DNA of 64,000 nt from Actinomycetota bacterium (GTDB taxonomy: Bacteria > Actinomycetota > UBA4738 > HRBIN12): positions 1 to 64,000 of the forward strand of contig VAYU01000031.1 of the NCBI GenBank assembly GCA_005884925.1, in the 5' to 3' direction. Position numbers and translations under genes: made by a program. This document shows positions 1-64,000 of this stretch, piece by piece (position 1 is the first letter of the stretch; every line of letters begins with the position of its first letter). Below the pieces are notes generated by a model. That model made no database searches. It saw only the letters and a program-made list of their open reading frames with translations, and was not told the origin of the DNA.

Positions 1-478
1 TCTCCCGCGCGGTCATCCCTCGGAAATAGGCGCGCGCGATCAGGCGCTTCTCGGCATCGGAGAGGGACGCCAGCGCGCGCAGGGCTTCGTCACGCTCGAT
101 CAGCGCGTACTCCTCGTCCCCCGCGGGTCGATCCGGCACCTCGTCGACCAGGACGAGGTGCGGTCGCGAGACGCCGGTATCCCGGCGGAGCCTGTCCACG
201 GCGAGGTTGTGCGCGATCGTCATGAGCCACGTCGAGAGCCGGCCGCGTTGGGGATCGAAGCGGGCCGCCTTGCGCCAGGCGGTGAGGAAGACATCTTGGG
301 TGAGCTCCTCCGCGGCCTCGCGGGAGCCCAGCAACCGGAGCCCCATCGTGTAGACGGGACGTCCGAACCGCCCGTACAGCGCGCGGATCGCAGCATCGTC
401 ACCGGCAAGGAGCCCTTCCATCAGTTGCTGCTCCTCGCGTGGGAGCAGCGGCCCTTCCTGTCCAGCGGGTCCCCGCAC
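1..478 (-). CDS. ECF RNA polymerase sigma factor (C-terminus cut by window edge)
   Basis: Reading leftward, the protein has a region 2 core (AIRALYGRFGRPVY, then EAAEELTQDVFLTAWRKA, then RLSTWLMTIAHNLAVDRLRR), an acidic linker and the start of region 4 (LASLSDAEKRLIARAYFRGM). This is the ECF sigma factor order. It would direct RNA polymerase to a small stress or envelope regulon. The helix-turn-helix recognition helix lies beyond the window. I chose the GTG at 478 because AAGGAG sits about 8 nt upstream; an in-frame ATG at 421 has no comparable site. The next gene (NfeD) is transcribed divergently, with about 210 nt between them that hold no other gene I can support. Cognate anti-sigma factor not visible. 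Family assignment is firm; target genes are unknown. Confidence 0.9.
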   Translation of the reverse strand, partial: MRGPAGQEGPLLPREEQQLMEGLLAGDDAAIRALYGRFGRPVYTMGLRLLGSREAAEELTQDVFLTAWRKAARFDPQRGRLSTWLMTIAHNLAVDRLRRDTGVSRPHLVLVDEVPDRPAGDEEYALIERDEALRALASLSDAEKRLIARAYFRGMTARE

Positions 479-688
479 GAGGGACTCCTTCCCGTACGTA
501 CGTCGGCTCCGGGGTGCGAAGCTTGCCGTCCAGACGATGGTCCCACGCCCGTGGCCCGAGCGCCATGGAGGCACCGCTCCCTTCGTCGCCGCGACGGATG
601 GGCGTAGGCTCGCAACACGAACGCAACAACCGTCGAGCCGGACGGCTCGGCGCGCGGTATGCTGTTGACGGAAGGGGAAACACCGGTC

Positions 689-2092
689 GTGACCCGCATG
701 GCTACAGCGATCGCGCGGCTCCTGCTCGGAGTCACGGTGCTCTCGGTCGCGGCGCTCGGACAGGTCGCGGCCCACGCTCAGACCTCCGGTCCGGTCATCG
801 TATCCCTGACCCTCGACGGAGTGGTCGACCCCTTCACGGCCGACTACATCACGTCCAACGTCGCGCGTGCTCAGGCCGACGGCGCCGAGGCCGTCCTGCT
901 GAGGATCGACACCCCCGGAGGACTCGGCTCCTCGATGAACCAGATCACCCAGTCCTTCCTCACCTCCGGGATCCCGGTCATCGCCTACGTGGCCCCGAGC
1001 GGCGCGCGGGCCGCCTCGGCCGGCGCGTTCATCCTCCTGTCCGCCCCCGTGGCTGCGATGGCACCCGCGACCAATGTCGGGGCCTCGACCCCGATCGGCC
1101 TCTCGGGAGGCGACATCTCCGGGACCCTCGGGGAGAAGGTCAGGAACGACGCAGCCGCCTCCATGCGGACGATCGAGCAGACGTACGGGCGTAACGCCGA
1201 CGTCGCCGAGACCTTCGTGACCGATGCCGCGAGCATCACCGCCGACGAGGCGCTCCAGAGCCACGTGATCGACCTGATCGCGCCGTCCGCCCAGGACCTC
1301 CTCGCGCAGCTCGACGGGACGAGCGTGCGGCTCGGGGACGGAACCCACGTCACGCTGCATACCACCGGCGCCGTGCTGCAGGATCAGACGATGGGTGGGT
1401 TCGTGAACTTCCTGCACACCCTGCTGGATCCCAACCTCGCGTTCATCTTCTTCTGGATCGGCCTCGGCCTGATCGTGCTCGAACTGATCATCCCCGGGCA
1501 CATCTTCAGCGGGACGATCGGCACGATCCTGTTGATCCTTTCGATCGCCTCCTTCGGGCTGCTCCCGGTCCGGTTCATCGGCGTGGTGCTGCTGATCGCG
1601 TCGGTGGTGTGCTTCGTGATCGAGCTCAAGGCGCCGGGCCTGGGGATCTGGGGTGCGCTGGGGCTCCTCTTCTTGCTGCTCGGCGGATGGTTCCTCTACG
1701 ACCGCTCGGGAGGGGTCTCGGTGTCTCCGTGGGCGTTGATCGGCGTCGCGGCGTTCGCGGGCGTGTTCTTCGGCATCGTCGTCGCGGCCGCGCTCAAGAT
1801 GCGACATCAGCCTTCGATCTGGAACCGTAGCGTCGTCGGACAGGAGGGCGTGGCGCTCGCCGCGGGCGTCGGGCCGAAGGGAGGCGTCGTCCGGGTCGCC
1901 TCCGAAGAGTGGCGCGCGGTCGCCCCCTCGGGGCCGATCGAGGGCGGCGCCCCGGTCCGTGTCATCTCGCTCGACGGGCTCGTGCTCACCGTCGAGCCAT
2001 CCGACGGCCAGCACACGAACCCGCCGGATGCGTCGACGACCACCTCATCGAGCACCGCTTCATCGACGAACCCAGAAGGAGGCACCAACTGA
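689..2092 (+). CDS. nfeD: NfeD-type membrane-bound ClpP-class serine protease
   Basis: Long-form NfeD (about 467 aa). In order: a signal peptide (ATAIARLLLGVTVLSVAALG), a ClpP/crotonase-fold protease domain to about residue 230, four or five membrane segments (about 240-390) and a C-terminal OB-fold beginning VVGQEGVALAAGVGPKG. The likely catalytic serine is in ARAASAGAFI and the likely lysine in LGEKVRNDAA, matching the Ser/Lys dyad known for archaeal 1510-N. In that family the protease cleaves hydrophobic stretches of its partner stomatin; here the partner is the next gene, joined by a TGATG overlap. GTG at 689 is preferred, with GAAGGGG about 11 nt upstream; ATG at 698 and 659 are alternatives. 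Family certain, substrate inferred. Confidence 0.92.
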   Translation: MTRMATAIARLLLGVTVLSVAALGQVAAHAQTSGPVIVSLTLDGVVDPFTADYITSNVARAQADGAEAVLLRIDTPGGLGSSMNQITQSFLTSGIPVIAYVAPSGARAASAGAFILLSAPVAAMAPATNVGASTPIGLSGGDISGTLGEKVRNDAAASMRTIEQTYGRNADVAETFVTDAASITADEALQSHVIDLIAPSAQDLLAQLDGTSVRLGDGTHVTLHTTGAVLQDQTMGGFVNFLHTLLDPNLAFIFFWIGLGLIVLELIIPGHIFSGTIGTILLILSIASFGLLPVRFIGVVLLIASVVCFVIELKAPGLGIWGALGLLFLLLGGWFLYDRSGGVSVSPWALIGVAAFAGVFFGIVVAAALKMRHQPSIWNRSVVGQEGVALAAGVGPKGGVVRVASEEWRAVAPSGPIEGGAPVRVISLDGLVLTVEPSDGQHTNPPDASTTTSSSTASSTNPEGGTN

Positions 2093-3018
2093 TGCCGATC
2101 GTTTGGATCATCCTCGGGCTGCTCGCGCTCTTCGCGCTGCTCCTGCTCTCGAAGGCGATCAAGATCGTCCCCGAGTATCAGCGCCTGGTCGTGTTCCGTC
2201 TGGGACGACTGCACGGCACCCGGGGACCCGGCCTCGTCGTGCTGATCCCGTTCGTCGACCGGGGCGTGAACGTCGACCTCCGTGAGTTCTTCCTGGAGAT
2301 CCCACGGCAGGACTCGATCACGAAGGACAACGCCGCGATCGCGATCGATTTCATCATGTACTACAAGGTGTTCGACGCGGCGACGTCGGTCATCGGCGTC
2401 TCGAACTTCGCCGGTGCGGCCACGAACATCGCGGCGACCACCTTGCGCGCAGTGGTCGGGGACATCTCGCTCGACGATGTACTCGCGAAGCGCGACGAGA
2501 TCAACAGCCTGCTCCGCGTGAAGCTCGACGAGGTGACCGAACGCTGGGGCGTCAAGGTCACCAACGTGGAGATCCGCGAGATCAGCCCGCCGCCGATGGT
2601 GCAGGAGGCCATGACCCGGCAGATGTCCGCCGAGCGGACGCGTCGCGCGGTGGTCACCGAGGCCGACGGGCAGAAGCAAGCAGCGATCACGATCGCGGAA
2701 GGCAACAAGGAGTCGGCGATCTTGAACGCCGAGGGCTCGAAGCAGTCCGCGATCCTCACCGCCGAGGGCGAGCGACAGGCCGCCATCCTGCGAGCGGAGG
2801 GCTTCTCGAACGCGCTCAACAAGATCTTCGAGGTGGCGAGCACCGTCGACGAGAAGACGATGCGTCTGCAGTACCTGGACGCGTTGAAGCAGGTGGGCGC
2901 CTCTCCGTCGTCGAAGGTCGTGGTTCCGATGGAGCTCTCGGGTCTGGTGGCCACCTTCACCGCCCTCGCTGAAGCAGCGTCCACGAACGGATCGAACGGG
3001 GGTGGCGGTCAGGGGTAG
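2092..3018 (+). CDS. SPFH/stomatin-prohibitin family membrane protein
   Basis: 308 aa. One N-terminal membrane helix (residues 4-20, rich in Leu) is followed by an SPFH domain starting VPEYQRLVVFRLGRL. A long charged helical region then carries repeats of the type AEGxxxAAIxxAEG (about residues 195-245), typical of stomatin oligomerisation segments. Stomatins form ring-like scaffolds that organise membrane microdomains. The start ATG overlaps the stop of nfeD (TGATG) and has an AGAAGGAG site, so the two are translationally coupled. This nfeD-SPFH order is the classic conserved pair, in which NfeD processes or regulates the stomatin. C-terminus ends in a Gly/Asn-rich tail. Role in envelope homeostasis is inferred from the family. 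Confidence 0.93.
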   Translation: MPIVWIILGLLALFALLLLSKAIKIVPEYQRLVVFRLGRLHGTRGPGLVVLIPFVDRGVNVDLREFFLEIPRQDSITKDNAAIAIDFIMYYKVFDAATSVIGVSNFAGAATNIAATTLRAVVGDISLDDVLAKRDEINSLLRVKLDEVTERWGVKVTNVEIREISPPPMVQEAMTRQMSAERTRRAVVTEADGQKQAAITIAEGNKESAILNAEGSKQSAILTAEGERQAAILRAEGFSNALNKIFEVASTVDEKTMRLQYLDALKQVGASPSSKVVVPMELSGLVATFTALAEAASTNGSNGGGGQG

Positions 3019-3091
3019 CGTCTGCCGTCCTTGCCGCGAACGATAGGGTCCCGGAACCCCGGCGCCCTTCGTGGTGTAGAAGGACGTGATC

Positions 3092-3667
3092 GTGACGCAG
3101 CCCACCCAATGGGCGCCATCGCAGGAGGAGACGCTCGTCGCCCGTGCCCGGGACGGCGACGAGCGCGCCTTCGGCGAACTCGTGACGCGCTATCAAGCAC
3201 TCGCCGCGCGCGTTGCCCGGGTCGTCGCGCCGGGAGTCGACGTCGAGGACGCGGTCCAGGAGGCCTTCGTGAAAGCGTGGTACGCGATGCCTCGGTTCCG
3301 ACCGGGCGCTCCGTTCAAGCCGTGGATCTGTCGGATCGCGGCGAACGAAGCGAGGAACCAGATCCGCTCCGCTCGGCGTCGCGAAGCGTTGGTGCTGCGC
3401 GAGACGTCCGCCCGTAGGGACGAGCGTTCGGCTCCGCCTCCCGAGGGTCAGGTGCTCGCTCGCGAGGATGCCGAAGCATCGGTGCGCGCGATGAACCGGC
3501 TCGGATCGAACGATCGCCTCGTGGTGGCCTATCGCTGGCTGCTGGACCTCAGCGAGGCTGAGATGGCCGACGCGCTCGAGGTGCCGGCGGGGACGGTGAA
3601 ATCGCGCTTGTCGCGAGCGATGACGAAGCTCCGGACGGCGATCGTGGCCGAGGAGGTACAGGCGTGA
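3092..3667 (+). CDS. ECF sigma-70 factor
   Basis: 191 aa, a normal ECF size. Region 2 covers about residues 18-90 (AFGELVTRYQALAARV, then VEDAVQEAFVKAWYAMPRF, then PFKPWICRIAANEARNQIR). Region 4 covers about residues 130-185 with the helix-turn-helix SEAEMADALEVPAGTVKSRL. GTG at 3092 is preferred over GTG at 3086 because AGAAGGA (3078-3084) leaves 7 nt before 3092 and almost none before 3086. The downstream membrane gene starts inside its last codons (GTGA overlap at 3664), the usual arrangement for a sigma/anti-sigma pair. Start region follows the SPFH gene by about 70 nt on the same strand. Promoter specificity cannot be read from sequence. Confidence 0.92.
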   Translation: MTQPTQWAPSQEETLVARARDGDERAFGELVTRYQALAARVARVVAPGVDVEDAVQEAFVKAWYAMPRFRPGAPFKPWICRIAANEARNQIRSARRREALVLRETSARRDERSAPPPEGQVLAREDAEASVRAMNRLGSNDRLVVAYRWLLDLSEAEMADALEVPAGTVKSRLSRAMTKLRTAIVAEEVQA

Positions 3668-4434
3668 GCGCTGAGCGACTGAGCCGTATGACCGACGAGG
3701 GGCTGGGCGAGGCCCTGCGCGCCCTCGAACCCCTGCTCCTGCAGCCGCAGCCACCCGACGTCACAGGCGAGGTCCTGGCGACGATACGCGCCGGGCGGCG
3801 GCCTCGGCGGCGGCTCTCGTCCCGCGCCCGGATCGCGATCCTGGTCGCCGCCGCTTTGCTCGCGCTCGCCACCGCCGCTGCCGCGGCGAAGCTCGTGATC
3901 GATCTCGGCGGGATCAGGATCGAGCGCGAACCGACGGTCACGGCGACGCCGACCGGCTCCCCGATCGCCGGCGTGGCGCTCGGACGGCCCATCACCCTCC
4001 CTGAGGCGAGCACCGCGGCCGGGTTCACCCCGCTCGTCCCCCGCGGGCTCGGTGCGCCCGATCGAGTCTGGCTCACCTCGGGCACGAACGCCTTCGGCCA
4101 GTCGGACACGGTGCTTGTCGCCATGGCGTGGCTCCCCCGTCCGGGCCTTCCGAGGATCCCCGGGACCCCGTTCGGCGCGTCGTTGATCGAGGTGAGTGGC
4201 GACGTCGACGTGCTCGTCAAGCATGTCCAGGCGCCGTTCGACTACCTGCAGGAGGCAGACGCGTATTGGATCGATGCGCCGCATGAGGTGGAGCTGCTCA
4301 CCCCCGATGGCACGCGCGTGTTCCCCGTCACCGACAACGTGCTCCTCTGGCAGCGAGGCACCCTCGCGCTCAGGCTCGAGACGGGCCTCTCACAGCGGCA
4401 GGCACTCCGGCTCGCCCAGCTCGCCGGACACTGA
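3664..4434 (+). CDS. Single-pass membrane protein, probable anti-sigma factor
   Basis: 256 aa. The cytoplasmic N-terminus is about 50 residues with an Arg-rich stretch (GRRPRRRLSSRARIAI) before one membrane helix (about 58-78, Ala/Leu rich). The rest is a periplasmic or extracellular domain that I do not recognise. There is no HxxxCxxC zinc motif, so it is not a ZAS-type anti-sigma. Its GTG start overlaps the stop of the ECF sigma gene by 4 nt, and that context is the main argument for an anti-sigma or sigma-linked sensor role. The extracellular part includes a Pro/Thr linker (TVTATPTGSP) and a compact C-terminal region. Function is inferred, not shown. Confidence 0.7.
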   Translation: MSAERLSRMTDEGLGEALRALEPLLLQPQPPDVTGEVLATIRAGRRPRRRLSSRARIAILVAAALLALATAAAAAKLVIDLGGIRIEREPTVTATPTGSPIAGVALGRPITLPEASTAAGFTPLVPRGLGAPDRVWLTSGTNAFGQSDTVLVAMAWLPRPGLPRIPGTPFGASLIEVSGDVDVLVKHVQAPFDYLQEADAYWIDAPHEVELLTPDGTRVFPVTDNVLLWQRGTLALRLETGLSQRQALRLAQLAGH

Positions 4435-4490
4435 GGAACCAACCCGTCCTCACCGGTGTAACCACACGGGTGGAACGGAAGGAGCCAATC

Positions 4491-5042
4491 ATGCGATCGG
4501 CATCGAGGGCACTCGTAGTGCTCGCGTTCAGTGTGGTACCGCTGTTGGGCGCCGCACCGGCGCGGGCTGGCGGTGGCTGCCACGATGGAGTGACGCGAGG
4601 AACGGGCACCACGATCCAGATCGTGGATGCCTGCTTCACGCCAACGATCCTGCAGGTGAAGCCGGGGCAGAACGTGACGTGGGTCAACACCGACCCGTTC
4701 GTGCACAACATCACCGCCAACGGCTGGGGTCACTACGACGACCTCAAGCCCACCGAGCGGTTCACCGCGGCGTTCGACGACCCCGGCCTCTATCCGTTCG
4801 CCTGCACCTATCACCCCGGCATGTCGGGCGTGATCGTGGTCGGCGATGGCCGCGGGCCCGGGAACGGCTCCACGGTTGCGCTCGTCGGCACGGCGGCACA
4901 GGACGCGACCGCTCCGCTGGCCTCGACCGAGGCCCCGGCCGACCCGCGTGGCTGGGTCGCATCCGGGACGGTCGGGATCGTGATCGGCATCCTCGGCGGG
5001 CTCGGTATCGCCGCGGCGAGGCGACGCAGGATGGTGGCCTGA
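4491..5042 (+). CDS. Secreted or membrane-anchored cupredoxin (plastocyanin-like)
   Basis: 183 aa. A signal peptide (ALVVLAFSVVPLLGAAPARA) is followed by a single cupredoxin domain. The type 1 copper ligands can be read: His in DPFVHNIT, then Cys, His and Met in FACTYHPGM. A Pro/Ala linker and a C-terminal membrane helix (GTVGIVIGILGGLGIAA) ending in RRRR come next, so the protein is probably anchored with the copper domain outside. It would carry electrons between membrane or extracellular redox partners; none is evident nearby. ATG 4491 is set by GGAAGGAG 6 nt upstream, and an earlier in-frame start at 4470 lies before that site. It ends 1 nt from the convergent pilT stop. Confidence 0.88.
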   Translation: MRSASRALVVLAFSVVPLLGAAPARAGGGCHDGVTRGTGTTIQIVDACFTPTILQVKPGQNVTWVNTDPFVHNITANGWGHYDDLKPTERFTAAFDDPGLYPFACTYHPGMSGVIVVGDGRGPGNGSTVALVGTAAQDATAPLASTEAPADPRGWVASGTVGIVIGILGGLGIAAARRRRMVA

Positions 5043-5043
5043 G

Positions 5044-6144
5044 CTATACGGGTACGGCGATGCCGGCCTGTTGCATCGCGAGCTCGAAATCGTGCCGGCT
5101 GCTCACGGCTTGCATCGCGTCCGCGATCGACACCGTCCCCTCCTGGACCAACCGGAGGAGCCATTGGTCGAACGTCACCATCCCGTAGAACGCGCCGTCC
5201 TTGATCACCTCTTTGATCTCGGACGTCTTGTCGGGATCCTCGATGCGCTCCGCGACGCGACCCGTGTTCACCAGGATCTCGATCGCGGGTACACGCCCGC
5301 CGTCGCAGGTCGGCACGAGCCGTTGACAGACGATGCCCCGGAGGCTCGCCGCCAAGGCCAGCCGGACCTGCTTCTGCTGGTACGGCGGGAAGAAGTCGAT
5401 CACGCGGTTCACGGTCTCGGTCGCGTCGGTGGTGTGCAGCGTCGAGAGCACGAGGTGGCCGGTCTCGGCCGCTTGGAGCGCCGCCCTCACGGTCTCCGTG
5501 TCGCGCATCTCGCCGATCAGGATCACGTCGGGGTCCTGGCGGAGAGCCGACCGGAGCGCGGACAGGAAGTCTTCGGTGTCGTTGCCGACCTCGCGCTGGT
5601 TGATCGACGCGACGTCGTCGCGATGCAGCACCTCGATCGGATCTTCGATCGTGACGATGTGCACCGGCTTCGTCTGGTTGATGTAGGCGATCATGGCGGC
5701 GAGGGTGGTGGTCTTGCCGGAGCCGGTCGGTCCGGTCACGAGGATCAACCCGCGCTGCTCGTCAGCGAGCGTGCGGACCGCGTCCGGAAGCCCGACCTCT
5801 TGGAATGAGGGGCCCCCGAACCGGAGCTTCCGCAGGACCATCGAGATGGAGCCGCGCTGCCGGAACACGTTCGCCCGGAATCGGCCGACGTTCGCCACCG
5901 AGTACGCGAAGTCAACGTCTCCTCGCTCGGCGAACGTGGCCTTGCGGTCCTCGGGGACGATGCCGTCGGCGATCGCCTGGGTCTCGATCGGGGTCAGTTG
6001 ATCGCGTTCCAGGCGGATGAGTCCGTGAGGCAGCCGGATCATCGGCGGCGAGCCGACCTTCACATGGAGATCGGACCCCTCGCCCTTGACCAGCTCTTCG
6101 AGCCACGAGTTGAACTCGGGCACGATCGGTGAGCTTGTTCCCAT
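5044..6144 (-). CDS. pilT: PilT-family type IV pilus retraction ATPase
   Basis: 366 aa, normal for PilT. An N-terminal PAS-like domain (GSDLHVKVGSPPMIRLPHG) leads into a RecA-like ATPase. Walker A is GPTGSGKTT, the Asp box is IEDPIEVLH, Walker B is VILIGEMRDTETVRAAL and the His box is HLVLSTLHTTDATETV. PilT hexamers at the inner membrane base of the pilus hydrolyse ATP to depolymerise pilin. No other pilus gene is present, so it would act with a system encoded elsewhere. ATG 6144 has GGGAGG 9 nt upstream; the frame stays open to 6246 but those extra residues are Arg-rich and unlike PilT. PilT could also serve Flp-like or competence pili. The 135 nt between this start and the next gene's stop hold nothing I can name. 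Confidence 0.95.
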   Translation of the reverse strand: MGTSSPIVPEFNSWLEELVKGEGSDLHVKVGSPPMIRLPHGLIRLERDQLTPIETQAIADGIVPEDRKATFAERGDVDFAYSVANVGRFRANVFRQRGSISMVLRKLRFGGPSFQEVGLPDAVRTLADEQRGLILVTGPTGSGKTTTLAAMIAYINQTKPVHIVTIEDPIEVLHRDDVASINQREVGNDTEDFLSALRSALRQDPDVILIGEMRDTETVRAALQAAETGHLVLSTLHTTDATETVNRVIDFFPPYQQKQVRLALAASLRGIVCQRLVPTCDGGRVPAIEILVNTGRVAERIEDPDKTSEIKEVIKDGAFYGMVTFDQWLLRLVQEGTVSIADAMQAVSSRHDFELAMQQAGIAVPV

Positions 6145-6279
6145 ATCTCGAGGCCTCCCTGGCGTCATCGATCCGTGGACGCGGAGCCGCCCCCCGCGTC
6201 GCTCGTTCCATCGGCGCGTTCGCGAGCCGACTTCAGTCCACCCCATGCCGGCCCATGCCGGCGCCTGTGCCGAGCGGTC

Positions 6280-6960
6280 TCAACCTCCGCGAGCCGTCAG
6301 CCGGCAGACGGTCGTGCGCTCGGCCAGGGGCTCGAAGGACGTCATCCGGAGCGCGGGTCGGGAGGCGGCGAGCATCCCCTCGAGCAGCCCGCGGTGCACC
6401 GCACACACGAGGGCTCGATGCTCGTCCAACAGATCCCGGAACGGGCAATCCCGCAGCGTGATCTCCACCGTCTGCTTGCCCGTGCGGCGGAACCGCGGCG
6501 TGAACCCGGCCCGCGCGAGCCCGTCCTGCAACGTGGCCAGGTTCGGGCCCGACGGTCGCTTCGCGCCCGGCCTCGGCGCGGTCCGGCCGACCAGGTACGC
6601 GCCCCACTCGCGCGCGAGCTCTTCGGCATGGTCCCGCTGCTTCGAGCTCGTGAGCAGCCCGGACAGGATGTCGGCGAGCAGCTTGTGATCTCTGCCCTCG
6701 CGCGGCTCGACGTCGACCGCCACGTACAGGGTCTGGGGGCGGCCGACGGCCGCCGGCGTCCGGCGGGTCTCCCGTGCGACGAGCCCGACCTCTTCCAGAC
6801 GGCGCAGGTGCGGCCGGAGCGTGTTCGGATGCAGGGACAGGCGGGTCGCCAGCTCGCGGACGGCGACCGGGCGCCCCGATAGCCGCAGGTACCGGTAGAG
6901 GCGGTACCGCGTGTCCTCCGCGAGGGCCTTGTGCACCTCGATCGCGAGCGGTTCCGGCAT
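6280..6960 (-). CDS. Winged-helix ArsR-like regulator with conserved cysteines (SufR/COG2345 type)
   Basis: 226 aa. N-terminal winged helix (residues about 8-70: VAVRELATRLSLHPNTLRPH, then EEVGLVARE). A C-terminal domain carries TLRDCPFRDLL and ALVCAVHRGLLEG. The two cysteines and the histidine in that segment match the pattern of SufR-like repressors that hold an Fe-S cluster. Such proteins repress Fe-S assembly genes when cluster supply is adequate. The gene is divergent from mrp, an Fe-S carrier, with only 85 nt between starts and a perfect inverted repeat in that gap. Start ATG 6960 keeps the winged helix intact. Fe-S sensing is inferred from the cysteines and the neighbour; DNA binding is secure from the fold. 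Confidence 0.85.
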   Translation of the reverse strand: MPEPLAIEVHKALAEDTRYRLYRYLRLSGRPVAVRELATRLSLHPNTLRPHLRRLEEVGLVARETRRTPAAVGRPQTLYVAVDVEPREGRDHKLLADILSGLLTSSKQRDHAEELAREWGAYLVGRTAPRPGAKRPSGPNLATLQDGLARAGFTPRFRRTGKQTVEITLRDCPFRDLLDEHRALVCAVHRGLLEGMLAASRPALRMTSFEPLAERTTVCRLTARGG

Positions 6961-6991
6961 GGGGGCTCCCCCGTCGTAGACTGACTGCGTT

Positions 6992-7011
6992 TGCACGGTA
7001 CGCACCGTGCA
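6992..7011. promoter_or_regulatory. Inverted repeat, candidate operator between regulator and mrp
   Basis: Perfect 8-bp arms TGCACGGT (6992-6999) and ACCGTGCA (7004-7011) separated by ACGC. The site lies in the 85-nt divergent intergenic region between the ArsR/SufR-like regulator (start 6960, leftward) and mrp (start 7046, rightward). TTGCAC at 6991-6996, overlapping the left arm, could serve as a -35 element for mrp. The size and symmetry fit a dimeric winged-helix protein. That the neighbouring regulator binds here is inference. Confidence 0.6.
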
Positions 7012-7045
7012 TATGCGTCGAATCGTACCCGGGAGACGAACGCCG

Positions 7046-8155
7046 ATGGCCACCGAAGAGCAGATCCGCGAAGCGCTCAGGGGCGTTCGCGATCCCGAGA
7101 TCGGCAAACCGATCGAAGACATCGGGATGCTGCAACGGATCGAGGTCGACGGCGGACTCGTTCGGGTCCACGTCCTGCTGACGATCGAAGGGTGCCCGCT
7201 GCGCGACCGGATCACGACCGACGTCACGGCGGCCGTCCAGCCGATCGCCGGCGTCGAGCGCGTCGAGGTCTCCCTGACCCCGATGAGCGACGAGCAGCGA
7301 CAGGCACTCGTCGGGCAGCTCCGCGGCGCCCCGGCGGGGCAACCCCCTCCCCCATCGAAGATCTCGTTCCCGCCGCAGACCGCGCTGATCGCGATCGCGT
7401 CGGGAAAGGGCGGGGTCGGGAAGTCGAGCGTCGCCGTGAACCTCGCGTGCGTGCTCGCGGAGGAGGGCGCGAACGTCGGGATCCTCGATGCCGACGTGTG
7501 GGGCTTCAGCGTGCCTCGGATGATCGGCGCCGAGGGCAAGCCCGTCGGGTTCGACAACATGATCATGCCGCTCGAGTCCCACGGCGTGAAGGTGATCTCG
7601 ATGGGCCACTTCGTGCCGGAGGAGACGCCGGTGATCTGGCGCGGGCCCATGCTGCACAAGGCGATCGAGCAGTTCCTCGGCGACGTCTACTGGGGCGACC
7701 TCGACTTCCTGCTCTGCGATCTCCCGCCGGGCACGGGCGACGTGAGCATCTCGCTCGCCTCGTTCATCCCGGGAGCCTCGATGGTCGTCGTGACCACGCC
7801 GCAGGAGGCCGCGCGGAAGGTCGCGGAGCGGGCGGGCAAGATGGCCGAGCGGACCAACCTCCGGCCGATCGGCGTGATCGAGAACATGTCGTACTACGTG
7901 TGCCCGCATTGCGGCGAGCGCGAGTCCCTGTTCGGAGAGGGCGGCGGGCGGCTCGCGGCCGAGACGCTCGCGGTCCCGTTGCTGGCGCAGGTCCCCCTTG
8001 TTCCTGCGCTCCGCGAGGGAGCCGACGCGGGTGCGCCGATCGTGGTGCGCGACCCCTCGTCCCCGGCGTCGGAGGCGCTCCGCGAGGCGGCCGATGCGAT
8101 CCGCAAGGCGACGAAGTCCAAGATCGGCAAGCCGCTGTCGTTGATGGCTCGATGA
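7046..8155 (+). CDS. mrp: Mrp/ApbC-type Fe-S cluster carrier P-loop ATPase
   Basis: 369 aa. N-terminal MIP18/DUF59 domain (residues 1-90, REALRGVRDPEIGKPIEDIG), then a deviant Walker A GKGGVGKSSVAVNLACVLA, a Walker B-like FLLCDLPPGTGD and the C-terminal CxxC motif in YYVCPHCGE. The CxxC pair bridges a 4Fe-4S cluster between two subunits, and the protein hands clusters to apo-enzymes in the cytosol. ATG 7046 is chosen because GGGAGA lies about 9 nt upstream; the GTG at 7007 overlaps the palindrome. The next gene starts inside the stop codon (ATGA). The nearby cysteine-bearing regulator suggests control by Fe-S status. Confidence 0.95.
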   Translation: MATEEQIREALRGVRDPEIGKPIEDIGMLQRIEVDGGLVRVHVLLTIEGCPLRDRITTDVTAAVQPIAGVERVEVSLTPMSDEQRQALVGQLRGAPAGQPPPPSKISFPPQTALIAIASGKGGVGKSSVAVNLACVLAEEGANVGILDADVWGFSVPRMIGAEGKPVGFDNMIMPLESHGVKVISMGHFVPEETPVIWRGPMLHKAIEQFLGDVYWGDLDFLLCDLPPGTGDVSISLASFIPGASMVVVTTPQEAARKVAERAGKMAERTNLRPIGVIENMSYYVCPHCGERESLFGEGGGRLAAETLAVPLLAQVPLVPALREGADAGAPIVVRDPSSPASEALREAADAIRKATKSKIGKPLSLMAR

Positions 8156-8649
8156 CCACCCCGTCCGACGTGCTCCGCGCCATGTTCGGGCACCACGTCT
8201 GGGCGACGACGCGGTTGATCGATGCGCTGGAACGGCTGGATCCCGTGCACCTCGATGCGAGGATCGAGGGCACGTACGGATCGACGATGCAGACGCTCAC
8301 GCATCTGGTTGACGCCGACGAGCGCTACCTGCAGCGCCTGACCACGCCGGTGTTGGCGTCGGGTGCGGGCGGGGGGACCCGGCCCCTCGCCGACGTCCGC
8401 AAGGAGATACAGGAGCACGGCGATCGCTGGGCCGAGATGCTGGACGCCGTGGACCGCGGTGACCTGCACGCGGCCGTGATCGGGAAGTCGGACTATCCGG
8501 ACACCGACCCCGCCGAAGGGATGCTGCTCGTCCAGGCGATCCAGCACGGCAACGACCACCGGACGCAGATCTGCTCGACGTTGGGTGCGTTGGGGTTGGA
8601 GGTCCCGGAGCTGGACGGATGGGACTACTGGGCGTCCGAGAGACGCTGA
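8152..8649 (+). CDS. DinB-fold metalloprotein
   Basis: 165 aa, the usual size for a four-helix DinB/YfiT domain. Helix motifs are FGHHVWATTRLIDALERL, THLVDADERYLQRL and IQHGNDHRTQICSTLG. The histidines in THLVDADERY and HGNDHRTQ are positioned like the three-His metal site of the family. DinB-fold proteins include thiol-dependent S-transferases that use mycothiol or bacillithiol and many of unknown function. The ATG overlaps the mrp stop by 4 nt, so the two are co-translated. A link to Fe-S or thiol chemistry is suggested by context only. A weak hairpin-less gap of 25 nt separates it from the convergent lgt. Confidence 0.82.
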   Translation: MTTPSDVLRAMFGHHVWATTRLIDALERLDPVHLDARIEGTYGSTMQTLTHLVDADERYLQRLTTPVLASGAGGGTRPLADVRKEIQEHGDRWAEMLDAVDRGDLHAAVIGKSDYPDTDPAEGMLLVQAIQHGNDHRTQICSTLGALGLEVPELDGWDYWASERR

Positions 8650-8674
8650 AGCCCACGCGAACGCTCGGACGCGC

Positions 8675-9625
8675 TCAGGCGGCCTCGGTGGGAGCCGGCT
8701 GCGTCGCACCCGCGGGCTCGTCGCGTCCCTGAGCCCTCCCCGGCGTCGTGGGCCCCGGACGCTTGGTCACCGCTCGCACGATCAGCAGCACGATGCTCAC
8801 CACCACCACGATGAGCGCCGTCCATTGCGAGCCCGTCAGCGGGCCGAAGCGCTTGTCGATCCGCAGGAAGTCCTCGATCAGACGCGCGCAGCCGTAGCAG
8901 ATCGCGAACGCGAGCGTCGCCGTCCCTTCGCGCCGGGCCTCGCGGGTGAACCACCAGAGGAACCCGAACAAGGCCCACGCGATCAACATGTCGTACATCG
9001 CGGTCTGATGCACGCCGACGCCCGTGGCGATCGTCTCGAGCCCGGCACGCAGCTCGGCGCTCCCACGCCGGATGATCTCGATGTGGTTCCCCTGCAGCGC
9101 CGCCTGACACTCGTTGGCGCCACAGTTGAACGGGGGCGCGAGCTTGCCACCGTGATAGGTCCACGCGAGGATCCAGGACGTGGGCTTGCCCAGGTGATCG
9201 CCGATGATGAGATCGCCGATCCGTCCGATCGCGATCCCGAGAGCCAGCGGCGCCGTCAGCGTGTCGGCGACCTGGAAGAACCGGAGGCCGAATCGTCGGA
9301 TGTTGACGGCGTTCGCGATCGTGGCTCCCGCGATGCCTCCGAGGAGGGAGATCCCACCCTTCCAGACGTAGAGCCACTCGAGCGGTGAGGCGAAATCCGA
9401 CACGTGCGCGATCACGTACGCCACGCGAGCTCCCACGATCGCCCCGATCAAGGACCAGAACACGATCGAGTTCACGGCGTCGACGGAGATCCCGCGACGC
9501 GCCGCCAGTCGCCCGAACAACCAGGCTCCGGTGGCGAAACCGATGGCGATGAACACGCCGTGGGGCGAGAAGCCGAGCACGCGGTCGACGACCGGCCAGC
9601 CGACCGAGGCGAGCGAAGGACTCAT
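8675..9625 (-). CDS. lgt: Prolipoprotein diacylglyceryl transferase (Lgt family)
   Basis: 316 aa with about seven membrane helices. The Lgt signature reads GRIGDLIIGDHLGKPTSW (about residue 135-152), with FSPHGVFIAIGFATG near the N-terminus and RLIEDFLRIDKRFGPLTGSQW near the C-terminus. Lgt moves diacylglycerol from phosphatidylglycerol to the lipobox cysteine at the membrane. The segment GGISLLGGIAGA stands where E. coli Lgt has GGMSFHGG, so the proteobacterial His103 is absent, as in many Gram-positive forms. A Cys pair in FNCGANECQ is unusual and could form an extracellular disulfide. ATG 9625 is chosen from the MSPS start; no strong ribosome site is visible. The Pro/Thr-rich C-terminal tail is cytoplasmic. 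Confidence 0.88.
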   Translation of the reverse strand: MSPSLASVGWPVVDRVLGFSPHGVFIAIGFATGAWLFGRLAARRGISVDAVNSIVFWSLIGAIVGARVAYVIAHVSDFASPLEWLYVWKGGISLLGGIAGATIANAVNIRRFGLRFFQVADTLTAPLALGIAIGRIGDLIIGDHLGKPTSWILAWTYHGGKLAPPFNCGANECQAALQGNHIEIIRRGSAELRAGLETIATGVGVHQTAMYDMLIAWALFGFLWWFTREARREGTATLAFAICYGCARLIEDFLRIDKRFGPLTGSQWTALIVVVVSIVLLIVRAVTKRPGPTTPGRAQGRDEPAGATQPAPTEAA

Positions 9626-9647
9626 CGTGCCGAGCGTAACAGCGTGG

Positions 9648-10238
9648 TCATGAACGACCGCGGGGCCAGAGCCGTGCGATCGCACGTCCGAAGAGCAACC
9701 CGCTCGCCACGTCGCTCGGGTAGTGCACGCCCACGTAGACCCTCGACGTGGCGACGGCGAGGTCCAGTCCCGTGAACGCCGTGCGGGCCGGGATCCCGAG
9801 CTCCAGCTCGCGCGCAGCCACCCGTGTGAAGGTCGTCAGCACGGCCGGATGGGACGACGGCCACGAGGCCCCCTTCGGTCGCGCGATCAGGAGCCGGGTC
9901 CCCGGCGGGTCGGCGTCGGACGGCCGTGGCCGGACGACGACGCGCTTGATGCCTTGCAGCGCGAGCCAGGTCGCGCCGGCGGCGCCGAGCGCGCGAAGCG
10001 CCGCTCGGCGCCGCCCGGCCGTGAGCAGCACGCCGGCGGCCGCGCCCGCCGCGTAGAAGGACCCGAGCTCCGTGATCCCTGCGAACGCGCGGTCGGCCTC
10101 CGTACCGTGGCCGCGGTTCACCACCGCGAAGAGCTCCCGGTCGACGTCGGGACCATCCTCGCCCTTCATCGCCCCAAGGCCGATCGCGCACGCGCCCGCA
10201 ACCAGCGCGCCCGCCCACACCAACCTCGTCACGCCCAT
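9648..10238 (-). CDS. PAP2-family membrane phosphatase
   Basis: 196 aa with five or six membrane helices. The three PAP2 motifs are present: KRVVVRPRPSD (K-x6-RP), PSSHPA (PSGH-like) and SRVYVGVHYPSD (SR-x5-H-x3-D). These residues form the phosphohistidine catalytic site facing the outside of the membrane. The substrate could be undecaprenyl pyrophosphate, phosphatidic acid or phosphatidylglycerol phosphate; sequence does not decide. The start at 10238 leaves the first helix (GVTRLVWAGALVAGACAIGL) at the N-terminus. It lies 22 nt downstream of the lgt start, same strand, so both may be in one transcript serving membrane lipid metabolism. Divergent from the LapA gene. Confidence 0.88.
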   Translation of the reverse strand: MGVTRLVWAGALVAGACAIGLGAMKGEDGPDVDRELFAVVNRGHGTEADRAFAGITELGSFYAAGAAAGVLLTAGRRRAALRALGAAGATWLALQGIKRVVVRPRPSDADPPGTRLLIARPKGASWPSSHPAVLTTFTRVAARELELGIPARTAFTGLDLAVATSRVYVGVHYPSDVASGLLFGRAIARLWPRGRS

Positions 10239-10293
10239 GGCGGTCGATGATGCATGATGGCGAACGGGAGCGTCAGACCGACGGAGGACACGG

Positions 10294-10599
10294 GTGCACC
10301 CGCGCGAGGACATGGACGACGAGGACGGCCGCGGGAGCGGCGGTTCGGGCGGATGGGTCGAGCGACGTGAAGGCCCAAGCGTGAAGCTGATCGTCGCCGG
10401 CGTCATCGTGCTCCTCCTCGTCGTGTTCCTGCTCCAGAACGCCGAGACGACGAAGATCCGGTTCCTCTTCCTGGACGGGACCTATCCGCTCTGGTCGCTG
10501 CTCATCGTGGGCGCCGCGCTGGGCTTCGCCGCGGGATGGTTGGTGGCGGCGGCCCGCGGACGCCGTCGGCTCGAGCGTCGCGCGAAGGACGAGGGCTAG
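10294..10599 (+). CDS. LapA/DUF1049 small membrane protein
   Basis: 101 aa. A charged, Gly-rich N-terminus of about 28 residues precedes two membrane helices (LIVAGVIVLLLVVFLLQN and YPLWSLLIVGAALGFAAGWL) separated by TTKIRFLFLDGT, and a basic tail follows. This is the LapA/DUF1049 pattern, where the Q-N-x-x-x-x-x-F-x-F spacing between helices is conserved. In E. coli LapA takes part in lipopolysaccharide assembly; in Gram-positives the role is unknown. GTG 10294 is favoured by GGAGG 6-7 nt upstream; ATG 10312 is an alternative. Its stop overlaps the convergent SRPBCC stop by a few bases. Confidence 0.85.
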   Translation: MHPREDMDDEDGRGSGGSGGWVERREGPSVKLIVAGVIVLLLVVFLLQNAETTKIRFLFLDGTYPLWSLLIVGAALGFAAGWLVAAARGRRRLERRAKDEG

Positions 10600-11048
10600 C
10601 GGGCCGCCGCCCGGTCCTCGATCTCCCGTTTCTGCGCGAGCGTTCCTCGTTTCAGCGCGTACTGCGCGCCACCGACCGCGTTGACGCTCGCGGCCGCGAA
10701 CGCGCCGAGCGGCCCCCGGAACACGTAGTCGATCTGATGCCGGAGCACGCTCCGGTCGAACGGGAGCGATGCGATCGAGGTCGTCACGGTGGCGTTCAGC
10801 ACGCCGCCGAGACGGATCTTCGCTCGCCACGGTGGTTCCCACTCGAGCACCGTGCACGGGATCGATGCCCGCACGCGCATGAATGCCATCACGACCGAGT
10901 AGTGCGAGCCCTGACGGAGCCCATCCTCGGGAACCTTCACGTCGACGATGTGCCGGTCCCAGTGGGGCAGGTTACGGGGGTCGCTCGTGACCTCCCACAC
11001 GACCTCGGGAGGCGCATCGATCTCGACCGAGTACTCGGCCGTCGTCAT
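10596..11048 (-). CDS. SRPBCC/polyketide-cyclase-like protein
   Basis: 150 aa, one START-like SRPBCC fold. The N-terminal pattern YSVEIDAPPEVVWEVTSDPR followed by LPHWDRHIVDV, and a C-terminal amphipathic helix (ALKRGTLAQKREIEDRAA), are typical. Such proteins bind lipids or hydrophobic ligands in a deep cavity; no catalytic residues are evident. It is the last gene of a leftward operon: its ATG overlaps the PPOX stop by 4 nt. The central segment includes a possible membrane-associated hydrophobic patch (GPLGAFAAASVNAVGG). The ligand is unknown. Confidence is high for the fold, low for function. Confidence 0.8.
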   Translation of the reverse strand: MTTAEYSVEIDAPPEVVWEVTSDPRNLPHWDRHIVDVKVPEDGLRQGSHYSVVMAFMRVRASIPCTVLEWEPPWRAKIRLGGVLNATVTTSIASLPFDRSVLRHQIDYVFRGPLGAFAAASVNAVGGAQYALKRGTLAQKREIEDRAAAR

Positions 11049-11992
11049 CCCGGGATCGTGCTCCCGCTCGTCCAGCCCCTCCACCACACGACGCGGCGCG
11101 GGGTGACGCGGACGAGCGCGTCGGCAGACGGCGCGAGACCCTGGAGGATCGCGCGCATCGTCTTGGCGCCCGAGCCGACGTTCCCCTCCACGAAGAACTC
11201 GGCGACGCCTTGGAACATCGCGCCGACCATGTCACGGGCACGCCAGGCCGATGGGCTGTCCACGGTGAGCGCGACCGTCGCATCACGATCGGCCGCGGCG
11301 ATCGCGAGGGTCTCGGCCGGGAGCGCGGCGTAGAGCGTGGTGGCGTCGGCGCGCCAGTGGATCGGGAGGATGGTGAGGCCGCGCTCGCCGGCCACGGCCA
11401 GCGCACCACGGCCTTCCCGGCCGATCGGTGAGACCACGTCGTGCGGGAGGACGGACAGCGGATCGGCGCCGGTCGAGGAGCGACGGAAGCTCGCATGCGA
11501 GACCGGCTGCCCGCCCCAGCGGCCACGGCCCTCCTGCACGCCCTCATCATCGAGCAGCGCCGTTCGTTCCAGGTCGACGCCCACGAAGACCCGCCCGGGC
11601 GGGGTCCAGGCGAACGGCACCTGGCGCGCGTCGAAGGCATACCCGGCGAAGAAGCGAGCGTTCTTCCGGCTGAACCCGGCCGTCGCGCGCGCGATCGAGG
11701 TCGCGCCCGCGACGGCCGCCCCCCAGGTCCGCGTGTCGAGAGCGTCGTAGGTCTTCACGGTTCCCGTGAAGGCCACGGAGAGATCCCCGTCTCGGATCAG
11801 CCCGGCGGTCGATGGGTCGGTCCGCCAGGCCCGCGCCTTCACCGACCCGCGCGAAGTGGTCAACCAGACCCTCGCGCCGCTGTAGGCGAACACGAGCGGG
11901 GTGCAGTGCGGGCCGTTCGGGGTGGTGGCGGCGACCGTGCAGAACTGGCCCTCCTCCAGGATCCGCTGCACGGCCGTCGAAACGAAACTCAC
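11045..11992 (-). CDS. Two-domain pyridoxamine 5'-phosphate oxidase-like flavoprotein
   Basis: 315 aa, about twice a normal PPOX domain. The first split barrel (residues 1-140: QFCTVAATTPNGPHCTPLVF, then VWLTTSRGSVKARAWRTDP) resembles F420- or FMN-binding PPOX proteins. The second half (about 180-290: LAVAGERGLTILPIHWRADA, then TLYAALPAETLAIAAADRDA) repeats the fold. A single chain may thus mimic the usual dimer. Substrate unknown; members reduce quinones, bilins or F420-linked compounds. GTG 11992 has GAGGGG about 6 nt upstream and overlaps the CPBP stop (GTGTGA). The stop overlaps the SRPBCC start (ATGA). This tight coupling suggests the three proteins act together. Confidence 0.8.
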   Translation of the reverse strand: MSFVSTAVQRILEEGQFCTVAATTPNGPHCTPLVFAYSGARVWLTTSRGSVKARAWRTDPSTAGLIRDGDLSVAFTGTVKTYDALDTRTWGAAVAGATSIARATAGFSRKNARFFAGYAFDARQVPFAWTPPGRVFVGVDLERTALLDDEGVQEGRGRWGGQPVSHASFRRSSTGADPLSVLPHDVVSPIGREGRGALAVAGERGLTILPIHWRADATTLYAALPAETLAIAAADRDATVALTVDSPSAWRARDMVGAMFQGVAEFFVEGNVGSGAKTMRAILQGLAPSADALVRVTPRRVVWWRGWTSGSTIPG

Positions 11993-12612
11993 ACGCGTCC
12001 CCTCCGCCCGGCCCCCGGCGGGAGCACGAGCATCAGTCCGGTCCAAAGGATATGGCTCGCGAGCGGTGCCGCGAGTCCCCCCGACCACCACGCGAGGGCC
12101 CCCCAGACCGCTCCGCCGACGACCGCCCCGGCCACGATCGGTAGCGATCGCGAGGGGAGGTTGGCCACCGAGTAGGCGAACAACGCGGCGACCGCCGCGC
12201 CGCCGGCCCCGAGGGCCGTCTCCCCGAGCGTGCGCTGCACCAACCCGCGGTAGAAGATCTCCTCGGCAGGGACCGAGACCAGCAGCGAGAGCACGAGCGC
12301 CGCCCTGATCGGCTCATCCGCGGCCTCGCGATACGCAGCCTCCACGTGGCGGGCGAAGGGCCCCCAATGCGACGCGATCGCGACGAACACCCGCGTGGCG
12401 ACGAACAGCGCGAGACCGCTGGCAAGCCCGACGACGACGGCCTCGCTCAGCCCCGTGGTTCCTTCGGGAGCGGGCATCACCACGAGCGCGACCAGCCCCA
12501 TCGCGCCGAGCACGAACGGCATCAGCCGCCACACCGTGGCGCGACCGGAGGAGATCGCCCACCAGGCGACCGTCTGCGCGACGATCCCGACGACGATGAC
12601 GGCTGCTCGCAC
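11989..12612 (-). CDS. CPBP-family intramembrane metalloprotease (divergent)
   Basis: 207 aa with about six membrane helices. Motif 1 is clear (SVPAEEIFYRGLVQRTLGE; the EExxxR glutamates). Motif 2 should be FxxxH but reads LFAYSVANLP, with Asn in place of His. Motif 3 keeps a histidine (ASHILWTGL). CPBP proteins include CAAX prenyl proteases, bacteriocin self-immunity proteins and anti-sigma processing factors. Loss of the motif 2 His may mean altered metal binding or a non-catalytic protein. GTG 12612 follows the upstream gene's stop by 2 nt, and its own stop overlaps the PPOX start. Family assignment is firm; activity is open. Confidence 0.8.
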   Translation of the reverse strand: MRAAVIVVGIVAQTVAWWAISSGRATVWRLMPFVLGAMGLVALVVMPAPEGTTGLSEAVVVGLASGLALFVATRVFVAIASHWGPFARHVEAAYREAADEPIRAALVLSLLVSVPAEEIFYRGLVQRTLGETALGAGGAAVAALFAYSVANLPSRSLPIVAGAVVGGAVWGALAWWSGGLAAPLASHILWTGLMLVLPPGAGRRGRV

Positions 12613-12614
12613 GG

Positions 12615-13475
12615 CTACCCGGGGAGGAACCTCGTCCGGACGGCGATCTCCGCGGTGAACGCGGTCACGACCGCGAGGTAGTAGAAGCCCGTCGCGGACT
12701 GCACCGCCGCGGCCCGCTCGCCGCGCAACGCCGCCCGCACAACGACCGCGATCAGCAGCGTCGCCGCCGCCATGCCGATCGCGATCCACGGCGCGAGGGC
12801 ACCGGCCGTGAGCAAGGGGTTGAGCTGTGCGGAGGACGGCGTCCCACCGAAGCCGCTCGTCGCGATCGCGGCGATCTCGACACCGGTCGTGACGATCAGG
12901 ACGAGGGTTGCGCGGCCGATCGGCCGTCTCGTGAGCTTCCGGTCGGTCAGGTACCAGTGTCCGAGGAACAACCCGTCATTGGCGGCGCCGAGGAACGCGG
13001 CACCGGCCGCCAGCTGGAACAGCGACACGAGGGAGCCCTGCCGCCCAGTCGCGGCCATGACGGCGAGGACCGCGAGGGAGACCGGGACCGAGACGATCCC
13101 GACGACCCGTCCGAACAGCGGCTGCCGAAGGAGGAACGCGCCGGCGGTGGCGGTGCCCAGCACCGCGACCGCGAGCGCGAGCGAGGTCACCCGCCTGCCC
13201 GTGTCACCCGCCACGGCGCCCGAGGACGCCGCGAACCACGCGGGCCACGCGAACAGCAGCGTCGTGAGGACGCTCCAGAGGGTGAAGTACGAGCGCTTCG
13301 TCTCGTTCCAGAGCGGAGAGAGCCAGGTGAACGTCGCGGCGCCCGCGAACGTCTCGGCGAGCACGAGAGCCAGGACCCCGGCGACACCGGTCACGCGTAC
13401 GATCCCGCGAACGACCTCGACATCGCGGCACAGGGTAGTGGCCGCAGCCCGGCGGAGGATCCTTCCGTCGTTCAC
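12615..13475 (-). CDS. Multi-pass membrane protein of unknown function
   Basis: 286 aa with seven or eight predicted membrane helices. I do not recognise the family. Visible features include GHWYLTDRKLTRRPI after the fourth or fifth helix and a conserved-looking C-terminus (ATGFYYLAVVTAFTAEIAVR). Histidine and tyrosine residues within helices could bind a cofactor, but nothing proves this. It is the first gene of the leftward operon with CPBP, PPOX and SRPBCC genes. The GTG at 13475 has GGGAGG only 2 nt upstream, so the true start could be slightly further in. Only 26 nt separate it from the divergent methyltransferase start, so promoters must overlap coding sequence. Confidence 0.7.
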   Translation of the reverse strand: MNDGRILRRAAATTLCRDVEVVRGIVRVTGVAGVLALVLAETFAGAATFTWLSPLWNETKRSYFTLWSVLTTLLFAWPAWFAASSGAVAGDTGRRVTSLALAVAVLGTATAGAFLLRQPLFGRVVGIVSVPVSLAVLAVMAATGRQGSLVSLFQLAAGAAFLGAANDGLFLGHWYLTDRKLTRRPIGRATLVLIVTTGVEIAAIATSGFGGTPSSAQLNPLLTAGALAPWIAIGMAAATLLIAVVVRAALRGERAAAVQSATGFYYLAVVTAFTAEIAVRTRFLPG

Positions 13476-13501
13476 AGCCTCCCCCGGTACCCTTGCCCGT
13501 C

Positions 13502-14293
13502 ATGGACGACTGGCGGTCCTACGACGACGTGGCGGTCACGTACGAACGCGTCCATGCTCCTCGGTTCGCCGAACCGGCCCGTGACCTGCTCGCGCTGGCC
13601 GGCGTCCACGCCGGCCATCGCGTGCTCGACGTCGGCACGGGCACCGGCGTGGCCGCGGAGGTCGCCCGAGGGCTCGGCGCCGACGCCGTCGGCGTCGACG
13701 CCTCGCTCGGCATGCTGCGCGTGGCACACGCCGCCCACCCCGGGCTTCGCCTCGCAGCCGCCGGAGCGATCGATCTGCCCTTCCGCGACGGCTCGTTCGA
13801 CGCCGTCGTCGGCACGTTCGTGCTGGCCCATTTCGCCAAGGTGGACACCGCCCTCTACGACATCGTTCGCGTCGCCGCGCCCGGTGGCGCCGTCGCGTTC
13901 ACGTCGTGGGCCGACGGCCGCGACGCGTTCAGCGACACCTGGCTCGAGCTCGTGAGCGAGGTGGTCCCGAAGGAGCTGCTCGAGCCCTCGATCGCGAAGG
14001 CGATCCCGAACCACGAGCGGTTCACGAAGCGTCAGGCGGTCGAGGTGGCGTTGCTCGACGCTGGGCTCCGTCGCGTCCGCACCGAGCCGGCGCAGTACGA
14101 GTGGAGCTACACGCTCGACGATTACCTCGACGGGCTCGAGGTCTGGGCCGTCGGCCGCTTCGCCAAGGAGATGCTCGGCGGCGCCGCCTGGGCCGGCTTC
14201 CGCGAGCGCGCGCGGACGGTGTTCGCCGACCGGTTCCCGGATCCCCTGCACGACCGGCGCGACGTGCTCCTTGCCATCGGCATCAAGGAGTAG
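13502..14293 (+). CDS. Class I SAM-dependent methyltransferase
   Basis: 263 aa. Motif I is VLDVGTGTGVAAEVARGLG, motif II region VGVDASLGMLRVA, and motif IV/post region SFDAVVGTFVLAHF followed by LYDIVRVAAPGG. This is the UbiE/MenG-like or Methyltransf_11 group that alkylates small molecules in the cytosol. The C-terminal half (from about 150) has a helical lid that could select the substrate, which is not identifiable. ATG 13502 is preferred over TTG 13493 because it starts directly at the MDDWRSYDDVA segment. It stands alone between a divergent operon and the ligD cluster; the 115-nt gap after it holds no gene I can support. Confidence 0.88.
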   Translation: MDDWRSYDDVAVTYERVHAPRFAEPARDLLALAGVHAGHRVLDVGTGTGVAAEVARGLGADAVGVDASLGMLRVAHAAHPGLRLAAAGAIDLPFRDGSFDAVVGTFVLAHFAKVDTALYDIVRVAAPGGAVAFTSWADGRDAFSDTWLELVSEVVPKELLEPSIAKAIPNHERFTKRQAVEVALLDAGLRRVRTEPAQYEWSYTLDDYLDGLEVWAVGRFAKEMLGGAAWAGFRERARTVFADRFPDPLHDRRDVLLAIGIKE

Positions 14294-14408
14294 CAGCCAG
14301 CGAGCGCCGTTCCGATCATCGCGCCGGCCGATCTGCCGCGCCGAGCGGTCGCGCCGGTTTGTCGCGCGCGGCGAACGGGAACCTGTTCCTCGGAGAGCCG
14401 AGGGAGCG

Positions 14409-15002
14409 ATGGCCAGGAACGACCGACTCCGGCGGTACCGCGAGAAGCGGGACCTCGCGCGTTCGGGTGAACCATCGGGCGGACGACGGCGATCCCGCCC
14501 ACGGTTCGTGATCCAGCAGCCCGACGCGACCACGATGCACTACGACTTCCGCCTGGAAGCGGACGGCGTGCTCAAGTCGTGGGCCGTGCCCAAAGGCCCA
14601 TCGACCGATCCTCGCGAGAAACGGCTCGCCATGCCGACCGAGGACCATCCCCTCGACTACGCGAGGTTCGAAGGGGTGATCCCCGAGGGCGAGTACGGGG
14701 CGGGACCCGTGATCGTGTGGGATACCGGCACGTATCGGAATCAGACCCACCGTGACGGGGAGGCCGTCTCGGTCGAACGAGCGGTCGACGACGGCCATGT
14801 CTCGGTGTGGCTGGATGGATGCAAGCTCTCCGGCGGATATGCCCTGACCAGGATCGGGAAGGGCGAGCGCCCCCGCTGGCTGCTGGTGAAGGAAGCCGAC
14901 GAACGCGCGGACGCACGCCGGAAGCCGGTGCGGACCCGACCTGAGTCCGTGATCTCCGGTCGGACGATCGAACAGGTGGCCGACGAGCAGGGGACCCGAT
15001 GA
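14409..15002 (+). CDS. ligD: LigD-type 3'-phosphoesterase (PE domain only)
   Basis: 197 aa, corresponding to the N-terminal PE domain of LigD on its own. The signature FVIQQPDATTMHYDFRLEAD is followed by LKSWAVPKGPS, LAMPTEDHPLDYARFEGVIP and EGEYGAGPVIVWDTGTY. His in TMHYDFRL, Asp and the HPLDY histidine are the metal ligands in characterised PE domains. The enzyme trims 3'-phosphate and ribonucleotide ends during nonhomologous end joining. ATG 14409 has AGGGAG 3-4 nt upstream. Its stop overlaps the ligase ORF start (ATGA), so it opens a co-translated end-joining operon. PE as a stand-alone protein is known in some archaea and bacteria. Confidence 0.93.
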   Translation: MARNDRLRRYREKRDLARSGEPSGGRRRSRPRFVIQQPDATTMHYDFRLEADGVLKSWAVPKGPSTDPREKRLAMPTEDHPLDYARFEGVIPEGEYGAGPVIVWDTGTYRNQTHRDGEAVSVERAVDDGHVSVWLDGCKLSGGYALTRIGKGERPRWLLVKEADERADARRKPVRTRPESVISGRTIEQVADEQGTR

Positions 15003-16003
15003 GCGACGTGTTCCGGTCGATCCCCACGAGGGATCGAACCGCTCTTCGGCCGTCGAAGCAGCCGTCGTGGACGGAACCGATGCTCGCCACGCTGACCGAG
15101 GAACGCTTCTCCGATCCCGCGTGGATCTTCGAGCCGAAGTACGACGGTGTCCGGTGCTTGGTGTTCCGCACGCCCGCGGACGTCCGGCTGCTGTCGCGGA
15201 ACCAGAAGGCTCTGAACGACCATTACCCGGAACTCGAGGAGGCGCTCGAGCTCCAGTCATCGGACCGGTTCGTGGTCGACGGCGAGATCGTGGCCTTCGA
15301 GGGCAAGCGGACAAGCTTCGCGCGCCTGCAGCGACGGATGCAGATCGCGGACCGGGAACGTGCGCGGGCGAGCGGCGTGAAGGTCTTCCTGTACCTCTTC
15401 GACATCGTGCACGCGGACGGCTACGACCTCACCGGTCTGCCGTTGCGGACCCGGAAGAAAGCGCTCCGATCCGCGGTCGCGTTCCGCGATCCGCTCCGGT
15501 ACAGTCCGCACCGCAACGAGGGCGGCGAATCGTATCTCCGCCAGGCGTGCGCTCGCGGTTGGGAGGGCGTGATCGCGAAACGCGCCGACGCACCGTACCG
15601 GCACGCGCGATCCACGGACTGGCTGAAGTTCAAGTGCGTCAACGAGCAGGAGTTCGTGATCGGCGGCTATACGGACCCGAAGGGTTCGCGGCACGGCTTC
15701 GGCGCACTGTTGATCGGCTACCACCGCGACGGAGAGCTCCGGTTCGCCGGGAAGGTCGGCACCGGGTTCGATGACGCGACGCTCGAGCGGCTCGGGCGAC
15801 GTCTCGCGAGGATCGAGCGGGAGCGTCCGCCCTTCGCCACCGGACGGCTGCCTCGTCACGCGGTCCACTGGGTCGAACCTGCGCTGGTCGCGCAGGTGGC
15901 GTTCACGGAATGGACCCGCGACGGCCAGCTCCGTCACCCGCGGTTCCGCGGTCTTCGGGACGACAAGCCAGCACGTGACGTGGTTCGGGAGCAGGCGAGA
16001 TGA
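14999..16003 (+). CDS. ligD: LigD-type ATP-dependent DNA ligase (LIG domain only)
   Basis: 334 aa, the LigD ligase domain as a separate protein. The adenylated lysine is in IFEPKYDGVRCLVF (motif I). Further motifs are VVDGEIVAF (III), LFDIVHADGYDLTGLPL (IIIa), WEGVIAKRADAPY (IV) and STDWLKFKC (V). The C-terminal OB domain starts NEQEFVIGGYTDPKGSR, matching LigD rather than LigC. It seals double-strand breaks after end processing. The ATG overlaps the PE stop, and the stop overlaps the polymerase ORF start, both by 4 nt. Together the three ORFs rebuild LigD, apart from the DNA-end binding protein Ku, which is not in this window. Confidence 0.95.
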   Translation: MSDVFRSIPTRDRTALRPSKQPSWTEPMLATLTEERFSDPAWIFEPKYDGVRCLVFRTPADVRLLSRNQKALNDHYPELEEALELQSSDRFVVDGEIVAFEGKRTSFARLQRRMQIADRERARASGVKVFLYLFDIVHADGYDLTGLPLRTRKKALRSAVAFRDPLRYSPHRNEGGESYLRQACARGWEGVIAKRADAPYRHARSTDWLKFKCVNEQEFVIGGYTDPKGSRHGFGALLIGYHRDGELRFAGKVGTGFDDATLERLGRRLARIERERPPFATGRLPRHAVHWVEPALVAQVAFTEWTRDGQLRHPRFRGLRDDKPARDVVREQAR

Positions 16004-16947
16004 GCGAACGCCAGCCGATCCGGGTCGGGCGACGCACCTTCGAGGTCTCCAACCTGCACAAGGTCCTGTTCCCCGACGATGGGATCACGAAGGGCGATCT
16101 GATCGAGCACTACGAGCGCGTCGCCGAGCTGATGCTCCCGCACGTCAAGCAACGTCCGGCCGCGATGGAGCGCTACCCGGACGGCATCCGCGGGCCCCGC
16201 ATCTTCCACAAGGACGTTCCGGACTACTTCCCGGACTGGATCGAGCGCGTCCGCGTCCGCAAAGCCGGAGGGTCGCTCCAGCAGGTCGTCTGCTCCGAAG
16301 CGGCCACCCTCGCGTACCTCGCGAACCAAGCGTGCATCACCCCCCACGTGTTCCTGTCGCGGGTCGACCGGATCGACGAACCGGATCAGATGATCTTCGA
16401 CCTCGACCCTCCCGGCGAGGGGTTCGACGACGCTCGGAAGGTCGCGCTCTCGTTGCGCGGCCTGCTCGACGAGCTCGCCCTCCCGTCGTTCGTCAAAACC
16501 ACCGGGGGCAAGGGGCTCCACGTCGTGGTTCCGCTCGATCGGAGCGCCGGGTTCGACGAGGTGCGGACCTTCGCGCGCGACGTGGCCGACGTGCTGATCG
16601 AGCGCGACCCGGACAACCTGACGCGAGCACCGCGGAAGGAACGTCGTGGCGGGCGCCTGTTCCTCGACGTGATGCGGAACGCGTACGCGCAGACGGCGGC
16701 GCCGCCGTACGCCGTGCGCGCCCGACCCGGCGCACCGATCGCGACCCCGCTCGACTGGACCGAGGTGGAAGATCGCTCGCTGCGCCCGTCGCGGTTCACG
16801 ATGTCGACGATCGGCGGGAAGCTGGAGCGCGACGACGATCCGTGGCGAGGGTTCCGGCGCAGGGGCAGATCCCTCCGCTCGGCACGCGCTCGGCTCGACA
16901 GGATGCACCGCGAGGGATCGGCCGAGCGCAAGCGGGTCGCCCGATGA
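16000..16947 (+). CDS. ligD: LigD-type primase-polymerase (POL/AEP domain only)
   Basis: 315 aa, the archaeo-eukaryotic primase-like POL domain alone. Visible motifs are SNLHKVLFPDDGITKGDLIEHY, the catalytic Asp pair in MIFDLDPPGEGF, KTTGGKGLHVVVPLDRSAGF and FLDVMRNAYAQTAAPPY. Such polymerases add ribo- or deoxyribonucleotides to fill gaps at broken ends, working with Ku and the ligase. The start ATG overlaps the ligase stop, and the stop overlaps the start of a small fourth ORF. The basic C-terminal tail (RRRGRSLRSARARL) may help DNA binding. It could also act as a free PrimPol in replication or repair. Confidence 0.95.
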   Translation: MSERQPIRVGRRTFEVSNLHKVLFPDDGITKGDLIEHYERVAELMLPHVKQRPAAMERYPDGIRGPRIFHKDVPDYFPDWIERVRVRKAGGSLQQVVCSEAATLAYLANQACITPHVFLSRVDRIDEPDQMIFDLDPPGEGFDDARKVALSLRGLLDELALPSFVKTTGGKGLHVVVPLDRSAGFDEVRTFARDVADVLIERDPDNLTRAPRKERRGGRLFLDVMRNAYAQTAAPPYAVRARPGAPIATPLDWTEVEDRSLRPSRFTMSTIGGKLERDDDPWRGFRRRGRSLRSARARLDRMHREGSAERKRVAR

Positions 16948-17330
16948 CGGGACCGACGCGTCTGTGGGAGCTCCGGACGGTGGAGGGAGGCGCGAACGGG
17001 CTCGAGTTCGCGAGGTCGCGCCTGGACGCCGTCCACGATCAGGTCCTGGTGCACGCCGCGCCGACGAGGATGCGGGTCGAGGTCACGGACGATGGAGCCG
17101 CCCTGCTGGCGATCGGAGAGGATCTCCGCGCCGACACCGACACGCCGATGACGCTGCTGCGGTTGGACGGCGTTCGCGTCCTCCGCGAGCAGATCTGGCC
17201 GACGGACGCCCACCTCGGGATGGCGGTGATCCTGCCGGGCGGGGAGGCTGGGCTGCTCCGTTCGTGGTGGAACGCCGACGACGAGCGCAGCTGGCGTTGG
17301 CAGATCGAGCTCACCGGCGGGCGCGGGTGA
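16944..17330 (+). CDS. Small protein co-translated with split LigD, unknown function
   Basis: 128 aa. No family recognised. It is acidic and mostly beta by appearance: LWELRTVEGGANGLEFARSR, then QVLVHAAPTRMRVEVTDDG and GVRVLREQIWPTDAHLGMAV. The C-terminus is tryptophan-rich (LLRSWWNADDERSWRWQIEL). There is no membrane segment or signal. Its ATG overlaps the POL stop by 4 nt (ATGA), so it is made in step with the end-joining proteins. A role as an accessory or assembly factor is possible but unproven. The acidic N-terminal half and aromatic C-terminus could mediate protein contact. Confidence 0.7.
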   Translation: MTGPTRLWELRTVEGGANGLEFARSRLDAVHDQVLVHAAPTRMRVEVTDDGAALLAIGEDLRADTDTPMTLLRLDGVRVLREQIWPTDAHLGMAVILPGGEAGLLRSWWNADDERSWRWQIELTGGRG

Positions 17331-17351
17331 GGCCCCGGGGCTCGTCGGGTC

Positions 17352-17555
17352 CTATCGACCCAGGTGCGGTTCGAGGGTGGCGTAGATCGCCATCGCGTGG
17401 CCGTGCCCGAGCCCGTACTCCTCTTTGAGCCACGCGACGATCTGGCCGGCCTCACATCCGCTTCAACAGCCCTTTCGTGCGGGCGAGCCGCTCGAAGTCC
17501 TCCGGGTCTTGCCGGTCGTCTTCTGGATGTTGTCGATGTCGGCCTGGAAGTTCAT
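17352..17555 (-). pseudogene. DUF4287 protein with two frame disruptions
   Basis: The DUF4287 domain can be rebuilt only by changing frame twice. The first part from ATG 17555 reads MNFQADIDNIQKTTGKT; after a lost C in ACCCGGAGG it continues PEDFERLARTKGLLK. After a second loss near 17453-17456 the end reads AGQIVAWLKEEYGLGHGH and on to a TAG at 17352. The net change is -3, so total length (about 67 codons) is normal for this small domain. A strong site (GGAGGGAG) precedes the ATG. Both breaks are short deletions, so sequencing error is as likely as true decay. DUF4287 proteins have no known biochemical role. Confidence 0.75.
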
Positions 17556-17587
17556 CGCTCTCCCTCCTTCCCCGTTCCCGGAGAACG

Positions 17588-18313
17588 TCAGCTGAGGTCG
17601 AGGACGCGGTACTCCTCGGCGTGCTCCACCCCGATCGTCTCCCCCGCCCGGACCGCGTCCTTGCGCAGGAACTCGTCGAAGAAGCGGACCCCTTCGGTGA
17701 GCTGGCTCGCATGTCGCGCGAGCGCCTGGATCTTCATGTCGAAGAACCCGGTCACGTCCTCGGTGCGGTTGGGCTCGTTCGACCAGCCCAGCCACACGTC
17801 GAACACGTCCTGGGTCTCGAGGCCGTCGCCGAGCTGCTCGCTGAAGAAATGCGGATTCCCGCTGCCGGGGAAGCAGCTGTCGAGCGCGATCCACCCGGCC
17901 GTGCGGTGATCGGAGTGGTTGTAGTAGCGGTGCTCGAAGAAGACCGCGGTGGGATCGCAGCTCACGACGGTCTCGGCGCGGACCTCGCGGATCCGCCGGA
18001 TGACCGCCTCGCGGAGGATGCTCGTGTTCTCTAGCTCACCGTCGTGCGTCGAGAGCACGCGGGCGCTCGCGAGCCCCAGCACCTCGGCGCCTGCCTCCGT
18101 CTCCCGCTTCCGCGTCGCCGCGAGCTCGTCGCGGCTCGCCGTCGGATCGGCGGAACCCCGATCCCCGTTCGTGAGGATCAGCAGGTGAACCTCGCGTCCC
18201 GTCGCGGCCCACCTCGCCATCACCCCACCGGCGCAGATCTCCGCATCGTCGGGGTGCGCGAACACGGCAAGGACCGGGCCGGTCCTCGGGGTGGGCTCGG
18301 CGTCCTCCGGCAT
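17588..18313 (-). CDS. PIG-L/LmbE-family zinc N-deacetylase
   Basis: 241 aa. The metal motif AVFAHPDDAEICAGG (AHPDD) is near residue 20, and the third ligand lies in YYNHSDHRTAG. The catalytic Asp is the second of HPDD. PIG-L enzymes remove an acetyl or acyl group from N-acetylglucosamine-containing compounds; the actinobacterial members include MshB and Mca, which act in mycothiol synthesis and in removal of mycothiol conjugates. This one lacks features that would decide between them. ATG 18313 is 6 nt downstream of the pepA stop, so both genes are probably one transcript. It ends about 30 nt before the broken DUF4287 gene. Confidence 0.9.
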   Translation of the reverse strand: MPEDAEPTPRTGPVLAVFAHPDDAEICAGGVMARWAATGREVHLLILTNGDRGSADPTASRDELAATRKRETEAGAEVLGLASARVLSTHDGELENTSILREAVIRRIREVRAETVVSCDPTAVFFEHRYYNHSDHRTAGWIALDSCFPGSGNPHFFSEQLGDGLETQDVFDVWLGWSNEPNRTEDVTGFFDMKIQALARHASQLTEGVRFFDEFLRKDAVRAGETIGVEHAEEYRVLDLS

Positions 18314-18319
18314 CGGTGC

Positions 18320-19849
18320 CTACCGCTTCCGGGCACCCGCGCGGTCCTGGAGGAACCGGACCAGCGTGCGGACGGGCATCCCGGTGCCGCCCGCCGGCCC
18401 GAGGTCGTTCCCGTGCTCGGAATACGCGGGCCCCGCGATGTCCAGATGGACCCAGGGCGTGTCGCCGACGAACTCGGCGAGGAACCACGACGCGGTGATC
18501 GCGCCACCGTAGCGCTTCCCGATGTTCTTGATGTCCGCCACCTTCGAGTCGATCAGGGTGCGGTAATCGGGGAAGAGCGGCAGCTGCCAGATCGGCTCAC
18601 CGGTAGCCTCGCTCGCGCGGATCAGCTCGCCAGCAACCTCGTCGCTCGTGCCGATCGCGCCCCCCACGTCGGTGCCGAGCGCGACCATGCATGCGCCGGT
18701 CAGGGTGGCCGTGTCCACGATGCACACCGGGTCGTGCTCCGCGAGGTATGCCAGCGCGTCCGCGAGCACCAGCCGGCCCTCGGCATCGGTGTTGAGCACC
18801 TCCGAGGTCTTCCCCCCGCGATGCGTGATCACGTCACCGGGCTTCTGCGCCGACCCGCTCGGCATGTTCTCCGAACACGGGATCGCCGCGATCACGTTGA
18901 TCTTCACCTTCAGACGTGCGATCGCTTTCATCGTGCCGAGGATCGACGCGGCGCCGCCCATGTCCATCTTCATCGTCTCCATGCCGGATGCGTCTTTGAG
19001 CGAGAGTCCCCCGGAGTCGAACGCGATGCCCTTGCCCGTGAGCGCGATCGGGGCGGTCCGCGCGCCGGCCCCCCGGTACGTCAGCTCGATCATCCGGGGC
19101 GGATTGATCGAGCCCTTCCCCACGCCGAGGATCCCGCCGAAGCCGCCCTGGGCGAGCTGCATCTCGTTCCAGATCGTGCAGGCGATGCCCTCCTGCTTCG
19201 CCATCGCCTTCGCCACCTTGGCGATCTCCGCCGGCGGCAGGTCGCCGGCGGGTGTGTTGACGAGGTCGCGCGCCAACGTCACGGCGTCGACGAGGACGTC
19301 GGCCCGCGCGACCGCGTCTCGCGCCGCGCGCGCGTCCCACTTCGCGGAGCCGAGGATCGTGACCGTCTCGAGGGAGCCGTCGTCGTCCTGGGGGGTCGTC
19401 TTGTACCGGCGGAACCGGTACGCGCCGAGCCCGAGGCCCTCGGCCGCCGCCTGGACGGCGTCGGTCGCGTGCCGGGCGCCGAGGGCGAGTGGGAACGTCG
19501 TCGCGGCCGAGCCGAAACGCCTCGCGGTCCCGGCCGCGCGACCGAGCGCTCGACGCAACGCGGTGACATCGAACTCGGCCTTCGGACCCACGCCCACCAA
19601 GAGCGCTGCGCCGGCCGCGAAACCGGCTCCATCACGACCCCCGGCTCCATCACGATCCCCGACCCTGTCGCGACCCGTGACCAGCAGGGTCTCGCCCTTC
19701 TTGCCGGTCAGCTTTGCCGCACCGAACGCATCCCGCAGCCCGGTCTCGCGGACGCCCGGGCCCGGATCTCCGCCTTCGAACACCGGCAGGATCAGCAGGC
19801 CGGCGTCGACATCGGCCGGGGACTCGGTCGAGAACGCATACGTGGTCAC
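18320..19849 (-). CDS. pepA: Leucyl aminopeptidase (M17, PepA family)
   Basis: 509 aa. The N-terminal macro-like domain spans about residues 1-170; the catalytic domain follows with GKGIAFDSGGLSLKDASGME and the M17 signature NTDAEGRLVLADAL. Two zinc or manganese ions are held by Lys/Asp/Glu residues in these motifs. It removes N-terminal residues from peptides in the cytosol as a hexamer. The linker near residue 65-80 contains a short direct repeat (see repeat entry) that is unusual for the family. ATG 19849 fits the start of PepA proteins. It precedes the PIG-L gene by 6 nt. Confidence 0.94.
   Translation of the reverse strand: MTTYAFSTESPADVDAGLLILPVFEGGDPGPGVRETGLRDAFGAAKLTGKKGETLLVTGRDRVGDRDGAGGRDGAGFAAGAALLVGVGPKAEFDVTALRRALGRAAGTARRFGSAATTFPLALGARHATDAVQAAAEGLGLGAYRFRRYKTTPQDDDGSLETVTILGSAKWDARAARDAVARADVLVDAVTLARDLVNTPAGDLPPAEIAKVAKAMAKQEGIACTIWNEMQLAQGGFGGILGVGKGSINPPRMIELTYRGAGARTAPIALTGKGIAFDSGGLSLKDASGMETMKMDMGGAASILGTMKAIARLKVKINVIAAIPCSENMPSGSAQKPGDVITHRGGKTSEVLNTDAEGRLVLADALAYLAEHDPVCIVDTATLTGACMVALGTDVGGAIGTSDEVAGELIRASEATGEPIWQLPLFPDYRTLIDSKVADIKNIGKRYGGAITASWFLAEFVGDTPWVHLDIAGPAYSEHGNDLGPAGGTGMPVRTLVRFLQDRAGARKR
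19623..19655 (-). repeat. Two copies of a 15-nt direct repeat with period 18, in the pepA linker
   Basis: The 15-mer CCGGCTCCATCACGA (plus-strand reading) occurs at 19623-19637 and again at 19641-19655. It encodes two tandem copies of a GRDGAG-like hexapeptide on the minus strand. The period of 18 nt keeps frame, so it probably arose by slippage. It lies in a surface linker and should not affect catalysis. Confidence 0.85.
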
Positions 19850-19972
19850 GGATCGATCCTCCTCATCGTGGACGTGGACGCGCGCGAGCGGTGGGCCAGT
19901 CTAGTGGGAGGCCGCGCGCCGGTGATCGGCGGGTCGCGCCGGTAGGCTGATGCCTCCCATGGGACGAGCGCC

Positions 19973-20293
19973 GTGAAGACGCGACGGGTCACCGACCTGG
20001 TCCACTTCGAGGACGACGCCGCTCGCACCGAGATCCTCTACGAGACCCCACGGCTGTTCTCCCAGGTCGTGTGTGTCCAGGGGTCGCAGGGGATCGGGCC
20101 GATGTCTGACGCGAGCTCGGACGGGTTGCTCGTGGTCCTCACCGGGGAGATCGCGACGCAGATCGGCAAGGCGCGGGCGCGGATGCAGCAGTGGGAGTCG
20201 GCGCTCGTCCCTGCGGGCGAGGAGCTCACGCTCCGCAACGCCTCCGAGGAGCCGTCGGTGGTGCTCCTGGTGCTTGCGCCGCCGCCCGCCTAG
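19973..20293 (+). CDS. Small single-domain cupin
   Basis: 106 aa, one cupin barrel. Segments such as RLFSQVVCVQGSQGIGPM and SDGLLVVLTGEIATQIGK, then WESALVPAGEELTLRNASEEP, follow the two cupin motifs, but most of the metal-binding histidines are missing. It may therefore be a ligand-binding or structural cupin. GTG 19973 is the start that leaves a complete fold. The gene is divergent from pepA with about 120 nt between them. Its stop overlaps the stop of the convergent CytX gene. Function cannot be inferred. Confidence 0.75.
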   Translation: MKTRRVTDLVHFEDDAARTEILYETPRLFSQVVCVQGSQGIGPMSDASSDGLLVVLTGEIATQIGKARARMQQWESALVPAGEELTLRNASEEPSVVLLVLAPPPA

Positions 20294-21732
20294 GGCGTCT
20301 CGTCCGAGGCTGGGCGGCGGGGCAGGACCGCGAGGGCCACGACGAACGCCGCGGAGAAGCCGGGGATGCTCCCCCCGAGCGCCGAATCACCGACGAGCGG
20401 GAACGGAAGCCCGAGCCAACCGTGCACGATGTGCTCGAGGCCGGAGGTCCACCATCCGACGAGGGTCGTCGGCGCGCACCACTGGAAGACGACGAAGCCG
20501 ACCACCCACGGAAGGACGGCGCGCCACCGGATCCCCGATGGCGCGCCGTCGAAGAGCGCCTCCTCACCGAACCGGCCGTGCTCGCGGAGGCCCCAGTCGG
20601 CCAGGAACACGGCGAACAGCGGGACGAACACCGATCCGATCAGCAAGAGGAACCCCTCCAACGTCGCGGCCGCGTCGCTCCCGATCGCTGCCGCGATCGC
20701 GAGCCCCGCGGCCCCGACCGCTACGATCAGCGCGCGCTGGGACCACGCCGGGCGCGCGTTCTGCACGGTGATCGCGGAGGAATAGACGTTGGCCATCGCC
20801 TGGTCGGACTCGCCGACCAGGAGCGCCAACAGCACGACCCCGCCGCCGGCCACGGCGGCGATCGTCGTCCCGAGGTCCAGCACGTCCGTCCCGGATCCCG
20901 CCGCCAACACGAGCAGCGCTCCCAGCAGGTAGAACCAGACGTTCCCCAGCGCGTAGCCGGCCGCGGTGCCCACGAACGCCGCCCGCGGCTCACGTCCGAA
21001 CCGGGAGTAATCCGCGACGAGGGGGAGCCACGAGATCGGCATCGCGATCACGAGGTCCACGCCCAACCAGAATGGCAGCCCGCCCAGCCCGGGACGGGAC
21101 CAGATGGCGCCGAGATCAGCCCCGGCGAGGACCTTCACGGTGATCCAGACCGCGACCGCCGCAACGATCCACACGCCGAAGCGCTCCAACCACCTCCGGA
21201 CGGTGAAGATCGGGCCCGCGAGCGCGAGCGCCGTGCACACGACGGCCACGACGAGCATCCAGAGGAACGTCGCATCGAGACCGAACAGATCGACCGAGAC
21301 GGCGTTCGCGACCCGTCCCATCGCCCAGAACTCGAAGGCCGTCCACCCGATCAGCTGGACGAGGTTCGCAGCCGACGGAAGATAGGACCCGCGGAGCCCG
21401 AGTACCGGGCGGAAGAGCACCATCGATGGGACGCCGTCGCGGGCGCCGGCGGCCGCGACGAGCCCAAGCGGGACGCACCCGATCACGGTCCCGATCACGA
21501 TCGCGAGCACCGCCATCGGCAGGCCGAGTCCCGGAACGAGCAACGCCCCGCTCACCAGGACGAGGAGCCCGATCGACAGGTCGCCCCAGAGGACCGCCAG
21601 GTCCAGCCCGGAGAATCGTCGGAGTGCGTCCGGGACGGGGCGGATCCCCCAGGTGGGCGTCTCGCGTTCGATGGCGTGCTCGAGCCGTTCGGTGACCGAT
21701 GTCCCAGGTGCGATCGGTGTGATCGGTGTCAT
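20290..21732 (-). CDS. cytX: NCS1-family permease, probable hydroxymethylpyrimidine transporter (CytX)
   Basis: 480 aa with about twelve membrane helices. The NCS1 pattern is visible in FSGLDLAVLWGDLSIGLLV, WTAFEFWAMGRVAN and MPISWLPLVADYSRFGRE. CytX-type members import thiamine precursors such as hydroxymethylpyrimidine; the closely related CodB imports cytosine. A TPP riboswitch directly upstream decides in favour of thiamine-precursor uptake. The start ATG 21732 has GGAGG 6 nt upstream, and this site is inside the riboswitch 3' strand. No thi biosynthetic gene is near, so the organism may import pyrimidine for salvage. The convergent cupin gene ends at the same place. Confidence 0.9.
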   Translation of the reverse strand: MTPITPIAPGTSVTERLEHAIERETPTWGIRPVPDALRRFSGLDLAVLWGDLSIGLLVLVSGALLVPGLGLPMAVLAIVIGTVIGCVPLGLVAAAGARDGVPSMVLFRPVLGLRGSYLPSAANLVQLIGWTAFEFWAMGRVANAVSVDLFGLDATFLWMLVVAVVCTALALAGPIFTVRRWLERFGVWIVAAVAVWITVKVLAGADLGAIWSRPGLGGLPFWLGVDLVIAMPISWLPLVADYSRFGREPRAAFVGTAAGYALGNVWFYLLGALLVLAAGSGTDVLDLGTTIAAVAGGGVVLLALLVGESDQAMANVYSSAITVQNARPAWSQRALIVAVGAAGLAIAAAIGSDAAATLEGFLLLIGSVFVPLFAVFLADWGLREHGRFGEEALFDGAPSGIRWRAVLPWVVGFVVFQWCAPTTLVGWWTSGLEHIVHGWLGLPFPLVGDSALGGSIPGFSAAFVVALAVLPRRPASDETP

Positions 21733-21734
21733 GA

Positions 21735-21826
21735 GCTCCCTCCGCCGGTCCTGACCGGATCAGGTTCGAAGGGTCGCCGGTTCCGCAACCGGCCTCTCAG
21801 CCCGGTTCCACCGGGCTCCCCTGCAT
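21735..21826 (-). ncRNA. TPP riboswitch (THI element)
   Basis: On the minus strand the conserved THI core is present in order: GGGGAGCCCGG, GGGCTGAGAGG, a GCCGGTT/AACCGGC stem, then ACCCTTCGAACCTGATC and GCGGAGGGAG. The CUGAGA and GAACCUGAUC elements bind the pyrimidine and pyrophosphate ends of thiamine pyrophosphate. The final GGAGGGAG is also the ribosome binding site of the CytX gene, whose ATG is 3 nt beyond it. TPP binding should therefore hide the ribosome site and block translation. Confidence 0.95.
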
Positions 21827-21855
21827 CGGTTCCACGCTAGCACGAGGTCGAGCGA

Positions 21856-22305
21856 TCATCGCCGCCGCGGCCCGGATGCGATCACCGCTCCCCGGAGCCC
21901 CCGGGCGGCTCGCCGCATCAGCCAGCGGAGCACCGGCGCGTACAGCCGAGCAGCCAGCTCGCCGATCGCCGGCACCCGCAGGCGGACGTCCTCGATCCAG
22001 TCGAACCGCGTGCCGCCCGCCTCGGGCGTCAGGGTCCACGTGCCCTCACCCGCGACGACCCCCCCGTGACGCAGGACGAGCCGCCGGGGTGGATCCCAGC
22101 CGGTCACCTCCATCGCCTCCGTGAAGGGGAGCCCGAGGATCCTCGTCCGCACGGCGAGCCGGACGCCGACGCCCTCCCGGCGCGCAGACACGACCTCGAC
22201 GCGATCCGCGTCGAGCATCCAATCCGCCTGGCGCTCCCACGCGAGCAGGATCGCCCACGCCTCTTCGGGCGGACACGGGAGCGACGTTCCGACCCGGACG
22301 ATCAC
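21856..22305 (-). CDS. SRPBCC family protein
   Basis: 149 aa. An SRPBCC/START-like fold: SLPCPPEEAWAILLAWERQA near the N-terminus, ILGLPFTEAMEVTGWDPPRR in the middle and a C-terminal helix (LYAPVLRWLMRRAARGLRG). The fold binds hydrophobic ligands or acts in polyketide or lipid chemistry. GTG 22305 lies 3 nt after the hutH stop, so it is co-transcribed with hutH. It is distinct in sequence from the SRPBCC gene at 10.6 kb. The ligand is unknown. Confidence 0.8.
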   Translation of the reverse strand: MIVRVGTSLPCPPEEAWAILLAWERQADWMLDADRVEVVSARREGVGVRLAVRTRILGLPFTEAMEVTGWDPPRRLVLRHGGVVAGEGTWTLTPEAGGTRFDWIEDVRLRVPAIGELAARLYAPVLRWLMRRAARGLRGAVIASGPRRR

Positions 22306-22308
22306 GGG

Positions 22309-23838
22309 TCAACGGAGCGGACCGGTCACGCCTTCGACGGCCGCGACGAGGCTCCCGTCGTGCACGAGCTCGACCGCCGCCTCGATGTCCGGTCCGAACT
22401 CGCGGTCGTGTTCGACGAACGGGATGCGACCCCGGATCGCCTGCACCGCGGCGCGGGTCGCCGGGCCGGGCTCGAGAGGGGCGCGGAGGTCCAATGCCTG
22501 CGCGGCGGCAAGCGCCTCGAGCGCGAGCACGGTCTCGGCGTTCGCAGCGATCTCGCGCGCGTGCCGTGCGCTCGTCATCCCCATGCTGACGTGGTCCTCC
22601 TGGCCGGCGCTCGAGGGGATCGAATCGACGGATGCCGGATGGGCGAGCGACTTGCATTCGGAGACGATCGAGGCGGCCGTGTACTGGATCAGCATGAAGC
22701 CGCTGTTGAGCCCGCTCTCGGGGACCAGGAACGGCGGCAGGCCGTTGGAGGTCTTCGGGTCGAGGAGCCGGTAGAGACGCCGGTCGCTGATCGACGCGAG
22801 CGATACCAGCGACAGCGCAAGGGCATCCATCGCGACGGCGACCGGCATCCCGTGGAAGTTGCCGCCACTGCGGACGTCGTCGTCCTCGACGAGGACGATC
22901 GGGTTGTCGCTCACGCTGTTCGCCTCGATCGCCAGCACCTCGCGGACGTGCCGACAGGTGTCCCGGGTGGCGCCGTGCACCTGCGGGGCGCACCGCAGCG
23001 AATACGCATCCTGCACCAGGTGGGGAGACGCCCGGTGCGACTCGCGGATCGGGGACGCGTCCAACAGGAGACGGAGGTTCGTCGCGCTCGCGGCCTGCCC
23101 CGGGTGCGGTCGGAGGCGCTGGAGGCGCTCGTCGAAGGGCGCGTCGGTCCCGAGCGACGCCTCGATCGTCATCGCGGCGATCACGTCCGCGGCTCGGGCG
23201 AGCTGCTCGGAGCGAACCAGCGCGAGGGCGCCGATCGCGAGCATCCCCTGCGTGCCGTTGACGAGCGCGAGCCCTTCCTTCGCTTGCAGCTCGAGCGGAC
23301 GCAGCCCCGCTCGGCCGAGGCTCTCGGCTGCCGGCTCGGTGGCGCCGTCGCTCGTGAGCACCCGTCCGAGCCCGATCAACGGCAGGGCCAGACCGGCGAG
23401 TGGCGCGAGGTCGCCCGAGGCACCGAGGGAGCCCTGCTCCGGGACCGCCGGGACGATGTCGCGGTTCAGCATCTCGACCATCAGCTCGATCACCTCGGCG
23501 CGCACGCCCGAATGACCGAGCGCCAGGACGTGCGCGCGGAGCAGGAGCATCGCGCGCGCTTCCTCGCGCGACAGCGGTCGCCCGACCGCGGTCGCGTGGG
23601 AGGTGACGATGCCGCGCTGCAACGCCGAGCTCTGCTCGGGTGCGATCCGCGTATCGGCGAGCGCGCCGAAGCCGGTCGTGACGCCGTACATCGTGCGGCC
23701 GGCGGCGACGGCGCGCTCGACCACCTCGCGCGCGGCGCGCACGCGTTCGCGGGCGGGGCCCACGAACGCCACGTGGGCGCCGCGTGCCACCGCGACGACG
23801 TCCTCGAGCGTCAGCGGTTCCCCCACCGATACCGGCAC
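22309..23838 (-). CDS. hutH: Histidine ammonia-lyase
   Basis: 509 aa, the normal length. The self-forming MIO cofactor comes from Ala-Ser-Gly in EQGSLGASGDLAPLAG. TTGFGALADTR and NGTQGMLAIGALAL are conserved segments. The histidine in TSHATAVGRPL stands where histidase has its selectivity residue (tyrosine and phenylalanine lyases have His-Leu or Phe-Leu instead), so histidine is the likely substrate. The product is urocanate. No hutU, hutI or hutG gene is nearby, so the rest of the pathway must be elsewhere. GTG 23838 is my choice; the frame is open to 23874 and no strong ribosome site settles it. An SRPBCC gene follows after 3 nt. Confidence 0.9.
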   Translation of the reverse strand: MPVSVGEPLTLEDVVAVARGAHVAFVGPARERVRAAREVVERAVAAGRTMYGVTTGFGALADTRIAPEQSSALQRGIVTSHATAVGRPLSREEARAMLLLRAHVLALGHSGVRAEVIELMVEMLNRDIVPAVPEQGSLGASGDLAPLAGLALPLIGLGRVLTSDGATEPAAESLGRAGLRPLELQAKEGLALVNGTQGMLAIGALALVRSEQLARAADVIAAMTIEASLGTDAPFDERLQRLRPHPGQAASATNLRLLLDASPIRESHRASPHLVQDAYSLRCAPQVHGATRDTCRHVREVLAIEANSVSDNPIVLVEDDDVRSGGNFHGMPVAVAMDALALSLVSLASISDRRLYRLLDPKTSNGLPPFLVPESGLNSGFMLIQYTAASIVSECKSLAHPASVDSIPSSAGQEDHVSMGMTSARHAREIAANAETVLALEALAAAQALDLRAPLEPGPATRAAVQAIRGRIPFVEHDREFGPDIEAAVELVHDGSLVAAVEGVTGPLR

Positions 23839-23925
23839 GGCGGCAAGGCTACGGGCGGGGCGGCCCGCGGGCAAACCTCGCCGCTACACTCGGCCGAAGG
23901 ACGACGAGGGGAAGGGGTGCCGGCG

Positions 23926-24468
23926 ATGCTCCACGGCGACCACGTCACGCTCCGCGCGATCGAGCGCGATGACCTGCCGGTCCTGCACGAGCTGCTGGAC
24001 GACGACCTCGAGCTCATCGCCCGCGCCTCCGACACGCCGGCGCGTCCCGCCTCCCTCGCCGAGCTGGAACATCGGTTCGAGGAGCGGCTCGAGGAGGCCG
24101 ATCCGCGGACGATGCGCTTCGTGATCGAGGTGGACGAGGAGCTGATCGGTGAATGCGAGCTGCATTTCATCGATCACTTCCAGCGGACGTGTCACCTGGG
24201 GATCACGCTCGGACGGGCGTACTGGTCGAAGGGGTTCGGTCAGGATGCCGTGCGGGCCCTCGTCGACTTCGCGTTCCGCGACCTGGCGATGCGCAAGGTC
24301 GGCATGGAGGTCCTCGCGGACGACGAACGGGCGGTCGGTGCGTACACGAAGGCCGGTTTCGTCGAGGAGGGGCGCCTCCGCGCCCACGCCTGGTTCGACG
24401 GCGAGATCCACGACACGCTCGTGATGGGGATCCTCCGCGAGGAATGGGCGTCCGGCCCCCACCACTAG
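23926..24468 (+). CDS. GNAT family N-acetyltransferase (RimJ/RimL-like)
   Basis: 180 aa, one GNAT domain. It begins LHGDHVTLRAIERDDLPVLHE and carries the acetyl-CoA binding stretch LGRAYWSKGFGQDAVRALVDFAF followed by LEVLADDERAVGAYTKAGFVEEG. This order (GRxYxxKGxGxxA, then NxRAxxxYEKxGF) is typical of ribosomal-protein or spermidine-type acetyltransferases. The acceptor substrate is unknown. ATG 23926 is selected by GAAGGGG about 8 nt upstream. It is divergent from hutH with a short gap and is followed by the c-di-GMP phosphodiesterase leader. Confidence 0.88.
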   Translation: MLHGDHVTLRAIERDDLPVLHELLDDDLELIARASDTPARPASLAELEHRFEERLEEADPRTMRFVIEVDEELIGECELHFIDHFQRTCHLGITLGRAYWSKGFGQDAVRALVDFAFRDLAMRKVGMEVLADDERAVGAYTKAGFVEEGRLRAHAWFDGEIHDTLVMGILREEWASGPHH

Positions 24469-24478
24469 GTGCTTGAGC

Positions 24479-24600
24479 GAGCCACCGGCGCGAAGCCCGG
24501 TGGGACAGACGGGGGATATCGAGTCCATGCCGCCCGGGCGATTGCATGGGCCAACTCCGGTGGGTACGGTTCGCAGGTCGTGCGTAGCTTTCCCCTAGCC
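24479..24600 (+). ncRNA. Structured leader before the EAL-domain gene (class unknown)
   Basis: The 140-nt gap between the GNAT stop and the EAL-protein ATG contains two inverted repeats: CCACCGG (24482-24488) with CCGGTGG (24497-24503), and CCATGC (24525-24530) with GCATGG (24544-24549). The octamer CCGGTGGG recurs at 24497 and 24557, so two forms may compete for pairing. The downstream gene controls c-di-GMP. I could not fit a c-di-GMP-I core (no ACGCAAAGCC segment), so this is only a candidate cis-acting RNA. Confidence 0.35.
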
Positions 24601-24609
24601 GAAACGGCG

Positions 24610-25782
24610 ATGTCCCGGTCATCCCAACGCATCCGCGTCCTGGTGGCCGACGACGAGCCTGCCCTGCGGGGCGCCCTCGCCGAGCTCCTCGCGCAGGAGG
24701 ACCGGATCTTCTTCGTGGGAGCGGCGGCCGATGCGGACGAGGCGATCGCCCTCGCGCAGCGGGAGCAGCCAGACGTCGCGCTGCTCGACGTCAAGATGCC
24801 GGCGGGCGGCGGTCCCCGAGCCGCGAGAGAGATCCAGCGGCTATCTCCCGGGACCCGCGTGATCGCGCTCTCCGCGTTCGAGGACCGTCCGACCGTGCTC
24901 GAGATGCTCCGTGCAGGCTGTGTCGGCTACCTCGTCAAGGGGACCGCGGCCGAGGACATCTTGGGATCCATCCGACGGGTCGCGCAGGGCGGCACGAGCC
25001 TATCGGACGAGGTCGTCGGGGGCATCGTGCACGAACTCTCGTCCCAGCTCCGTCGCGAGGAGATCGAGCAGGAGCAGATCGAGGCTCGCCGCGACGAGAT
25101 CCTGCGGTTCGTCGCGGGCGAGGGGATGTCCATGGCGTTCCAACCGATCGTCAACCTCGAGGACCACGACGTGATCGGGGTCGAGGCACTGGCGCGGTTC
25201 CGGTCGTTCCCCATGCGCCGGCCCGACGAATGGTTCGCCGAAGCGAGGGCGCTCGACCTCGGTGTTCCGCTCGAGCTCTCGACGATCCGGCAGGCCGCGC
25301 TCGGGCTCCCCAAGCTGCCGCCCCGCTCCTACCTCTCGGTCAACTGCTCGCACCGCGCCGCCCGCTCCCCCGAGCTCGAGCCGATCCTCGAGCCGGTCGC
25401 CCGGCGGATGGTCGTCGAGATCACGGAGCACGAGGCGGTCGACGACTACGATGAGCTCGCACGGTGGCTCGCACCACTCCGCGCGATGGGCGTGCGGATC
25501 GCGATCGATGATGCCGGCGCGGGGTACGCGAGCTTGCGCCACACCCTGCAGATCGCGCCCGACATCGTCAAGGTCGACATCTCGCTCACCCGCTCGATCG
25601 ATGGGGACCGCGGCAAGCGCGCGCTCGCGCGGGCGCTGATCTCCTTCGCGCAGGAGATGGACATGACGATCGTCGCCGAGGGGATCGAGACCGACGCCGA
25701 GCTGCAGACGCTCCTCGAGCTGGGCGTGCGGTACGGGCAGGGCTATTTCCTGGCGCAGCCGGGCACGCTCCCCGGCAGCTGA
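24610..25782 (+). CDS. Response regulator with EAL domain (c-di-GMP phosphodiesterase)
   Basis: 390 aa. N-terminal receiver (residues 5-125): acidic pocket DDE, phospho-acceptor Asp in VALLDVKMP and the conserved Lys in YLVKGT. A short helical linker (QLRREEIEQEQIEARR) leads to the EAL domain (about 165-385). Its catalytic set can be read: EAL in IGVEALARF, Asn in YLSVNCS, Glu in VEITEHEA, Asp-Asp in AIDDAGAGYASL, Lys in IVKVDI, Glu in AEGIET and Gln in YFLAQP. It should hydrolyse c-di-GMP when phosphorylated. ATG 24610 is used; the frame is open to 24469 but that stretch looks like a non-coding leader. A partner histidine kinase is not adjacent. Confidence 0.92.
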   Translation: MSRSSQRIRVLVADDEPALRGALAELLAQEDRIFFVGAAADADEAIALAQREQPDVALLDVKMPAGGGPRAAREIQRLSPGTRVIALSAFEDRPTVLEMLRAGCVGYLVKGTAAEDILGSIRRVAQGGTSLSDEVVGGIVHELSSQLRREEIEQEQIEARRDEILRFVAGEGMSMAFQPIVNLEDHDVIGVEALARFRSFPMRRPDEWFAEARALDLGVPLELSTIRQAALGLPKLPPRSYLSVNCSHRAARSPELEPILEPVARRMVVEITEHEAVDDYDELARWLAPLRAMGVRIAIDDAGAGYASLRHTLQIAPDIVKVDISLTRSIDGDRGKRALARALISFAQEMDMTIVAEGIETDAELQTLLELGVRYGQGYFLAQPGTLPGS

Positions 25783-25791
25783 CCGTCGGGG

Positions 25792-26763
<972 letters not shown>

Positions 26764-26924
26764 ATCCTCGGCAGCTCCTTGGGATCTCGGCGCGCTCGGT
26801 CCACCGACGCATCGGCAGCTTACCGTCCCCACCTGGAGGGGTCGCGCAAGCGCCGAGAGGGACGGCAGGACCGATGCCGTGGGACGATGGGTGCCTCGCA
26901 GCACGTGAAGGGATCCTCGACGAT

Positions 26925-28316
26925 ATGCAGGTGCTCGATTCGTTCCTCGATGCGATGGGCGATACCCCCCTCGTCCGCCTCCAGGCCGTGACGCGGGGAC
27001 TTCGCCCCACGGTGCTCGCCAAGCTGGAGATGCTCAACCCGGGCGGGTCCGTGAAGGACCGGATCGGGATCCGGATGATCGAGGCGGCCGAGCGGGAAGG
27101 GAAGCTGCGTCCGGGCGGCACGATCGTCGAACCAACATCCGGGAACACGGGTCACGGGTTGGCGATCGCGGCCGCGGTCAAGGGATACGACTGCATCTTC
27201 GTGATGCCGGACAAGATGAGCCAGGAGAAGATCGCGCTGCTGCGCGCGTACGGGGCGGAGGTCGTGATCTGTCCGACCGCGGTGGCGCGCGAGTCGCCCG
27301 AGTCCTATTACTCGGTGGCCGACCGGCTGGCCTCGGAGATCCCCGGCGCGTTCCAGCCGAACCAGTACTTCAACCCCGTCAACCCGCAGACGCACGAGGA
27401 GACGACCGGTCCGGAGATCTGGCGACAGACCGACGGGACGATCGACGTGTTCGTGGCCGGCGTTGGGACCGGCGGCACGATCACCGGCGTCGCGCGCTAC
27501 CTCAAGCGGATGAAGCCGTCGATCACGATCGTGGGCGCCGACACGGAGGGTTCCGTCTACACGGGCGACACCCCCCGTCCGTACCTCACGGAGGGGATCG
27601 GAGAGGATTTCTGGCCCGATACCTTCGATCCCGCGCTCGTCGACCGATGGGTGCGCGTCCCCGACCGCGAGGCGTTCCTCACCGCGCGCGCGGTGACACG
27701 CCAGGAGGGGATCCTGATCGGGGGGTCGGGCGGCTCCGCCGTCTCCGCCGCGCTCACGGTGGCACGCGATCACGACGAGGACACGACGATCGTCGTCCTG
27801 CTCCCCGACACCGGGCGGCAGTACCTCTCGAAGCTCTTCTCCGACTCATGGATGCGCCAGTACGGCTTCCTCGAGGGACCGGAGGTGATCCGGGTCGAGC
27901 AGGTTCTCAGCGCCAAGGGCGACGACCTTCCCGCCGTGATCACCGTCCTCGCGCACGACAAGGTGCGCCAGGCGGTCGACGTGTTGCAGGCGCACAGCAT
28001 CTCGCAGGCACCGGTCGTCCGAGAGGCGTCGTCCGACGTCGCACAGTTCGTCGGGTCGATCCGCGACCGCGAGCTGCTCGAGCGCGTCTTCCGTGATCCG
28101 GACGCCCTGCAGGCCGACGTCGCCTCGGTGATGGCGCCGCCGATCCCCATCGTCGAATGGGACGCGGCGGTCGACGACGCGTTCGAGGAACTCGAGCGGG
28201 CCCCGGCGGCGCTGGTGGCGAAGGCAGGGCAGGTCATGGGGATCCTGACCAGGAGCGACCTCCTGGACTTCCTCGCGCACCGGCGGCAGGCACCCTCGCG
28301 CCAAGGCTCGATCTAG
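26925..28316 (+). CDS. cbs: Cystathionine beta-synthase with CBS domains
   Basis: 463 aa. The PLP-binding lysine is in NPGGSVKDRIGI, the serine-binding loop is PTSGNTGHGLAIA and the PLP phosphate loop is VGTGGTITGVARYLK. From about residue 335 two CBS motifs follow (KVRQAVDVLQAHSISQAPVV and the C-terminal QVMGILTRSDLLDFLAHRR), which in other members sense nucleotides or SAM. It joins serine and homocysteine to cystathionine. ATG 26925 has GAAGGGAT upstream; the frame is open to 26874. Genes for DUF429 and cystathionine gamma-synthase/lyase follow in the same direction, resembling the mycobacterial cbs-metB neighbourhood. Confidence 0.93.
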   Translation: MQVLDSFLDAMGDTPLVRLQAVTRGLRPTVLAKLEMLNPGGSVKDRIGIRMIEAAEREGKLRPGGTIVEPTSGNTGHGLAIAAAVKGYDCIFVMPDKMSQEKIALLRAYGAEVVICPTAVARESPESYYSVADRLASEIPGAFQPNQYFNPVNPQTHEETTGPEIWRQTDGTIDVFVAGVGTGGTITGVARYLKRMKPSITIVGADTEGSVYTGDTPRPYLTEGIGEDFWPDTFDPALVDRWVRVPDREAFLTARAVTRQEGILIGGSGGSAVSAALTVARDHDEDTTIVVLLPDTGRQYLSKLFSDSWMRQYGFLEGPEVIRVEQVLSAKGDDLPAVITVLAHDKVRQAVDVLQAHSISQAPVVREASSDVAQFVGSIRDRELLERVFRDPDALQADVASVMAPPIPIVEWDAAVDDAFEELERAPAALVAKAGQVMGILTRSDLLDFLAHRRQAPSRQGSI

Positions 28317-28319
28317 GTC

Positions 28320-29168
28320 GTGCTCGCGCTCGGGATCGACGTCGGCGCGCCGCGCAAGGGGATGGACGTGGTCCTGCTGGACGACGACCGGGACCCGGTG
28401 CGGATCGTCTCGAAGGTGGGGATCGACCGGCTCGGGCTCCTGGTCGGCGAGCTCGGGCCGGACGTGATCGCGATCGACGCGCCGCCCGCCTGGGCCCCGA
28501 ACGGGTCGTCGCGCCTGACCGAGCGGCTGCTCGCGCAGTGCAACATCCACGCGTTCAACACCCCCTCGGCGCGGGGGGGATCCGGCCACCCGTTCTACGC
28601 GTGGATGGAGTTCGGCTTCGAGGTCTTCGCGGTGGTGGCCGCGCGGGGCTACCCGCGCTATCGCGCGGGAGCCCCGCGCGGCACCGCGATGGAGGTCTTC
28701 CCGCACGGCAGCGCGGCGGTCCTCGCCGGCTGTCTGCCGCCGAGGGGCGCGAAGAAGAAGCCGTGGCGCGAGCGGATACTGGCAGCCCAGGGCGTCCGGA
28801 TCGCGGAGCTCACGACGGCCGACCGGGTCGACGCCGCCCTCTGCGCACTGACCGGCTTGCTGGCGCTCGAAGGCAAGCGGTTCGCGCCCGGCGACCCGAA
28901 GGAGGGGGTGATCGTGCTTCCCGCCGCGTCGCTCCCCGCACGACCCTTCCGCCCGGCGCCCGCCGAGGCGCACGATGAGGCCACGCTGCCGCTGTTCCGC
29001 GAGTGCGCGTGCGGCGATCCCGCGTGCCACGAGCTCACGCGGACCGAGTTCGCGCCGGGACACGACGCCAAGCGCAAGTCGCGGCTATGGACGAGCGCCC
29101 GCACCGGCGTGCTCGCGGTCGAGGAGCTGAGGAGACGCGGATGGGTGATCCCACCGGAGATGCGATGA
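28320..29168 (+). CDS. DUF429-domain protein between cbs and metB
   Basis: 282 aa. An RNase H-like DUF429 fold opens LALGIDVGAPRKGMDVVLLD and continues with VIAIDAPPAWAPNGSSRLTE and DAALCALTGLLALE. The Asp of GIDVG and of AIDAPP are in positions used as acidic ligands in RNase H folds. The C-terminus has a cysteine cluster (FRECACGDPACHEL) with a downstream PGHDAKRKSRLW, perhaps a zinc site. Biochemical function unknown. GTG 28320 starts 3 nt after the cbs stop, and its stop overlaps the metB start (ATGA), so it is embedded in the transsulfuration operon. No enzymatic role can be assigned from sequence. Confidence 0.75.
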   Translation: MLALGIDVGAPRKGMDVVLLDDDRDPVRIVSKVGIDRLGLLVGELGPDVIAIDAPPAWAPNGSSRLTERLLAQCNIHAFNTPSARGGSGHPFYAWMEFGFEVFAVVAARGYPRYRAGAPRGTAMEVFPHGSAAVLAGCLPPRGAKKKPWRERILAAQGVRIAELTTADRVDAALCALTGLLALEGKRFAPGDPKEGVIVLPAASLPARPFRPAPAEAHDEATLPLFRECACGDPACHELTRTEFAPGHDAKRKSRLWTSARTGVLAVEELRRRGWVIPPEMR

Positions 29169-30289
29169 GGTTCGAGACGGCCGCGGTCCATGCGGGCCAG
29201 GACCCCGAGCCGGTGTACGGCGCGGTCAACGTCCCGATCTATCAGACGGCGACGTACGCGCAGGACGAGGTCGGCACGCCGAAGGTGTGGGACTACGCGC
29301 GCGGCGGGAACCCGACGCGCGCGGCCTTCGAGGCGGCGCTCGCCGCCCTCGAGGGCGGCGAGCGCTGCTTCGCGTTCGCCAGCGGCATGGCCGCCGAGAC
29401 GACGCTGCTCCTCACGCTCCGCCCGGGTGATCACGTGCTGCTCGCCGACGACGTCTACGGCGGCACCTACCGGTTGCTCTCGAAGGTCCTCGGGCCGTGG
29501 GGACTCGCGTTCGACACCTGTGACATGACCGACCCCCGTTCGGTGCGAGAGGCGCTCCGCGCGGAGACCCGGGTCGTGTGGGTGGAGACGCCGTCGAACC
29601 CCTTGCTCAAGATCGTCGACCTCGCGGCGGTAGCCGAGGTCGCGTACGCGGGCGGCGCGAAGGTCGTGGTCGACAACACCTTCGCGACCCCCGCCGCGCA
29701 ACGTCCGCTCGCCCTCGGCGCCGACGTGGTCGTGCACAGCGTGACGAAGTACATCGGGGGGCACTCGGATCTGATCGGAGGCGCGCTCGTCACGAGCGAC
29801 GCCGACCTGGTCGAGCCGCTCGGTTTCCTCGTGAACGCGGTCGGCGCCGTCCCGGGTCCGATGGACAGCTACCTCGCGCTCCGCGGACTGAAGACGCTCG
29901 CGATGCGGATGGAGCGGCACGCGGCGTCGGCGGGCGCGATCGCCGCGTTCCTCGACGACCACCCGAAAGTCAACCAGGTGTACTATCCCGGGCTCGCATC
30001 GCACCCCGGTCACGACGTCGCCGCGCGACAGATGTCGAATTTCGGCGGGATCGTGTCCTTCTCAGTGGGCTCGGCCGAGGAGGCCGTCGAGGTCGCGCAG
30101 CGCACCGAGCTGTTCTTCCTGGCGGAGTCGCTCGGCGGCGTCGAGTCGCTGATCGAGGTGCCGGGACCGATGACCCACGCGAGCGTCGCGGGATCGCCGA
30201 TCGAGGTGCCGCCTGAACTGATCCGGCTGTCGGTCGGGGTCGAGCACCCCGACGACCTGATCGAGGACCTGCGTCGCGCGCTCGGGTGA
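29165..30289 (+). CDS. metB: Cystathionine gamma-synthase/gamma-lyase family PLP enzyme
   Basis: 374 aa. Conserved stretches include FETAAVHAGQDPEPVYGAVN, SGMAAETTLLLTLRPGDHVL and WVETPSNPLLKIVDL. The PLP lysine is in VVHSVTKYIGGHSDLIGG. Members make cystathionine from O-acyl-homoserine and cysteine, or cleave it to cysteine; sequence does not separate them cleanly. With cbs upstream the enzyme may complete reverse transsulfuration, turning homocysteine to cysteine. ATG 29165 overlaps the DUF429 stop; ATG 29141 is an in-frame alternative with GGAG 6-7 nt upstream. The downstream gene is convergent. Confidence 0.93.
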   Translation: MRFETAAVHAGQDPEPVYGAVNVPIYQTATYAQDEVGTPKVWDYARGGNPTRAAFEAALAALEGGERCFAFASGMAAETTLLLTLRPGDHVLLADDVYGGTYRLLSKVLGPWGLAFDTCDMTDPRSVREALRAETRVVWVETPSNPLLKIVDLAAVAEVAYAGGAKVVVDNTFATPAAQRPLALGADVVVHSVTKYIGGHSDLIGGALVTSDADLVEPLGFLVNAVGAVPGPMDSYLALRGLKTLAMRMERHAASAGAIAAFLDDHPKVNQVYYPGLASHPGHDVAARQMSNFGGIVSFSVGSAEEAVEVAQRTELFFLAESLGGVESLIEVPGPMTHASVAGSPIEVPPELIRLSVGVEHPDDLIEDLRRALG

Positions 30290-30304
30290 AGCGGCGGAGC
30301 GCCG

Positions 30305-30469
30305 CTAGGCCTTCGCCCGTTTGAGATAGGCGATCAGCGAGGTCCCACCGGCGGGCGTCTGCTGCTGGGTCACGGCCACGAGCTCCCAGCCATCCTCGCC
30401 GAACGAGTTCAGGATCTCGCCGGGGTTGTGCTCGAGCAGCGGCGCGACGAAGTACTCCCACGCGGTCAT
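30305..30469 (-). CDS. Small DUF4177-like protein
   Basis: 54 aa, too small to be picked up by simple ORF length. It begins MTAWEYFVAPLLEHNPGEIL and continues NSFGEDGWELVAVTQQQ, matching the DUF4177 pattern (WEY..VPL...LN..G..GWELV). It ends KRAKA. The ATG follows the CoA-binding gene's stop codon directly (TAGATG), so it is co-translated as the third gene of this leftward operon. The fold is a small ferredoxin-like beta-alpha domain; no function is known. Confidence 0.75.
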   Translation of the reverse strand: MTAWEYFVAPLLEHNPGEILNSFGEDGWELVAVTQQQTPAGGTSLIAYLKRAKA

Positions 30470-30907
30470 CTACAGCTCCTCTCCCATGAGTCGAGCGCGG
30501 ACGTGCCTGATGCAGATGCCCATGATGACCTCGAGGCCGCCATCCATCGCGATGCGCGCGGCCTCCTCGCTGACGATGCCTTCCTGGAGCCACAGCACGC
30601 GGGCGCCGATCGCGACCGCCTGCCGCGCCACCTCCGGCGTCAGTTCCGCGCGGCGGAACACATCCACCACCTCGACCCCGACGTCGTTCGGGACGTCCGT
30701 GAGCGAGGCATACGCGTGTTCGCCGAGGACCTCCGTCTCGTTCGGGTTGACCGGGACGATCCGGTACGCGTGCTCCTGGAGGTACCGCGCCACCTGGTAC
30801 GACGGCCGCGCGGGGTTCGAGGAGAGTCCGACGACCGCGACGTTGTGGACCGCTCCGAGCAACGCGCGGAGCTCACGGTCCTCCGGGCTCAAGACGTCGT
30901 CAGCCAT
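30470..30907 (-). CDS. CoA-binding (CoA_binding_2) domain protein
   Basis: 145 aa, a Rossmann-fold CoA-binding domain as a single protein. The nucleotide loop is VAVVGLSSNPARPSYQVARY, followed by IVPVNPNETEVLG, VDVFRRAELTPEVARQAVA and VLWLQEGIVSEEAARIA. The same fold is the N-terminal domain of succinyl-CoA synthetase. It may sense or carry CoA. ATG 30907 lies inside the 3' end of the NUDIX gene (19-nt overlap), and the DUF4177 gene follows at once. Linking a CoA pyrophosphatase and a CoA-binding protein is a coherent theme. Confidence 0.87.
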   Translation of the reverse strand: MADDVLSPEDRELRALLGAVHNVAVVGLSSNPARPSYQVARYLQEHAYRIVPVNPNETEVLGEHAYASLTDVPNDVGVEVVDVFRRAELTPEVARQAVAIGARVLWLQEGIVSEEAARIAMDGGLEVIMGICIRHVRARLMGEEL

Positions 30908-31476
30908 GGCGCGGTCTCCCGTGCGAGCTCGAGGAACGCGTGCAGCATGAACCCGGTCGCGCCCCAGATCGTGGCATCCATGGTCTCGTACCACCATCCC
31001 TTCCACACGCGCCCGCCGTCGCGGTGGATCTCGCGTTCCTCTTCCAGGTCGGCGAGCGTCCCGGTCGGGACGGTGAGGACGCGCGCGATCTCGGCGCGAC
31101 TCTCGTGGAGCGTCGGGAGCGAACGCACCACCGCCACGAACGGGGTCACGAGGATGCCGGAAACGAACGTGTGGATCGGTGGGAGCGCGCCCAGCACCTC
31201 CGGGAGCGCGGGGTCGAGACCGATCTCCTCGTGCGTCTCGCGGAGCGCGGTCGCGACGAGGGCGTCGTCCCGCGGCTCCGCGAGCCCGCCCGGGAAGGAC
31301 ACCTCTCCCGGATGCCGGCTGAGGTGGGCCGCCCGCTCGGTGAACAGCAGCGACGGCGCGGGCTCCTCGATCAGCAACACCAGCACGGCGGCGAGCCGCT
31401 CGCCGGGGTCGGCCTCGGGCTGGGGATCCGGGTCGAGCCCTTCGCGCAGCGCCGAGCGATGATCCGTGAGCGCCAT
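30889..31476 (-). CDS. NUDIX hydrolase, CoA pyrophosphatase type
   Basis: 195 aa. The extended NUDIX box reads SFPGGLAEPRDDALVATALR then ETHEEIGLDP, with the REx2EE glutamates that bind Mg. The preceding SFPGG(L)AEPRD stretch and the downstream VLGALPPIHTFVSGI match the CoA pyrophosphatase subfamily (NudL/PCD1). It would split CoA, oxidised CoA or acyl-CoA to phosphopantetheine and 3',5'-ADP. ATG 31476 starts after a 75-nt divergent gap with the M20 gene. It overlaps the CoA-binding gene by 19 nt, so the two are probably made together. Confidence 0.9.
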   Translation of the reverse strand: MALTDHRSALREGLDPDPQPEADPGERLAAVLVLLIEEPAPSLLFTERAAHLSRHPGEVSFPGGLAEPRDDALVATALRETHEEIGLDPALPEVLGALPPIHTFVSGILVTPFVAVVRSLPTLHESRAEIARVLTVPTGTLADLEEEREIHRDGGRVWKGWWYETMDATIWGATGFMLHAFLELARETAPWLTTS

Positions 31477-31551
31477 GGGCTCATCGTAGGAGACCGCCCG
31501 GCGAACGCCGCCCCAGATGGCCGGGCCAGGACGGCTGGTAGCGTCCCCGGC

Positions 31552-32754
31552 GTGACGGAGGTCGACGATGTCCGTTCCCCCGCCGCCGATGCCGCGGCGG
31601 CCGCGGTCGATGTCGACGACCTGCTCGGCTACGCGCGTGCGCTGATCGCGGCGCCTTCGGAGAACCCCGGCGGCACCGAGGACGAAGCCGCCTCGGTGGC
31701 GGCCGACATCCTGGCGTCGCTCGGAGCGACGCCCGAGATCGTCCGGGGCGACGAGGGACGTCCGTCCGTCGTCGCCCGGTTCGGGGATCGACCGCGGCCG
31801 TCGCTCGCGTGGAACGGCCACCTCGACACCGTCCCAGCGGGATCGCCCGACGCGTGGACGACCCCGCCCTTCGACGGCGAGATCCGTGACGGGAAGCTGA
31901 TCGGTCGCGGTGCGTGCGACATGAAGGGGGCGATCGCGGCCGCGCTCGCGAGCGCGGCCGCGATCGCCCGCGTCGGCGTTCCCCTGGGTGGCTCGCTCTG
32001 GTTCCACCTGGCGGCCGATGAGGAGCTCGCCGGGATCCACGGTACGAACGTGCTCTGGGAACGCGGGATGCTCGACCAGGACGCCGCGATCGTCGGGGAG
32101 CCGACCGAGCTCCAGCTCGGCTTGGCCGAGCGGGGCGGGGCGTGGATCACGGCGACCGCGCACGGGCGGGCCGCCCACGGCTCCCAACCCCACCGCGGCG
32201 TGAACGCGATCACGTCGATGGCGCGATTGCTGCTCCGGCTGGAGGAGGCGCTCCCGGACCTGACGCATCCCCTGATCGGCGGCCCGACCGTCAACGCCGC
32301 GCTGATCGAGGGCGGAAGCGCCCCGAACGTCGTCCCGGACCGCTGCGTGGTCGACATCGACCGGCGCCTGCTCCCCGGCGAGGACGATCCCGCAGCCGTG
32401 CTGGAGCCCTTCCGACGGCTCATCGACGAGATCCGAGCGGACCATCCAGAGGTGCGGCTCGACGTCACGATCCGGGAGTGGATCGATGCGGCCGAGGCGC
32501 CACCGGACGAACGCATCGTTCGGCTAGCGCGCGCCGCGGTCGCTGAAGCCGGCGGCGGCCCGCCGGCCGCCGTCGGCTTCAGCGGCATCACCGATGCCCG
32601 CTACTACCTCAACCAGGCCAGGATCCCCACGGTGATCCTGGGGCCTGGCTCGATCGCTGTGGCGCACACCGCTGACGAATGGGTGTCCGTGGACGAGCTC
32701 GTCGCCGCCGCCCGCGCCTACGCGCGGCTCTTCGTCGGCTTCCTCGGCGACTGA
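31552..32754 (+). CDS. M20-family metallopeptidase (DapE/ArgE-like)
   Basis: 400 aa. Metal ligands follow the M20 order: His and Asp in AWNGHLDTVPAG, Asp in GRGACDMKGAI, Glu pair in AADEELAG, then GEPTELQLGLAERG and the last His in SIAVAHTADEWVSV. The lid domain contains RAAHGSQPHRGVNAI. The clearest relatives are succinyl-diaminopimelate desuccinylase and acetylornithine deacetylase; I cannot separate them. It would remove an acyl group from an amino acid or cleave a dipeptide using two zinc ions. GTG 31552 is the first start in frame and leaves a short acidic N-terminus. A remnant of a chitinase-like gene lies downstream on the other strand. Confidence 0.88.
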   Translation: MTEVDDVRSPAADAAAAAVDVDDLLGYARALIAAPSENPGGTEDEAASVAADILASLGATPEIVRGDEGRPSVVARFGDRPRPSLAWNGHLDTVPAGSPDAWTTPPFDGEIRDGKLIGRGACDMKGAIAAALASAAAIARVGVPLGGSLWFHLAADEELAGIHGTNVLWERGMLDQDAAIVGEPTELQLGLAERGGAWITATAHGRAAHGSQPHRGVNAITSMARLLLRLEEALPDLTHPLIGGPTVNAALIEGGSAPNVVPDRCVVDIDRRLLPGEDDPAAVLEPFRRLIDEIRADHPEVRLDVTIREWIDAAEAPPDERIVRLARAAVAEAGGGPPAAVGFSGITDARYYLNQARIPTVILGPGSIAVAHTADEWVSVDELVAAARAYARLFVGFLGD

Positions 32755-32768
32755 GTGACCCCGGACGA

Positions 32769-33004
32769 CTACGGTCCGGACGAGGTCTCGCCGAGGATCT
32801 CCAGGAACGCGAGCGTGGAGTACCTCCCCCCGACTGCTGCGCGATCGTCGTGATCGCATCGGAGGTCCAGGTCTCGAAGTACGGCGCGTACACGTGCGCG
32901 GGGATCGGGACGGCCGCACTCGCAGCGCTCGTGCCCGAGAACGCGGGACCGGCGAAGGCAGCGAACGCGACCAGCGCCGCCACGACGGTACGGGCTCGCT
33001 GCAT
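32769..33004 (-). pseudogene. Remnant of a secreted GH18 chitinase-like gene (N-terminal part)
   Basis: From ATG 33004 a signal peptide is present (VVAALVAFAAFAGPAFSG), then PIPAHVYAPYFETWTSD and ITTIAQQSGG in one frame. The match resumes in another frame as RYSTLAFLEILGETSSGP and stops at 32769. The expected GH18 reading is QQSGA(R/K)Y.TLAFL, so one base is missing near a run of six G. The gene is also truncated to about 78 codons; GH18 enzymes are over 300. No catalytic DxxDxDxE motif remains. This is a decayed fragment, not a working chitinase. It lies just beyond the M20 stop. Confidence 0.75.
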
Positions 33005-33166
33005 CGCAACGAGCTTCCCAAACTCCTCCCGGATCACGCCAACCAGAGCTCGTCACCGTCGGCCGAACGCGCTACCGCCGACGTAGCCCGGCCAACCTAG
33101 CCCGTCCAACCCTTTGACCGGCCCCTTCCGGCGGCGCAGGATGACCTGGAGCGGGCCGGTCCGGGG

Positions 33167-34207
33167 GTGCCCATCGTGAACGACGAGCCGATCAGAAGGA
33201 GCGAGCCACTGCACCTCGATGTCGCTGAACCATCGCTCCTGGTTCGCGTTGTGCTGGCCGAGATCCACTCGCCGGGCCCACTCCATTACCTGATCGAGGG
33301 CGAGGGGTTCCAGGTCGTCGGTTGCGCGTCGAACGACGTGGATCTGGCGCGCCTCCTCGCGTACGTGCAGCCGGACGTGATCGTCCTCGACGCCGACATC
33401 AGCGCGACCTCCGCGCTGGTCGCTCGCGAGAAGGCTCCCTCGTCGGAGCTGATCGTCCTGTGGCCCGACGGCGTTCAACTCCCGTCGGGGGCCGAACGGA
33501 TCCACCCACGCCTGATGTATCAGGAACTCGGTCCGGCGATCCGTCGGGCCGCCGAGGATCGCCGGACCCGGCATCCTGCGATCGTCGAGCCGGAGGACGA
33601 CGATGTCGACGCGCGGCCCGAGCCGCCCGAAGGCCTCGACGGCACGAGCTCTGCGACGCAGCGCACGAGCACCCGCATCCTCGCGGGAACGGCAGCGCTC
33701 ATCGCGCTCATCGTCTTGACGATAGGTGCGTCGTTCGCACTCGAGGGGCGGAGCCCATCGCCCCGACCGACGGCTCCCGCGATCACCAGGACCCCGAGCG
33801 CGATCGCGGGAACCAGCTCCGCCATGAGCCCTCCGAACCGGACCCGGGACGCGCACCCGTCCGTCGACGGGTGTGTGCCCGGCGTGAAGACCGATCGGAA
33901 GACGCCGAACGAACACGCATCGAGCACTGCCCTCGGCGCACCTCCTGCCTGTCGGGCAGGCACGCGGGGAGGCGCTCACCGGCAGGCCCACCGGCACGGC
34001 AACCATCGGGCGAGCCGGCCGCCTACCGGGAGCGGCAACGCGAACGCGAACGGCAGCGGCAACGCCTATGCGAATGGCAGCGGAACCGCGAAACGCCGCA
34101 GCGGCGCCCAGGGTCGGTCGCAGGGGCACCCCTCCGAAGCGCCGGCAGAGGCGCCGGCGGGACCGCCGGCGACGCCAGGCGGCGCGCGCAGCGGTCCCCC
34201 GGGCTGA
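33167..34207 (+). CDS. Receiver-like domain, one membrane helix and disordered tail
   Basis: 346 aa. The first 125 residues resemble a receiver domain: LLVRVVLAEIHSPGPLHYLI, then DVIVLDADISATSALVAREK at the phospho-acceptor position and LIVLWPDGVQL. The usual switch Lys is not clear, so it may be a pseudo-receiver. A membrane helix follows (AGTAALIALIVLTIGASFAL, about residues 180-200). The last 140 residues are low complexity, including a stretch rich in Gly, Asn and Ala (GNANANGSGNAYANGSG) and Pro/Ala. GTG 33167 or 33176 could be the start. A cytosolic receiver joined to an extracellular disordered tail is unusual. Function unknown. Confidence 0.7.
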   Translation: MPIVNDEPIRRSEPLHLDVAEPSLLVRVVLAEIHSPGPLHYLIEGEGFQVVGCASNDVDLARLLAYVQPDVIVLDADISATSALVAREKAPSSELIVLWPDGVQLPSGAERIHPRLMYQELGPAIRRAAEDRRTRHPAIVEPEDDDVDARPEPPEGLDGTSSATQRTSTRILAGTAALIALIVLTIGASFALEGRSPSPRPTAPAITRTPSAIAGTSSAMSPPNRTRDAHPSVDGCVPGVKTDRKTPNEHASSTALGAPPACRAGTRGGAHRQAHRHGNHRASRPPTGSGNANANGSGNAYANGSGTAKRRSGAQGRSQGHPSEAPAEAPAGPPATPGGARSGPPG

Positions 34208-34216
34208 GACCGAGCG

Positions 34217-34642
34217 TCAGTCGTCGTCCGCACGCCGGAGGCGTTTGGTCTCCGAGCGCCTCCGCTTCGCGGCGATCCGGCGCTCGACCGCCCGTCGGCT
34301 CGGTCGTGTCGGACGGCGCTTGGGCGGCGGCGGCGCAACCGCCGCGGCGAGGATCTCTGCCATCCGTTCCAGGGCCGCCTCCCGGTTGCGGAGCTGCGAC
34401 CGCTGCTCCGATGCGGTCACCGTGAGCACCCCGTCGGCGAGCCGGCCGGCCAGCCGCTCCAGCGCTCGCCTGCGCTGCACCGGACCCAGCGCGCTCGTTT
34501 CCGCCACATCGAGGCTCAACTCCACCCGTGTGTCGGCGGTGTTGACCGACTGCCCGCCGGGGCCCGACGAGTGACTGAACCGCCAGCGCAACTCGCGCTC
34601 CGGCACGAGGATCGAGCGACTGACGCGAAGCGGACCGACCAT
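34217..34642 (-). CDS. arfB: ArfB/YaeJ-type peptidyl-tRNA hydrolase (ribosome rescue)
   Basis: 141 aa. The catalytic GGQ is in HSSGPGGQSVNTADTRVELS near residue 30. The C-terminal tail is strongly basic (KRRPTRPSRRAVERRIAAKR, then ETKRLRRADDD), as expected for ArfB, which uses it to enter the empty mRNA channel of stalled ribosomes. It releases peptide from tRNA when no stop codon is present. ATG 34642 gives the normal length and starts MVGPLRVSRSILVPE. It is divergent from the TMEM175 gene with 56 nt between starts and convergent with the receiver-like gene. Confidence 0.92.
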   Translation of the reverse strand: MVGPLRVSRSILVPERELRWRFSHSSGPGGQSVNTADTRVELSLDVAETSALGPVQRRRALERLAGRLADGVLTVTASEQRSQLRNREAALERMAEILAAAVAPPPPKRRPTRPSRRAVERRIAAKRRRSETKRLRRADDD

Positions 34643-34698
34643 GCGTGAAGTATGGGGCCGCCCTCCCCGCGGTCGGCCTCCCTCCGTATCATCGCGGG

Positions 34699-35313
34699 AT
34701 GAGTGGGGATCCGGAGCGGCCGACGCCGGTCGACGTCGGCGCGGGCCGCCTCGAGGCCTTCAGCGACGCCGTGATGGCGGTCATCATCACGATCTTGGCG
34801 CTCGAGCTGCGGCCGCCGCAGGGCTCCTCGCCGAAAGACGTGTACGACCAGCTGCCGAGCCTGTTCATCTACGTCCTCAGCTTCGTGTTCATCGCGATCT
34901 ACTGGAACAACCACCATCATCTCTTGCGCGCGACGACCCGGATCAGCGGCGCGGTGATGTGGGCGAACATGCTCCTGCTGTTCTGGTTGTCCTTGATCCC
35001 CGTCGTCACCGAGTGGTTGCACACCTTCTACCGGCACCGGCTCCCTGCGGCGTCGTTCGGCATCGTCGCGTTGGCTGCGGCGTTCTCGTACAGCGCGCTC
35101 GTGCACGCCATCATCCGCGCGAACGGTCGCGACTCGTTGGTGGGGACGGCGATCTCCTCGGATCGGAAAGGAGTCGCGTCGCTCGTGATGTACGCGGGCG
35201 GCGTTGGCTCGACCTTCGTGAGCGTCTGGATCGCGTACGCCCTGTACGCGGCGGTCGCCGTGATGTGGCTGATCCCGGACCGGCGGTTCACACGCGACGT
35301 GGGTCGACGCTAG
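34699..35313 (+). CDS. TMEM175-family potassium channel protein (DUF1211)
   Basis: 204 aa with five or six membrane helices. The family signature FSDAVMAVIITILALEL (F-S-D in helix 1) is present; the FSD motif lines the pore in characterised members. Conserved NNHHHLLRATTRIS follows helix 2, and YSALVHAIIRA occurs near the middle. Bacterial TMEM175 proteins conduct K+ as tetramers. ATG 34699 is the natural start because MSGDPERP precedes the first helix; the frame is open to 34645. Its stop overlaps the convergent hypothetical gene by 26 nt. Role in ion homeostasis is inferred from the family. Confidence 0.88.
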   Translation: MSGDPERPTPVDVGAGRLEAFSDAVMAVIITILALELRPPQGSSPKDVYDQLPSLFIYVLSFVFIAIYWNNHHHLLRATTRISGAVMWANMLLLFWLSLIPVVTEWLHTFYRHRLPAASFGIVALAAAFSYSALVHAIIRANGRDSLVGTAISSDRKGVASLVMYAGGVGSTFVSVWIAYALYAAVAVMWLIPDRRFTRDVGRR

Positions 35314-35830
35314 GGAGCGGCTCGAGGCCGTACAGACGTCGGGCCGCGGGCGACATCCGTGCCGCTTCGGCCTCGGAGATGACGGACGGGCGCGGCGGAG
35401 CGACGCGCTCACGCCGACGCCAGCGACGAGGCGGCTCGGGTTCCGGGGGTGCCGGCCGCGGCACGTGCGCGTGCCGGATCTTCGGCGTCTCGACCAGGTC
35501 CAGCTCGGTTGGGTCGGCTCGGATCACCTGCTCCTGAACGGCAGCATCGACCAGCCCCGAGAGGACCGACGAAGGCGGCGGCGCGACCTCGTCCGGCTCC
35601 CACGGATAGCGGTGCGGCGGCGACCCCGCTCCGGTCAGCCGCCGTTCCTCCTCGTCACGACGCTCGAACTCGGCGGCGAAACGCTCGGCGCCCCACCGCG
35701 TGGCCTCCCGGTGCGCGTACGCGAGGAGCGCAGCGTCGATCTCCTCGTCCGCTCGATCGGCTTCGGGCTCAGGTCCTTCGACCCATCCCCTACGAAGCTC
35801 GTCGACCCGATCCGCCCCCTCGGTTCGCAC
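35288..35830 (-). CDS. Hypothetical charged protein
   Basis: 180 aa, very rich in Glu, Arg and Pro; no signal or membrane segment. I do not recognise it. Notable segments are AHREATRWGAERFAAEFERR, a Pro-rich middle (PRPAPPEPEPPRRWRRRE) and VISEAEAARMSPAARRLYG at the C-terminus. The GTG start at 35830 has no clear ribosome site, so its N-terminus is uncertain. It runs convergently into the TMEM175 gene with a 26-nt overlap. A real gene is likely from its open frame and composition, but not certain. The 230 nt between it and the DUF72 gene hold nothing I can name. Confidence 0.5.
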   Translation of the reverse strand: MRTEGADRVDELRRGWVEGPEPEADRADEEIDAALLAYAHREATRWGAERFAAEFERRDEEERRLTGAGSPPHRYPWEPDEVAPPPSSVLSGLVDAAVQEQVIRADPTELDLVETPKIRHAHVPRPAPPEPEPPRRWRRRERVAPPRPSVISEAEAARMSPAARRLYGLEPLPSVDPRRV

Positions 35831-36060
35831 CTCCCAGGTATCGGCCCCGGACCCCCGCCGACTTCAGCCTCCTCACGAGATCTGCCTGGAGAACATGTCG
35901 CAGGCGTTCGGGTCGCCTGCGCTCGCCGGTCTCGTACCGGTGCGTCCGTTCGGACGAAGACCCGTGCGTCCGCCGTGGGATACAACGACTCGCAGCACTC
36001 CCTGCTCGCACGAGCTCGTCTCGATCCAGGGCCGGCGATCCTGAAACGGAACCCCTCGCG

Positions 36061-36798
36061 TCACGTGACCCGCACGTCGCGCTCGTGCAGCAACGATCGG
36101 AGGACCATCGCGTCGCGCGGGGCGGCGGCGTCCGTGTCGTTGTTGAAGTAGACGAAGACGTCCGTGGCCGCCAGCGCCGCGATCCGGTCGGCCCAACCCC
36201 GGAGCTTGGCCCGCCGGTATCCCGGCCCTGTCCGCGTGCCCTGATGGAAACGGAGGTAGGACCACCCACCGGTGACGATCGGATCGACCCGCTCGCCCGG
36301 GCGATCGGCGAGCACGAGCGCCGATCTCGCCCGGTCCAAGAGCGCGAACACCTCATCGGTGAGCCACGATCGATGTCGGAACTCCACCGCGACGCGGCAC
36401 CGCCTGCCGAACGCCGCGAGCGTCTCCTCCAGCCGGTCGGGCGCGGCCGGGAGGTTCGGAGGGAGCTGGAGCAGCACGGGACCGAGCCTCGGGCCCAAGC
36501 GCTTCGCCCGCGAGACGAACAGGTCGACCGGCTCACGGGGATCGCGGAGACGACGGACGTGCGTGAGGTACCGGCTCGCCTTCACCGCCATCACGAAGCC
36601 GGCGTTCGTCTCCCGCTTCCACCGATCGAAGGTCTCGGCCTCCGGGAGCCGGTAGAAGGTGTTGTTGACCTCCACCGTCGAGAACACGGACGCGTAGTGG
36701 CCGAGCCACCGCGTCGTGGGGAGGCCGGCAGGATAGAAGGCGTCTCGCCAGTCCGCGTACTGCCAGCCGCTCGTCCCGATGGAGACGGAGGGCGTCAT
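36061..36798 (-). CDS. DUF72 family protein (TIM-barrel fold)
   Basis: 245 aa. DUF72 features are clear: SIGTSGWQYADWRDAFYPAG at the N-terminus, YASVFSTVEVNNTFYRLPEA, AVKASRYLTHVRRLRDP, LGPVLLQLPPNLP and SYLRFHQGTRTGPGY near the end. DUF72 proteins have a TIM-barrel fold, but their substrate is unknown. The ATG overlaps the stop of the upstream coiled-coil gene by 4 nt (ATGA), so the two are co-translated. The C-terminal VFVYFNNDTDAAAPRDAM matches the conserved end of the family. Confidence 0.9.
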   Translation of the reverse strand: MTPSVSIGTSGWQYADWRDAFYPAGLPTTRWLGHYASVFSTVEVNNTFYRLPEAETFDRWKRETNAGFVMAVKASRYLTHVRRLRDPREPVDLFVSRAKRLGPRLGPVLLQLPPNLPAAPDRLEETLAAFGRRCRVAVEFRHRSWLTDEVFALLDRARSALVLADRPGERVDPIVTGGWSYLRFHQGTRTGPGYRRAKLRGWADRIAALAATDVFVYFNNDTDAAAPRDAMVLRSLLHERDVRVT

Positions 36799-37541
36799 GT
36801 GCGGGCGGCTCGCCGACGGAGCGTCTTCGCTTCGTCGGCGAGCCGCCGCGCTTCGGCCTCGGCGGCCTCCGCCGAGGCCGAAGCGTCCCGGGCCTTCGCG
36901 CGGAGCTGTTCGGCGCGGCGCGCGGCGCGCTCGGCCTCACGCTCCGCGACGACCGCGGTGCGTTCGGCCTCCTTCGCCTCGCGCTTGCGATCCTCCTCGG
37001 TGGCGTCGTCCTCGCCGGCTCGGTCGCCACCCTGGAGCAACTGGAACCCTCCGGCCGGCCCGAGGCCCGAGTCCGGCGTCGCCTCGCGCTCGAGGGTGCC
37101 CTCGCGCAGGCGTCCCCCGAGCTCCGGATCGACGGAGGCCGCCTCGAGCGTGAGGACGATCGCGTCGCGATGGGCGCCGGCCCGGGCTCCGAGCGCCCCG
37201 AGGGCGACCTCCGCCAGCGCGGCGACCTTCGCGCGACGCGCCTGGGTCGCGTTCCTGAGGTCGCCGGCTCCCTTGCCCGAGATCGCGGCGACCTGAGCCT
37301 GCTGCAGGTCATCGCCGGCACGCAACAGGGCCGCGACGTCGGCGGGGCGCTTCCTGCTCGCCGCGTTCACCGCCCAGGCGACCACCGTGGGCTTCCGGAG
37401 CTTCTTGATCGCGGCCGCAAGGACGGGCTCTCTGTCCTCGGCGAGCTGCCGAGCGAGGGCGTCCCGAGCCTCGATGAACCCCTCCGGCGCGAGACCGAAG
37501 AGCCCCTTCGCGCGAACGCGAGCATCGTCCTCGATCGTCAC
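36795..37541 (-). CDS. Hypothetical alanine-rich coiled-coil protein
   Basis: 248 aa. The N-terminal half has a globular pattern (GLAPEGFIEARDALARQLAE, KKLRKPTVVAWAVNAASRKR, DVAALLRAGDDLQQAQVAAI). The C-terminal half is a long coiled coil rich in Ala, Glu and Arg (DRKREAKEAERTAVVAEREA, then EAEARRLADEAKTLRRRA). The family is seen in actinobacteria next to DUF72 genes, but has no known function. ATG 37541 is the first start, and the stop overlaps the DUF72 start, so the two may work as a pair. The 150 nt to the SGNH gene form a divergent intergenic region. Confidence 0.75.
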   Translation of the reverse strand: MTIEDDARVRAKGLFGLAPEGFIEARDALARQLAEDREPVLAAAIKKLRKPTVVAWAVNAASRKRPADVAALLRAGDDLQQAQVAAISGKGAGDLRNATQARRAKVAALAEVALGALGARAGAHRDAIVLTLEAASVDPELGGRLREGTLEREATPDSGLGPAGGFQLLQGGDRAGEDDATEEDRKREAKEAERTAVVAEREAERAARRAEQLRAKARDASASAEAAEAEARRLADEAKTLRRRAART

Positions 37542-37692
37542 GGCAGCGATCGCTCCATCGGGCTCCGATCGAACCGGCCAACCGTACCGCGTTCGGTCCG
37601 TCCGGGTACGAGCCGGAGCGGCCTCAAGCCGACGTCCCGGACCGCCGAGCTAGGCCCTCGTAGGCTCGAGAGGATCCTTTCCGGGAGGCGCG

Positions 37693-39093
37693 GTGACGGA
37701 CGATCGGGAGACACGGGGCATGCGCTCGCTCGCGCGCCGGATCGGGCATGCGCTCTTCGGCGTCGCGACGCTCGTCGTGATCACGGTCGCCTCGATCGCT
37801 TTCGGCCTTCGCATCACTCCCCTGCAATCGGTCTCGGCGTTGGGCCAGACGGTCGGGGTCGGCGCCACCTCGCCGACGGCGAGCCTGCGCGGGCCGGGAG
37901 AGGTGGACCTGTTCGGACAACCGCTCCCGACGCAGGCTCGGTTCGTCGGACCCGTCCGGCCGCGGCTGGTCTTGACGGACATCACCCTCAACCAGCAGGT
38001 CGCCGGCCTGTTCGCCCCCGAGACGCAGCCGGGGTCGGCCGCGGCGCTGGGCGAGCAGCTCGCGAGCGGTTGGAAGCGCTACTTCGCGTGGGAAACCACG
38101 TTCGTGGCCCTCGGCGCCCTGCTGCTGCTGGGGATGATCGCCGGTTGGCGCCGGCACCTCTGGAGTTGGAAGAAGACGCTCGTGACCGTGCTCGGCGGCC
38201 TGCTCGTCGTGGAGGCCGTGAACGTCGGTCTCATCATGCTCACCGCATCGACCGCCGCCACCGTCTTGCACGACGTGCACTCCTTGGGGGAGCTCGTCGG
38301 CCGGAGCGACCAGCCGCCACTCGCTGCGGCGCCGGGTCCTCCGCTCCGCGGCGTGCAGGCTGTCGTGATGGGCGACTCGACCGCCGCGGGCCTCGGCGGT
38401 GCACCGTTGCCCAAACCGACCCCGGACGATCAAGCGTGCGGTCGGAGCGCCGACGCGTACGGCGTGCTCCTCGGCCGCGTGAACCGATGGAACGTCGGGA
38501 ATCTCGCGTGCAGCGGCGCGACGATCCGCGGTGGCCTCCTCGGCTCGCAGTCGGCGGGCGGCATCTCGATCCCTCCCCAGCTCGCCGTGGCGAAGCGGGC
38601 CGTCGATGCCTCGGCGGTCGTGATCGGGGTCGGTGCCAACGACCTGAACTGGGGTCCGATGATCCGGCTCTGCGCGGTGTCGGTCACGTGTGACGATCGA
38701 GCTTCGACCGTGTTCTTCCAGAAGCAGCTGTCGTCGTTCGCACGCGACTACTACGAGCTGCTCCGCCAGCTCTCCGGCCTCCCCGACGACCCCAAGGTGG
38801 TCATCAACCTCTACTACGCGCCGTTCGCTCCGAACGCGGCTTGTCTCACCGGGCTCACGCCGCCGAAGATCACGGTCCTGCTCGACCGGCTCGATGCGCT
38901 CAACGCGGTGCTCGCGGATGGAGCGAAGACCTTCGGCTACCTCTCCGTGAAGCCCGACTTCACCGATCACGGGCTCTGCACCGAGCTGCCCTACGTCCAG
39001 GGACTGCGGGACGCGGCGCCGTTCCACCCGAACGGGACCGGCCAGCTCGTGATCGCGCTCGCCGACGAGCGGGCGCTCCTCGGGGCGCCGTAG
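37693..39093 (+). CDS. Membrane-anchored SGNH/GDSL hydrolase
   Basis: 466 aa. An N-terminal membrane helix (GVATLVVITVASIAFGL), an extracytoplasmic stretch, then two more helices (about 134-182) precede the SGNH domain (about 215-460). Block I is VVMGDSTAAGLGG (nucleophile Ser), block III is VIGVGANDLNWG (Asn), and block V is DAAPFHPNGTGQ (Asp and His). These enzymes deacylate sugars or lipids outside the cell. GTG 37693 is set by GGGAGG 4-5 nt upstream. Two Cys residues in NLACSGATIRGG and RLCAVSVTCDD may pair. The substrate cannot be inferred. Confidence 0.88.
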   Translation: MTDDRETRGMRSLARRIGHALFGVATLVVITVASIAFGLRITPLQSVSALGQTVGVGATSPTASLRGPGEVDLFGQPLPTQARFVGPVRPRLVLTDITLNQQVAGLFAPETQPGSAAALGEQLASGWKRYFAWETTFVALGALLLLGMIAGWRRHLWSWKKTLVTVLGGLLVVEAVNVGLIMLTASTAATVLHDVHSLGELVGRSDQPPLAAAPGPPLRGVQAVVMGDSTAAGLGGAPLPKPTPDDQACGRSADAYGVLLGRVNRWNVGNLACSGATIRGGLLGSQSAGGISIPPQLAVAKRAVDASAVVIGVGANDLNWGPMIRLCAVSVTCDDRASTVFFQKQLSSFARDYYELLRQLSGLPDDPKVVINLYYAPFAPNAACLTGLTPPKITVLLDRLDALNAVLADGAKTFGYLSVKPDFTDHGLCTELPYVQGLRDAAPFHPNGTGQLVIALADERALLGAP

Positions 39094-39135
39094 GCTCGGC
39101 TGGACGCGTCAGATCGTTCGCACCATCATCGTGCG

Positions 39136-40032
39136 ATGAGCGCGCCGCAGGGCGGGATCTTCGCGCTCGGCACGTCCTCGCACGCGTACCTCGAGTTCGA
39201 TCTGCGGGAGGGGGTCGCCGAGCTGGCGCTCGCGAGCACCCTCGCCGGGCTCCGCGAACCGCGAACGACGATGGGCGGCGTCAACCTCGTTATGGGGTTC
39301 CGACCCACGCTCTGGCGAGCGCTGTTGCCCCAGGCCACGCCGGAGACCCTCGAGGATTTCGACCGCGACGTGGTCGGACCGGACGGCTTCACCATGCCCG
39401 CGACGCAGCACGACGCGGTGGTGTGGCTCTCCGGCAGCGCGTACGACGTGATCTTCGACATGTCGCTCGGCGTGATCGGGGAGCTCGGAGCGGTTGCATC
39501 GGTCGCCGATGAGACCGCGAGCTGGCCCTATCACCAGGATCTCGACCTCACGGGGTTCATCGATGGGACCGAGAACCCGACGCTCGTCGATGCCGCCGAT
39601 ATCGTGCTCGTCCCCGAGGGGAGCCCCGGCGCGGGGGGCACGATCCTGCTCCTGCAGAAGTGGCGTCACGACGCCGTGACGTGGACCTCGCTCCCCGTCG
39701 AGCGGAGGGAGCACGTGATCGGCCGACGATTGCTCGACAGCATCGAGCTGGAGGACAAGCCCGACGACTCCCACGTCGCACGGACGGACCAAGACGTGTT
39801 CGGGAAGATCTTCCGGCGGAACACGCCGTACGGGACCGTCTTGGATCACGGGACGATGTTCGTGGGGTTCGCTGCCGACCAACGACCCCTCAGCACGATG
39901 CTCCAGAGCATGGCCGGGCTGACGAACGGGACACGTGACGCCCTCACGCGCTACACGACCCCACTCACGGGTGCGTACTACTTCGTGCCCTCCGCCCGAG
40001 ATCTACGCCTCGACGGCGTCGACGAGGACTGA
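39136..40032 (+). CDS. Dyp-type peroxidase
   Basis: 298 aa, normal for class B/P members. The signature GFIDGTENPTL (catalytic Asp) is near residue 140, the proximal haem His is in DDSHVARTDQ, and the distal Arg lies in FRRNTPYGTV. It uses H2O2 to oxidise dyes, lignin fragments or other phenols. No signal peptide or encapsulin cargo tail stands out, so it is probably cytosolic. ATG 39136 is the start. Its 3' end overlaps a small leftward gene by 30 nt. It may help the soil lifestyle suggested by other genes, but that is inference. Confidence 0.94.
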   Translation: MSAPQGGIFALGTSSHAYLEFDLREGVAELALASTLAGLREPRTTMGGVNLVMGFRPTLWRALLPQATPETLEDFDRDVVGPDGFTMPATQHDAVVWLSGSAYDVIFDMSLGVIGELGAVASVADETASWPYHQDLDLTGFIDGTENPTLVDAADIVLVPEGSPGAGGTILLLQKWRHDAVTWTSLPVERREHVIGRRLLDSIELEDKPDDSHVARTDQDVFGKIFRRNTPYGTVLDHGTMFVGFAADQRPLSTMLQSMAGLTNGTRDALTRYTTPLTGAYYFVPSARDLRLDGVDED

Positions 40033-40179
40033 CTCGCGAGGCAGGATCAGCTCGTCCGTGTCGTCGAACGTCGGCTCGTTGAGGCGGAGCGTTCGCGAGA
40101 ACGCGACCGCCGTGCCACCGAGCAGCGTCGTCATGGTCAGCCCTTGCAGCCAATCGGCCGGTGATGCCGGTGCGATCAT
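40003..40179 (-). CDS. Small protein with a strong ribosome site
   Basis: 58 aa: starts MIAPASPADWLQGLTMTTLL, then TAVAFSRTLRLNEPTFDDTD, ending DAVEA. The N-terminal stretch is weakly hydrophobic and might touch the membrane; the rest is polar. The frame is supported by AAGGAG exactly 7 nt before the ATG. Its stop overlaps the end of the Dyp peroxidase gene, read from the other strand. No family recognised. It could also be a leader peptide or noise, but the ribosome site makes translation likely. Confidence 0.5.
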   Translation of the reverse strand: MIAPASPADWLQGLTMTTLLGGTAVAFSRTLRLNEPTFDDTDELILPRESVLVDAVEA

Positions 40180-40323
40180 CCCGATGCTCCTTCGTGCGGT
40201 GTCGTGGGGGTCACGATCGGATGCATCATCGAAGCGCGCGCGGCTGAACAGACGCTGGGAGGGGCCGCAGAAAAGGCTCAGGCTCGTAGGCTGGAGGCTC
40301 GTCGACCGACGGAGGTGCGAGCG

Positions 40324-40722
40324 ATGGCTGAGAGCGCGCCGGGGAACCCGGCGGGGAACGCGAAGCAAGCCTGGAACGACGTCGGGGAGCGGTTCTCGTC
40401 GTTGGGTCGTCGTCTCTCGGGTCACTACCGGGAGGCCGGCGGAGCAGGCAGGGCGACCGTCGAGGGATCGCAGCGCAAGCTGGAGGAAGCCGCCCGTGAG
40501 ATCGGCAACGAGATCGGGCGAGCGTTCACAGCGCTCGGCGAGACGATCAACGACGACGACGCGAAGAAGGATCTGAAGCGCGCCGTGAGCGCGATCGGGG
40601 ACGCGGTCACCGTCACGGTCAGCGAGGCCGGGAAGGCGGTGCGGGGTCGGGGCGCCGACGACGAGCAGCCGCAGCGGCCGGACGGGCGCGCCGACGAGGG
40701 ACCACCGAGCGCGAGCGGCTAG
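40324..40722 (+). CDS. Hypothetical amphipathic-helix protein upstream of NuoF-like gene
   Basis: 132 aa. It is mostly amphipathic helix: AKQAWNDVGERFSSLGRRL, EEAAREIGNEIGRAFTALGE, KKDLKRAVSAIGDAVTVTVS. The pattern resembles apolipoprotein- or YtxH-like stress proteins, often linked to membranes, but no membrane segment is evident. The C-terminal tail is charged and flexible. ATG 40324 has GGAGG 8 nt upstream; the frame is open to 40204 but lacks a ribosome site there. It is followed by the NuoF-like gene after 8 nt on the same strand. Function unknown. Confidence 0.7.
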   Translation: MAESAPGNPAGNAKQAWNDVGERFSSLGRRLSGHYREAGGAGRATVEGSQRKLEEAAREIGNEIGRAFTALGETINDDDAKKDLKRAVSAIGDAVTVTVSEAGKAVRGRGADDEQPQRPDGRADEGPPSASG

Positions 40723-40730
40723 GCCGTCCC

Positions 40731-42050
40731 GTGGCGCTGCTCGATCTGGCCCCGCGATCGTTCGATGAGTACGCGGCGGCTGGAGGCGGGCACGGACTGG
40801 CGATCGCGCTCGGTGCTTGGCCCGAAGCGGTGATCGAAGAGGTCGCGAAGAGCGGCCTCCGCGGTCGCGGCGGCGCCGGCTTCCCCACCGGTGACAAGTG
40901 GCGGGCGGTCCGGTCGGTGGGAGCGGGGCCGCGGTTCGCCGTCTGCAACGCCGCGGAGGGTGAGCCCGCCACCTTCAAGGACCGCACGTTGCTCCGGACG
41001 AATGCGTATCAGGTGCTCGAGGGGCTCGCGATCGCCGCCCACGCGGTCGGGGCGGAACGCGCGTTCGTCGGTCTCAAGGAGGCGTTCGTACCGGAGACCG
41101 AAGCGCTCGGACGGGCGCTGAAAGAGATGCAGGCCGCGGACGCGCTCGGATCGATCCCCATCGAGATCGTCCTCGGCCCCGACCTCTACCTCTTCGGAGA
41201 GGAGACCGGGCTCGAGGAGGTCATCGAGGAGCGGCCCCCACTCCCGCGCACAGTGAGACCGTTCATCCAGGGGTTGTTCGCGACCCCGCCAAACGACAAC
41301 CCGACCCTCGTCAACAACGTCGAGACGCTCGCCAACGTGCCGCACATCCTTCGCGAGGGCCCCGCCTGGCTGCGTGCGAACGGCACCGAGGACTCGCCCG
41401 GCACGATGGTCTTCACCGTCTGCGGTGACGTGCAGCGGGAAGGCGTGTTCGAGCTCCCGCTCGGCTCGCCGATGCGCGCGCTCATCGAGGATGCCGGCGG
41501 CGGCGCGCCGGAGGGTCGAACGATCAAGGCGATCTTCCCCGGGGCGTCGAACACCGTCATCGCCCCGGACGAGCTCGATACGCCGATGGACTTCGATTCG
41601 CTCCGCGAGGTGGGCTCGGGCCTCGGCGCGGGCGGGTTCGCGGTGTTCGACGACTCGGCATGCATGGTCCAGGCGGCGTACCGGTACTCGCGGTTCCTGG
41701 CCGTCGAATCATGCGGGCAATGTCCCGCCTGCAAGTTCGGCACGGGGGAAGCCACCGATGCGCTGGAGGCGCTCGAAGCGGGACGGGGTTCGGACCGGGA
41801 CGTCGAGCTGGTCCTCGTTCGGTCCCGGAGCTCCACGGACGGACAGAAGTGTGCGCTCCCGACCGGCGAGAGCCTGCTGATGCAGAGCCTGGTCCAGGTG
41901 TTCGACGAGGAGTTCCGACGGCACGTCGGGAGGCCCTGTCCCCTCCCGCGCGAGCTCCCGTTCCACAAGATCGTCGACCGGGACGACTCGGGTCGATTCG
42001 TGTATGACGGCGACTACGTCCGCAAGCAGCCGGACTGGACCTACGCATGA
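40731..42050 (+). CDS. Stand-alone NuoF-like (NADH dehydrogenase 51 kDa-type) flavoprotein
   Basis: 439 aa. The NADH/FMN signature is SGLRGRGGAGFPTGDKWRAV near residue 45, with NAAEGEPATFKDRTLL as FMN binding. The SLBB-like region spans about 220-320. The Fe-S site reads SCGQCPACKFGTGEATD with a later Cys in QKCALPTGE, giving the expected four cysteines. It can accept electrons from NADH via FMN and pass them through the cluster, like the F subunit of complex I or of formate dehydrogenases and bidirectional hydrogenases. No nuo gene flanks it, so its partner is unknown. GTG 40731 follows the previous stop by 8 nt, and its stop overlaps the DinB-like gene (ATGA). Confidence 0.9.
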   Translation: MALLDLAPRSFDEYAAAGGGHGLAIALGAWPEAVIEEVAKSGLRGRGGAGFPTGDKWRAVRSVGAGPRFAVCNAAEGEPATFKDRTLLRTNAYQVLEGLAIAAHAVGAERAFVGLKEAFVPETEALGRALKEMQAADALGSIPIEIVLGPDLYLFGEETGLEEVIEERPPLPRTVRPFIQGLFATPPNDNPTLVNNVETLANVPHILREGPAWLRANGTEDSPGTMVFTVCGDVQREGVFELPLGSPMRALIEDAGGGAPEGRTIKAIFPGASNTVIAPDELDTPMDFDSLREVGSGLGAGGFAVFDDSACMVQAAYRYSRFLAVESCGQCPACKFGTGEATDALEALEAGRGSDRDVELVLVRSRSSTDGQKCALPTGESLLMQSLVQVFDEEFRRHVGRPCPLPRELPFHKIVDRDDSGRFVYDGDYVRKQPDWTYA

Positions 42051-42514
42051 AGCTCGACGACCTGCTCCGCGAGGAAGACTCCGGGTGGACGGAGTTCCAC
42101 CGGCTGCTCGACCCGTTGTCGCCGACCGAGGCGGAGACCCCCGGCTACTTCCCGGAGGGATGGTCGGTGAAGGACCTCATCGGGCACCTGGGCAGCTGGC
42201 TGGCCGAGGCGGGGATCGCGCTCGAACGGATCGCAGCGGGCACGTACCGGGCCGGCGAGCTCGACATCGACGCGAAGAACGACGAGTTCCTGGAGGCGCT
42301 CCGGCCCCTCACGTTGCGGGAGACCCATGCGCAGGCGGAAGCGGCGAGGGCGCACACGCTGCGCACGCTCCGGTCGCTGCCGGAGGTATCGGAGGATGCA
42401 GCGTGGTGGATCGAGAAGGCGGGCCCCGCCCACTACGCCACCCATCTCCCCAGGCTACGGGAGTGGGTCGAGGAGCTCCGATCGGGAGCGTTCCCGGCCG
42501 GCGATCACGTGTGA
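42047..42514 (+). CDS. DinB-fold / maleylpyruvate isomerase-like protein
   Basis: 155 aa. It opens KLDDLLREEDSGWTEFHRLL, then EGWSVKDLIGHLGSWLAEAG with a metal-type His, and closes HYATHLPRLREWVEELRSG with two more His residues. This is the DinB/YfiT-like four-helix pattern (DUF664 and mycothiol-dependent maleylpyruvate isomerase N-terminal domain). It may use a thiol cofactor. The ATG overlaps the NuoF-like stop by 4 nt. Stop lies 3 nt from the stop of the convergent zinc-finger gene. The substrate is unknown. Confidence 0.8.
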   Translation: MKLDDLLREEDSGWTEFHRLLDPLSPTEAETPGYFPEGWSVKDLIGHLGSWLAEAGIALERIAAGTYRAGELDIDAKNDEFLEALRPLTLRETHAQAEAARAHTLRTLRSLPEVSEDAAWWIEKAGPAHYATHLPRLREWVEELRSGAFPAGDHV

Positions 42515-42517
42515 TCG

Positions 42518-43498
42518 TTACGCGGACCGATCCTCGATAGGAGGGTCATCGCCGCTCTCGGGCGGATGACCGCCTGCGGCGGCGATCGGCGCCTCCGTGA
42601 GCTGGTCGCCGGCCTCGGCGTCCCTCCCCCCTCCTGTGCGTCGCCGAGCGGCGCCCGCCGCGCTCGCGCAGAGCGGATGGCAGTACTTGGACGTGCTGTG
42701 CGTGGGACTCGTTGCGCCCGATCCGTACCGCCACAGGAAGAGATGCGGGCGGGCGGGAGGCCCCGGGCAGCCCTCGAAGGAACACACCTTCAGCGAGCGC
42801 CGCTCATTCAACACGTTCGCGAACTGCATCCACAACGTGGAGAGCAGATCGGAAGGGGGCCGGTACGCGATGCGGAACGCCCCGCCTTCCGAGACGAGGT
42901 ACGGGTGCAGTGGAGGGAGCCAGTCGTTCACGAGACCCGCGAGCGTGTCGGCGATCCCGTCGGGCGTGAGTCGAACGTGCAACATCGCGGTGAAGCCGAT
43001 CTGGCCGTCCGGCTTCGCCAGATCGCGGCTGACGAGCGTCATGGAGTTGCTGTCCCGCTCGAACTCACAGGACATGTTCATACGTGCCGCTCCTCCGAGG
43101 ATCCCACGCACCCACCGCTCGTCGCGATGGTCGGCGCGGATCTGCTCGGGGTCGCGCGGACGACCCGCCGGGGAGCGGAGGACGTCGACGAGCTCGCCGA
43201 TCGCCGCGTGGTCCTGGAGGAGGCCCAACAGTCCCACCGCGTAGTCCATGAGGCCACTCAGCCGGATCCAATCCGCGAAGAGCTCCGAGTACATCGCCCC
43301 GGGTCGGACCGGGTGGTCGACGAGCAGTTCGGTCCACCCCTGCTTGCCCCGAGCGTCGGAACGTGCGGCCGCCCGGTCGATCCCCAAGCAGCCCCACTCC
43401 TCGACGAGCGCGGGAACATCCTCGCGTCTCCACAGCCCGCGGAAGCGCAGGAACTCTTGCCCATCCAAGCGGAGACGCCGACCCTCCCACGCTTCCAA
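42518..43498 (-). CDS. Unknown protein with C-terminal Cys4 zinc-finger-like motif
   Basis: 326 aa from a TTG start. The middle is helical (AMYSELFADWIRLSGLMDYA, HAAIGELVDVLRSPAGRP), and a beta region follows (IGFTAMLHVRLTPDGIADTL). Near the end four cysteines occur as VCSFEGCPGP ... KYCHPLCAS, the C-x4-C...C-x3-C spacing of a zinc ribbon. The end is a low-complexity tail (EAGDQLTEAPIAAAGGHPPE). The frame stays open upstream of TTG 43498 until a TAG but has no ATG or GTG, so the real start is uncertain. It lies convergent to the DinB-like gene. I do not recognise the family. Confidence 0.6.
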   Translation of the reverse strand: MEAWEGRRLRLDGQEFLRFRGLWRREDVPALVEEWGCLGIDRAAARSDARGKQGWTELLVDHPVRPGAMYSELFADWIRLSGLMDYAVGLLGLLQDHAAIGELVDVLRSPAGRPRDPEQIRADHRDERWVRGILGGAARMNMSCEFERDSNSMTLVSRDLAKPDGQIGFTAMLHVRLTPDGIADTLAGLVNDWLPPLHPYLVSEGGAFRIAYRPPSDLLSTLWMQFANVLNERRSLKVCSFEGCPGPPARPHLFLWRYGSGATSPTHSTSKYCHPLCASAAGAARRRTGGGRDAEAGDQLTEAPIAAAGGHPPESGDDPPIEDRSA

Positions 43499-43753
43499 CG
43501 GACGCGGTCGCGCGCGGTTGCCTTTGACCTCAGCTTCGACGAGATGCTTCTCCTGAGGAACGGGAAGGTAGGGATGAACGGGGGTGGCCCTTCGATGTCT
43601 GATGACGTGAGTGATGGCAGAAGGCTACGGAGGTCTTAGGGCCGTCGGTGTCGGGCGGCCGGGTGAACTTGCCATCCCCGAGCCGACCGAGGAGCGACAC
43701 GTTCGGGCCGGTTCGGGGTCTCGTGGTCGGGGCGAACAGCTGCGGGGAGGGAA

Positions 43754-43778
43754 GAGCCCCCGCCGAAGGCGGGGGCTC
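43754..43778 (-). terminator. Hairpin terminator of the TIGR03118 gene
   Basis: An 11-bp perfect stem GAGCCCCCGCC / GGCGGGGGCTC. On the minus strand the loop closes as C-UUCG-G, a very stable tetraloop, and CTCTTCCCTCCCC follows. It lies 24 nt beyond the stop of the leftward TIGR03118 gene, so it should end that transcript. The rest of 43499-43753 contains no gene I can support. Confidence 0.85.
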
Positions 43779-43801
43779 ATCCCCGGGCGACGCGGCCGCG
43801 T

Positions 43802-44881
43802 TCACGCGGCCGCGTCGATCACCCCGAACAAGCCGTGGCTCTCGTCGTCCGGACCCGCCGTGAAGAACAGCGAGTTGGTGGGTCCGGAAACGCCGCCGGT
43901 TCCGAACTCGAGGGCCCAGAGCCCGTCGATCGTGATCGGGACGCCGCCAGCACCGCGCAGCACGCCGGCACGTTCGAAGCCGCCGTTCGCGTCCGGCGCG
44001 TACGCGTTGATCCTGCCGTCGCCGAAGTTGCCGACGAGCAGATCGCCGCTGAAGCGCCCGAAGTCGGCCGGCGCCCATGCGAGCCCCCACGGTGCGTTCA
44101 ACGCGTGCCGGCTGGCGACACGACCGAGGAACCGCCCCTCGGGGTCGAACATGTCCACGAATCCCAGCCCCGGCCCGGCTACCTCATCGGTCGACGTGGG
44201 ATCCTGCTTCGCGTACGTGACGAAGATGTCCCCGTTGATCGCCTGGATGCCGAACGGCCCGTATCCGGATGGCAGGTTCGGATCGACGAAGTCCTTCTTG
44301 TGGACCCGGTTGAAGGCGGAGTCGAAGACGTCGACGCGGCCGTTGACGAAGTCCGTCGCGTACAGCAGGTCGCCTTGGGTGCCCGTCGCGATCGCGAGAC
44401 CCTTGTAGACGGCTCCCGCGCCGTGACGGTTGACCACGTTGAACGACATCGTCGAGGGCGCCGGCGGCGGCACGCCGGGGTTCCAGCCGCGGATCGTGCC
44501 GAACTCCGTCGCGAACAGGAACCGCGAGGGGCCCGACGCGCCCTCGTGGCTCACGACGAACCCGAGGCCGCCGTTGAACACCGCGCCGGTCGGGGCGCCC
44601 GGGACCTTCACGACCAGCGGGATCGCTGCCCCGGTGCCGTCGTACAAGGTGGAGCGATCGGTCCCGTTGTCCGAGACCCACCACGGCGTGGTCGGACCGG
44701 CGGTCAGACCCCACGCGTTGACGAGGTTCGGATCCAGGTTCGCGGCCGCGCCCGGAACATCGGAGACGAGGTTCGTTACCTGATACCTGTTGGCACCGAG
44801 CGTGTCTGCATGACCCGCAGACGCGGTCGTCACCAACAAGCCCACCACCATCGCGCAGAACAGCGAGACGACGCGCTTCAT
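43802..44881 (-). CDS. Secreted TIGR03118-family beta-propeller protein
   Basis: 359 aa. A signal peptide (RVVSLFCAMVVGLLVTTASA) is followed by a propeller-like domain matching TIGR03118: NLVSDVPGAAANLDPNLVNA, NAWGLTAGPTTPWWVSDNGT, RHGAGAVYKGLAIATG and FGIQAINGDIFVTYAKQD. Repeats such as GDLLVGNFGDGRINAY near the end follow the same blade pattern. It is exported by Sec and probably acts outside the cell; catalytic role unknown. ATG 44881 has GGGAGGG about 6 nt upstream. A strong UUCG hairpin follows the stop. The upstream gene is a membrane protein transcribed the same way with about 70 nt between. Confidence 0.88.
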   Translation of the reverse strand: MKRVVSLFCAMVVGLLVTTASAGHADTLGANRYQVTNLVSDVPGAAANLDPNLVNAWGLTAGPTTPWWVSDNGTDRSTLYDGTGAAIPLVVKVPGAPTGAVFNGGLGFVVSHEGASGPSRFLFATEFGTIRGWNPGVPPPAPSTMSFNVVNRHGAGAVYKGLAIATGTQGDLLYATDFVNGRVDVFDSAFNRVHKKDFVDPNLPSGYGPFGIQAINGDIFVTYAKQDPTSTDEVAGPGLGFVDMFDPEGRFLGRVASRHALNAPWGLAWAPADFGRFSGDLLVGNFGDGRINAYAPDANGGFERAGVLRGAGGVPITIDGLWALEFGTGGVSGPTNSLFFTAGPDDESHGLFGVIDAAA

Positions 44882-44951
44882 CGCGATCCCTCCCCTGGCC
44901 GGCGCCTGGAGCCGGCGTCGTTCGGTACTACGGACCGCGGCCCGGGGCGGT

Positions 44952-45824
44952 TCAGGCGACCGACTTCGGATCGGAACGGGCAGCATCGCCGTCCTCGATC
45001 CGGCGAAACATGGACACCCGCAGCGTCGCGATCGCCGCAAGCGTCGCGACCAACCCCAGGAAGTAGACATACGTGAGGACGTTCGCGTGGTGGAAGTCGT
45101 GCCAGGAGCGCGCGACGGCGACCAGGAGGAGCACGAGACCGATCGCGACCGTATCGAGGACCGCCGTGGCCGCGGACGCACGCCCGTCGGCGGCGATCGC
45201 GAGCCAGGCCACGGCCGGGAGCGCGACGAACGCCGCGATCGCCCTCGCCGTCAGCGTGGTGAGTCCCCACGGCCACACGGCGACCGTGCCCTCGGGGTCG
45301 AGGTACATCCACACCGCGATCGCACCGAGGACGGCTCCGGTGGCGACCATCGCCCGTCGGATCATCGGCGCGAACATCGCGTCTCGAACCTCCAACGATC
45401 CCGGATCGTGGCTCCGGTTCATGAGCCACACGAAGGGTACGACCACGGGCGTGGCGAGGTAGACCCAGAGCCAGAGGTCGAAGGGGAAGGAGCCGTGGCG
45501 GAACCGGTTCCAGTGGAGGAACGTCGTTCCGAGCATCATCCACGTGAACACCGTGATCGGCAGGAACCCGAGGCCCACCCGATGCCATCGGCGCTCCGTG
45601 AGGACGCGAACGAAGAAGTACAACGCCGAGCCGTACCCGGCGCCCATGAGCATGGCCGTCATCGACGGGTGGATCGTCCATGCGAACCGCCGATCGGTCT
45701 GCCCGGGGAGCACGAACAGGACGATGAACGCGAAGACCAAGACCACGATCACGGCGGCCGCGACGACGCGCGTGAAGGGAAGGATCCGGTCGTCCCGCAC
45801 CTCGGTCGAGCTCACGGGCGTCAC
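44952..45824 (-). CDS. Multi-pass membrane protein, unknown
   Basis: 290 aa with about eight membrane helices: AAAVIVVLVFAFIVLFVL, HPSMTAMLMGAGYGSALYFF, VGLGFLPITVFTWMMLGTTF and more. A conserved-looking loop FLHWNRFRHGSFPFDLWLW carries two His residues that might bind a metal or haem. I do not recognise the family; it resembles actinobacterial proteins annotated only as membrane proteins. GTG 45824 is divergent from the FAD oxidoreductase start with 23 nt between, so regulatory elements must lie inside the genes. A link to the TIGR03118 gene downstream is only positional. Confidence 0.72.
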   Translation of the reverse strand: MTPVSSTEVRDDRILPFTRVVAAAVIVVLVFAFIVLFVLPGQTDRRFAWTIHPSMTAMLMGAGYGSALYFFVRVLTERRWHRVGLGFLPITVFTWMMLGTTFLHWNRFRHGSFPFDLWLWVYLATPVVVPFVWLMNRSHDPGSLEVRDAMFAPMIRRAMVATGAVLGAIAVWMYLDPEGTVAVWPWGLTTLTARAIAAFVALPAVAWLAIAADGRASAATAVLDTVAIGLVLLLVAVARSWHDFHHANVLTYVYFLGLVATLAAIATLRVSMFRRIEDGDAARSDPKSVA

Positions 45825-45847
45825 CGTAGCGCGCTTATCCTGGGTCC

Positions 45848-46984
45848 GTGACCACCTCCGTGCTCGTCCTCGGTGCCGGCTTCGGTGGGCTGGAACTCTC
45901 CACCCGACTATCCGAGGAGCTCGGTGCCGACGTCGACGTCACGTTGATCGATCAGGCGGACGCGTTCGTGTTCGGCTTCTCGAAGCTGGACGTGATGTTC
46001 GGCAAGCGCGAGCCGGACGCCGTGCGCCTCCGCTATGAGGACATCACGACACCGCACGTGCGGTTCCGGCAGGAGTCGATCACGTCGATCGACCCCGAGG
46101 CCCGACGCGTCGCGACGGATCTCGAGACCTACGAGGCCGACGTCCTGGTCGTGGCGCTAGGCGCTGACTACGACCTCGCCGCGACGCCCGGGCTCGCCGA
46201 GGCCGGGAACGAGTTCTACACCGTCGCGGGCGCCGAGGTCCTCCGGGACAGGATCCCCTCGTTCCAGATCGGAACGGCGATCGTGGGAGTGTGCGGGGCA
46301 CCGTTCAAATGCCCGCCGGCCCCAAGCGAGGCCGCGCTGCTGCTGGACGAACACCTCCGCGGCCGCGGCGTCCGCGACGACGTCCGGATCCAGGTCGTGA
46401 TCCCGTTCGGGACCCCGATCCCGCCGTCGCCCGACACGTCGGCCGCGATCCTCGAGACGTTCGCTGAGCGCGGCATCGAGTTCGTGCCCGATCACCTGGT
46501 CGCGTCGCTCGACGCAGCGACGAACGAAGCCGTGCTCGACGACGGCACCCGCCTCCCGTACGACCTGTTCCTCGGTATCCCCGTACACCGGGCACCGGCG
46601 GTAGTCGAGGCGTCCGGCATGACGGACGGCGGCTGGATCCCCGTCGATCCGGGAACGCTCGCCACCCGATCCCCCGGCGTCTACGCGGTGGGCGACGTCA
46701 CGAGCGTGGGAACGCCCAAGGCGGGGATGTTCGCCGAGGGCGCGGCCCGCGTGGTCGCGGATCGGCTGATCGCGCGGATCCACGGAGCGAGCGAACCGCC
46801 CGGGTACGACGGCAAGGGAGCGTGCTACATCGAGTTCGGCGGCGACGAGGTCGCGCGTGTCGACGTGGACTTCTTCTCGACTCCCGGACGCCCCACCGGC
46901 ACGTTCGTCGCGCCGTCGATGGCCACGGCAGCGGAGAAGGCGGCGTTCGCGTCCACCCGACGCGCCCGCTGGTTCGGTGGCTGA
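45848..46984 (+). CDS. FAD-dependent oxidoreductase, sulfide:quinone reductase-like
   Basis: 378 aa. FAD-binding motif VLVLGAGFGGLELSTRLSEE at the N-terminus, a second nucleotide loop IVGVCGAPFKCPPAPSEAAL with two Cys, and GVYAVGDVTSVGTPKAGMFA near the C-terminus. This order and the Cys placement match sulfide:quinone oxidoreductases and flavocytochrome c sulfide dehydrogenase-type proteins, which oxidise sulfide at the membrane. Other members of the family lack that activity. GTG 45848 is divergent from the membrane gene. A small two-helix membrane protein follows by 2 nt, perhaps to anchor it. Function as SQR is likely but not proven. Confidence 0.85.
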   Translation: MTTSVLVLGAGFGGLELSTRLSEELGADVDVTLIDQADAFVFGFSKLDVMFGKREPDAVRLRYEDITTPHVRFRQESITSIDPEARRVATDLETYEADVLVVALGADYDLAATPGLAEAGNEFYTVAGAEVLRDRIPSFQIGTAIVGVCGAPFKCPPAPSEAALLLDEHLRGRGVRDDVRIQVVIPFGTPIPPSPDTSAAILETFAERGIEFVPDHLVASLDAATNEAVLDDGTRLPYDLFLGIPVHRAPAVVEASGMTDGGWIPVDPGTLATRSPGVYAVGDVTSVGTPKAGMFAEGAARVVADRLIARIHGASEPPGYDGKGACYIEFGGDEVARVDVDFFSTPGRPTGTFVAPSMATAAEKAAFASTRRARWFGG

Positions 46985-46986
46985 GC

Positions 46987-47175
46987 GTGCGAAGGATCGC
47001 GGTCGTCCTCGGCATCGGGTTGATCGCGGCCGGAGCCGTTTGGACCTTCCAAGGGTACGGAACGCTGAAGGGAAGCTTCATGACCGGCTCGCGCATGTGG
47101 CTGTGGATCGGGATCGCGTGCATCGTGGCCGGCCTGGTGGTGCTCGTCAGCACGTTCGTCGCTAACCGTCCGTGA
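46987..47175 (+). CDS. Small two-helix membrane protein
   Basis: 62 aa. Two membrane helices (IAVVLGIGLIAAGAVWTFQG and WLWIGIACIVAGLVVLVSTF) flank a short loop YGTLKGSFMTGSRM. The loop matches a widespread actinobacterial family (Q.GYGxLKGSFMTGxxxW). GTG 46987 is 2 nt beyond the oxidoreductase stop, so both are co-translated. It could anchor the SQR-like enzyme to the membrane. Biochemical role unknown. Confidence 0.75.
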   Translation: MRRIAVVLGIGLIAAGAVWTFQGYGTLKGSFMTGSRMWLWIGIACIVAGLVVLVSTFVANRP

Positions 47176-47243
47176 GCTCCGCGTAGGCGCGGCCGTCACG
47201 GGGAAGGAACCTTCGAAGCATCCGAGCACGGAGGGAGGACGTC

Positions 47244-47669
47244 ATGATCGATCTGGGAACGACGGCCTCGGTCACGATCCGCGCCCCGATCGAGGAGGTG
47301 TGGAAGGCGCTGACGACGCCGGAGCTGATCGAGCGGTGGTTCTTCGGCGTCGACACGGAGACGGACTGGCAGGTCGGGAGCCCGCTCGTGCACCGAGGCG
47401 AATGGCAGGGCAAGCCCTACGAGGACACGGGGACGATCCTGCGGTTCGAGCCGCCCTCGCTCCTCGTGCACAGCCATCGGAGCCCCGCTTCGGGCGTGCC
47501 GGATCGTCCCGAGCACTACCAGGAGGTCACCTGGTCGCTCTCGGAGCGTGACGGTGAGACCACCCTCACGGTTGCCGAGACCAACCTCCCATCGCAGGAA
47601 GCGAAGGCGATCTCCGAGCAGGCTTGGAAGGCGGCGCTCAGCAACCTCAAGGGACTGCTCGAGACGTAG
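47244..47669 (+). CDS. SRPBCC/AHSA1-like domain protein
   Basis: 141 aa. The AHSA1-like pattern is SVTIRAPIEEVWKALTTPEL then IERWFFGVDTETDWQVGSPL, LRFEPPSLLVHSHRSPASG and a C-terminal helix (AWKAALSNLKGLLET). In eukaryotes this fold activates Hsp90; bacterial members bind small hydrophobic ligands. ATG 47244 has GGAGGGAGG 5-6 nt upstream. Stop lies 17 nt from the convergent cNMP gene stop. The ligand is unknown. Confidence 0.85.
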   Translation: MIDLGTTASVTIRAPIEEVWKALTTPELIERWFFGVDTETDWQVGSPLVHRGEWQGKPYEDTGTILRFEPPSLLVHSHRSPASGVPDRPEHYQEVTWSLSERDGETTLTVAETNLPSQEAKAISEQAWKAALSNLKGLLET

Positions 47670-47686
47670 ACCGCCTCAAGCCCGCA

Positions 47687-48340
47687 TCAGGTTCCGCGAG
47701 CGAAGAGCTTGCTCAGACCGAGCCAGCGGCCCTTCGCGTCCGGCGCCGGCGCCCAGTCCGGGTTCCTGGCCTTCCGCAGCCGCTCGGAAAGATCCGCCAG
47801 GCGAGCGCGGTCGACGCGGTCCGCCGGGGCCACCTGCTCGCCGGCCGACGCCAGCCGCCTCGTGAGCTCGTCGTCGATCTGGCGGGCGATCGTCGGGTAC
47901 GTGTCGAGGATGCGGGACAGCGTCGCGGGAGCAAGGTGCAGGACGAAGACCTGACCGGTCGCCGTGATCGTGGCCGTCCTGGGGCCGCCATCGAGCACGG
48001 CCATCTCGCCGAAGTACGAGCCCGGCCCGATCGTGTCGACCTGGGTTCCCCCGACGGATACCGCCGCCGTCCCTTTCGTCAGGACGAAGAAGCCCTTCCC
48101 GGTCTCGCCTTCCTTCACCAACTCGCCGCCACGTTCGTACCCGACGCCGGAGGTGGAACGGAGCACGCTCATCAGCTCACGCCGGGACAGACCCGAGAAC
48201 AGCGGGACCGCGTGCAGGGTCTCGAGATGCTCCGACCGGATCCACAGGAGCCCGAGCGCGCACGCGACGATGACCACCAAGAAGATGACGCCCGGTACGA
48301 CCCAGGCGCTCACGGAACCAGCGCCGATCCACGGATCCAT
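47687..48340 (-). CDS. Membrane-anchored cyclic nucleotide-binding domain protein
   Basis: 217 aa. One N-terminal membrane helix (WVVPGVIFLVVIVACALGLL) is followed by a cNMP-binding beta-barrel (about 50-165): VPLFSGLSRRELMSVLRST, RGGELVKEGETGKGFFVLTK and the phosphate-binding cassette YFGEMAVLDGGPRTATIT. The conserved Gly-Glu and Arg positions in that cassette are present, so cAMP or cGMP binding is plausible. A charged helix follows (RLADLSERLRKARNPDW). There is no helix-turn-helix, so it is not a CRP-type regulator. A class III cyclase is encoded at 55.8 kb. ATG 48340 is used; the frame is open to 48355. Confidence 0.85.
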   Translation of the reverse strand: MDPWIGAGSVSAWVVPGVIFLVVIVACALGLLWIRSEHLETLHAVPLFSGLSRRELMSVLRSTSGVGYERGGELVKEGETGKGFFVLTKGTAAVSVGGTQVDTIGPGSYFGEMAVLDGGPRTATITATGQVFVLHLAPATLSRILDTYPTIARQIDDELTRRLASAGEQVAPADRVDRARLADLSERLRKARNPDWAPAPDAKGRWLGLSKLFARGT

Positions 48341-48446
48341 CGCGGTGCCCCCCAACCACGAAGGACGCTAGCTCCGTGCGCACCGACGTGTAAATGCCGC
48401 GAGCTTCGGATGACAGAACTGTCACCATGTTCGTGAGGAGACCGTC

Positions 48447-49109
48447 ATGCTCGACGAGAGGGAGCTCGCGATGCTCGTGTCGCGGTGCCGCTCCGTGCCG
48501 CTCACCCAGAACGAGTACGTCGCGACGGACTTCGTCGTCGCGTTGCTGGAGACCGTCATGGACTACCAGAACGCGACGACGACGGTCCGGCGAGCGAGCA
48601 CCCACTTCGAGGACAACCGGTGGGACGAGATCCGGACGCTCGACGATCTGGAAGGCGTGCTCGCGCGGTTCCCCGCCGACCGGGACGGGAACGACGCCCT
48701 GGCGCAGTACCTGTGGGGGTACCACCACTGGCGACGCGCGCAGGAGCTCCGCGGTCTGGTCGCCTACTTCCGCGAACGGAACGTCACCGATCTGGGCGCA
48801 CTCCGAGCCTGGGCGATCGCCTCAACCACCGACGATTTCGTGGGTCACATCAAGGGCCTCGGGACCGCCGTGTACCACGGGCTCGTCATGCGCCTTGGTG
48901 TGGAGACCGTCAAGCCGGACGTCCACATCCTGCGGTTCGTCGCGGATGCGATCGGCCGACCGGTGAACGAGCTCGAAACCGTCGAGGCGCTCGAGGAGGT
49001 CGCCGAGCGGCTCGATCTCAGCCCGCGCACGTTGGACTGGTCGCTCTGGGAATACCAACGAGCGCTGCCTGCGGCCCCGGGTTCGTGGACGGCCGGAACG
49101 TCCTTGTGA
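48447..49109 (+). CDS. HhH-GPD superfamily-like protein
   Basis: 220 aa. Residues 95-190 look like a helix-hairpin-helix DNA glycosylase core: HIKGLGTAVYHGLVMRLGVE resembles the hairpin, and TVKPDVHILRFVADAIGRP has the Asp position of the GPD loop. No Fe-S cluster cysteines follow. The N-terminal region is helical (LLETVMDYQNATTTVRRAST). It may act in base excision repair or be a divergent DNA-binding protein. ATG 48447 has GGAG about 7 nt upstream. The M20 gene follows on the same strand, so the two may be co-transcribed. Catalysis is not proven. Confidence 0.7.
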   Translation: MLDERELAMLVSRCRSVPLTQNEYVATDFVVALLETVMDYQNATTTVRRASTHFEDNRWDEIRTLDDLEGVLARFPADRDGNDALAQYLWGYHHWRRAQELRGLVAYFRERNVTDLGALRAWAIASTTDDFVGHIKGLGTAVYHGLVMRLGVETVKPDVHILRFVADAIGRPVNELETVEALEEVAERLDLSPRTLDWSLWEYQRALPAAPGSWTAGTSL

Positions 49110-49209
49110 TGGGCTGGAGGGACATGAATATGGCGGGGCCATCCTGCAAGACCGCGTAGCTCGGCTCGCGGCCCACCTCGAGGGGCTCGAAGAGGCGTTC
49201 GTCGAACGC

Positions 49210-50319
49210 TTGGGCGAGCTCGTCGCGGTGGACAGCGGGACGGGTTCGGTCGAGGGCGTGAACGCCGTCGTCGAACGCTGCGCCGGGTGGCTGGGCACCG
49301 ACGGCTGGACCGTCGATCGGCACGCGGTCGAGGGGCCGAGCGGGCCGTTCGGCGACCTCGTCGTCGCGGAGTTGGACGGCGGAGCGCCGGGGACGGCGTT
49401 GCTGATCGGCCACACCGACACCGTCTTCCCCGACGGGACGGCTGCCGCCCGGCCCATGAGGCTCGACGGGGACCGCATCCTCGGCCCGGGGGTCTGCGAC
49501 ATGAAGGGGGGCTTGGTGACCGGGATCCTCGCCGCCGAGGCCCTCCGGTCGACGGGGACCGCCTTCGGCCGGGTCATCTTCGTGCTCAACCCGGATGAGG
49601 AGGTCGGCTCGCCCGCGTCGCGGCCGTTCATCGTGGAGCGAGCGCCGCAGGCGGACGCGGTGTTCGTCCTCGAGGCCGCGCGAGAGAACGGCGCGGTTGT
49701 CACGGCCCGCAAGGGCATCACGAACGCGCGCATGGAGTTCATCGGGCGCGCGGCTCACTCGGGCGTCGAGCCGCAGAAGGGCAGGAGCGCGGTGCTCGAA
49801 GCGGCGCACGCGACGATCGCCGTCCACGCGCTCAACGGGAGGTGGGACGGCACCACCTTCAACGTCGGCGTGAGCCACGGCGGCACGCGGGTGAACGTCG
49901 TACCCGAGCACGCCACCTTGACGATCGAGATCCGTTCGACGAACGAGGCATCGCTGAAGGCCGGCGAGGAGGAGCTCGTCCGGCTCGCGGAACGGAACGT
50001 GGTGCCCGACGTGACGACGACGCTCGAGATGAGCCGCGAGCACGGTCCGATGGAGCGCAGCGACGGGACCGCAGAGCTGTTCGAGCGTGCGCGTTCGATC
50101 GCCGCCCACCTGGGTCTGACGCTGGAGGAGGCCGCGACCGGCGGCGCGTCCGACGCGAACACCACGGCCGCGATGGGGGTGCCCACGCTCGACGGGCTGG
50201 GACCCGTCGGCGGCGACGACCACTCCCCCGCCGAGTGGATCCAACGCTCGAGCGTGGTGCCCCGGACCGCGCTCCTGGCCGCGCTGATCGCCTCCGTGGG
50301 GGCGACTCAGCCGGAGTAG
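49210..50319 (+). CDS. M20-family glutamate carboxypeptidase-like peptidase (5' end damaged)
   Basis: At least 369 aa. M20 motifs are clear: LIGHTDTVFPDG, GPGVCDMKGG, NPDEEVGSPASRPF, AHSGVEPQKG and the last His in GDDHSPAEWIQ. They match carboxypeptidase G2 and glutamate carboxypeptidases, which cut a C-terminal glutamate using two zinc ions. The only standard start in this frame is TTG 49210. Coding-like sequence extends about 25 codons further (ILQDRVARLAAHLEGLEE). An ATG at 49130 would fit if one G were missing from a GGGG run at 49135-49138. A ribosome site (TGGAGGG) precedes that ATG, so a sequencing or true frameshift is likely. The 3' end overlaps the VOC gene. Confidence 0.85.
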   Translation: MGELVAVDSGTGSVEGVNAVVERCAGWLGTDGWTVDRHAVEGPSGPFGDLVVAELDGGAPGTALLIGHTDTVFPDGTAAARPMRLDGDRILGPGVCDMKGGLVTGILAAEALRSTGTAFGRVIFVLNPDEEVGSPASRPFIVERAPQADAVFVLEAARENGAVVTARKGITNARMEFIGRAAHSGVEPQKGRSAVLEAAHATIAVHALNGRWDGTTFNVGVSHGGTRVNVVPEHATLTIEIRSTNEASLKAGEEELVRLAERNVVPDVTTTLEMSREHGPMERSDGTAELFERARSIAAHLGLTLEEAATGGASDANTTAAMGVPTLDGLGPVGGDDHSPAEWIQRSSVVPRTALLAALIASVGATQPE

Positions 50320-51050
50320 AGGCCGAACGTCCCTCCTTGCGGGTCGGTGAACATCGCGATCTGGGTCTCCTCGTCCACCTTCATCGCCGGCATCACGACC
50401 GTGCCGCCGAGGCCGGCCGCACGCTCCAGGTACTTCGCCAGATCGTCGACCGCCACGTAGATGTCGATGCGCGGCTGACCGTCGGGCGAGCTGCCGATGC
50501 CGCCGCGCGCCCCGACGGATGTCCCAGTGTCGAACGAGCCGTGGACGGGGGCTCCGTCCCCACCCGACATGTCCCCTTCGATCGTCCATCCGAACAGCTC
50601 CCGGTAGAAGTCCCAGGCCTTCTCCGGCTCGGCGCAGCCGATCTCGACCCAATCGATGGGCGGGTTGTCGCCCGCGGAGACCGGTGACCCGCTTCCGTCC
50701 CCCTGGATCAGGCCGATGTGGTTGCCCCACGGGTCGGCGAAGAGTGCGAACGTGACGATGTCAGTCATCTCGGTGACCGGCATCAGGGTTCGCGCGCCCA
50801 GGGATCCTGCCTTGTCCAGCAGCGCCTGGATGTCCGGCGCCTCCGCGTAGAAGATGGAGCGCACGGTCCCTTGTGCCTGAGGCTGCGGCTCGGTGATGCC
50901 TCCGTTCATGCCGCGTCCGGCATGCGCATCGATCGTGATGTACCCGCCCTCCATCGATTCGGTGTGCCAGCCGAACAGCTCCGAGTAGAACGCCGCCTTC
51001 TTCTCCGGGTCCGGACCGATCATCTCGAACCACGTGATCGGGTTGCCCAT
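50307..51050 (-). CDS. Two-domain VOC (glyoxalase-like) protein
   Basis: 247 aa with two tandem VOC domains: PITWFEMIGPDPEKKAAFYS and PIDWVEIGCAEPEKAWDFYR start the two halves. Each has a closing pattern such as FADPWGNHIGLIQG and TDPQGGTFGLYSG. The family uses a metal for isomerase, dioxygenase or resistance reactions; some bind bleomycin or fosfomycin. Sequence does not give the substrate. ATG 51050 is preceded by GGAGGACC. The stop overlaps the convergent M20 stop by 13 nt. Confidence 0.88.
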   Translation of the reverse strand: MGNPITWFEMIGPDPEKKAAFYSELFGWHTESMEGGYITIDAHAGRGMNGGITEPQPQAQGTVRSIFYAEAPDIQALLDKAGSLGARTLMPVTEMTDIVTFALFADPWGNHIGLIQGDGSGSPVSAGDNPPIDWVEIGCAEPEKAWDFYRELFGWTIEGDMSGGDGAPVHGSFDTGTSVGARGGIGSSPDGQPRIDIYVAVDDLAKYLERAAGLGGTVVMPAMKVDEETQIAMFTDPQGGTFGLYSG

Positions 51051-51266
51051 CGGGTCCTCCTCCAGATCGGGCCGGCCATCGGAGCGACCGAGCGCTGGAT
51101 CTCAGAGTACGCCAGCCCTCCGACACGCGAGACGCGGTCGTCGCCCGCGTCACGATCCCTGCGTGCGGAGGATCATCGTCGATCGGTGACGCACGGCACG
51201 GACACGCTCGAACCCCCGGCATACCGTTCTCCTATCGAACGACGAACGATCGGAAGGAGGATCGAG

Positions 51267-51497
51267 ATGAGCACCCAGGCGATCCCGGTTCAGATGGGAC
51301 GGAGCTTCGGGTCATGGCGCTACGCGGTGATCGCCGCGATGGTCGCGATCGCCCTAGCGGTCGCGCTCATCGTCGCGAACGCGGGCGGATCGAGCCCCGC
51401 CGGCGGATCCGGCCCCACCACGAACACCGGCCCGGCCAAGACCACCACGATCCAGGTTGGCGGCGGACCGGCCCGGTTCCACCCGCTGCCGAACTGA
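51267..51497 (+). CDS. Small secreted or membrane-anchored protein, unknown
   Basis: 76 aa. One N-terminal hydrophobic helix (YAVIAAMVAIALAVALIVAN) follows a short polar start (MSTQAIPVQMGRSFGS). The remainder is Gly, Ser and Thr rich (GGSSPAGGSGPTTNTGPAKT) and ends RFHPLPN. The translation start is firm: GGAAGGAGG precedes the ATG by about 7 nt. A perfect 12-bp hairpin follows, so it is a single-gene transcript. No family recognised. The 216 nt before it hold no other gene I can support. Confidence 0.7.
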   Translation: MSTQAIPVQMGRSFGSWRYAVIAAMVAIALAVALIVANAGGSSPAGGSGPTTNTGPAKTTTIQVGGGPARFHPLPN

Positions 51498-51520
51498 ACC
51501 TCTTCCAGGCGTCGGGTCCA

Positions 51521-51551
51521 GATCGCCCGCCCTCCCGAGGGGCGGGCGATC
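51521..51551 (+). terminator. Hairpin terminator after the 76-aa gene
   Basis: Perfect 12-bp stem GATCGCCCGCCC (51521-51532) / GGGCGGGCGATC (51540-51551) with loop TCCCGAG. It lies 23 nt past the stop of the small gene. The following sequence is not T-rich, so it may act as a strong pause or with Rho. Confidence 0.75.
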
Positions 51552-51695
51552 TCACGTCCGTGGGCGGCCAGCCGCCCGGCCCTGCGAAACCTTCACCCAC
51601 CGTTCGGAGCCTCCTCGCCCTGAAGCCGGCCCTCGGTGGTAAACCGAAGGGGTCACGGCGGCCCACGAGGGCCGCAGGCCAGGGAGGAGGAGCCC

Positions 51696-52919
51696 ATGAC
51701 GACGCTGAACCGTCGGACGTTCCTGAAGGGTGTTGGGGTGCTCGGCGCGGCGAGCCTTGCGGGCCCGGCCATCTCGAAGGACTGGGCGTTCGCGCGCGGG
51801 CCGCTCGGAACCCCCATCACCCCGATCGAGCACATCCTGATCGACTGTCAGGAGAACCGTTCGTTCGACCACTACTTCGGCTACGCGCCGTTCGCCGGAA
51901 CGTTCGGGCCGCCGGCCGGGTACTCGCAACCCGACGCCACCGGCGTCGGCGTGGAGCCGTACCGTTTCACCGCCCTGTCCACACCCGATATCGGACACTC
52001 GTGGCGCGCCGTGCACGGCGAATGGGACGCCGGCGTGATGGACGGCTTCCTCACCACGGACGGCATCAACGCGATGGGGTACTACACCGCGCAAGAGTTG
52101 CCGTTCTACTACAGCCTCTTCGACGAGTTCACGCTGTGCGGGAACTACTTCTGCTCACTGCTCGGGCCGACGTGGCCGAACCGCTTCTACACGGCCGCCG
52201 GCACGTCGGGCGGGATCACGACGAACGGCATCTGGGGCTTCGGCGTCTTCGACTACCCCATCATCCTCGACCTGCTCGACGCGGCCGGCATCACGTGGAA
52301 GGTCTACAACCTTGGATGGGACAGCGTGCCGTACGGCAACACGGACAACGTCTTCGTCTTCTGGAAGCGGTGGGCGAAGGATCAACGGACGCGCGGCAGC
52401 AAGGGCGGCTTCCTGAACGACCTCCGGCGCGACCGGCTCCCCCAGGTGTCGTTCCTGGTGCCGAGCTATGCGCGCGGTTGGGACGAGCATCCGCCGGCGG
52501 ACGTCTCGGTCGGCATGGGGATCCAGGAAGAGCTCGTGACGGCGCTTCGCGCGTCCTCCGCATGGGATACGTCCGCGTACGTCATCACCTACGACGAGCA
52601 CGGCGGGTACTTCGATCACGTCCCACCGCTGCAGGTCGATGCCTTCGGGCTGGGGATACGCGTCCCGACGTGGGTGATCTCGCCGTTCGCGAAGCCGGGC
52701 CACATCGAGGCGACCCGGTACGACCACGTGTCGACGCTCAAATTCATCGAGACCGTGTTCGAGCTGCCGACGCTGGCTTCGGCGAACCATCTCTTCGATT
52801 CGTCGACGCCTGGCGGCGCGAACTACGAGGCGGCCAACGGGGCGGCCATCGGCCCGCCGGCCCCGCCCCGGGACGCCCTGGAGGAGATCGGCGACCTGAC
52901 GGAGTGCTTCACGTTCTGA
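51696..52919 (+). CDS. Tat-exported phosphoesterase (phospholipase C family, PF04185)
   Basis: 407 aa. A twin-arginine signal NRRTFLKGVGVLGAASLAG marks Tat export. The catalytic family is shown by DCQENRSFDHYFGYAPF, TWPNRFYTAAGTSGG and VITYDEHGGYFDHVPP, the Mg/phosphate-binding blocks of bacterial phosphoesterases such as phospholipase C and acid phosphatase. The final residues LTECFTF resemble an export or anchor end but no membrane helix is obvious. ATG 51696 has GGAGGAGG 5-6 nt upstream. Its stop overlaps the convergent histidine kinase by 11 nt. It may release phosphate from lipids outside the cell; the true substrate is unknown. Confidence 0.9.
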   Translation: MTTLNRRTFLKGVGVLGAASLAGPAISKDWAFARGPLGTPITPIEHILIDCQENRSFDHYFGYAPFAGTFGPPAGYSQPDATGVGVEPYRFTALSTPDIGHSWRAVHGEWDAGVMDGFLTTDGINAMGYYTAQELPFYYSLFDEFTLCGNYFCSLLGPTWPNRFYTAAGTSGGITTNGIWGFGVFDYPIILDLLDAAGITWKVYNLGWDSVPYGNTDNVFVFWKRWAKDQRTRGSKGGFLNDLRRDRLPQVSFLVPSYARGWDEHPPADVSVGMGIQEELVTALRASSAWDTSAYVITYDEHGGYFDHVPPLQVDAFGLGIRVPTWVISPFAKPGHIEATRYDHVSTLKFIETVFELPTLASANHLFDSSTPGGANYEAANGAAIGPPAPPRDALEEIGDLTECFTF

Positions 52920-55002
52920 TCGTCGGCCACGACGGGGGGTCACTCGCCGGTACCGGCACGCGGCCGACGACCGTGGTTCCCCGTCCGGGCGCGCTCTGCA
53001 GCTCGAGCGAGCCGCGGACCGCGTCAAGACGGTCGGCCATGCCCTGCAGGCCGGTGCCGTAGCGCGTGTCGCTCGGCTCGAACCCCGACCCATCGTCCTC
53101 GACCTCGAACACGAGCCGGCCGCCCTCCTCCGATAGGCGGACGACGGCGCGGCTCGCGTTCGCGTACTTCGCCACGTTCTGGAGCGCCTCCAGGCAGCAG
53201 AAGTAGGCGACCGCCTCCAGCTCCTGTGGGTACCGGCCGACGCCGTCGGCCGCGATCTCCACGGGCACGGCCGCCTTGCGCGCCTGGGCCTCGAGCGCCG
53301 CGGCGAGCCCCCTGTCCGCGAGCAGCGGCGGGTAGATGCCGCGCGCGAGGTCCCGGAGCGTCTCGAGCGCCTCCTGCGTCTCCGTCTGGATGTCGGCGAG
53401 CATCGACTTCGCCTCCTCGGGGTCCCGGTCGACGAGCCCCTCGGCCAAGCGCTGCTTCACCGCGAGCGCGACGAGCTGCTGCTGCGCGCCGTCATGGAGG
53501 TTCCGCTCCAGCGCCTTCGCGCGCTCGTCCTGCGCCGTGACGATCCGGCGGCGCGACTCACGGAGTTCCTCGATCAACCGGACGTTGCGCAGCACGAGCG
53601 CGGCCTGTGCGGCGACATCGCTCAGCAACTGCTCGCGGTCGGCAGCGAGCGGTTCGGCCGGCGGCACGATCACGGAGATCGCGCCCAACAGCTCCCCCGC
53701 GTACCGCACGGGGAACGCGTGCTCACGCTCGGGGAAGACGAACCGCTCGGAGTCCCGGATCGGCACGGGCTCCACGGATCCGTTCGACGGCCACGACGCA
53801 GCCGGCCGGAGCTCCGATCCGACGCGGATCCATACCCGCGCCTGCGTCGCGCCCACCCCGTCGGCCAGGATCCTGGCCATCCGCGGTAGCACGTCCTCGG
53901 TCGAGTACGTCTCGGAAGCGCGCGCCGTGAAGTCGGTGAGGACCTCGTACGGCGTCGCGCGCTTGCCGTAGACGAGCCGGTTGGCCAGCCGCCGCCCGCG
54001 CTGACGGACCGGCTGGAACGCGACCGCCACGAGCGCCGCGGCGATCGCGGACAGCAGCGGGCTGCGCTCGTTCCCCACGAGCGCCCCGATCCCGACCACC
54101 AGGCCGATGTAGACGACCGTGATGAACGCGACGAGTGTCGCGAAGACGACGGTCCTGCCGATCACGACATCGATCTCGTACAGGCGGTACTTGAGGATCG
54201 CGCGCGCGATCGCCACGTAGAGGAAGGCCAGGCCGACGTCCGTGAAGATGCTGAACACGCCCGAGTCGCCGCCGAATGGGACGCTGATCGCGAACGCGAT
54301 CGCCGTCAGCCCCGCCGCGGTCGCGAACCATTTCAGTTGGAGCCGTTCGTCCCCGGCCGAGCCCTTGAACCGGACCACCGTCGATGCGAACGCCGTCAGG
54401 ATCGTGAGGGGCATCGCCACGATCACGGCGACGAAGAAGACGACCAGCAACGTGTTCACGGGCCCACTCGTGTTGCCGGTCGAGAACGGATCGTTCCACG
54501 ACGCCGTGGAGGTGATCAGCGCGACGATCTCGAGCAGCCCGAACAGTCCGAACACGAAGAGCTCCACCGGCCTCCACCGCGGCGATGGGATCTCACCGGT
54601 GGGGAACCAGAGGAACAGGAGCACCAAGGCGGTCAACGGGAGCGGCCAGAGCACGTTGCCGATCCAGCCGGCGAGGTTCCCACCCGGGACCGATCCCGGG
54701 TCGACACGGACCGCGTGCGTGGCGTAGGCGCCGGCGAACTGGCTGATCCCGAGGGCGAGGCCGACCGTGAGGAACAACCATCCGATGCGGTTCTCGGCCC
54801 GCCGGGTGACGAGCAGCACCCCGAGGGCAGGTGTTCCGAGGTTCACAGCTGCGTCGAGGACCGCCGAGAACTTCCACGATTGCACGCCCGCGGGGAGGCT
54901 GGCCTCGCGGTCGATGAACAGGAGGACGAGGGCACCGAGCATCAGCACGGTGGAGAGCACGCCCACGATCACGGCCAGGCGACGGACCTTCGATGAGTTC
55001 AC
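52909..55002 (-). CDS. NarL/LiaS-type sensor histidine kinase with multi-helix input domain
   Basis: 697 aa. About nine N-terminal membrane helices (residues 8-320) form the input, then a GAF-like domain (about 340-470: RARILAD-type segments, VSELLGAISVI-like core) and a DHp helix with the phospho-His in ALERNLHDGAQQQLVALAVK near residue 500. The ATPase follows: LEALQNVAKYANAS (N box), VEDDGSGFEPSD (G1) and GTGLQGMADRLDAV (G2). It pairs with NarL-type response regulators, but none is adjacent, so it is an orphan here. GTG 55002 is the start. The 3' end overlaps the phosphoesterase gene. Confidence 0.92.
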   Translation of the reverse strand: MNSSKVRRLAVIVGVLSTVLMLGALVLLFIDREASLPAGVQSWKFSAVLDAAVNLGTPALGVLLVTRRAENRIGWLFLTVGLALGISQFAGAYATHAVRVDPGSVPGGNLAGWIGNVLWPLPLTALVLLFLWFPTGEIPSPRWRPVELFVFGLFGLLEIVALITSTASWNDPFSTGNTSGPVNTLLVVFFVAVIVAMPLTILTAFASTVVRFKGSAGDERLQLKWFATAAGLTAIAFAISVPFGGDSGVFSIFTDVGLAFLYVAIARAILKYRLYEIDVVIGRTVVFATLVAFITVVYIGLVVGIGALVGNERSPLLSAIAAALVAVAFQPVRQRGRRLANRLVYGKRATPYEVLTDFTARASETYSTEDVLPRMARILADGVGATQARVWIRVGSELRPAASWPSNGSVEPVPIRDSERFVFPEREHAFPVRYAGELLGAISVIVPPAEPLAADREQLLSDVAAQAALVLRNVRLIEELRESRRRIVTAQDERAKALERNLHDGAQQQLVALAVKQRLAEGLVDRDPEEAKSMLADIQTETQEALETLRDLARGIYPPLLADRGLAAALEAQARKAAVPVEIAADGVGRYPQELEAVAYFCCLEALQNVAKYANASRAVVRLSEEGGRLVFEVEDDGSGFEPSDTRYGTGLQGMADRLDAVRGSLELQSAPGRGTTVVGRVPVPASDPPSWPTIRT

Positions 55003-55102
55003 CGTCGTGATTGTGCCCCCGTTCGAGCGGGGGAGGGAGCCCTGCTAGCGCGAGCTTCCTCTGTGGGGCGAGCACCCCCGGCGGCTCTCCAGCTGCGGCG
55101 CG

Positions 55103-55381
55103 GTGCAACCCGCGGGCTCGCGGTTCGCCACGGTGAGGATCGGCGGCGCTTCGTGGCAGGTATGGGCCACGCGGATGAGCGGGTGGAACTACGTCGCCTA
55201 CCGGCGGACCCGCGGGACCGCGTCGGTCCGCGCGCTGAACATCCGCGCGTTCCTGAACGACAGCGTGGCTCGCGGTTCGACGAAGGCCGGTTGGTACCTG
55301 ATCGGGGCCCAGGCCGGGTTCGAGATCTGGAAGGGCGGCAAGGGCCTCGGAACGAGATCGTTCTCGTTCTCAGCGTCCTGA
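55103..55381 (+). pseudogene. Remnant of a GH12 glycoside hydrolase (C-terminal part)
   Basis: A 92-codon frame starting at GTG 55103 reads ASWQVWATRMSGWNYVAYRR, then NIRAFLNDSVARGSTKAGW and YLIGAQAGFEIWKGGKGLG. The last part matches the C-terminal end of GH12 endoglucanases (WYLxxxQAGFExWxGGxGL). Intact GH12 domains are about 220 residues with a signal peptide, so the N-terminal half and one catalytic Glu are missing. Only the region near the second Glu remains. It is almost certainly non-functional. It lies between the divergent-side histidine kinase start and the convergent DoxX gene. Confidence 0.72.
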
Positions 55382-55387
55382 GGCTCC

Positions 55388-55816
55388 TCACCACCTGGTG
55401 AGGGGTCCCGTCATCGCGAACCGCAGGCTCGTTCCGACCCATCCGAACATCCCGAACAAGACGAGCGAAGCGCCCAAGATCTCGACGTTCCGGTAGAAGG
55501 CCAAAGCCTGCGCCCGTCGCTGCGCGGGATCCTCGATCGTCCAGAAGCGGTGGAAGTACGCGGCGGCAGGGATCACGAACGCGCCGAGCATCAGGGCGCC
55601 GATGTCGGGCCAGATCCCCAAGACGATCGAAGCCGAGCCGGTCCACAGCCACACGCCCGAAGGCCACCCCGCCAGGTACGGGAAGGGGAGGCCGACCTTC
55701 TCCGCGGTCGTGATCATCACGCCGCGCTTCGTGAGATGGCCCCAGCCCGACCGCACGAAGAAGATCGAGTACAGCACCCGTCCCACGAGGATGATCGCTC
55801 CGACGCCCGCGCTCAC
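55388..55816 (-). CDS. DoxX-family membrane protein
   Basis: 142 aa with four membrane helices: IILVGRVLYSIFFVRSGWGH, TAEKVGLPFPYLAGWPSGVW, SIVLGIWPDIGALMLGAFVI and EILGASLVLFGMFGWVGTSL. The DoxX pattern GRxLxxxxFxxSGxxHL is visible at the N-terminus. Members act with thiosulfate:quinone oxidoreductase or protect from oxidative stress. GTG 55816 starts directly after the cyclase stop (TAGGTG), so they are co-transcribed. Role here unknown. Confidence 0.85.
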   Translation of the reverse strand: MSAGVGAIILVGRVLYSIFFVRSGWGHLTKRGVMITTAEKVGLPFPYLAGWPSGVWLWTGSASIVLGIWPDIGALMLGAFVIPAAAYFHRFWTIEDPAQRRAQALAFYRNVEILGASLVLFGMFGWVGTSLRFAMTGPLTRW

Positions 55817-57166
55817 CTACGTCACCACTCGGTACAGGCGCCACCGGTCGGGCACGCCCTTCAGCTCGTGCTCGCCGGCATCCTCGAACGAAAGACCGCT
55901 GCCGGCGACGAGGTCTTTCACGGTGCTCGATACGAGGATCTCCGAGGGACCGGCCAGTGCGCTCACTCGCGCCCCGATGTGCACGGCGATCCCTCGCACG
56001 TCGCCCGCCGCGAGCTCGATCTCGCCGGTGTGACAACCGGTGCGGATCTCCATCCCGAGCTCGCGAACCGAAGCACCGATCGCCTGCGCGCACCGCACCG
56101 CCCTCGCCGGGCCGTCGAACGTCGCGAAGAACCCGTCGCCGGTCGTGTCGATCTCGCGACCCCGGAACCGTTCGAGCTGCCGGCGGATCCGCGCGTTGTG
56201 CTGATCGAGAAGCTCTCGCCATCCTCGATCGCCCAGCCTCGAGGCCCTCTCGGTCGAGCCCACGATGTCCGTGAACAACACGGTGGCGAGGACCCGATCC
56301 GGTTCCGCCGAGTGCCGAGATCCCGTCAGGAACTCTTCCACCTCCTCGGCAACGTCCTCGGCCCCTTCGAACAAGTTGTGCTTGTCACCGGGAAGCTCAA
56401 CGAAGCGCGCGCCTGGGATCCTCGCGGCGGCGGCTCTCGCGTGCTCGATCGGCTCGAGGATGTCACCTGTTCGGTGCAGTACGAGGGTTGGGACTCGGAT
56501 CGTCGCGAAGACGGGCCACGGGTCGATCTCATGCCATATCCGGAGCATCTCCTTCGCTGAGGTGGGGCTCGCTGCGAGCTGGAGGAAGACCTCGTACCAG
56601 GCCAGGAAGATGTCGTCCTCGGCGAGTGAAGGATGCGACACCTTCATGTCCCATCGCGCGTACGCACGGGTGCCCCAGTGTTCGTCCACGTGACGGTAGA
56701 GCTCTTCGAGGAAGGGGACCCGCTCTGGCGACGGTTGCGCGAGACCGACATCGGGGGAACCCGGATCCATCCCGTAGAGCACGACCGCGTCGGCCCGATC
56801 CGGATGGGTGGCGGCGAACATGGAGCACACGAAGCACCCGTCCTCCGTGCCGAGGAGCACGATCCGTTCCGAGCCGACGGCATCCATCACGGTCACGAGG
56901 TCGTCCGCCAGATCCTCGAGCGGCGGAAGGTCCTGCGGCGAGAAGCGGTCGGACAGCCCCGTGCCGCGCCTGTCGACGAGGATCAGCCGCGAGAACGACG
57001 CGAGCTGCTCGAGGAAGCGGGCGTAGGAGGGCAGTTCCCATTGCCAGAACAGGTTCGACGTGTAGCCGGGAAGATAGAGCAGGTCGATCGGACCGTCGCC
57101 GAGGACCTGGTATGCGATGTAGACACCCTCAGAGGTCTTCGCGTACCTGGTCTCCGGTCTCTCCAC
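55817..57166 (-). CDS. Class III adenylate/guanylate cyclase with alpha/beta-hydrolase domain
   Basis: 449 aa, the architecture of mycobacterial Rv1900c. Residues 1-275 form an alpha/beta hydrolase: LPGYTSNLFWQWELPSYARF, LVDRRGTGLSDRFSPQDLPP. The nucleophile elbow reads LLGTEDGCFVC, with Glu where GxSxG needs Ser, so hydrolase activity is doubtful. The cyclase domain (about 285-449) has metal Asp residues in TVLFTDIVGSTERA and DTTGDGFFATFDGP and ends EHELKGVPDRWRLYRVVT. The hydrolase domain may sense a ligand. GTG 57166 is the start. A DoxX gene follows. A copy of its last 18 codons lies at 57.2 kb. Confidence 0.9.
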   Translation of the reverse strand: MERPETRYAKTSEGVYIAYQVLGDGPIDLLYLPGYTSNLFWQWELPSYARFLEQLASFSRLILVDRRGTGLSDRFSPQDLPPLEDLADDLVTVMDAVGSERIVLLGTEDGCFVCSMFAATHPDRADAVVLYGMDPGSPDVGLAQPSPERVPFLEELYRHVDEHWGTRAYARWDMKVSHPSLAEDDIFLAWYEVFLQLAASPTSAKEMLRIWHEIDPWPVFATIRVPTLVLHRTGDILEPIEHARAAAARIPGARFVELPGDKHNLFEGAEDVAEEVEEFLTGSRHSAEPDRVLATVLFTDIVGSTERASRLGDRGWRELLDQHNARIRRQLERFRGREIDTTGDGFFATFDGPARAVRCAQAIGASVRELGMEIRTGCHTGEIELAAGDVRGIAVHIGARVSALAGPSEILVSSTVKDLVAGSGLSFEDAGEHELKGVPDRWRLYRVVT

Positions 57167-57197
57167 CGTTCGGATCCCTTCCCCGGACGGAACCGCG

Positions 57198-57251
57198 TTA
57201 CGTCACCGCACGGTCGAGATGCCAGCGGTCGGCCACGCCCTTCAGCTCATG
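57198..57251 (-). pseudogene. Fragment of a class III cyclase gene (C-terminal 17 codons)
   Basis: Minus-strand reading ending at a TAA (57198-57200) gives EHELKGVADRWHLDRAVT, matching 13 of the 18 final residues of the intact cyclase at 55817 (EHELKGVPDRWRLYRVVT). The upstream part is missing. It lies about 30 nt upstream of the intact cyclase gene's start, on the same strand, so it looks like the 3' end of a lost tandem paralogue. The rest of 57252-57331 shows no gene. Confidence 0.7.
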
Positions 57252-57331
57252 CTCGCTCTTGGTTCGTCTTCGGAGGAGCCACGCGCATCCTGCCCCCGCC
57301 GGGACGGCGCGGCAACCGGCGCGCCAGAGCG

Positions 57332-57895
57332 CTACGGGTGCCCGACGCGATACGTCAGGAAGACGAAGCGTTCGTCATGTTCGACGGCCTGCAGCGTCAG
57401 TCGCTCGGCGCCGAGGCGCCGCGGAAGGAGCGGCGCCCCGGCGCCGAGCATCACCGGCGCGACCCCGAGCAGGATCTCGTCGAGGAGACCTCGGTCGCCG
57501 AACTGGCCCACCAGGTCGCCGCCGCCGACGAGCCAGATGTTCCGGCCGTCGGCGGCGGCGACCATCTGTTCGTGGATGGGCCCGACATCGCCCCGGACGA
57601 ACGACAGCGCGGCCGCGGGGACCGGAGGCAGGTCTCGGTGCGTGAACACCCAGCACGGCGTGTCGCCGTAGAACTCGCGCCACTTCCCCGGATCGTCGAG
57701 CAGCCCCTCGTGCGCGAGGACCCACTCGTACGTCGTCGCGCCCATCGCCATCGCGCCGACATCGGCGAAGAAGCGGCCGAACCGATCGTCGGCGATACCG
57801 TTCGACGCGGCCTGGAAGAGCCACTCGAGTGAGTTATCCGCATCGGCGATGAAGCCATCGATGCTGGTCGCCGTGTAGTACTGGGTCTTCGTCAT
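57332..57895 (-). CDS. Dihydrofolate reductase-like (RibD C-terminal family) protein
   Basis: 187 aa. The RibD_C/YwjB pattern is YYTATSIDGFIADADNSLEW at the N-terminus, GAMAMGATTYEWVLAHEGLL in the middle and IWLVGGGDLVGQFGDRGLLD near the end. Members are reductases of the dihydrofolate reductase fold that bind NADPH; true substrates are mostly unknown. ATG 57895 overlaps the DUF1801 stop by 4 nt (ATGA), so the pair is co-translated. The frame is open upstream, but those residues are Arg-rich and unlike the family. Confidence 0.88.
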   Translation of the reverse strand: MTKTQYYTATSIDGFIADADNSLEWLFQAASNGIADDRFGRFFADVGAMAMGATTYEWVLAHEGLLDDPGKWREFYGDTPCWVFTHRDLPPVPAAALSFVRGDVGPIHEQMVAAADGRNIWLVGGGDLVGQFGDRGLLDEILLGVAPVMLGAGAPLLPRRLGAERLTLQAVEHDERFVFLTYRVGHP

Positions 57896-58260
57896 CCTGA
57901 GGGTCGGCGCGCCGAGTGCTCCTGGAGCCGCACCTCGACGATCTTCTTCACCAACACGGCGGGGATCGGCGCGTCCGCCGGGAAGCGAAGCGTTCCCTTC
58001 CCGGAGAAGTACGGCGTGAGCTCGTCGCCGAGCGCCTGCATGACCGCAGTGCTGGCGGGATAGAGGCTGCAATGGTCCTTGAACGCGGCGTAGGACACCA
58101 GGAACCGACCATCCTGTTCGAACGCCGGCATCGCGTAGCTGATCTTCTCGGTCGCCTGGGGTGCGGCGGCTCCGATCGTCTGTCGGAGCTCCTCCAGCGC
58201 GGCGCGCTGCTCATCCGGAAGGGCGGCAAGGTAGTCCCCGATGCTGGTCGGTGCGGCCAT
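57892..58260 (-). CDS. DUF1801 (iron chaperone-like) protein
   Basis: 122 aa. It starts MAAPTSIGDYLAALPDEQR and includes the conserved EKISYAMPAFEQDGRFLVSY and SGKGTLRFPADAPIPAVLVK, the DUF1801 fold related to frataxin-like YdhG/YyaL proteins. Some members are annotated as iron chaperones without firm proof. ATG 58260 starts the operon with the reductase-like gene overlapping at 57892. Role unknown. GGAGGCC about 6 nt upstream supports the start. Confidence 0.85.
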   Translation of the reverse strand: MAAPTSIGDYLAALPDEQRAALEELRQTIGAAAPQATEKISYAMPAFEQDGRFLVSYAAFKDHCSLYPASTAVMQALGDELTPYFSGKGTLRFPADAPIPAVLVKKIVEVRLQEHSARRPSG

Positions 58261-58775
58261 CCGGGCCTCCTTGTTCGTGGCGCGAACGAGGGCTTCACCC
58301 TTTCACGAGGATGCCGGTAGCGTAAGGCCTTGCGTGCCGCCACCCCCGAGGCGGCAGAGGAGGGGAAGCGGCGGCGATACCTGCCCGTACCTGGGCGGGC
58401 TCGATCAGAACATCTACGGCGCGGTCACGCCGTAGATCGCGGGATGCCGAAGGGCCGGGCCCAAACGGGCCCGGCCCTTCGGTTCGCATTCGCCTCTCGA
58501 GCACTTCCGCCTCTCTCGAGGCTCGTCCGGTAGACCAGCCGGAACCCGGAGGTCGGTGAACTGGTGTGGATTCTGCCGGGTCACCCGGCAAAACCGGGCG
58601 GGGCGGTGGCCCCGGCCCAAGAGTGACGGCTCAGCAGCCAGTCACCTCGAGGGTCTCACGCTGTTCATGCAAGCAGGACCACCTCCTTCCTCTCGTGCGC
58701 ACATGGTGCCGCGGACCCGCGCGTATGGCAACCACCGGCCGGGGCCGGCCCGGCCGACGCCGGTAGGATGCGCCG
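58261..58775. other. 515-nt intergenic region with strong hairpins and no clear gene
   Basis: The region between the DUF1801 and decarboxylase starts holds several palindromes: a 16-bp stem at 58447-58482, GCCGGGT/ACCCGGC near 58577-58591, and CTCGAG repeats near 58495-58521. A short rightward frame ends CPYLGGLDQNIYGAVTP at 58435, just before the 16-bp hairpin. It might encode a peptide from GTG 58334, but no strong ribosome site was seen. No tRNA or known riboswitch could be fitted. It may hold a small RNA. Confidence 0.4.
58447..58482 (+). terminator. 16-bp hairpin, probable terminator
   Basis: Perfect stem CCGAAGGGCCGGGCCC (58447-58462) and its reverse complement (58467-58482) with loop AAAC. 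It follows the possible short peptide frame ending at 58435. TTCGCATTC follows. As no intact gene ends here, it may stop a small transcript or protect the decarboxylase gene from read-through. Confidence 0.6.
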
Positions 58776-60206
58776 ATGGCCGCCCCCGATCCCGCCGAGC
58801 TCCCGAAGATCATCGATCTGGCGTCGCGTGAGGCTGCGCGGTACCTCGAGTCCATCGCCGATCGGAACGTGCGTGATCCCCGGGCCGAGGAGGTGGCCGC
58901 GTCCTTCCGCGGCGAGCTCCTGGAGGACGGCGTCGGCGCAGAGCGGGCACTCGAGGAGCTCGTCGCCGGCATCGACGGCGCCGTGCATTCGGCCGGGCCG
59001 AGGTTCTTCCACTTCGTGAACGGGGGCGCGACGCCTGCGGCGTTGGGCGCGGACTGGCTCGCGAGCGCGCTCGATCAGAACACCGGGGCCTGGGTCGCGT
59101 CGCCGCTCGGCGGCGAGCTCGAGTGGATCGCTCTGAGCTGGCTGCGTGATCTGTTCGGATTGCCGGCCGAGTGGGGCGGCGTGCTCACGACCGGCGCCAC
59201 GATGGCGAACTTCGTCGCGCTCGCGTGCGCGCGCCGGTGGTGCGGGCTGCGGCACGGTGTCGACGTCGACGATGTCGGGCTGTCGGGGCTGCCACCCATC
59301 CACGTGTTCGGCAGCGGGTACGTCCATCCGAGCGACGTGAAGGCGCTCGGGATGCTCGGCATCGGGCGCGCCCAGGTGCACAAGCTCGCTCGCGACGGCA
59401 TCGGTCGCCTCGACGTCGAGGCGCTCGATGCCGCGCTCGCGGAGCTGGACGGCGCTCCATCGATCGTGATCGGAAGCGCCGGCGAGGTGAACGCCGGCGA
59501 TTTCGATCCGATCGCGACGATGGCCGACCTGGCGGAGCGGTACGGCGCGTGGTTCCACGTCGATGGTGCGTTCGGGCTGTTCGCGGCGCTGTCGGACCGA
59601 ACCCGTCATCTCGTCGAGGGCATCGAGCGCGCCGACTCCGTGATCGCCGATGGCCACAAGTGGCTGAACGTCCCGTACGACTGCGGGTTCGCGTTCGTCC
59701 GCGATCCGTCGCTGCAGCCGAGCGTGTTCGGGGAGGGCGCCGCCTACCTGCCGGCGTTGGACGACCCCAAACCGAACTGGGGTTACCTCGGTCCCGAGAT
59801 GTCCCGGCGCTGCCGGGCGTTCGCCGTGTGGGCGACGCTCCGCGCGTACGGGCGGAACGGGCATCGGGCGATCGTCGAGCGGAGCCTCGACCTCGCGCAG
59901 CGGCTCGCCGCCATGGTGGACGAGGCGGACGACCTCGAGCGCCTGGCCGACGTTCCGCTCAACATCGTGTGCTTCCGTGCCCATCCGAGGGGCGTCCCCG
60001 AGGATCGGCTCGATGAACTCAACCGCAGGATCGCTGCGGCCGTGATCGCGGACGGGCGGGTGTTCTTCGGGGCGACCGCGTACGACGGGAAGGCGGCCTT
60101 CCGCCCGGCGCCGGTGAACTGGCGCAACCGCCCGGAGGACATGGATCTGATCGCAACGGTGGTTCGGGAGCTGGCGGCAGAGCTGGCTCCGACCCGCTCG
60201 TCGTGA
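58776..60206 (+). CDS. PLP-dependent group II amino acid decarboxylase-like protein
   Basis: 476 aa. The cofactor lysine is in SVIADGHKWLNVPYDCGFAF. Upstream HFVNGGATPAALGADWLASA, TTGATMANFVALACARRWCG, and GRLDVEALDAALAELDGAPS, then WFHVDGAFGLFAALSD (PLP Asp) follow the aromatic-amino-acid/glutamate decarboxylase fold. Substrate could be an aromatic amino acid, aspartate or glutamate; not decidable here. ATG 58776 is the start with a poor ribosome site (GTAGGATGC). It stands alone after a 515-nt non-coding region. A decayed cupin fragment lies downstream. Confidence 0.9.
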   Translation: MAAPDPAELPKIIDLASREAARYLESIADRNVRDPRAEEVAASFRGELLEDGVGAERALEELVAGIDGAVHSAGPRFFHFVNGGATPAALGADWLASALDQNTGAWVASPLGGELEWIALSWLRDLFGLPAEWGGVLTTGATMANFVALACARRWCGLRHGVDVDDVGLSGLPPIHVFGSGYVHPSDVKALGMLGIGRAQVHKLARDGIGRLDVEALDAALAELDGAPSIVIGSAGEVNAGDFDPIATMADLAERYGAWFHVDGAFGLFAALSDRTRHLVEGIERADSVIADGHKWLNVPYDCGFAFVRDPSLQPSVFGEGAAYLPALDDPKPNWGYLGPEMSRRCRAFAVWATLRAYGRNGHRAIVERSLDLAQRLAAMVDEADDLERLADVPLNIVCFRAHPRGVPEDRLDELNRRIAAAVIADGRVFFGATAYDGKAAFRPAPVNWRNRPEDMDLIATVVRELAAELAPTRSS

Positions 60207-60290
60207 TGGCCTGAGCTCGCACCATCCTGGCGTTACATCCTCCCACGCCCCGGCGGAGACCTGGGTCGATCCGACCGAGGAGACATCTCT

Positions 60291-60389
60291 GTGGCCGACG
60301 TTCGACGCATCTCTCCAGCCGAGCGCTCGGAGGGAGAGCCGACGCCCGGGATGATCGGGGAAGAGGCGGTCACGACCGCGATGATGTGA
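60291..60389 (+). pseudogene. Remnant of a cupin gene (N-terminal part)
   Basis: From GTG 60291, with GAGGAG 8 nt upstream, the frame reads VADVRRISPAERSEGEPTPG, then MIGEEAVTTAMM and a TGA. Intact cupins of this type continue (M)WAGxVRTxAGxxSGWH. The plus strand shows a shifted continuation (AGR, then VRTVAGG) just after the stop, so a W codon became TGA and a base is missing. Nothing more of the cupin barrel follows before the convergent methyltransferase stop at 60426. It is a 5' fragment only; the ribosome site is still intact. Confidence 0.6.
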
Positions 60390-60425
60390 GCCGGCCGGTT
60401 CGGACGGTCGCAGGTGGCGGTCGAG

Positions 60426-61153
60426 CTACGCGATGGTTTGCGCGAGGATGTGGCGGTACGCGTACTCGTCGTCGTGCCACGGGCCTTCCAGCTCGTCGAG
60501 GATCGCGAACCCTGCCCCACCGAGCCATGCCCTCACCTCGTCGAGGCTCGGGTAGTAGTGGTAGTAGGCGGGCGACCCGTCGGACGCCTCCCACATCACC
60601 TCGCCGTCGACGACCGGGAGCCCGGCTCCGCGGGCCGCGTCATTCATCGAGCGGATCTCTTCCGGCGGCACCAGCTCGACCGTGAGGTACAGCCGCCCCG
60701 GCCGATGGAGAGCGTCTCGGAACCGCTCCAGGACGCGGGCCAGTCCTCCGGTGGCACGAACTCCATCGCGTCGACGCACATCACGCCATCGAACCGGTCC
60801 CGGTACGGCAGATCCTGGAGGTCGTGCTTCTCGATCGTGGCGTCCGAGAAACTCGCCTGGGTCTTCGCGAGGTGGACGGCGGACGCGTCGACCGCCATCA
60901 CCGATCTGCCGCTCGCGAGGACCGCGCCGACATACCTGCCGATGCCACACGCCGCATCGAGCACCGATCCGCCGGGCGGGAGCATCGAGAGCAACCGGTC
61001 GACGTAGACCCTGTGGGCGTCGTCGGTCTCGCGCCAGTACGGCTCGTTCGCGGTGTCGGTGGCGTCTTCCTGGCGCTCGTTCTCGCGCCGGAGCTCGTAC
61101 AGCCATGCCGCCCTGCCGGCGGCCGACGACGACCCTCGATGGCGCTCGCCCAT
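60426..61153 (-). pseudogene. SAM-dependent methyltransferase split by a -1 frameshift
   Basis: From ATG 61153 the first frame reads motif I SVLDAACGIGRYVGAVLAS and continues to MCVDAMEFVPPEDWP. After one base is lost near 60738-60745 (CCCGCGTCC, expected CCCGCCGTCC), the match continues in another frame: VLERFRDALHRPGRLYLTVE, then SMNDAARGAGLPVVDGEVMW, ending YRHILAQTIA at 60426. Together they make a normal class I methyltransferase of about 242 aa. A single-base deletion points to sequencing error or a recent mutation. The epimerase gene lies 1 nt upstream on the same strand. Confidence 0.82.
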
Positions 61154-61154
61154 C

Positions 61155-62165
61155 TCAGGCCAGCTCCCCGGCTGCCTTGGGACGTATCCGTCCGGCTTCG
61201 ACCATCCAGCGGATCATGTCGGTGAGCGTCTCCTCGAGCGATGGCGGCTCCACGCCGAGCTCCGCCGCGGTGCGCGAGTCGTCGGTCCTCGGGTCCTGCG
61301 TCGCGATGTAGATCCCCTCGTGCGCCAGTGGCGCCTTCCCGGGCAGGAGCCGCTGCACCCCATCCATGAGCCGGCCGAACCCCATAGCCACCGGTCTCGG
61401 CGTGGGGATGGCGGGGAGCCGCCGACCGGTCAGACGCCGGAGCAGCGCGAAGAGCGCGTTCCATCCCGTGTCGTGGCCACCGACCATGAACCGCCTCGGC
61501 CCCTTGCCCGGTTCCACGGCCGCAGCCAGGACCGACGCGACGTACCGCACGTCCGCGATCGGTAGCCCACCGCTGATCGCGAACGGAAGCCGGTTCCTGA
61601 GGATCCCCGAGAGCAGCCGGCACGACTCACCGCAGTACGGATCGTGCGGCCCCCAGATGCTGCCGGGGGTCACGCTGACGACCGGATAGCCCTGCTCCTG
61701 CTGCCGCCGAGCCACGACCTCCGAGTCCGCCTTCGACCGCGCGTACGATGGCGTCGGATGCCCAACGGGGCTCTCGGGCCCGAGCACGTCGGTCGAGGGA
61801 AGCAGACCGACGTAGCTCGAGACGTACACGATCGGATCGACCCCCGCCCGTCGCGCGGCGCCGAGCACCGTCTCGGTCCCACGCACGTTCGTCGCGGCGA
61901 TCGTGGGCGCGTCACGTGGATCGAGCGAATACACCGATGCGGCGTGCACCACGGCGTCGCATCCGACCAGCGCCGCATCGATCGAACCGGCGTCGGTGAT
62001 GTCCCCGGCCGTGACGTCGGGAGCCGACACCCCGATGGGACCCAGCGACGTCGCCACGCGGTCCGGCGAACGGACCAGCAACCGAACCTCGTGACCGGAG
62101 CGTACGAGCGCGGCCACCGCATGGGAGCCGACGTATCCCGTCCCACCCGTCACGAGCACGCGCAC
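61155..62165 (-). CDS. NAD-dependent epimerase/dehydratase (extended SDR)
   Basis: 336 aa. The nucleotide loop is VLVTGGTGYVGSHAVAALVR, then DAVVHAASVYSLDPRDAPTI, YVSSYVGLLPSTD and the catalytic YARSKADSEVVARR (YxxxK). The C-terminal half (from about 200) is the substrate part, with RFMVGGHDTGWNALFALL. It resembles dihydroflavonol reductase-like or nucleoside-sugar epimerases; the substrate is unknown. GTG 62165 is the start. The methyltransferase gene follows after 1 nt, so the two share a transcript. Divergence from the quinone oxidoreductase gene upstream is not seen: both are leftward, 44 nt apart. Confidence 0.9.
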   Translation of the reverse strand: MRVLVTGGTGYVGSHAVAALVRSGHEVRLLVRSPDRVATSLGPIGVSAPDVTAGDITDAGSIDAALVGCDAVVHAASVYSLDPRDAPTIAATNVRGTETVLGAARRAGVDPIVYVSSYVGLLPSTDVLGPESPVGHPTPSYARSKADSEVVARRQQEQGYPVVSVTPGSIWGPHDPYCGESCRLLSGILRNRLPFAISGGLPIADVRYVASVLAAAVEPGKGPRRFMVGGHDTGWNALFALLRRLTGRRLPAIPTPRPVAMGFGRLMDGVQRLLPGKAPLAHEGIYIATQDPRTDDSRTAAELGVEPPSLEETLTDMIRWMVEAGRIRPKAAGELA

Positions 62166-62209
62166 CGACCGAGCCTAGCGGTCGGGATCGACCCCCGGGC
62201 TGCAAGCGG

Positions 62210-63229
62210 TCACTCGATGTCGATGAGGACCTTGCCCACGGCGTTTGCCTCCACGGCCGCATGCGCCTCCGCGGTCCGTTCCAGGGGGAACCGGTGCAAC
62301 GGCAACCCGGCCTCGGCGCCGACCCGGAGCGCGCCCGCTCCCACAGCGTCCTGCACGTCTGCGATCGCCTGCTCCTTGGCCTTCGCCGGCATCGTGTAGA
62401 CGAGGACGATCTGGAAACGCGTATTGGTCGTCATCGCCGGATCGATCGCGATCGTGAGATCGTCGCGCTCGCTCGCGTAGATCGCCACGGTTCCGTTCCG
62501 TGCGATGACCGCCTCGTTCAGCGCGGCGTTCGTTGCGGGAGCCACCTCGACGATGATCTCCACCCCCTCCGGGGCAGCGGCTCGAACCGCCTCCACCGCC
62601 CCCGGTTCCCGATAGTTGACGACGTGCTGCGCCCCCGCGGCCCAGGCGAGCGCAGCCTTCTCCGGTGTACTCACCGTCGTGATCACCGTGGCGCCGGACC
62701 AGACCGCGAGCTCGATCGCGGCGTGGCCGACCGCTCCGGCGCCACCCGCGACGAGCACCGTGTGTCCGTCGAGCGTGTGGGGGCCGAGCCCGGCCGGACC
62801 GTCGACGCCGACCGTGAGGCATCGATGCGCGGTGAGGGCGGGGATGCCGATGCTCGCACCGAGGTCGAACGACGCTCCCTCGGACAGGGGAACCGCGTGC
62901 GAGGCTGGGAGGGCCACCAACTCCTGGGCGCTGCCGTTCGCCCGGTGCCTGGCGGCTTCCCACAACCAGACCCGCTCCCCCACCCGACCGGCATCGACGT
63001 CGGCTCCCACCGCCTCGACCGTCCCGGCACCGTCCATGTTCGGGACGACTTCGGGGAAGGCCAGCGGCCGTCCGGGACCGTCTCCCCTGCGCGCCTTCCA
63101 GTCCGTCGGGTTCACGCCCGACACGGCGACCCGGACGAGCACCTCATCCCGGCCCGGCGTCGGATCGGGTCGGTCGACGAGCTTCAGTACGTCGTGACCG
63201 CCGGTCTCGGTGTACACGATCGCTCTCAT
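62210..63229 (-). CDS. Quinone oxidoreductase-like zinc-free MDR enzyme
   Basis: 339 aa. GroES-like N-terminal half (VLVRVAVSGVNPTDWKARRG, PNMDGAGTVEAVGADVD) and Rossmann half with TVLVAGGAGAVGHAAIELAV and NYREPGAVEAVRAAAPEGVE. The zinc-binding Cys residues of alcohol dehydrogenases are absent, which fits NADPH:quinone oxidoreductase (zeta-crystallin) types. It reduces quinones or enones in the cytosol. ATG 63229 is the start. It is the first gene of a leftward group with epimerase and methyltransferase. A small rightward gene begins about 50 nt away in the opposite direction. Confidence 0.9.
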   Translation of the reverse strand: MRAIVYTETGGHDVLKLVDRPDPTPGRDEVLVRVAVSGVNPTDWKARRGDGPGRPLAFPEVVPNMDGAGTVEAVGADVDAGRVGERVWLWEAARHRANGSAQELVALPASHAVPLSEGASFDLGASIGIPALTAHRCLTVGVDGPAGLGPHTLDGHTVLVAGGAGAVGHAAIELAVWSGATVITTVSTPEKAALAWAAGAQHVVNYREPGAVEAVRAAAPEGVEIIVEVAPATNAALNEAVIARNGTVAIYASERDDLTIAIDPAMTTNTRFQIVLVYTMPAKAKEQAIADVQDAVGAGALRVGAEAGLPLHRFPLERTAEAHAAVEANAVGKVLIDIE

Positions 63230-63276
63230 GGGGGCCGATGGTAGCGTGGGCTCAGTCGACCGAACGGGCGAGAGCG

Positions 63277-63534
63277 ATGGGCGACGACCAGCGCGCGGAT
63301 GACGAACGACTCATGGCGCGGGCCGAGGAGGCCTTGACCGAGATCAAGGTGTCGCAGGGACTCTCGGAGCCTCACGCCGCGGTCCTTGCCGCGCTCCGGA
63401 TCCGCCTGAAGGGCGATCAGGGGAAGAGCCTCGAGGACCTCCTGGCGGCCGCAGAAGACGAAGGGCCGAAGCTCGACGACTTCTTGTCGAAGGGCGAGAA
63501 GCCGAAGCGCTCGCTGGACGACCTCCTGGGGTAG
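63277..63534 (+). CDS. Small hypothetical acidic protein
   Basis: 85 aa. It starts MGDDQRADDERLMARAEEAL and is mostly helical with charged residues (SEPHAAVLAALRIRLKGDQG, then SLEDLLAAAEDEGPKLDDFL). The C-terminus (KPKRSLDDLLG) repeats the pattern SLDDLL. No membrane or signal segment. GAGAG about 3 nt before the ATG is a weak site; the frame is open to 63238. Family not recognised. It may be a partner-binding adaptor. It converges on the partial gene at the window end. Confidence 0.6.
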   Translation: MGDDQRADDERLMARAEEALTEIKVSQGLSEPHAAVLAALRIRLKGDQGKSLEDLLAAAEDEGPKLDDFLSKGEKPKRSLDDLLG

Positions 63535-63546
63535 GAGCGCGTCGCG

Positions 63547-64000
63547 TCAGAGCTGCGCGTACAGGTCGTAGTTCGCCGCCACCTTGGCGATGTTGTCGAC
63601 GACGTACGCCCCACCCACACATCCACGGCACCACATCGATGCGTTGATGGCGCGCGCGGTGCTCATCGGATCTCGGCACGCGGCCAGCTCCGACAGGATC
63701 GCCCCGTAGCCGAGCCCCGCTCCGTTGACGAGGGTGTACCGCGTCCCCTGCAGACCCTGGTCCAACGAGGCGTAGTTCTGCACGCCGGCGGAGTTGAAGG
63801 TGGTCGACCCCGGCATGGCTAGCGTGTCAGCGAGCGGGTTCCACGCCGCCTGGGTGAACTCGGAGTATTGCCAGGCCACCAGCGTGATCTTGTTCGCCTG
63901 GCACCCGGGCGCGCCCACCGTTCGCAGGAACAGCCCGGCCCAGGCCCCGTACGCCACGTGGCCGGCCCCCTGGAACGCGGTGCCGACGGCCGCGAGCGCC
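63547..64000 (-). CDS. Secreted-type protein resembling phage-associated NPLA-motif domains (N-terminus off window)
   Basis: At least 151 codons, entering from beyond the window. The sequence includes LVAWQYSEFTQAAWNPLADT, TTFNSAGVQNYASLDQGLQG and TRYTLVNGAGLGYGAIL, then a Cys pair MWCRGCVGG and the end NIAKVAANYDLYAQL. The order (NPLA ... FN..GVQNY ... TL..G.G....I) is like a domain seen in secreted actinobacterial and phage-linked proteins. No function is known to me. The stop is 13 nt from the small acidic gene's stop. Because the start is missing, export cannot be judged from this window. Confidence 0.6.
   Translation of the reverse strand, partial: ALAAVGTAFQGAGHVAYGAWAGLFLRTVGAPGCQANKITLVAWQYSEFTQAAWNPLADTLAMPGSTTFNSAGVQNYASLDQGLQGTRYTLVNGAGLGYGAILSELAACRDPMSTARAINASMWCRGCVGGAYVVDNIAKVAANYDLYAQL

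Follow-up and report, generated by a model that had tools for sequence, protein, structure and literature searches.

The window, the whole 64,000-nucleotide stretch of DNA analysed here, carries on its minus strand a gene for a cytX-type NCS1 permease of 480 aa (20290–21732, with an ATG start at 21732), which matches TIGR02358 and PF02133. Ahead of cytX on the same strand lie an SRPBCC gene (21856–22305) and hutH (22309–23874). Among 30 cytX loci, this one included, the SRPBCC gene turned up in 9, and hutH in 3 that all belong to the same genus. A small cupin gene (19973–20293) converges on cytX, the two genes sharing 4 bases at their ends, and because cupin homologues occur in 18 of the 30 cytX loci (again counting our own), the cupin-cytX pairing looks conserved.

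A TPP riboswitch aptamer precedes cytX

The TPP riboswitch model RF00059 matched the minus strand at 21832–21720, the last 13 nt of the match lying inside the cytX coding sequence. The match covered model positions 1–105 of 105 and scored 61.4 bits, compared to a gathering score of 54.3 (E = 1.3e-9), and RF00059 was the sole Rfam family above its gathering score within the 64-kb window. Judged by its sequence, 21832–21720 is a full-length TPP riboswitch aptamer and would be expected to bind TPP. The initial annotation had proposed a minus-strand TPP riboswitch at 21735–21826, coordinates that cover the aptamer core, from three THI core motifs, and had staked the call on a significant covariance match to RF00059. 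All three motifs are present in the sequence, and the score given above bears the call out.

Read along the minus strand, P2 starts at 21822, CTGAGAG at 21800 and ACCTGATC at 21765; at the 3' end, CGGAGGGAG runs up to 21736 and is followed by CTC (21735–21733) and the ATG at 21732. The Rfam structure line gives CCTG (21761–21764) as the 5' strand of P4, the partner of the ribosome site. The aptamer resembles RF00059 in its full-length match above the gathering score and in its conserved motifs, and differs from it at P1 and at the closing G-U pair of P4, which here is a G.G mismatch that completes GGAGG. In place of the five-pair basal P1 helix expected of RF00059, the window has a contiguous P1 of 2 bp: three of the five pairs are marked as non-standard in the Rfam alignment, and only the inner two bases of the P1 5' strand GATGC (21823–21827) are paired, with 21736–21735. 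Within the TPP riboswitch family, P1 is the part that varies. For this reason, and because the model score was passed without P1, the element was kept in RF00059 despite its short P1.

The ribosome site of cytX lies within the aptamer core

The Shine-Dalgarno sequence GGAGG (21739–21743) lies in the 3' core of the aptamer, and its AGG is the 3' strand of P4. GGAGGGAG occupies 21743–21736, with CTC between it and the ATG; the gap to ATG 21732 is 6 nt from GGAGG, 4 nt from GGGA and 3 nt from GGAGGGAG. The start at this ATG is forced, because the frame upstream is closed by a TGA at 21762–21760, within the aptamer's ACCTGATC, and there is no ATG, GTG or TTG between this TGA and ATG 21732. In the first part of the gene, the sequence showed no later in-frame start. 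With the start forced, any ribosome site that the gene has would fall within the aptamer. The earlier claim that the 3' core contains the only ribosome site, 3 nt from the ATG, thus holds: the TGA bars an earlier start, GGAGG lies in the core, and the start codon comes directly after the core, so that the ribosome site further downstream which the initial annotation had thought damaging to its case is absent. Its distance of 3 nt is right when counted from GGAGGGAG.

In this genome the 16S gene has the 3' end GGATCACCTCCTTTCT, which is able to pair with GGAGG, and a spacing of 6 nt is within the genome's 4–9 nt peak before first ATGs. A ribosome-site census took in 145 gene-like frames, drawn from 304 kb of the genome. 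Strong sites lay 4–9 nt before 12 of 94 first ATGs, compared to 4–6 of 118–132 control codons. With all candidate ATGs considered, any excess was unclear (14 of 94 vs. 4–17 of 118–132 controls or, at a wider limit, 21 of 116 vs. 13–32 of 139–144), and a crude count within the window gave no excess (15 of 43 vs. 10–15 of 43–46). Ribosome sites are thus likely to be used in this organism, though modestly and not universally.

Layout of related aptamers

The comparative set was drawn from 139 core matches, of which 129 were distinct and 98 had the exact core pattern; 12 of the 98 were dropped because the start of P2 was not recognisable. The 86 usable loci, from the window's genome and its relatives, consisted of 51 with the direct layout, 28 remote loci and 7 in neither class. 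Sampled were aptamers listed to about E = 2e-10, listed same-order aptamers below that level, and loci chosen for cytX. The sample therefore leans to cytX, which makes up at least 20 of the 51 direct rows, and it includes the two loci of the window's own genome. Start codons of the relatives were called by rule, not taken from annotation. An ATG or GTG opening at least 200 codons was found 3–13 nt after GGGA at 54 of the 86 loci; at eight control offsets the same test found 2, 0, 3, 6, 8, 10, 9 and 13 of 86. The placement of a start codon after the core is thus far from chance among related aptamers.

The aptamer lies directly upstream of cytX in 13 of 20 same-order genomes (our own included), counting cytX hits that reach the N-terminal part. 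In the other 7 of the 20, no TPP element was found before cytX, even among Rfam matches to E = 1. Three related genomes, two of them of one genus, have a homologue of the window's SRPBCC gene followed by cytX, and no riboswitch was found between the two (L037, L039 and L040); set beside the window, they point to riboswitch gain or loss within the family. A weak TPP match of 37.5 bits, under the gathering score, lies beside a more distant cytX (L053:2874–3006).

Conservation and covariation of the aptamer

Set against either of two same-genus genomes, 86 of the 87 aptamer columns (98.9%) are identical. In the same genomes, identity is 80–81% in the 90 nt upstream, 70–72% in the first 90 nt of the gene, with gap columns counted, and 83.5% in the next 300 nt. 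The contrast between 98.9% and the 70–83.5% of the flanking stretches means that the aptamer is under selection. Alignment A1 comprised 24 rows, namely the same-order direct-class rows plus L035, with L070 left out. Standard pairs are formed by 85.6% of its cells. The covariation score was 0.182, compared to 0.078 for shuffled alignments (0 of 500 reached the observed score) and at most 0.055 for slid versions, against which the structure is favoured by having been taken from the first row. Four of five covariation measures were unmatched in 500 shuffles, and the fifth, pair types, was matched by 51 of 500. Changes on both sides occur in the outer P2 pair, P3a and P5; P3 changes on one side only.

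The C-G, C-G and U-A pairs of P4 are invariant in the 24 rows. The fourth pair, G-U in the consensus, is broken in 23 of the 24, in every case through a change of U to G, which makes the closing pair a G.G mismatch and completes GGAGG. Across the larger set, a purine stands before AGGGA (consensus U) in 46 of 51 direct loci, compared to 12 of 28 remote loci (P = 1e-5; the rows are related by descent, and the P values given here overstate their independence), and the consensus U is kept in 1 of 51 direct and 10 of 28 remote loci. Contiguous P1 has two pairs in the window and three in both same-genus neighbours (L034 and L035), and 48.3% of P1 cells are paired across the 24 rows. The mean P1 is 1.96 bp in direct and 2.86 bp in remote loci, a difference that is not significant (P = 0.14); a P1 of at least 5 pairs occurs in 3 of 51 direct vs. 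9 of 28 remote loci (P = 0.003). The P1 of direct loci is longer than that formed with permuted partners (1.96 vs. 1.19 pairs, 0 of 5000). Because P1 outdoes permuted partners and the direct and remote means do not differ significantly, we rejected the idea that direct loci have lost P1, and describe it instead as short.

A candidate promoter at the aptamer edge

The sequence TAGCGT (21839–21834), a candidate -10 box, sits in the 23 nt that separate the aptamer from the upstream gene; from its first base to model position 11 is 17 nt. The pattern TANNNT was found 12–26 nt before the aptamer, a bin that was set after the sequences had been seen, at 44 of 51 direct loci, compared to 5, 2, 1, 0 and 1 of 51 in five control bins; at remote loci it was found in the same bin in 21 of 28, compared to 2–10 in controls. 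A full sigma-70 consensus was sought, and no match was found. If TAGCGT is a -10 box, transcription would start at about 21827, at the aptamer edge, and the cytX leader may then be the aptamer alone.

The permease and thiamin synthesis

The best NCBIfam model for the permease was TIGR02358 (CytX, putative HMP transporter), at 276.6 bits (E = 3.7e-82). It is the best-scoring family across most of the protein, and the TPP element before the gene is a further point of likeness. The score is 33 bits short of the curated cut-off of 309.85 bits, and for this reason we call the protein CytX-type and not CytX. PF02133 scored 99.1 bits, the general NCS1 model 124.9 bits and the cytosine permease model 54.7 bits. 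Solved relatives are distant: the hydantoin permease Mhp1 scored 37.5 bits and a cytosine permease 33.3 bits.

The window's genome (2.7 Mb, 91.8% complete) contains thiL (TIGR01379, 276.0 bits) adjoining thiD (TIGR00097, 329.4 bits), and thiE (TIGR00693, 156.8 bits), all over their cut-offs. ThiC gave no hit in this 92%-complete genome, nor was it found in two same-genus genomes that are 84% and 86% complete. HK/ThiM likewise gave no hit in our genome. An apparent ThiG hit was rejected as a partial match, part of PdxS (PdxS 516.2 bits, over cut-off). The genome, 92% complete, thus has ThiE but yielded no ThiG or ThiM, and no source for the thiazole half of thiamin was found in it.

The finding of ThiD, ThiE and ThiL but not ThiC is as HMP salvage predicts, and the simplest reading of the gene content is that the organism is auxotrophic for HMP, which it would salvage by means of CytX. 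The genes cytX and thiC were seldom found together: in 120 genomes, our own included, 1 had both cytX and thiC, 35 had cytX only, 39 thiC only and 45 neither; outside our own order the numbers were 1, 14, 39 and 39, respectively. In these counts, which are uncorrected for kinship by descent, a genome was taken to have cytX if its best hit reached 196 bits, a limit that we set ourselves, and partial genes in G012, G024 and G060 are included. The permease most likely imports a thiamin precursor, and HMP is a sensible guess, given CytX as the best family and a genome in which ThiD, ThiE and ThiL were found and ThiC was not. The earlier proposal of probable thiamine-precursor import is therefore strengthened by the gene content and by the family ranking, and weakened by a TIGR02358 score below cut-off.

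Just one further TPP element was found in the genome. It precedes thiE (L002:1501–1614, which is G000:C25:52353–52466) and scored 53.4 bits, just under the gathering score of 54.3. It reads GGAGGGAGGACGATGG, with the same GGAGGGAG-ATG layout and the ribosome site in the core. Downstream of this element and thiE is an AIR-synthase-like gene with a weak match to ThiL and HypE; the full ThiL is encoded elsewhere.

Discussion

The switch design at cytX is of an already known kind. Barrick and Breaker (2007; PMC2258182) set out a class called direct translation attenuation, in which the start codon lies within 15 nt of the core; they describe it as commonest among TPP, preQ1 and SAM-I elements. In the window the ATG is 4 nt after GGGA, and the purine-rich 3' core is the ribosome site, as in that class, of which this cytX case is a further member. 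The mechanism proposed there is the same; the figure legend has a formed P1 switching helix, and the window's P1 is very short. In the account of E. coli tbpA (thiBPQ) in PMC11487190, reporter fusions and toeprints indicate that TPP hides the ribosome site. The likeness is that of a thiamin-uptake gene whose ribosome site is hidden by TPP, a matter of experiment for tbpA and of prediction for the window. The tbpA account also describes an effect on mRNA and an exchange of anti-P1 for P1, for which the window's P1 looks too short. In five Chloroflexi, transporters are more than half of the TPP-controlled genes, a finding tied there to missing thiamin biosynthesis genes (PMC3766115). Transporters of thiamin or its precursors are prominent among these genes, and cytX in the window is a gene of the same sort, although cytX is not named in the main text of that paper (0 occurrences). 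A search for papers joining the genome's possible class with thiamin and auxotrophy found none.

The explanation that we favour overall, and with good confidence, is that a TPP aptamer makes up nearly the whole cytX leader and hides the ribosome site when TPP is plentiful, and that the permease imports a thiamin precursor. The aptamer would be practically the entire 5' leader of the permease mRNA. When TPP is plentiful, its binding would lock the three-way junction, and P4 of the locked aptamer would hold the AGG of the sole Shine-Dalgarno sequence. In TPP riboswitch structures, the bases after AGG fall in the ligand-locked junction. 30S subunits would then be barred from starting at ATG 21732. 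When TPP is scarce, P4 would be open often enough for the permease to be translated, and the permease would bring in a precursor, likeliest HMP, that ThiD and ThiE would use in making thiamin phosphate. An off-switch is the best reading because the start codon is within 15 nt of the core (PMC2258182) and because of the tbpA case (PMC11487190). The initial annotation had stated as much, a translational off-switch with no separate expression platform. The start within 15 nt and the lack of a terminator-like site speak for it; the off direction is better put as probable, because the predicted ligand-free fold hides the ribosome site too, in another helix.

That fold raises the prospect of an element that switches poorly or inversely. 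ViennaRNA gave a ligand-free minimum of -57.4 kcal/mol, and the aptamer-constrained fold, at -51.0 kcal/mol, was 6.4 kcal/mol weaker. In the ligand-free fold, CCCUUCG (21773–21767) pairs with CGGAGGG (21744–21738), and the unpaired probability of the ribosome site is at most 0.01; enforcing the aptamer closes the AGG and leaves the first two Gs of GGAGG open. By this model the ribosome site would be hidden in both states, and neither the size nor even the sign of the response follows from the folding. Without ligand, a hairpin of the P2 3' strand and the core would lock the site, and TPP, by reforming P2, would leave a three-pair P4, with little effect or even more translation. The window can form all seven pairs of the alternative helix, and its ligand-free accessibility is among the lowest of the 51 direct loci. 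Several points make this outcome quite improbable. The median accessibility over those loci is 0.40, and with P2 enforced in the window the five ribosome-site bases are open with probabilities of 0.17–0.68. The complementarity is not clearly special to the direct design: all seven pairs are possible in 8 of 51 direct vs. 3 of 28 remote loci, and at least six in 24 of 51 vs. 9 of 28 (P = 0.24). Because this difference is not significant, the alternative pairing may be a family trait, and the alternative helix was rejected as a selected platform. Folding that leaves out tertiary contacts and the order of transcription is a weak predictor, and for TPP to turn on an importer of its own precursor would make little physiological sense. 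Even less probable is transcription attenuation, in which TPP would cut transcription short and the aptamer would contain the ribosome site only incidentally. Such attenuation may be over-represented in Chloroflexi, a possible home of this genome, according to PMC2258182, and the tbpA riboswitch lowers the mRNA level besides translation (PMC11487190). However, no terminator-like site was found in 21500–21950, and since the core ends only 4 nt from the start codon, a terminator would sit in the coding sequence.

Another reading keeps the switch as described and has the permease carry thiamin or another pyrimidine or nucleobase instead of HMP. The TIGR02358 cut-off was missed, the general NCS1 and cytosine permease models match too, the solved relatives, both distant, are Mhp1 and a cytosine permease, and a SAR11 CytX homologue could not be assigned a function in the work described in PMC11452348. 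We think this rather unlikely, given that the CytX model is far ahead (276.6 vs. 124.9 and 54.7 bits) and that TPP control and the missing ThiC point toward HMP.

Within the favoured reading of a ribosome site hidden by TPP, a more specific possibility is offered tentatively for our own order. The TPP riboswitch may there have been pared to an aptamer-only leader, with the -10 box abutting its 5' edge and the ribosome site as its 3' core. P1 would be largely given up and the last P4 pair traded for GGAGG, and P4 and the ligand-locked junction would by themselves do the switching, in place of the P1 exchange of well-studied TPP switches. A natural leader of about 100 nt with almost nothing outside the aptamer would be a clean subject for asking if a ligand-locked P4 alone blocks ribosomes. 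For the organism, a loosely named permease becomes a likely thiamin-precursor importer in a lineage seemingly unable to make HMP, and an HMP importer together with this seeming lack of HMP synthesis predicts reliance on neighbours for vitamin B1.
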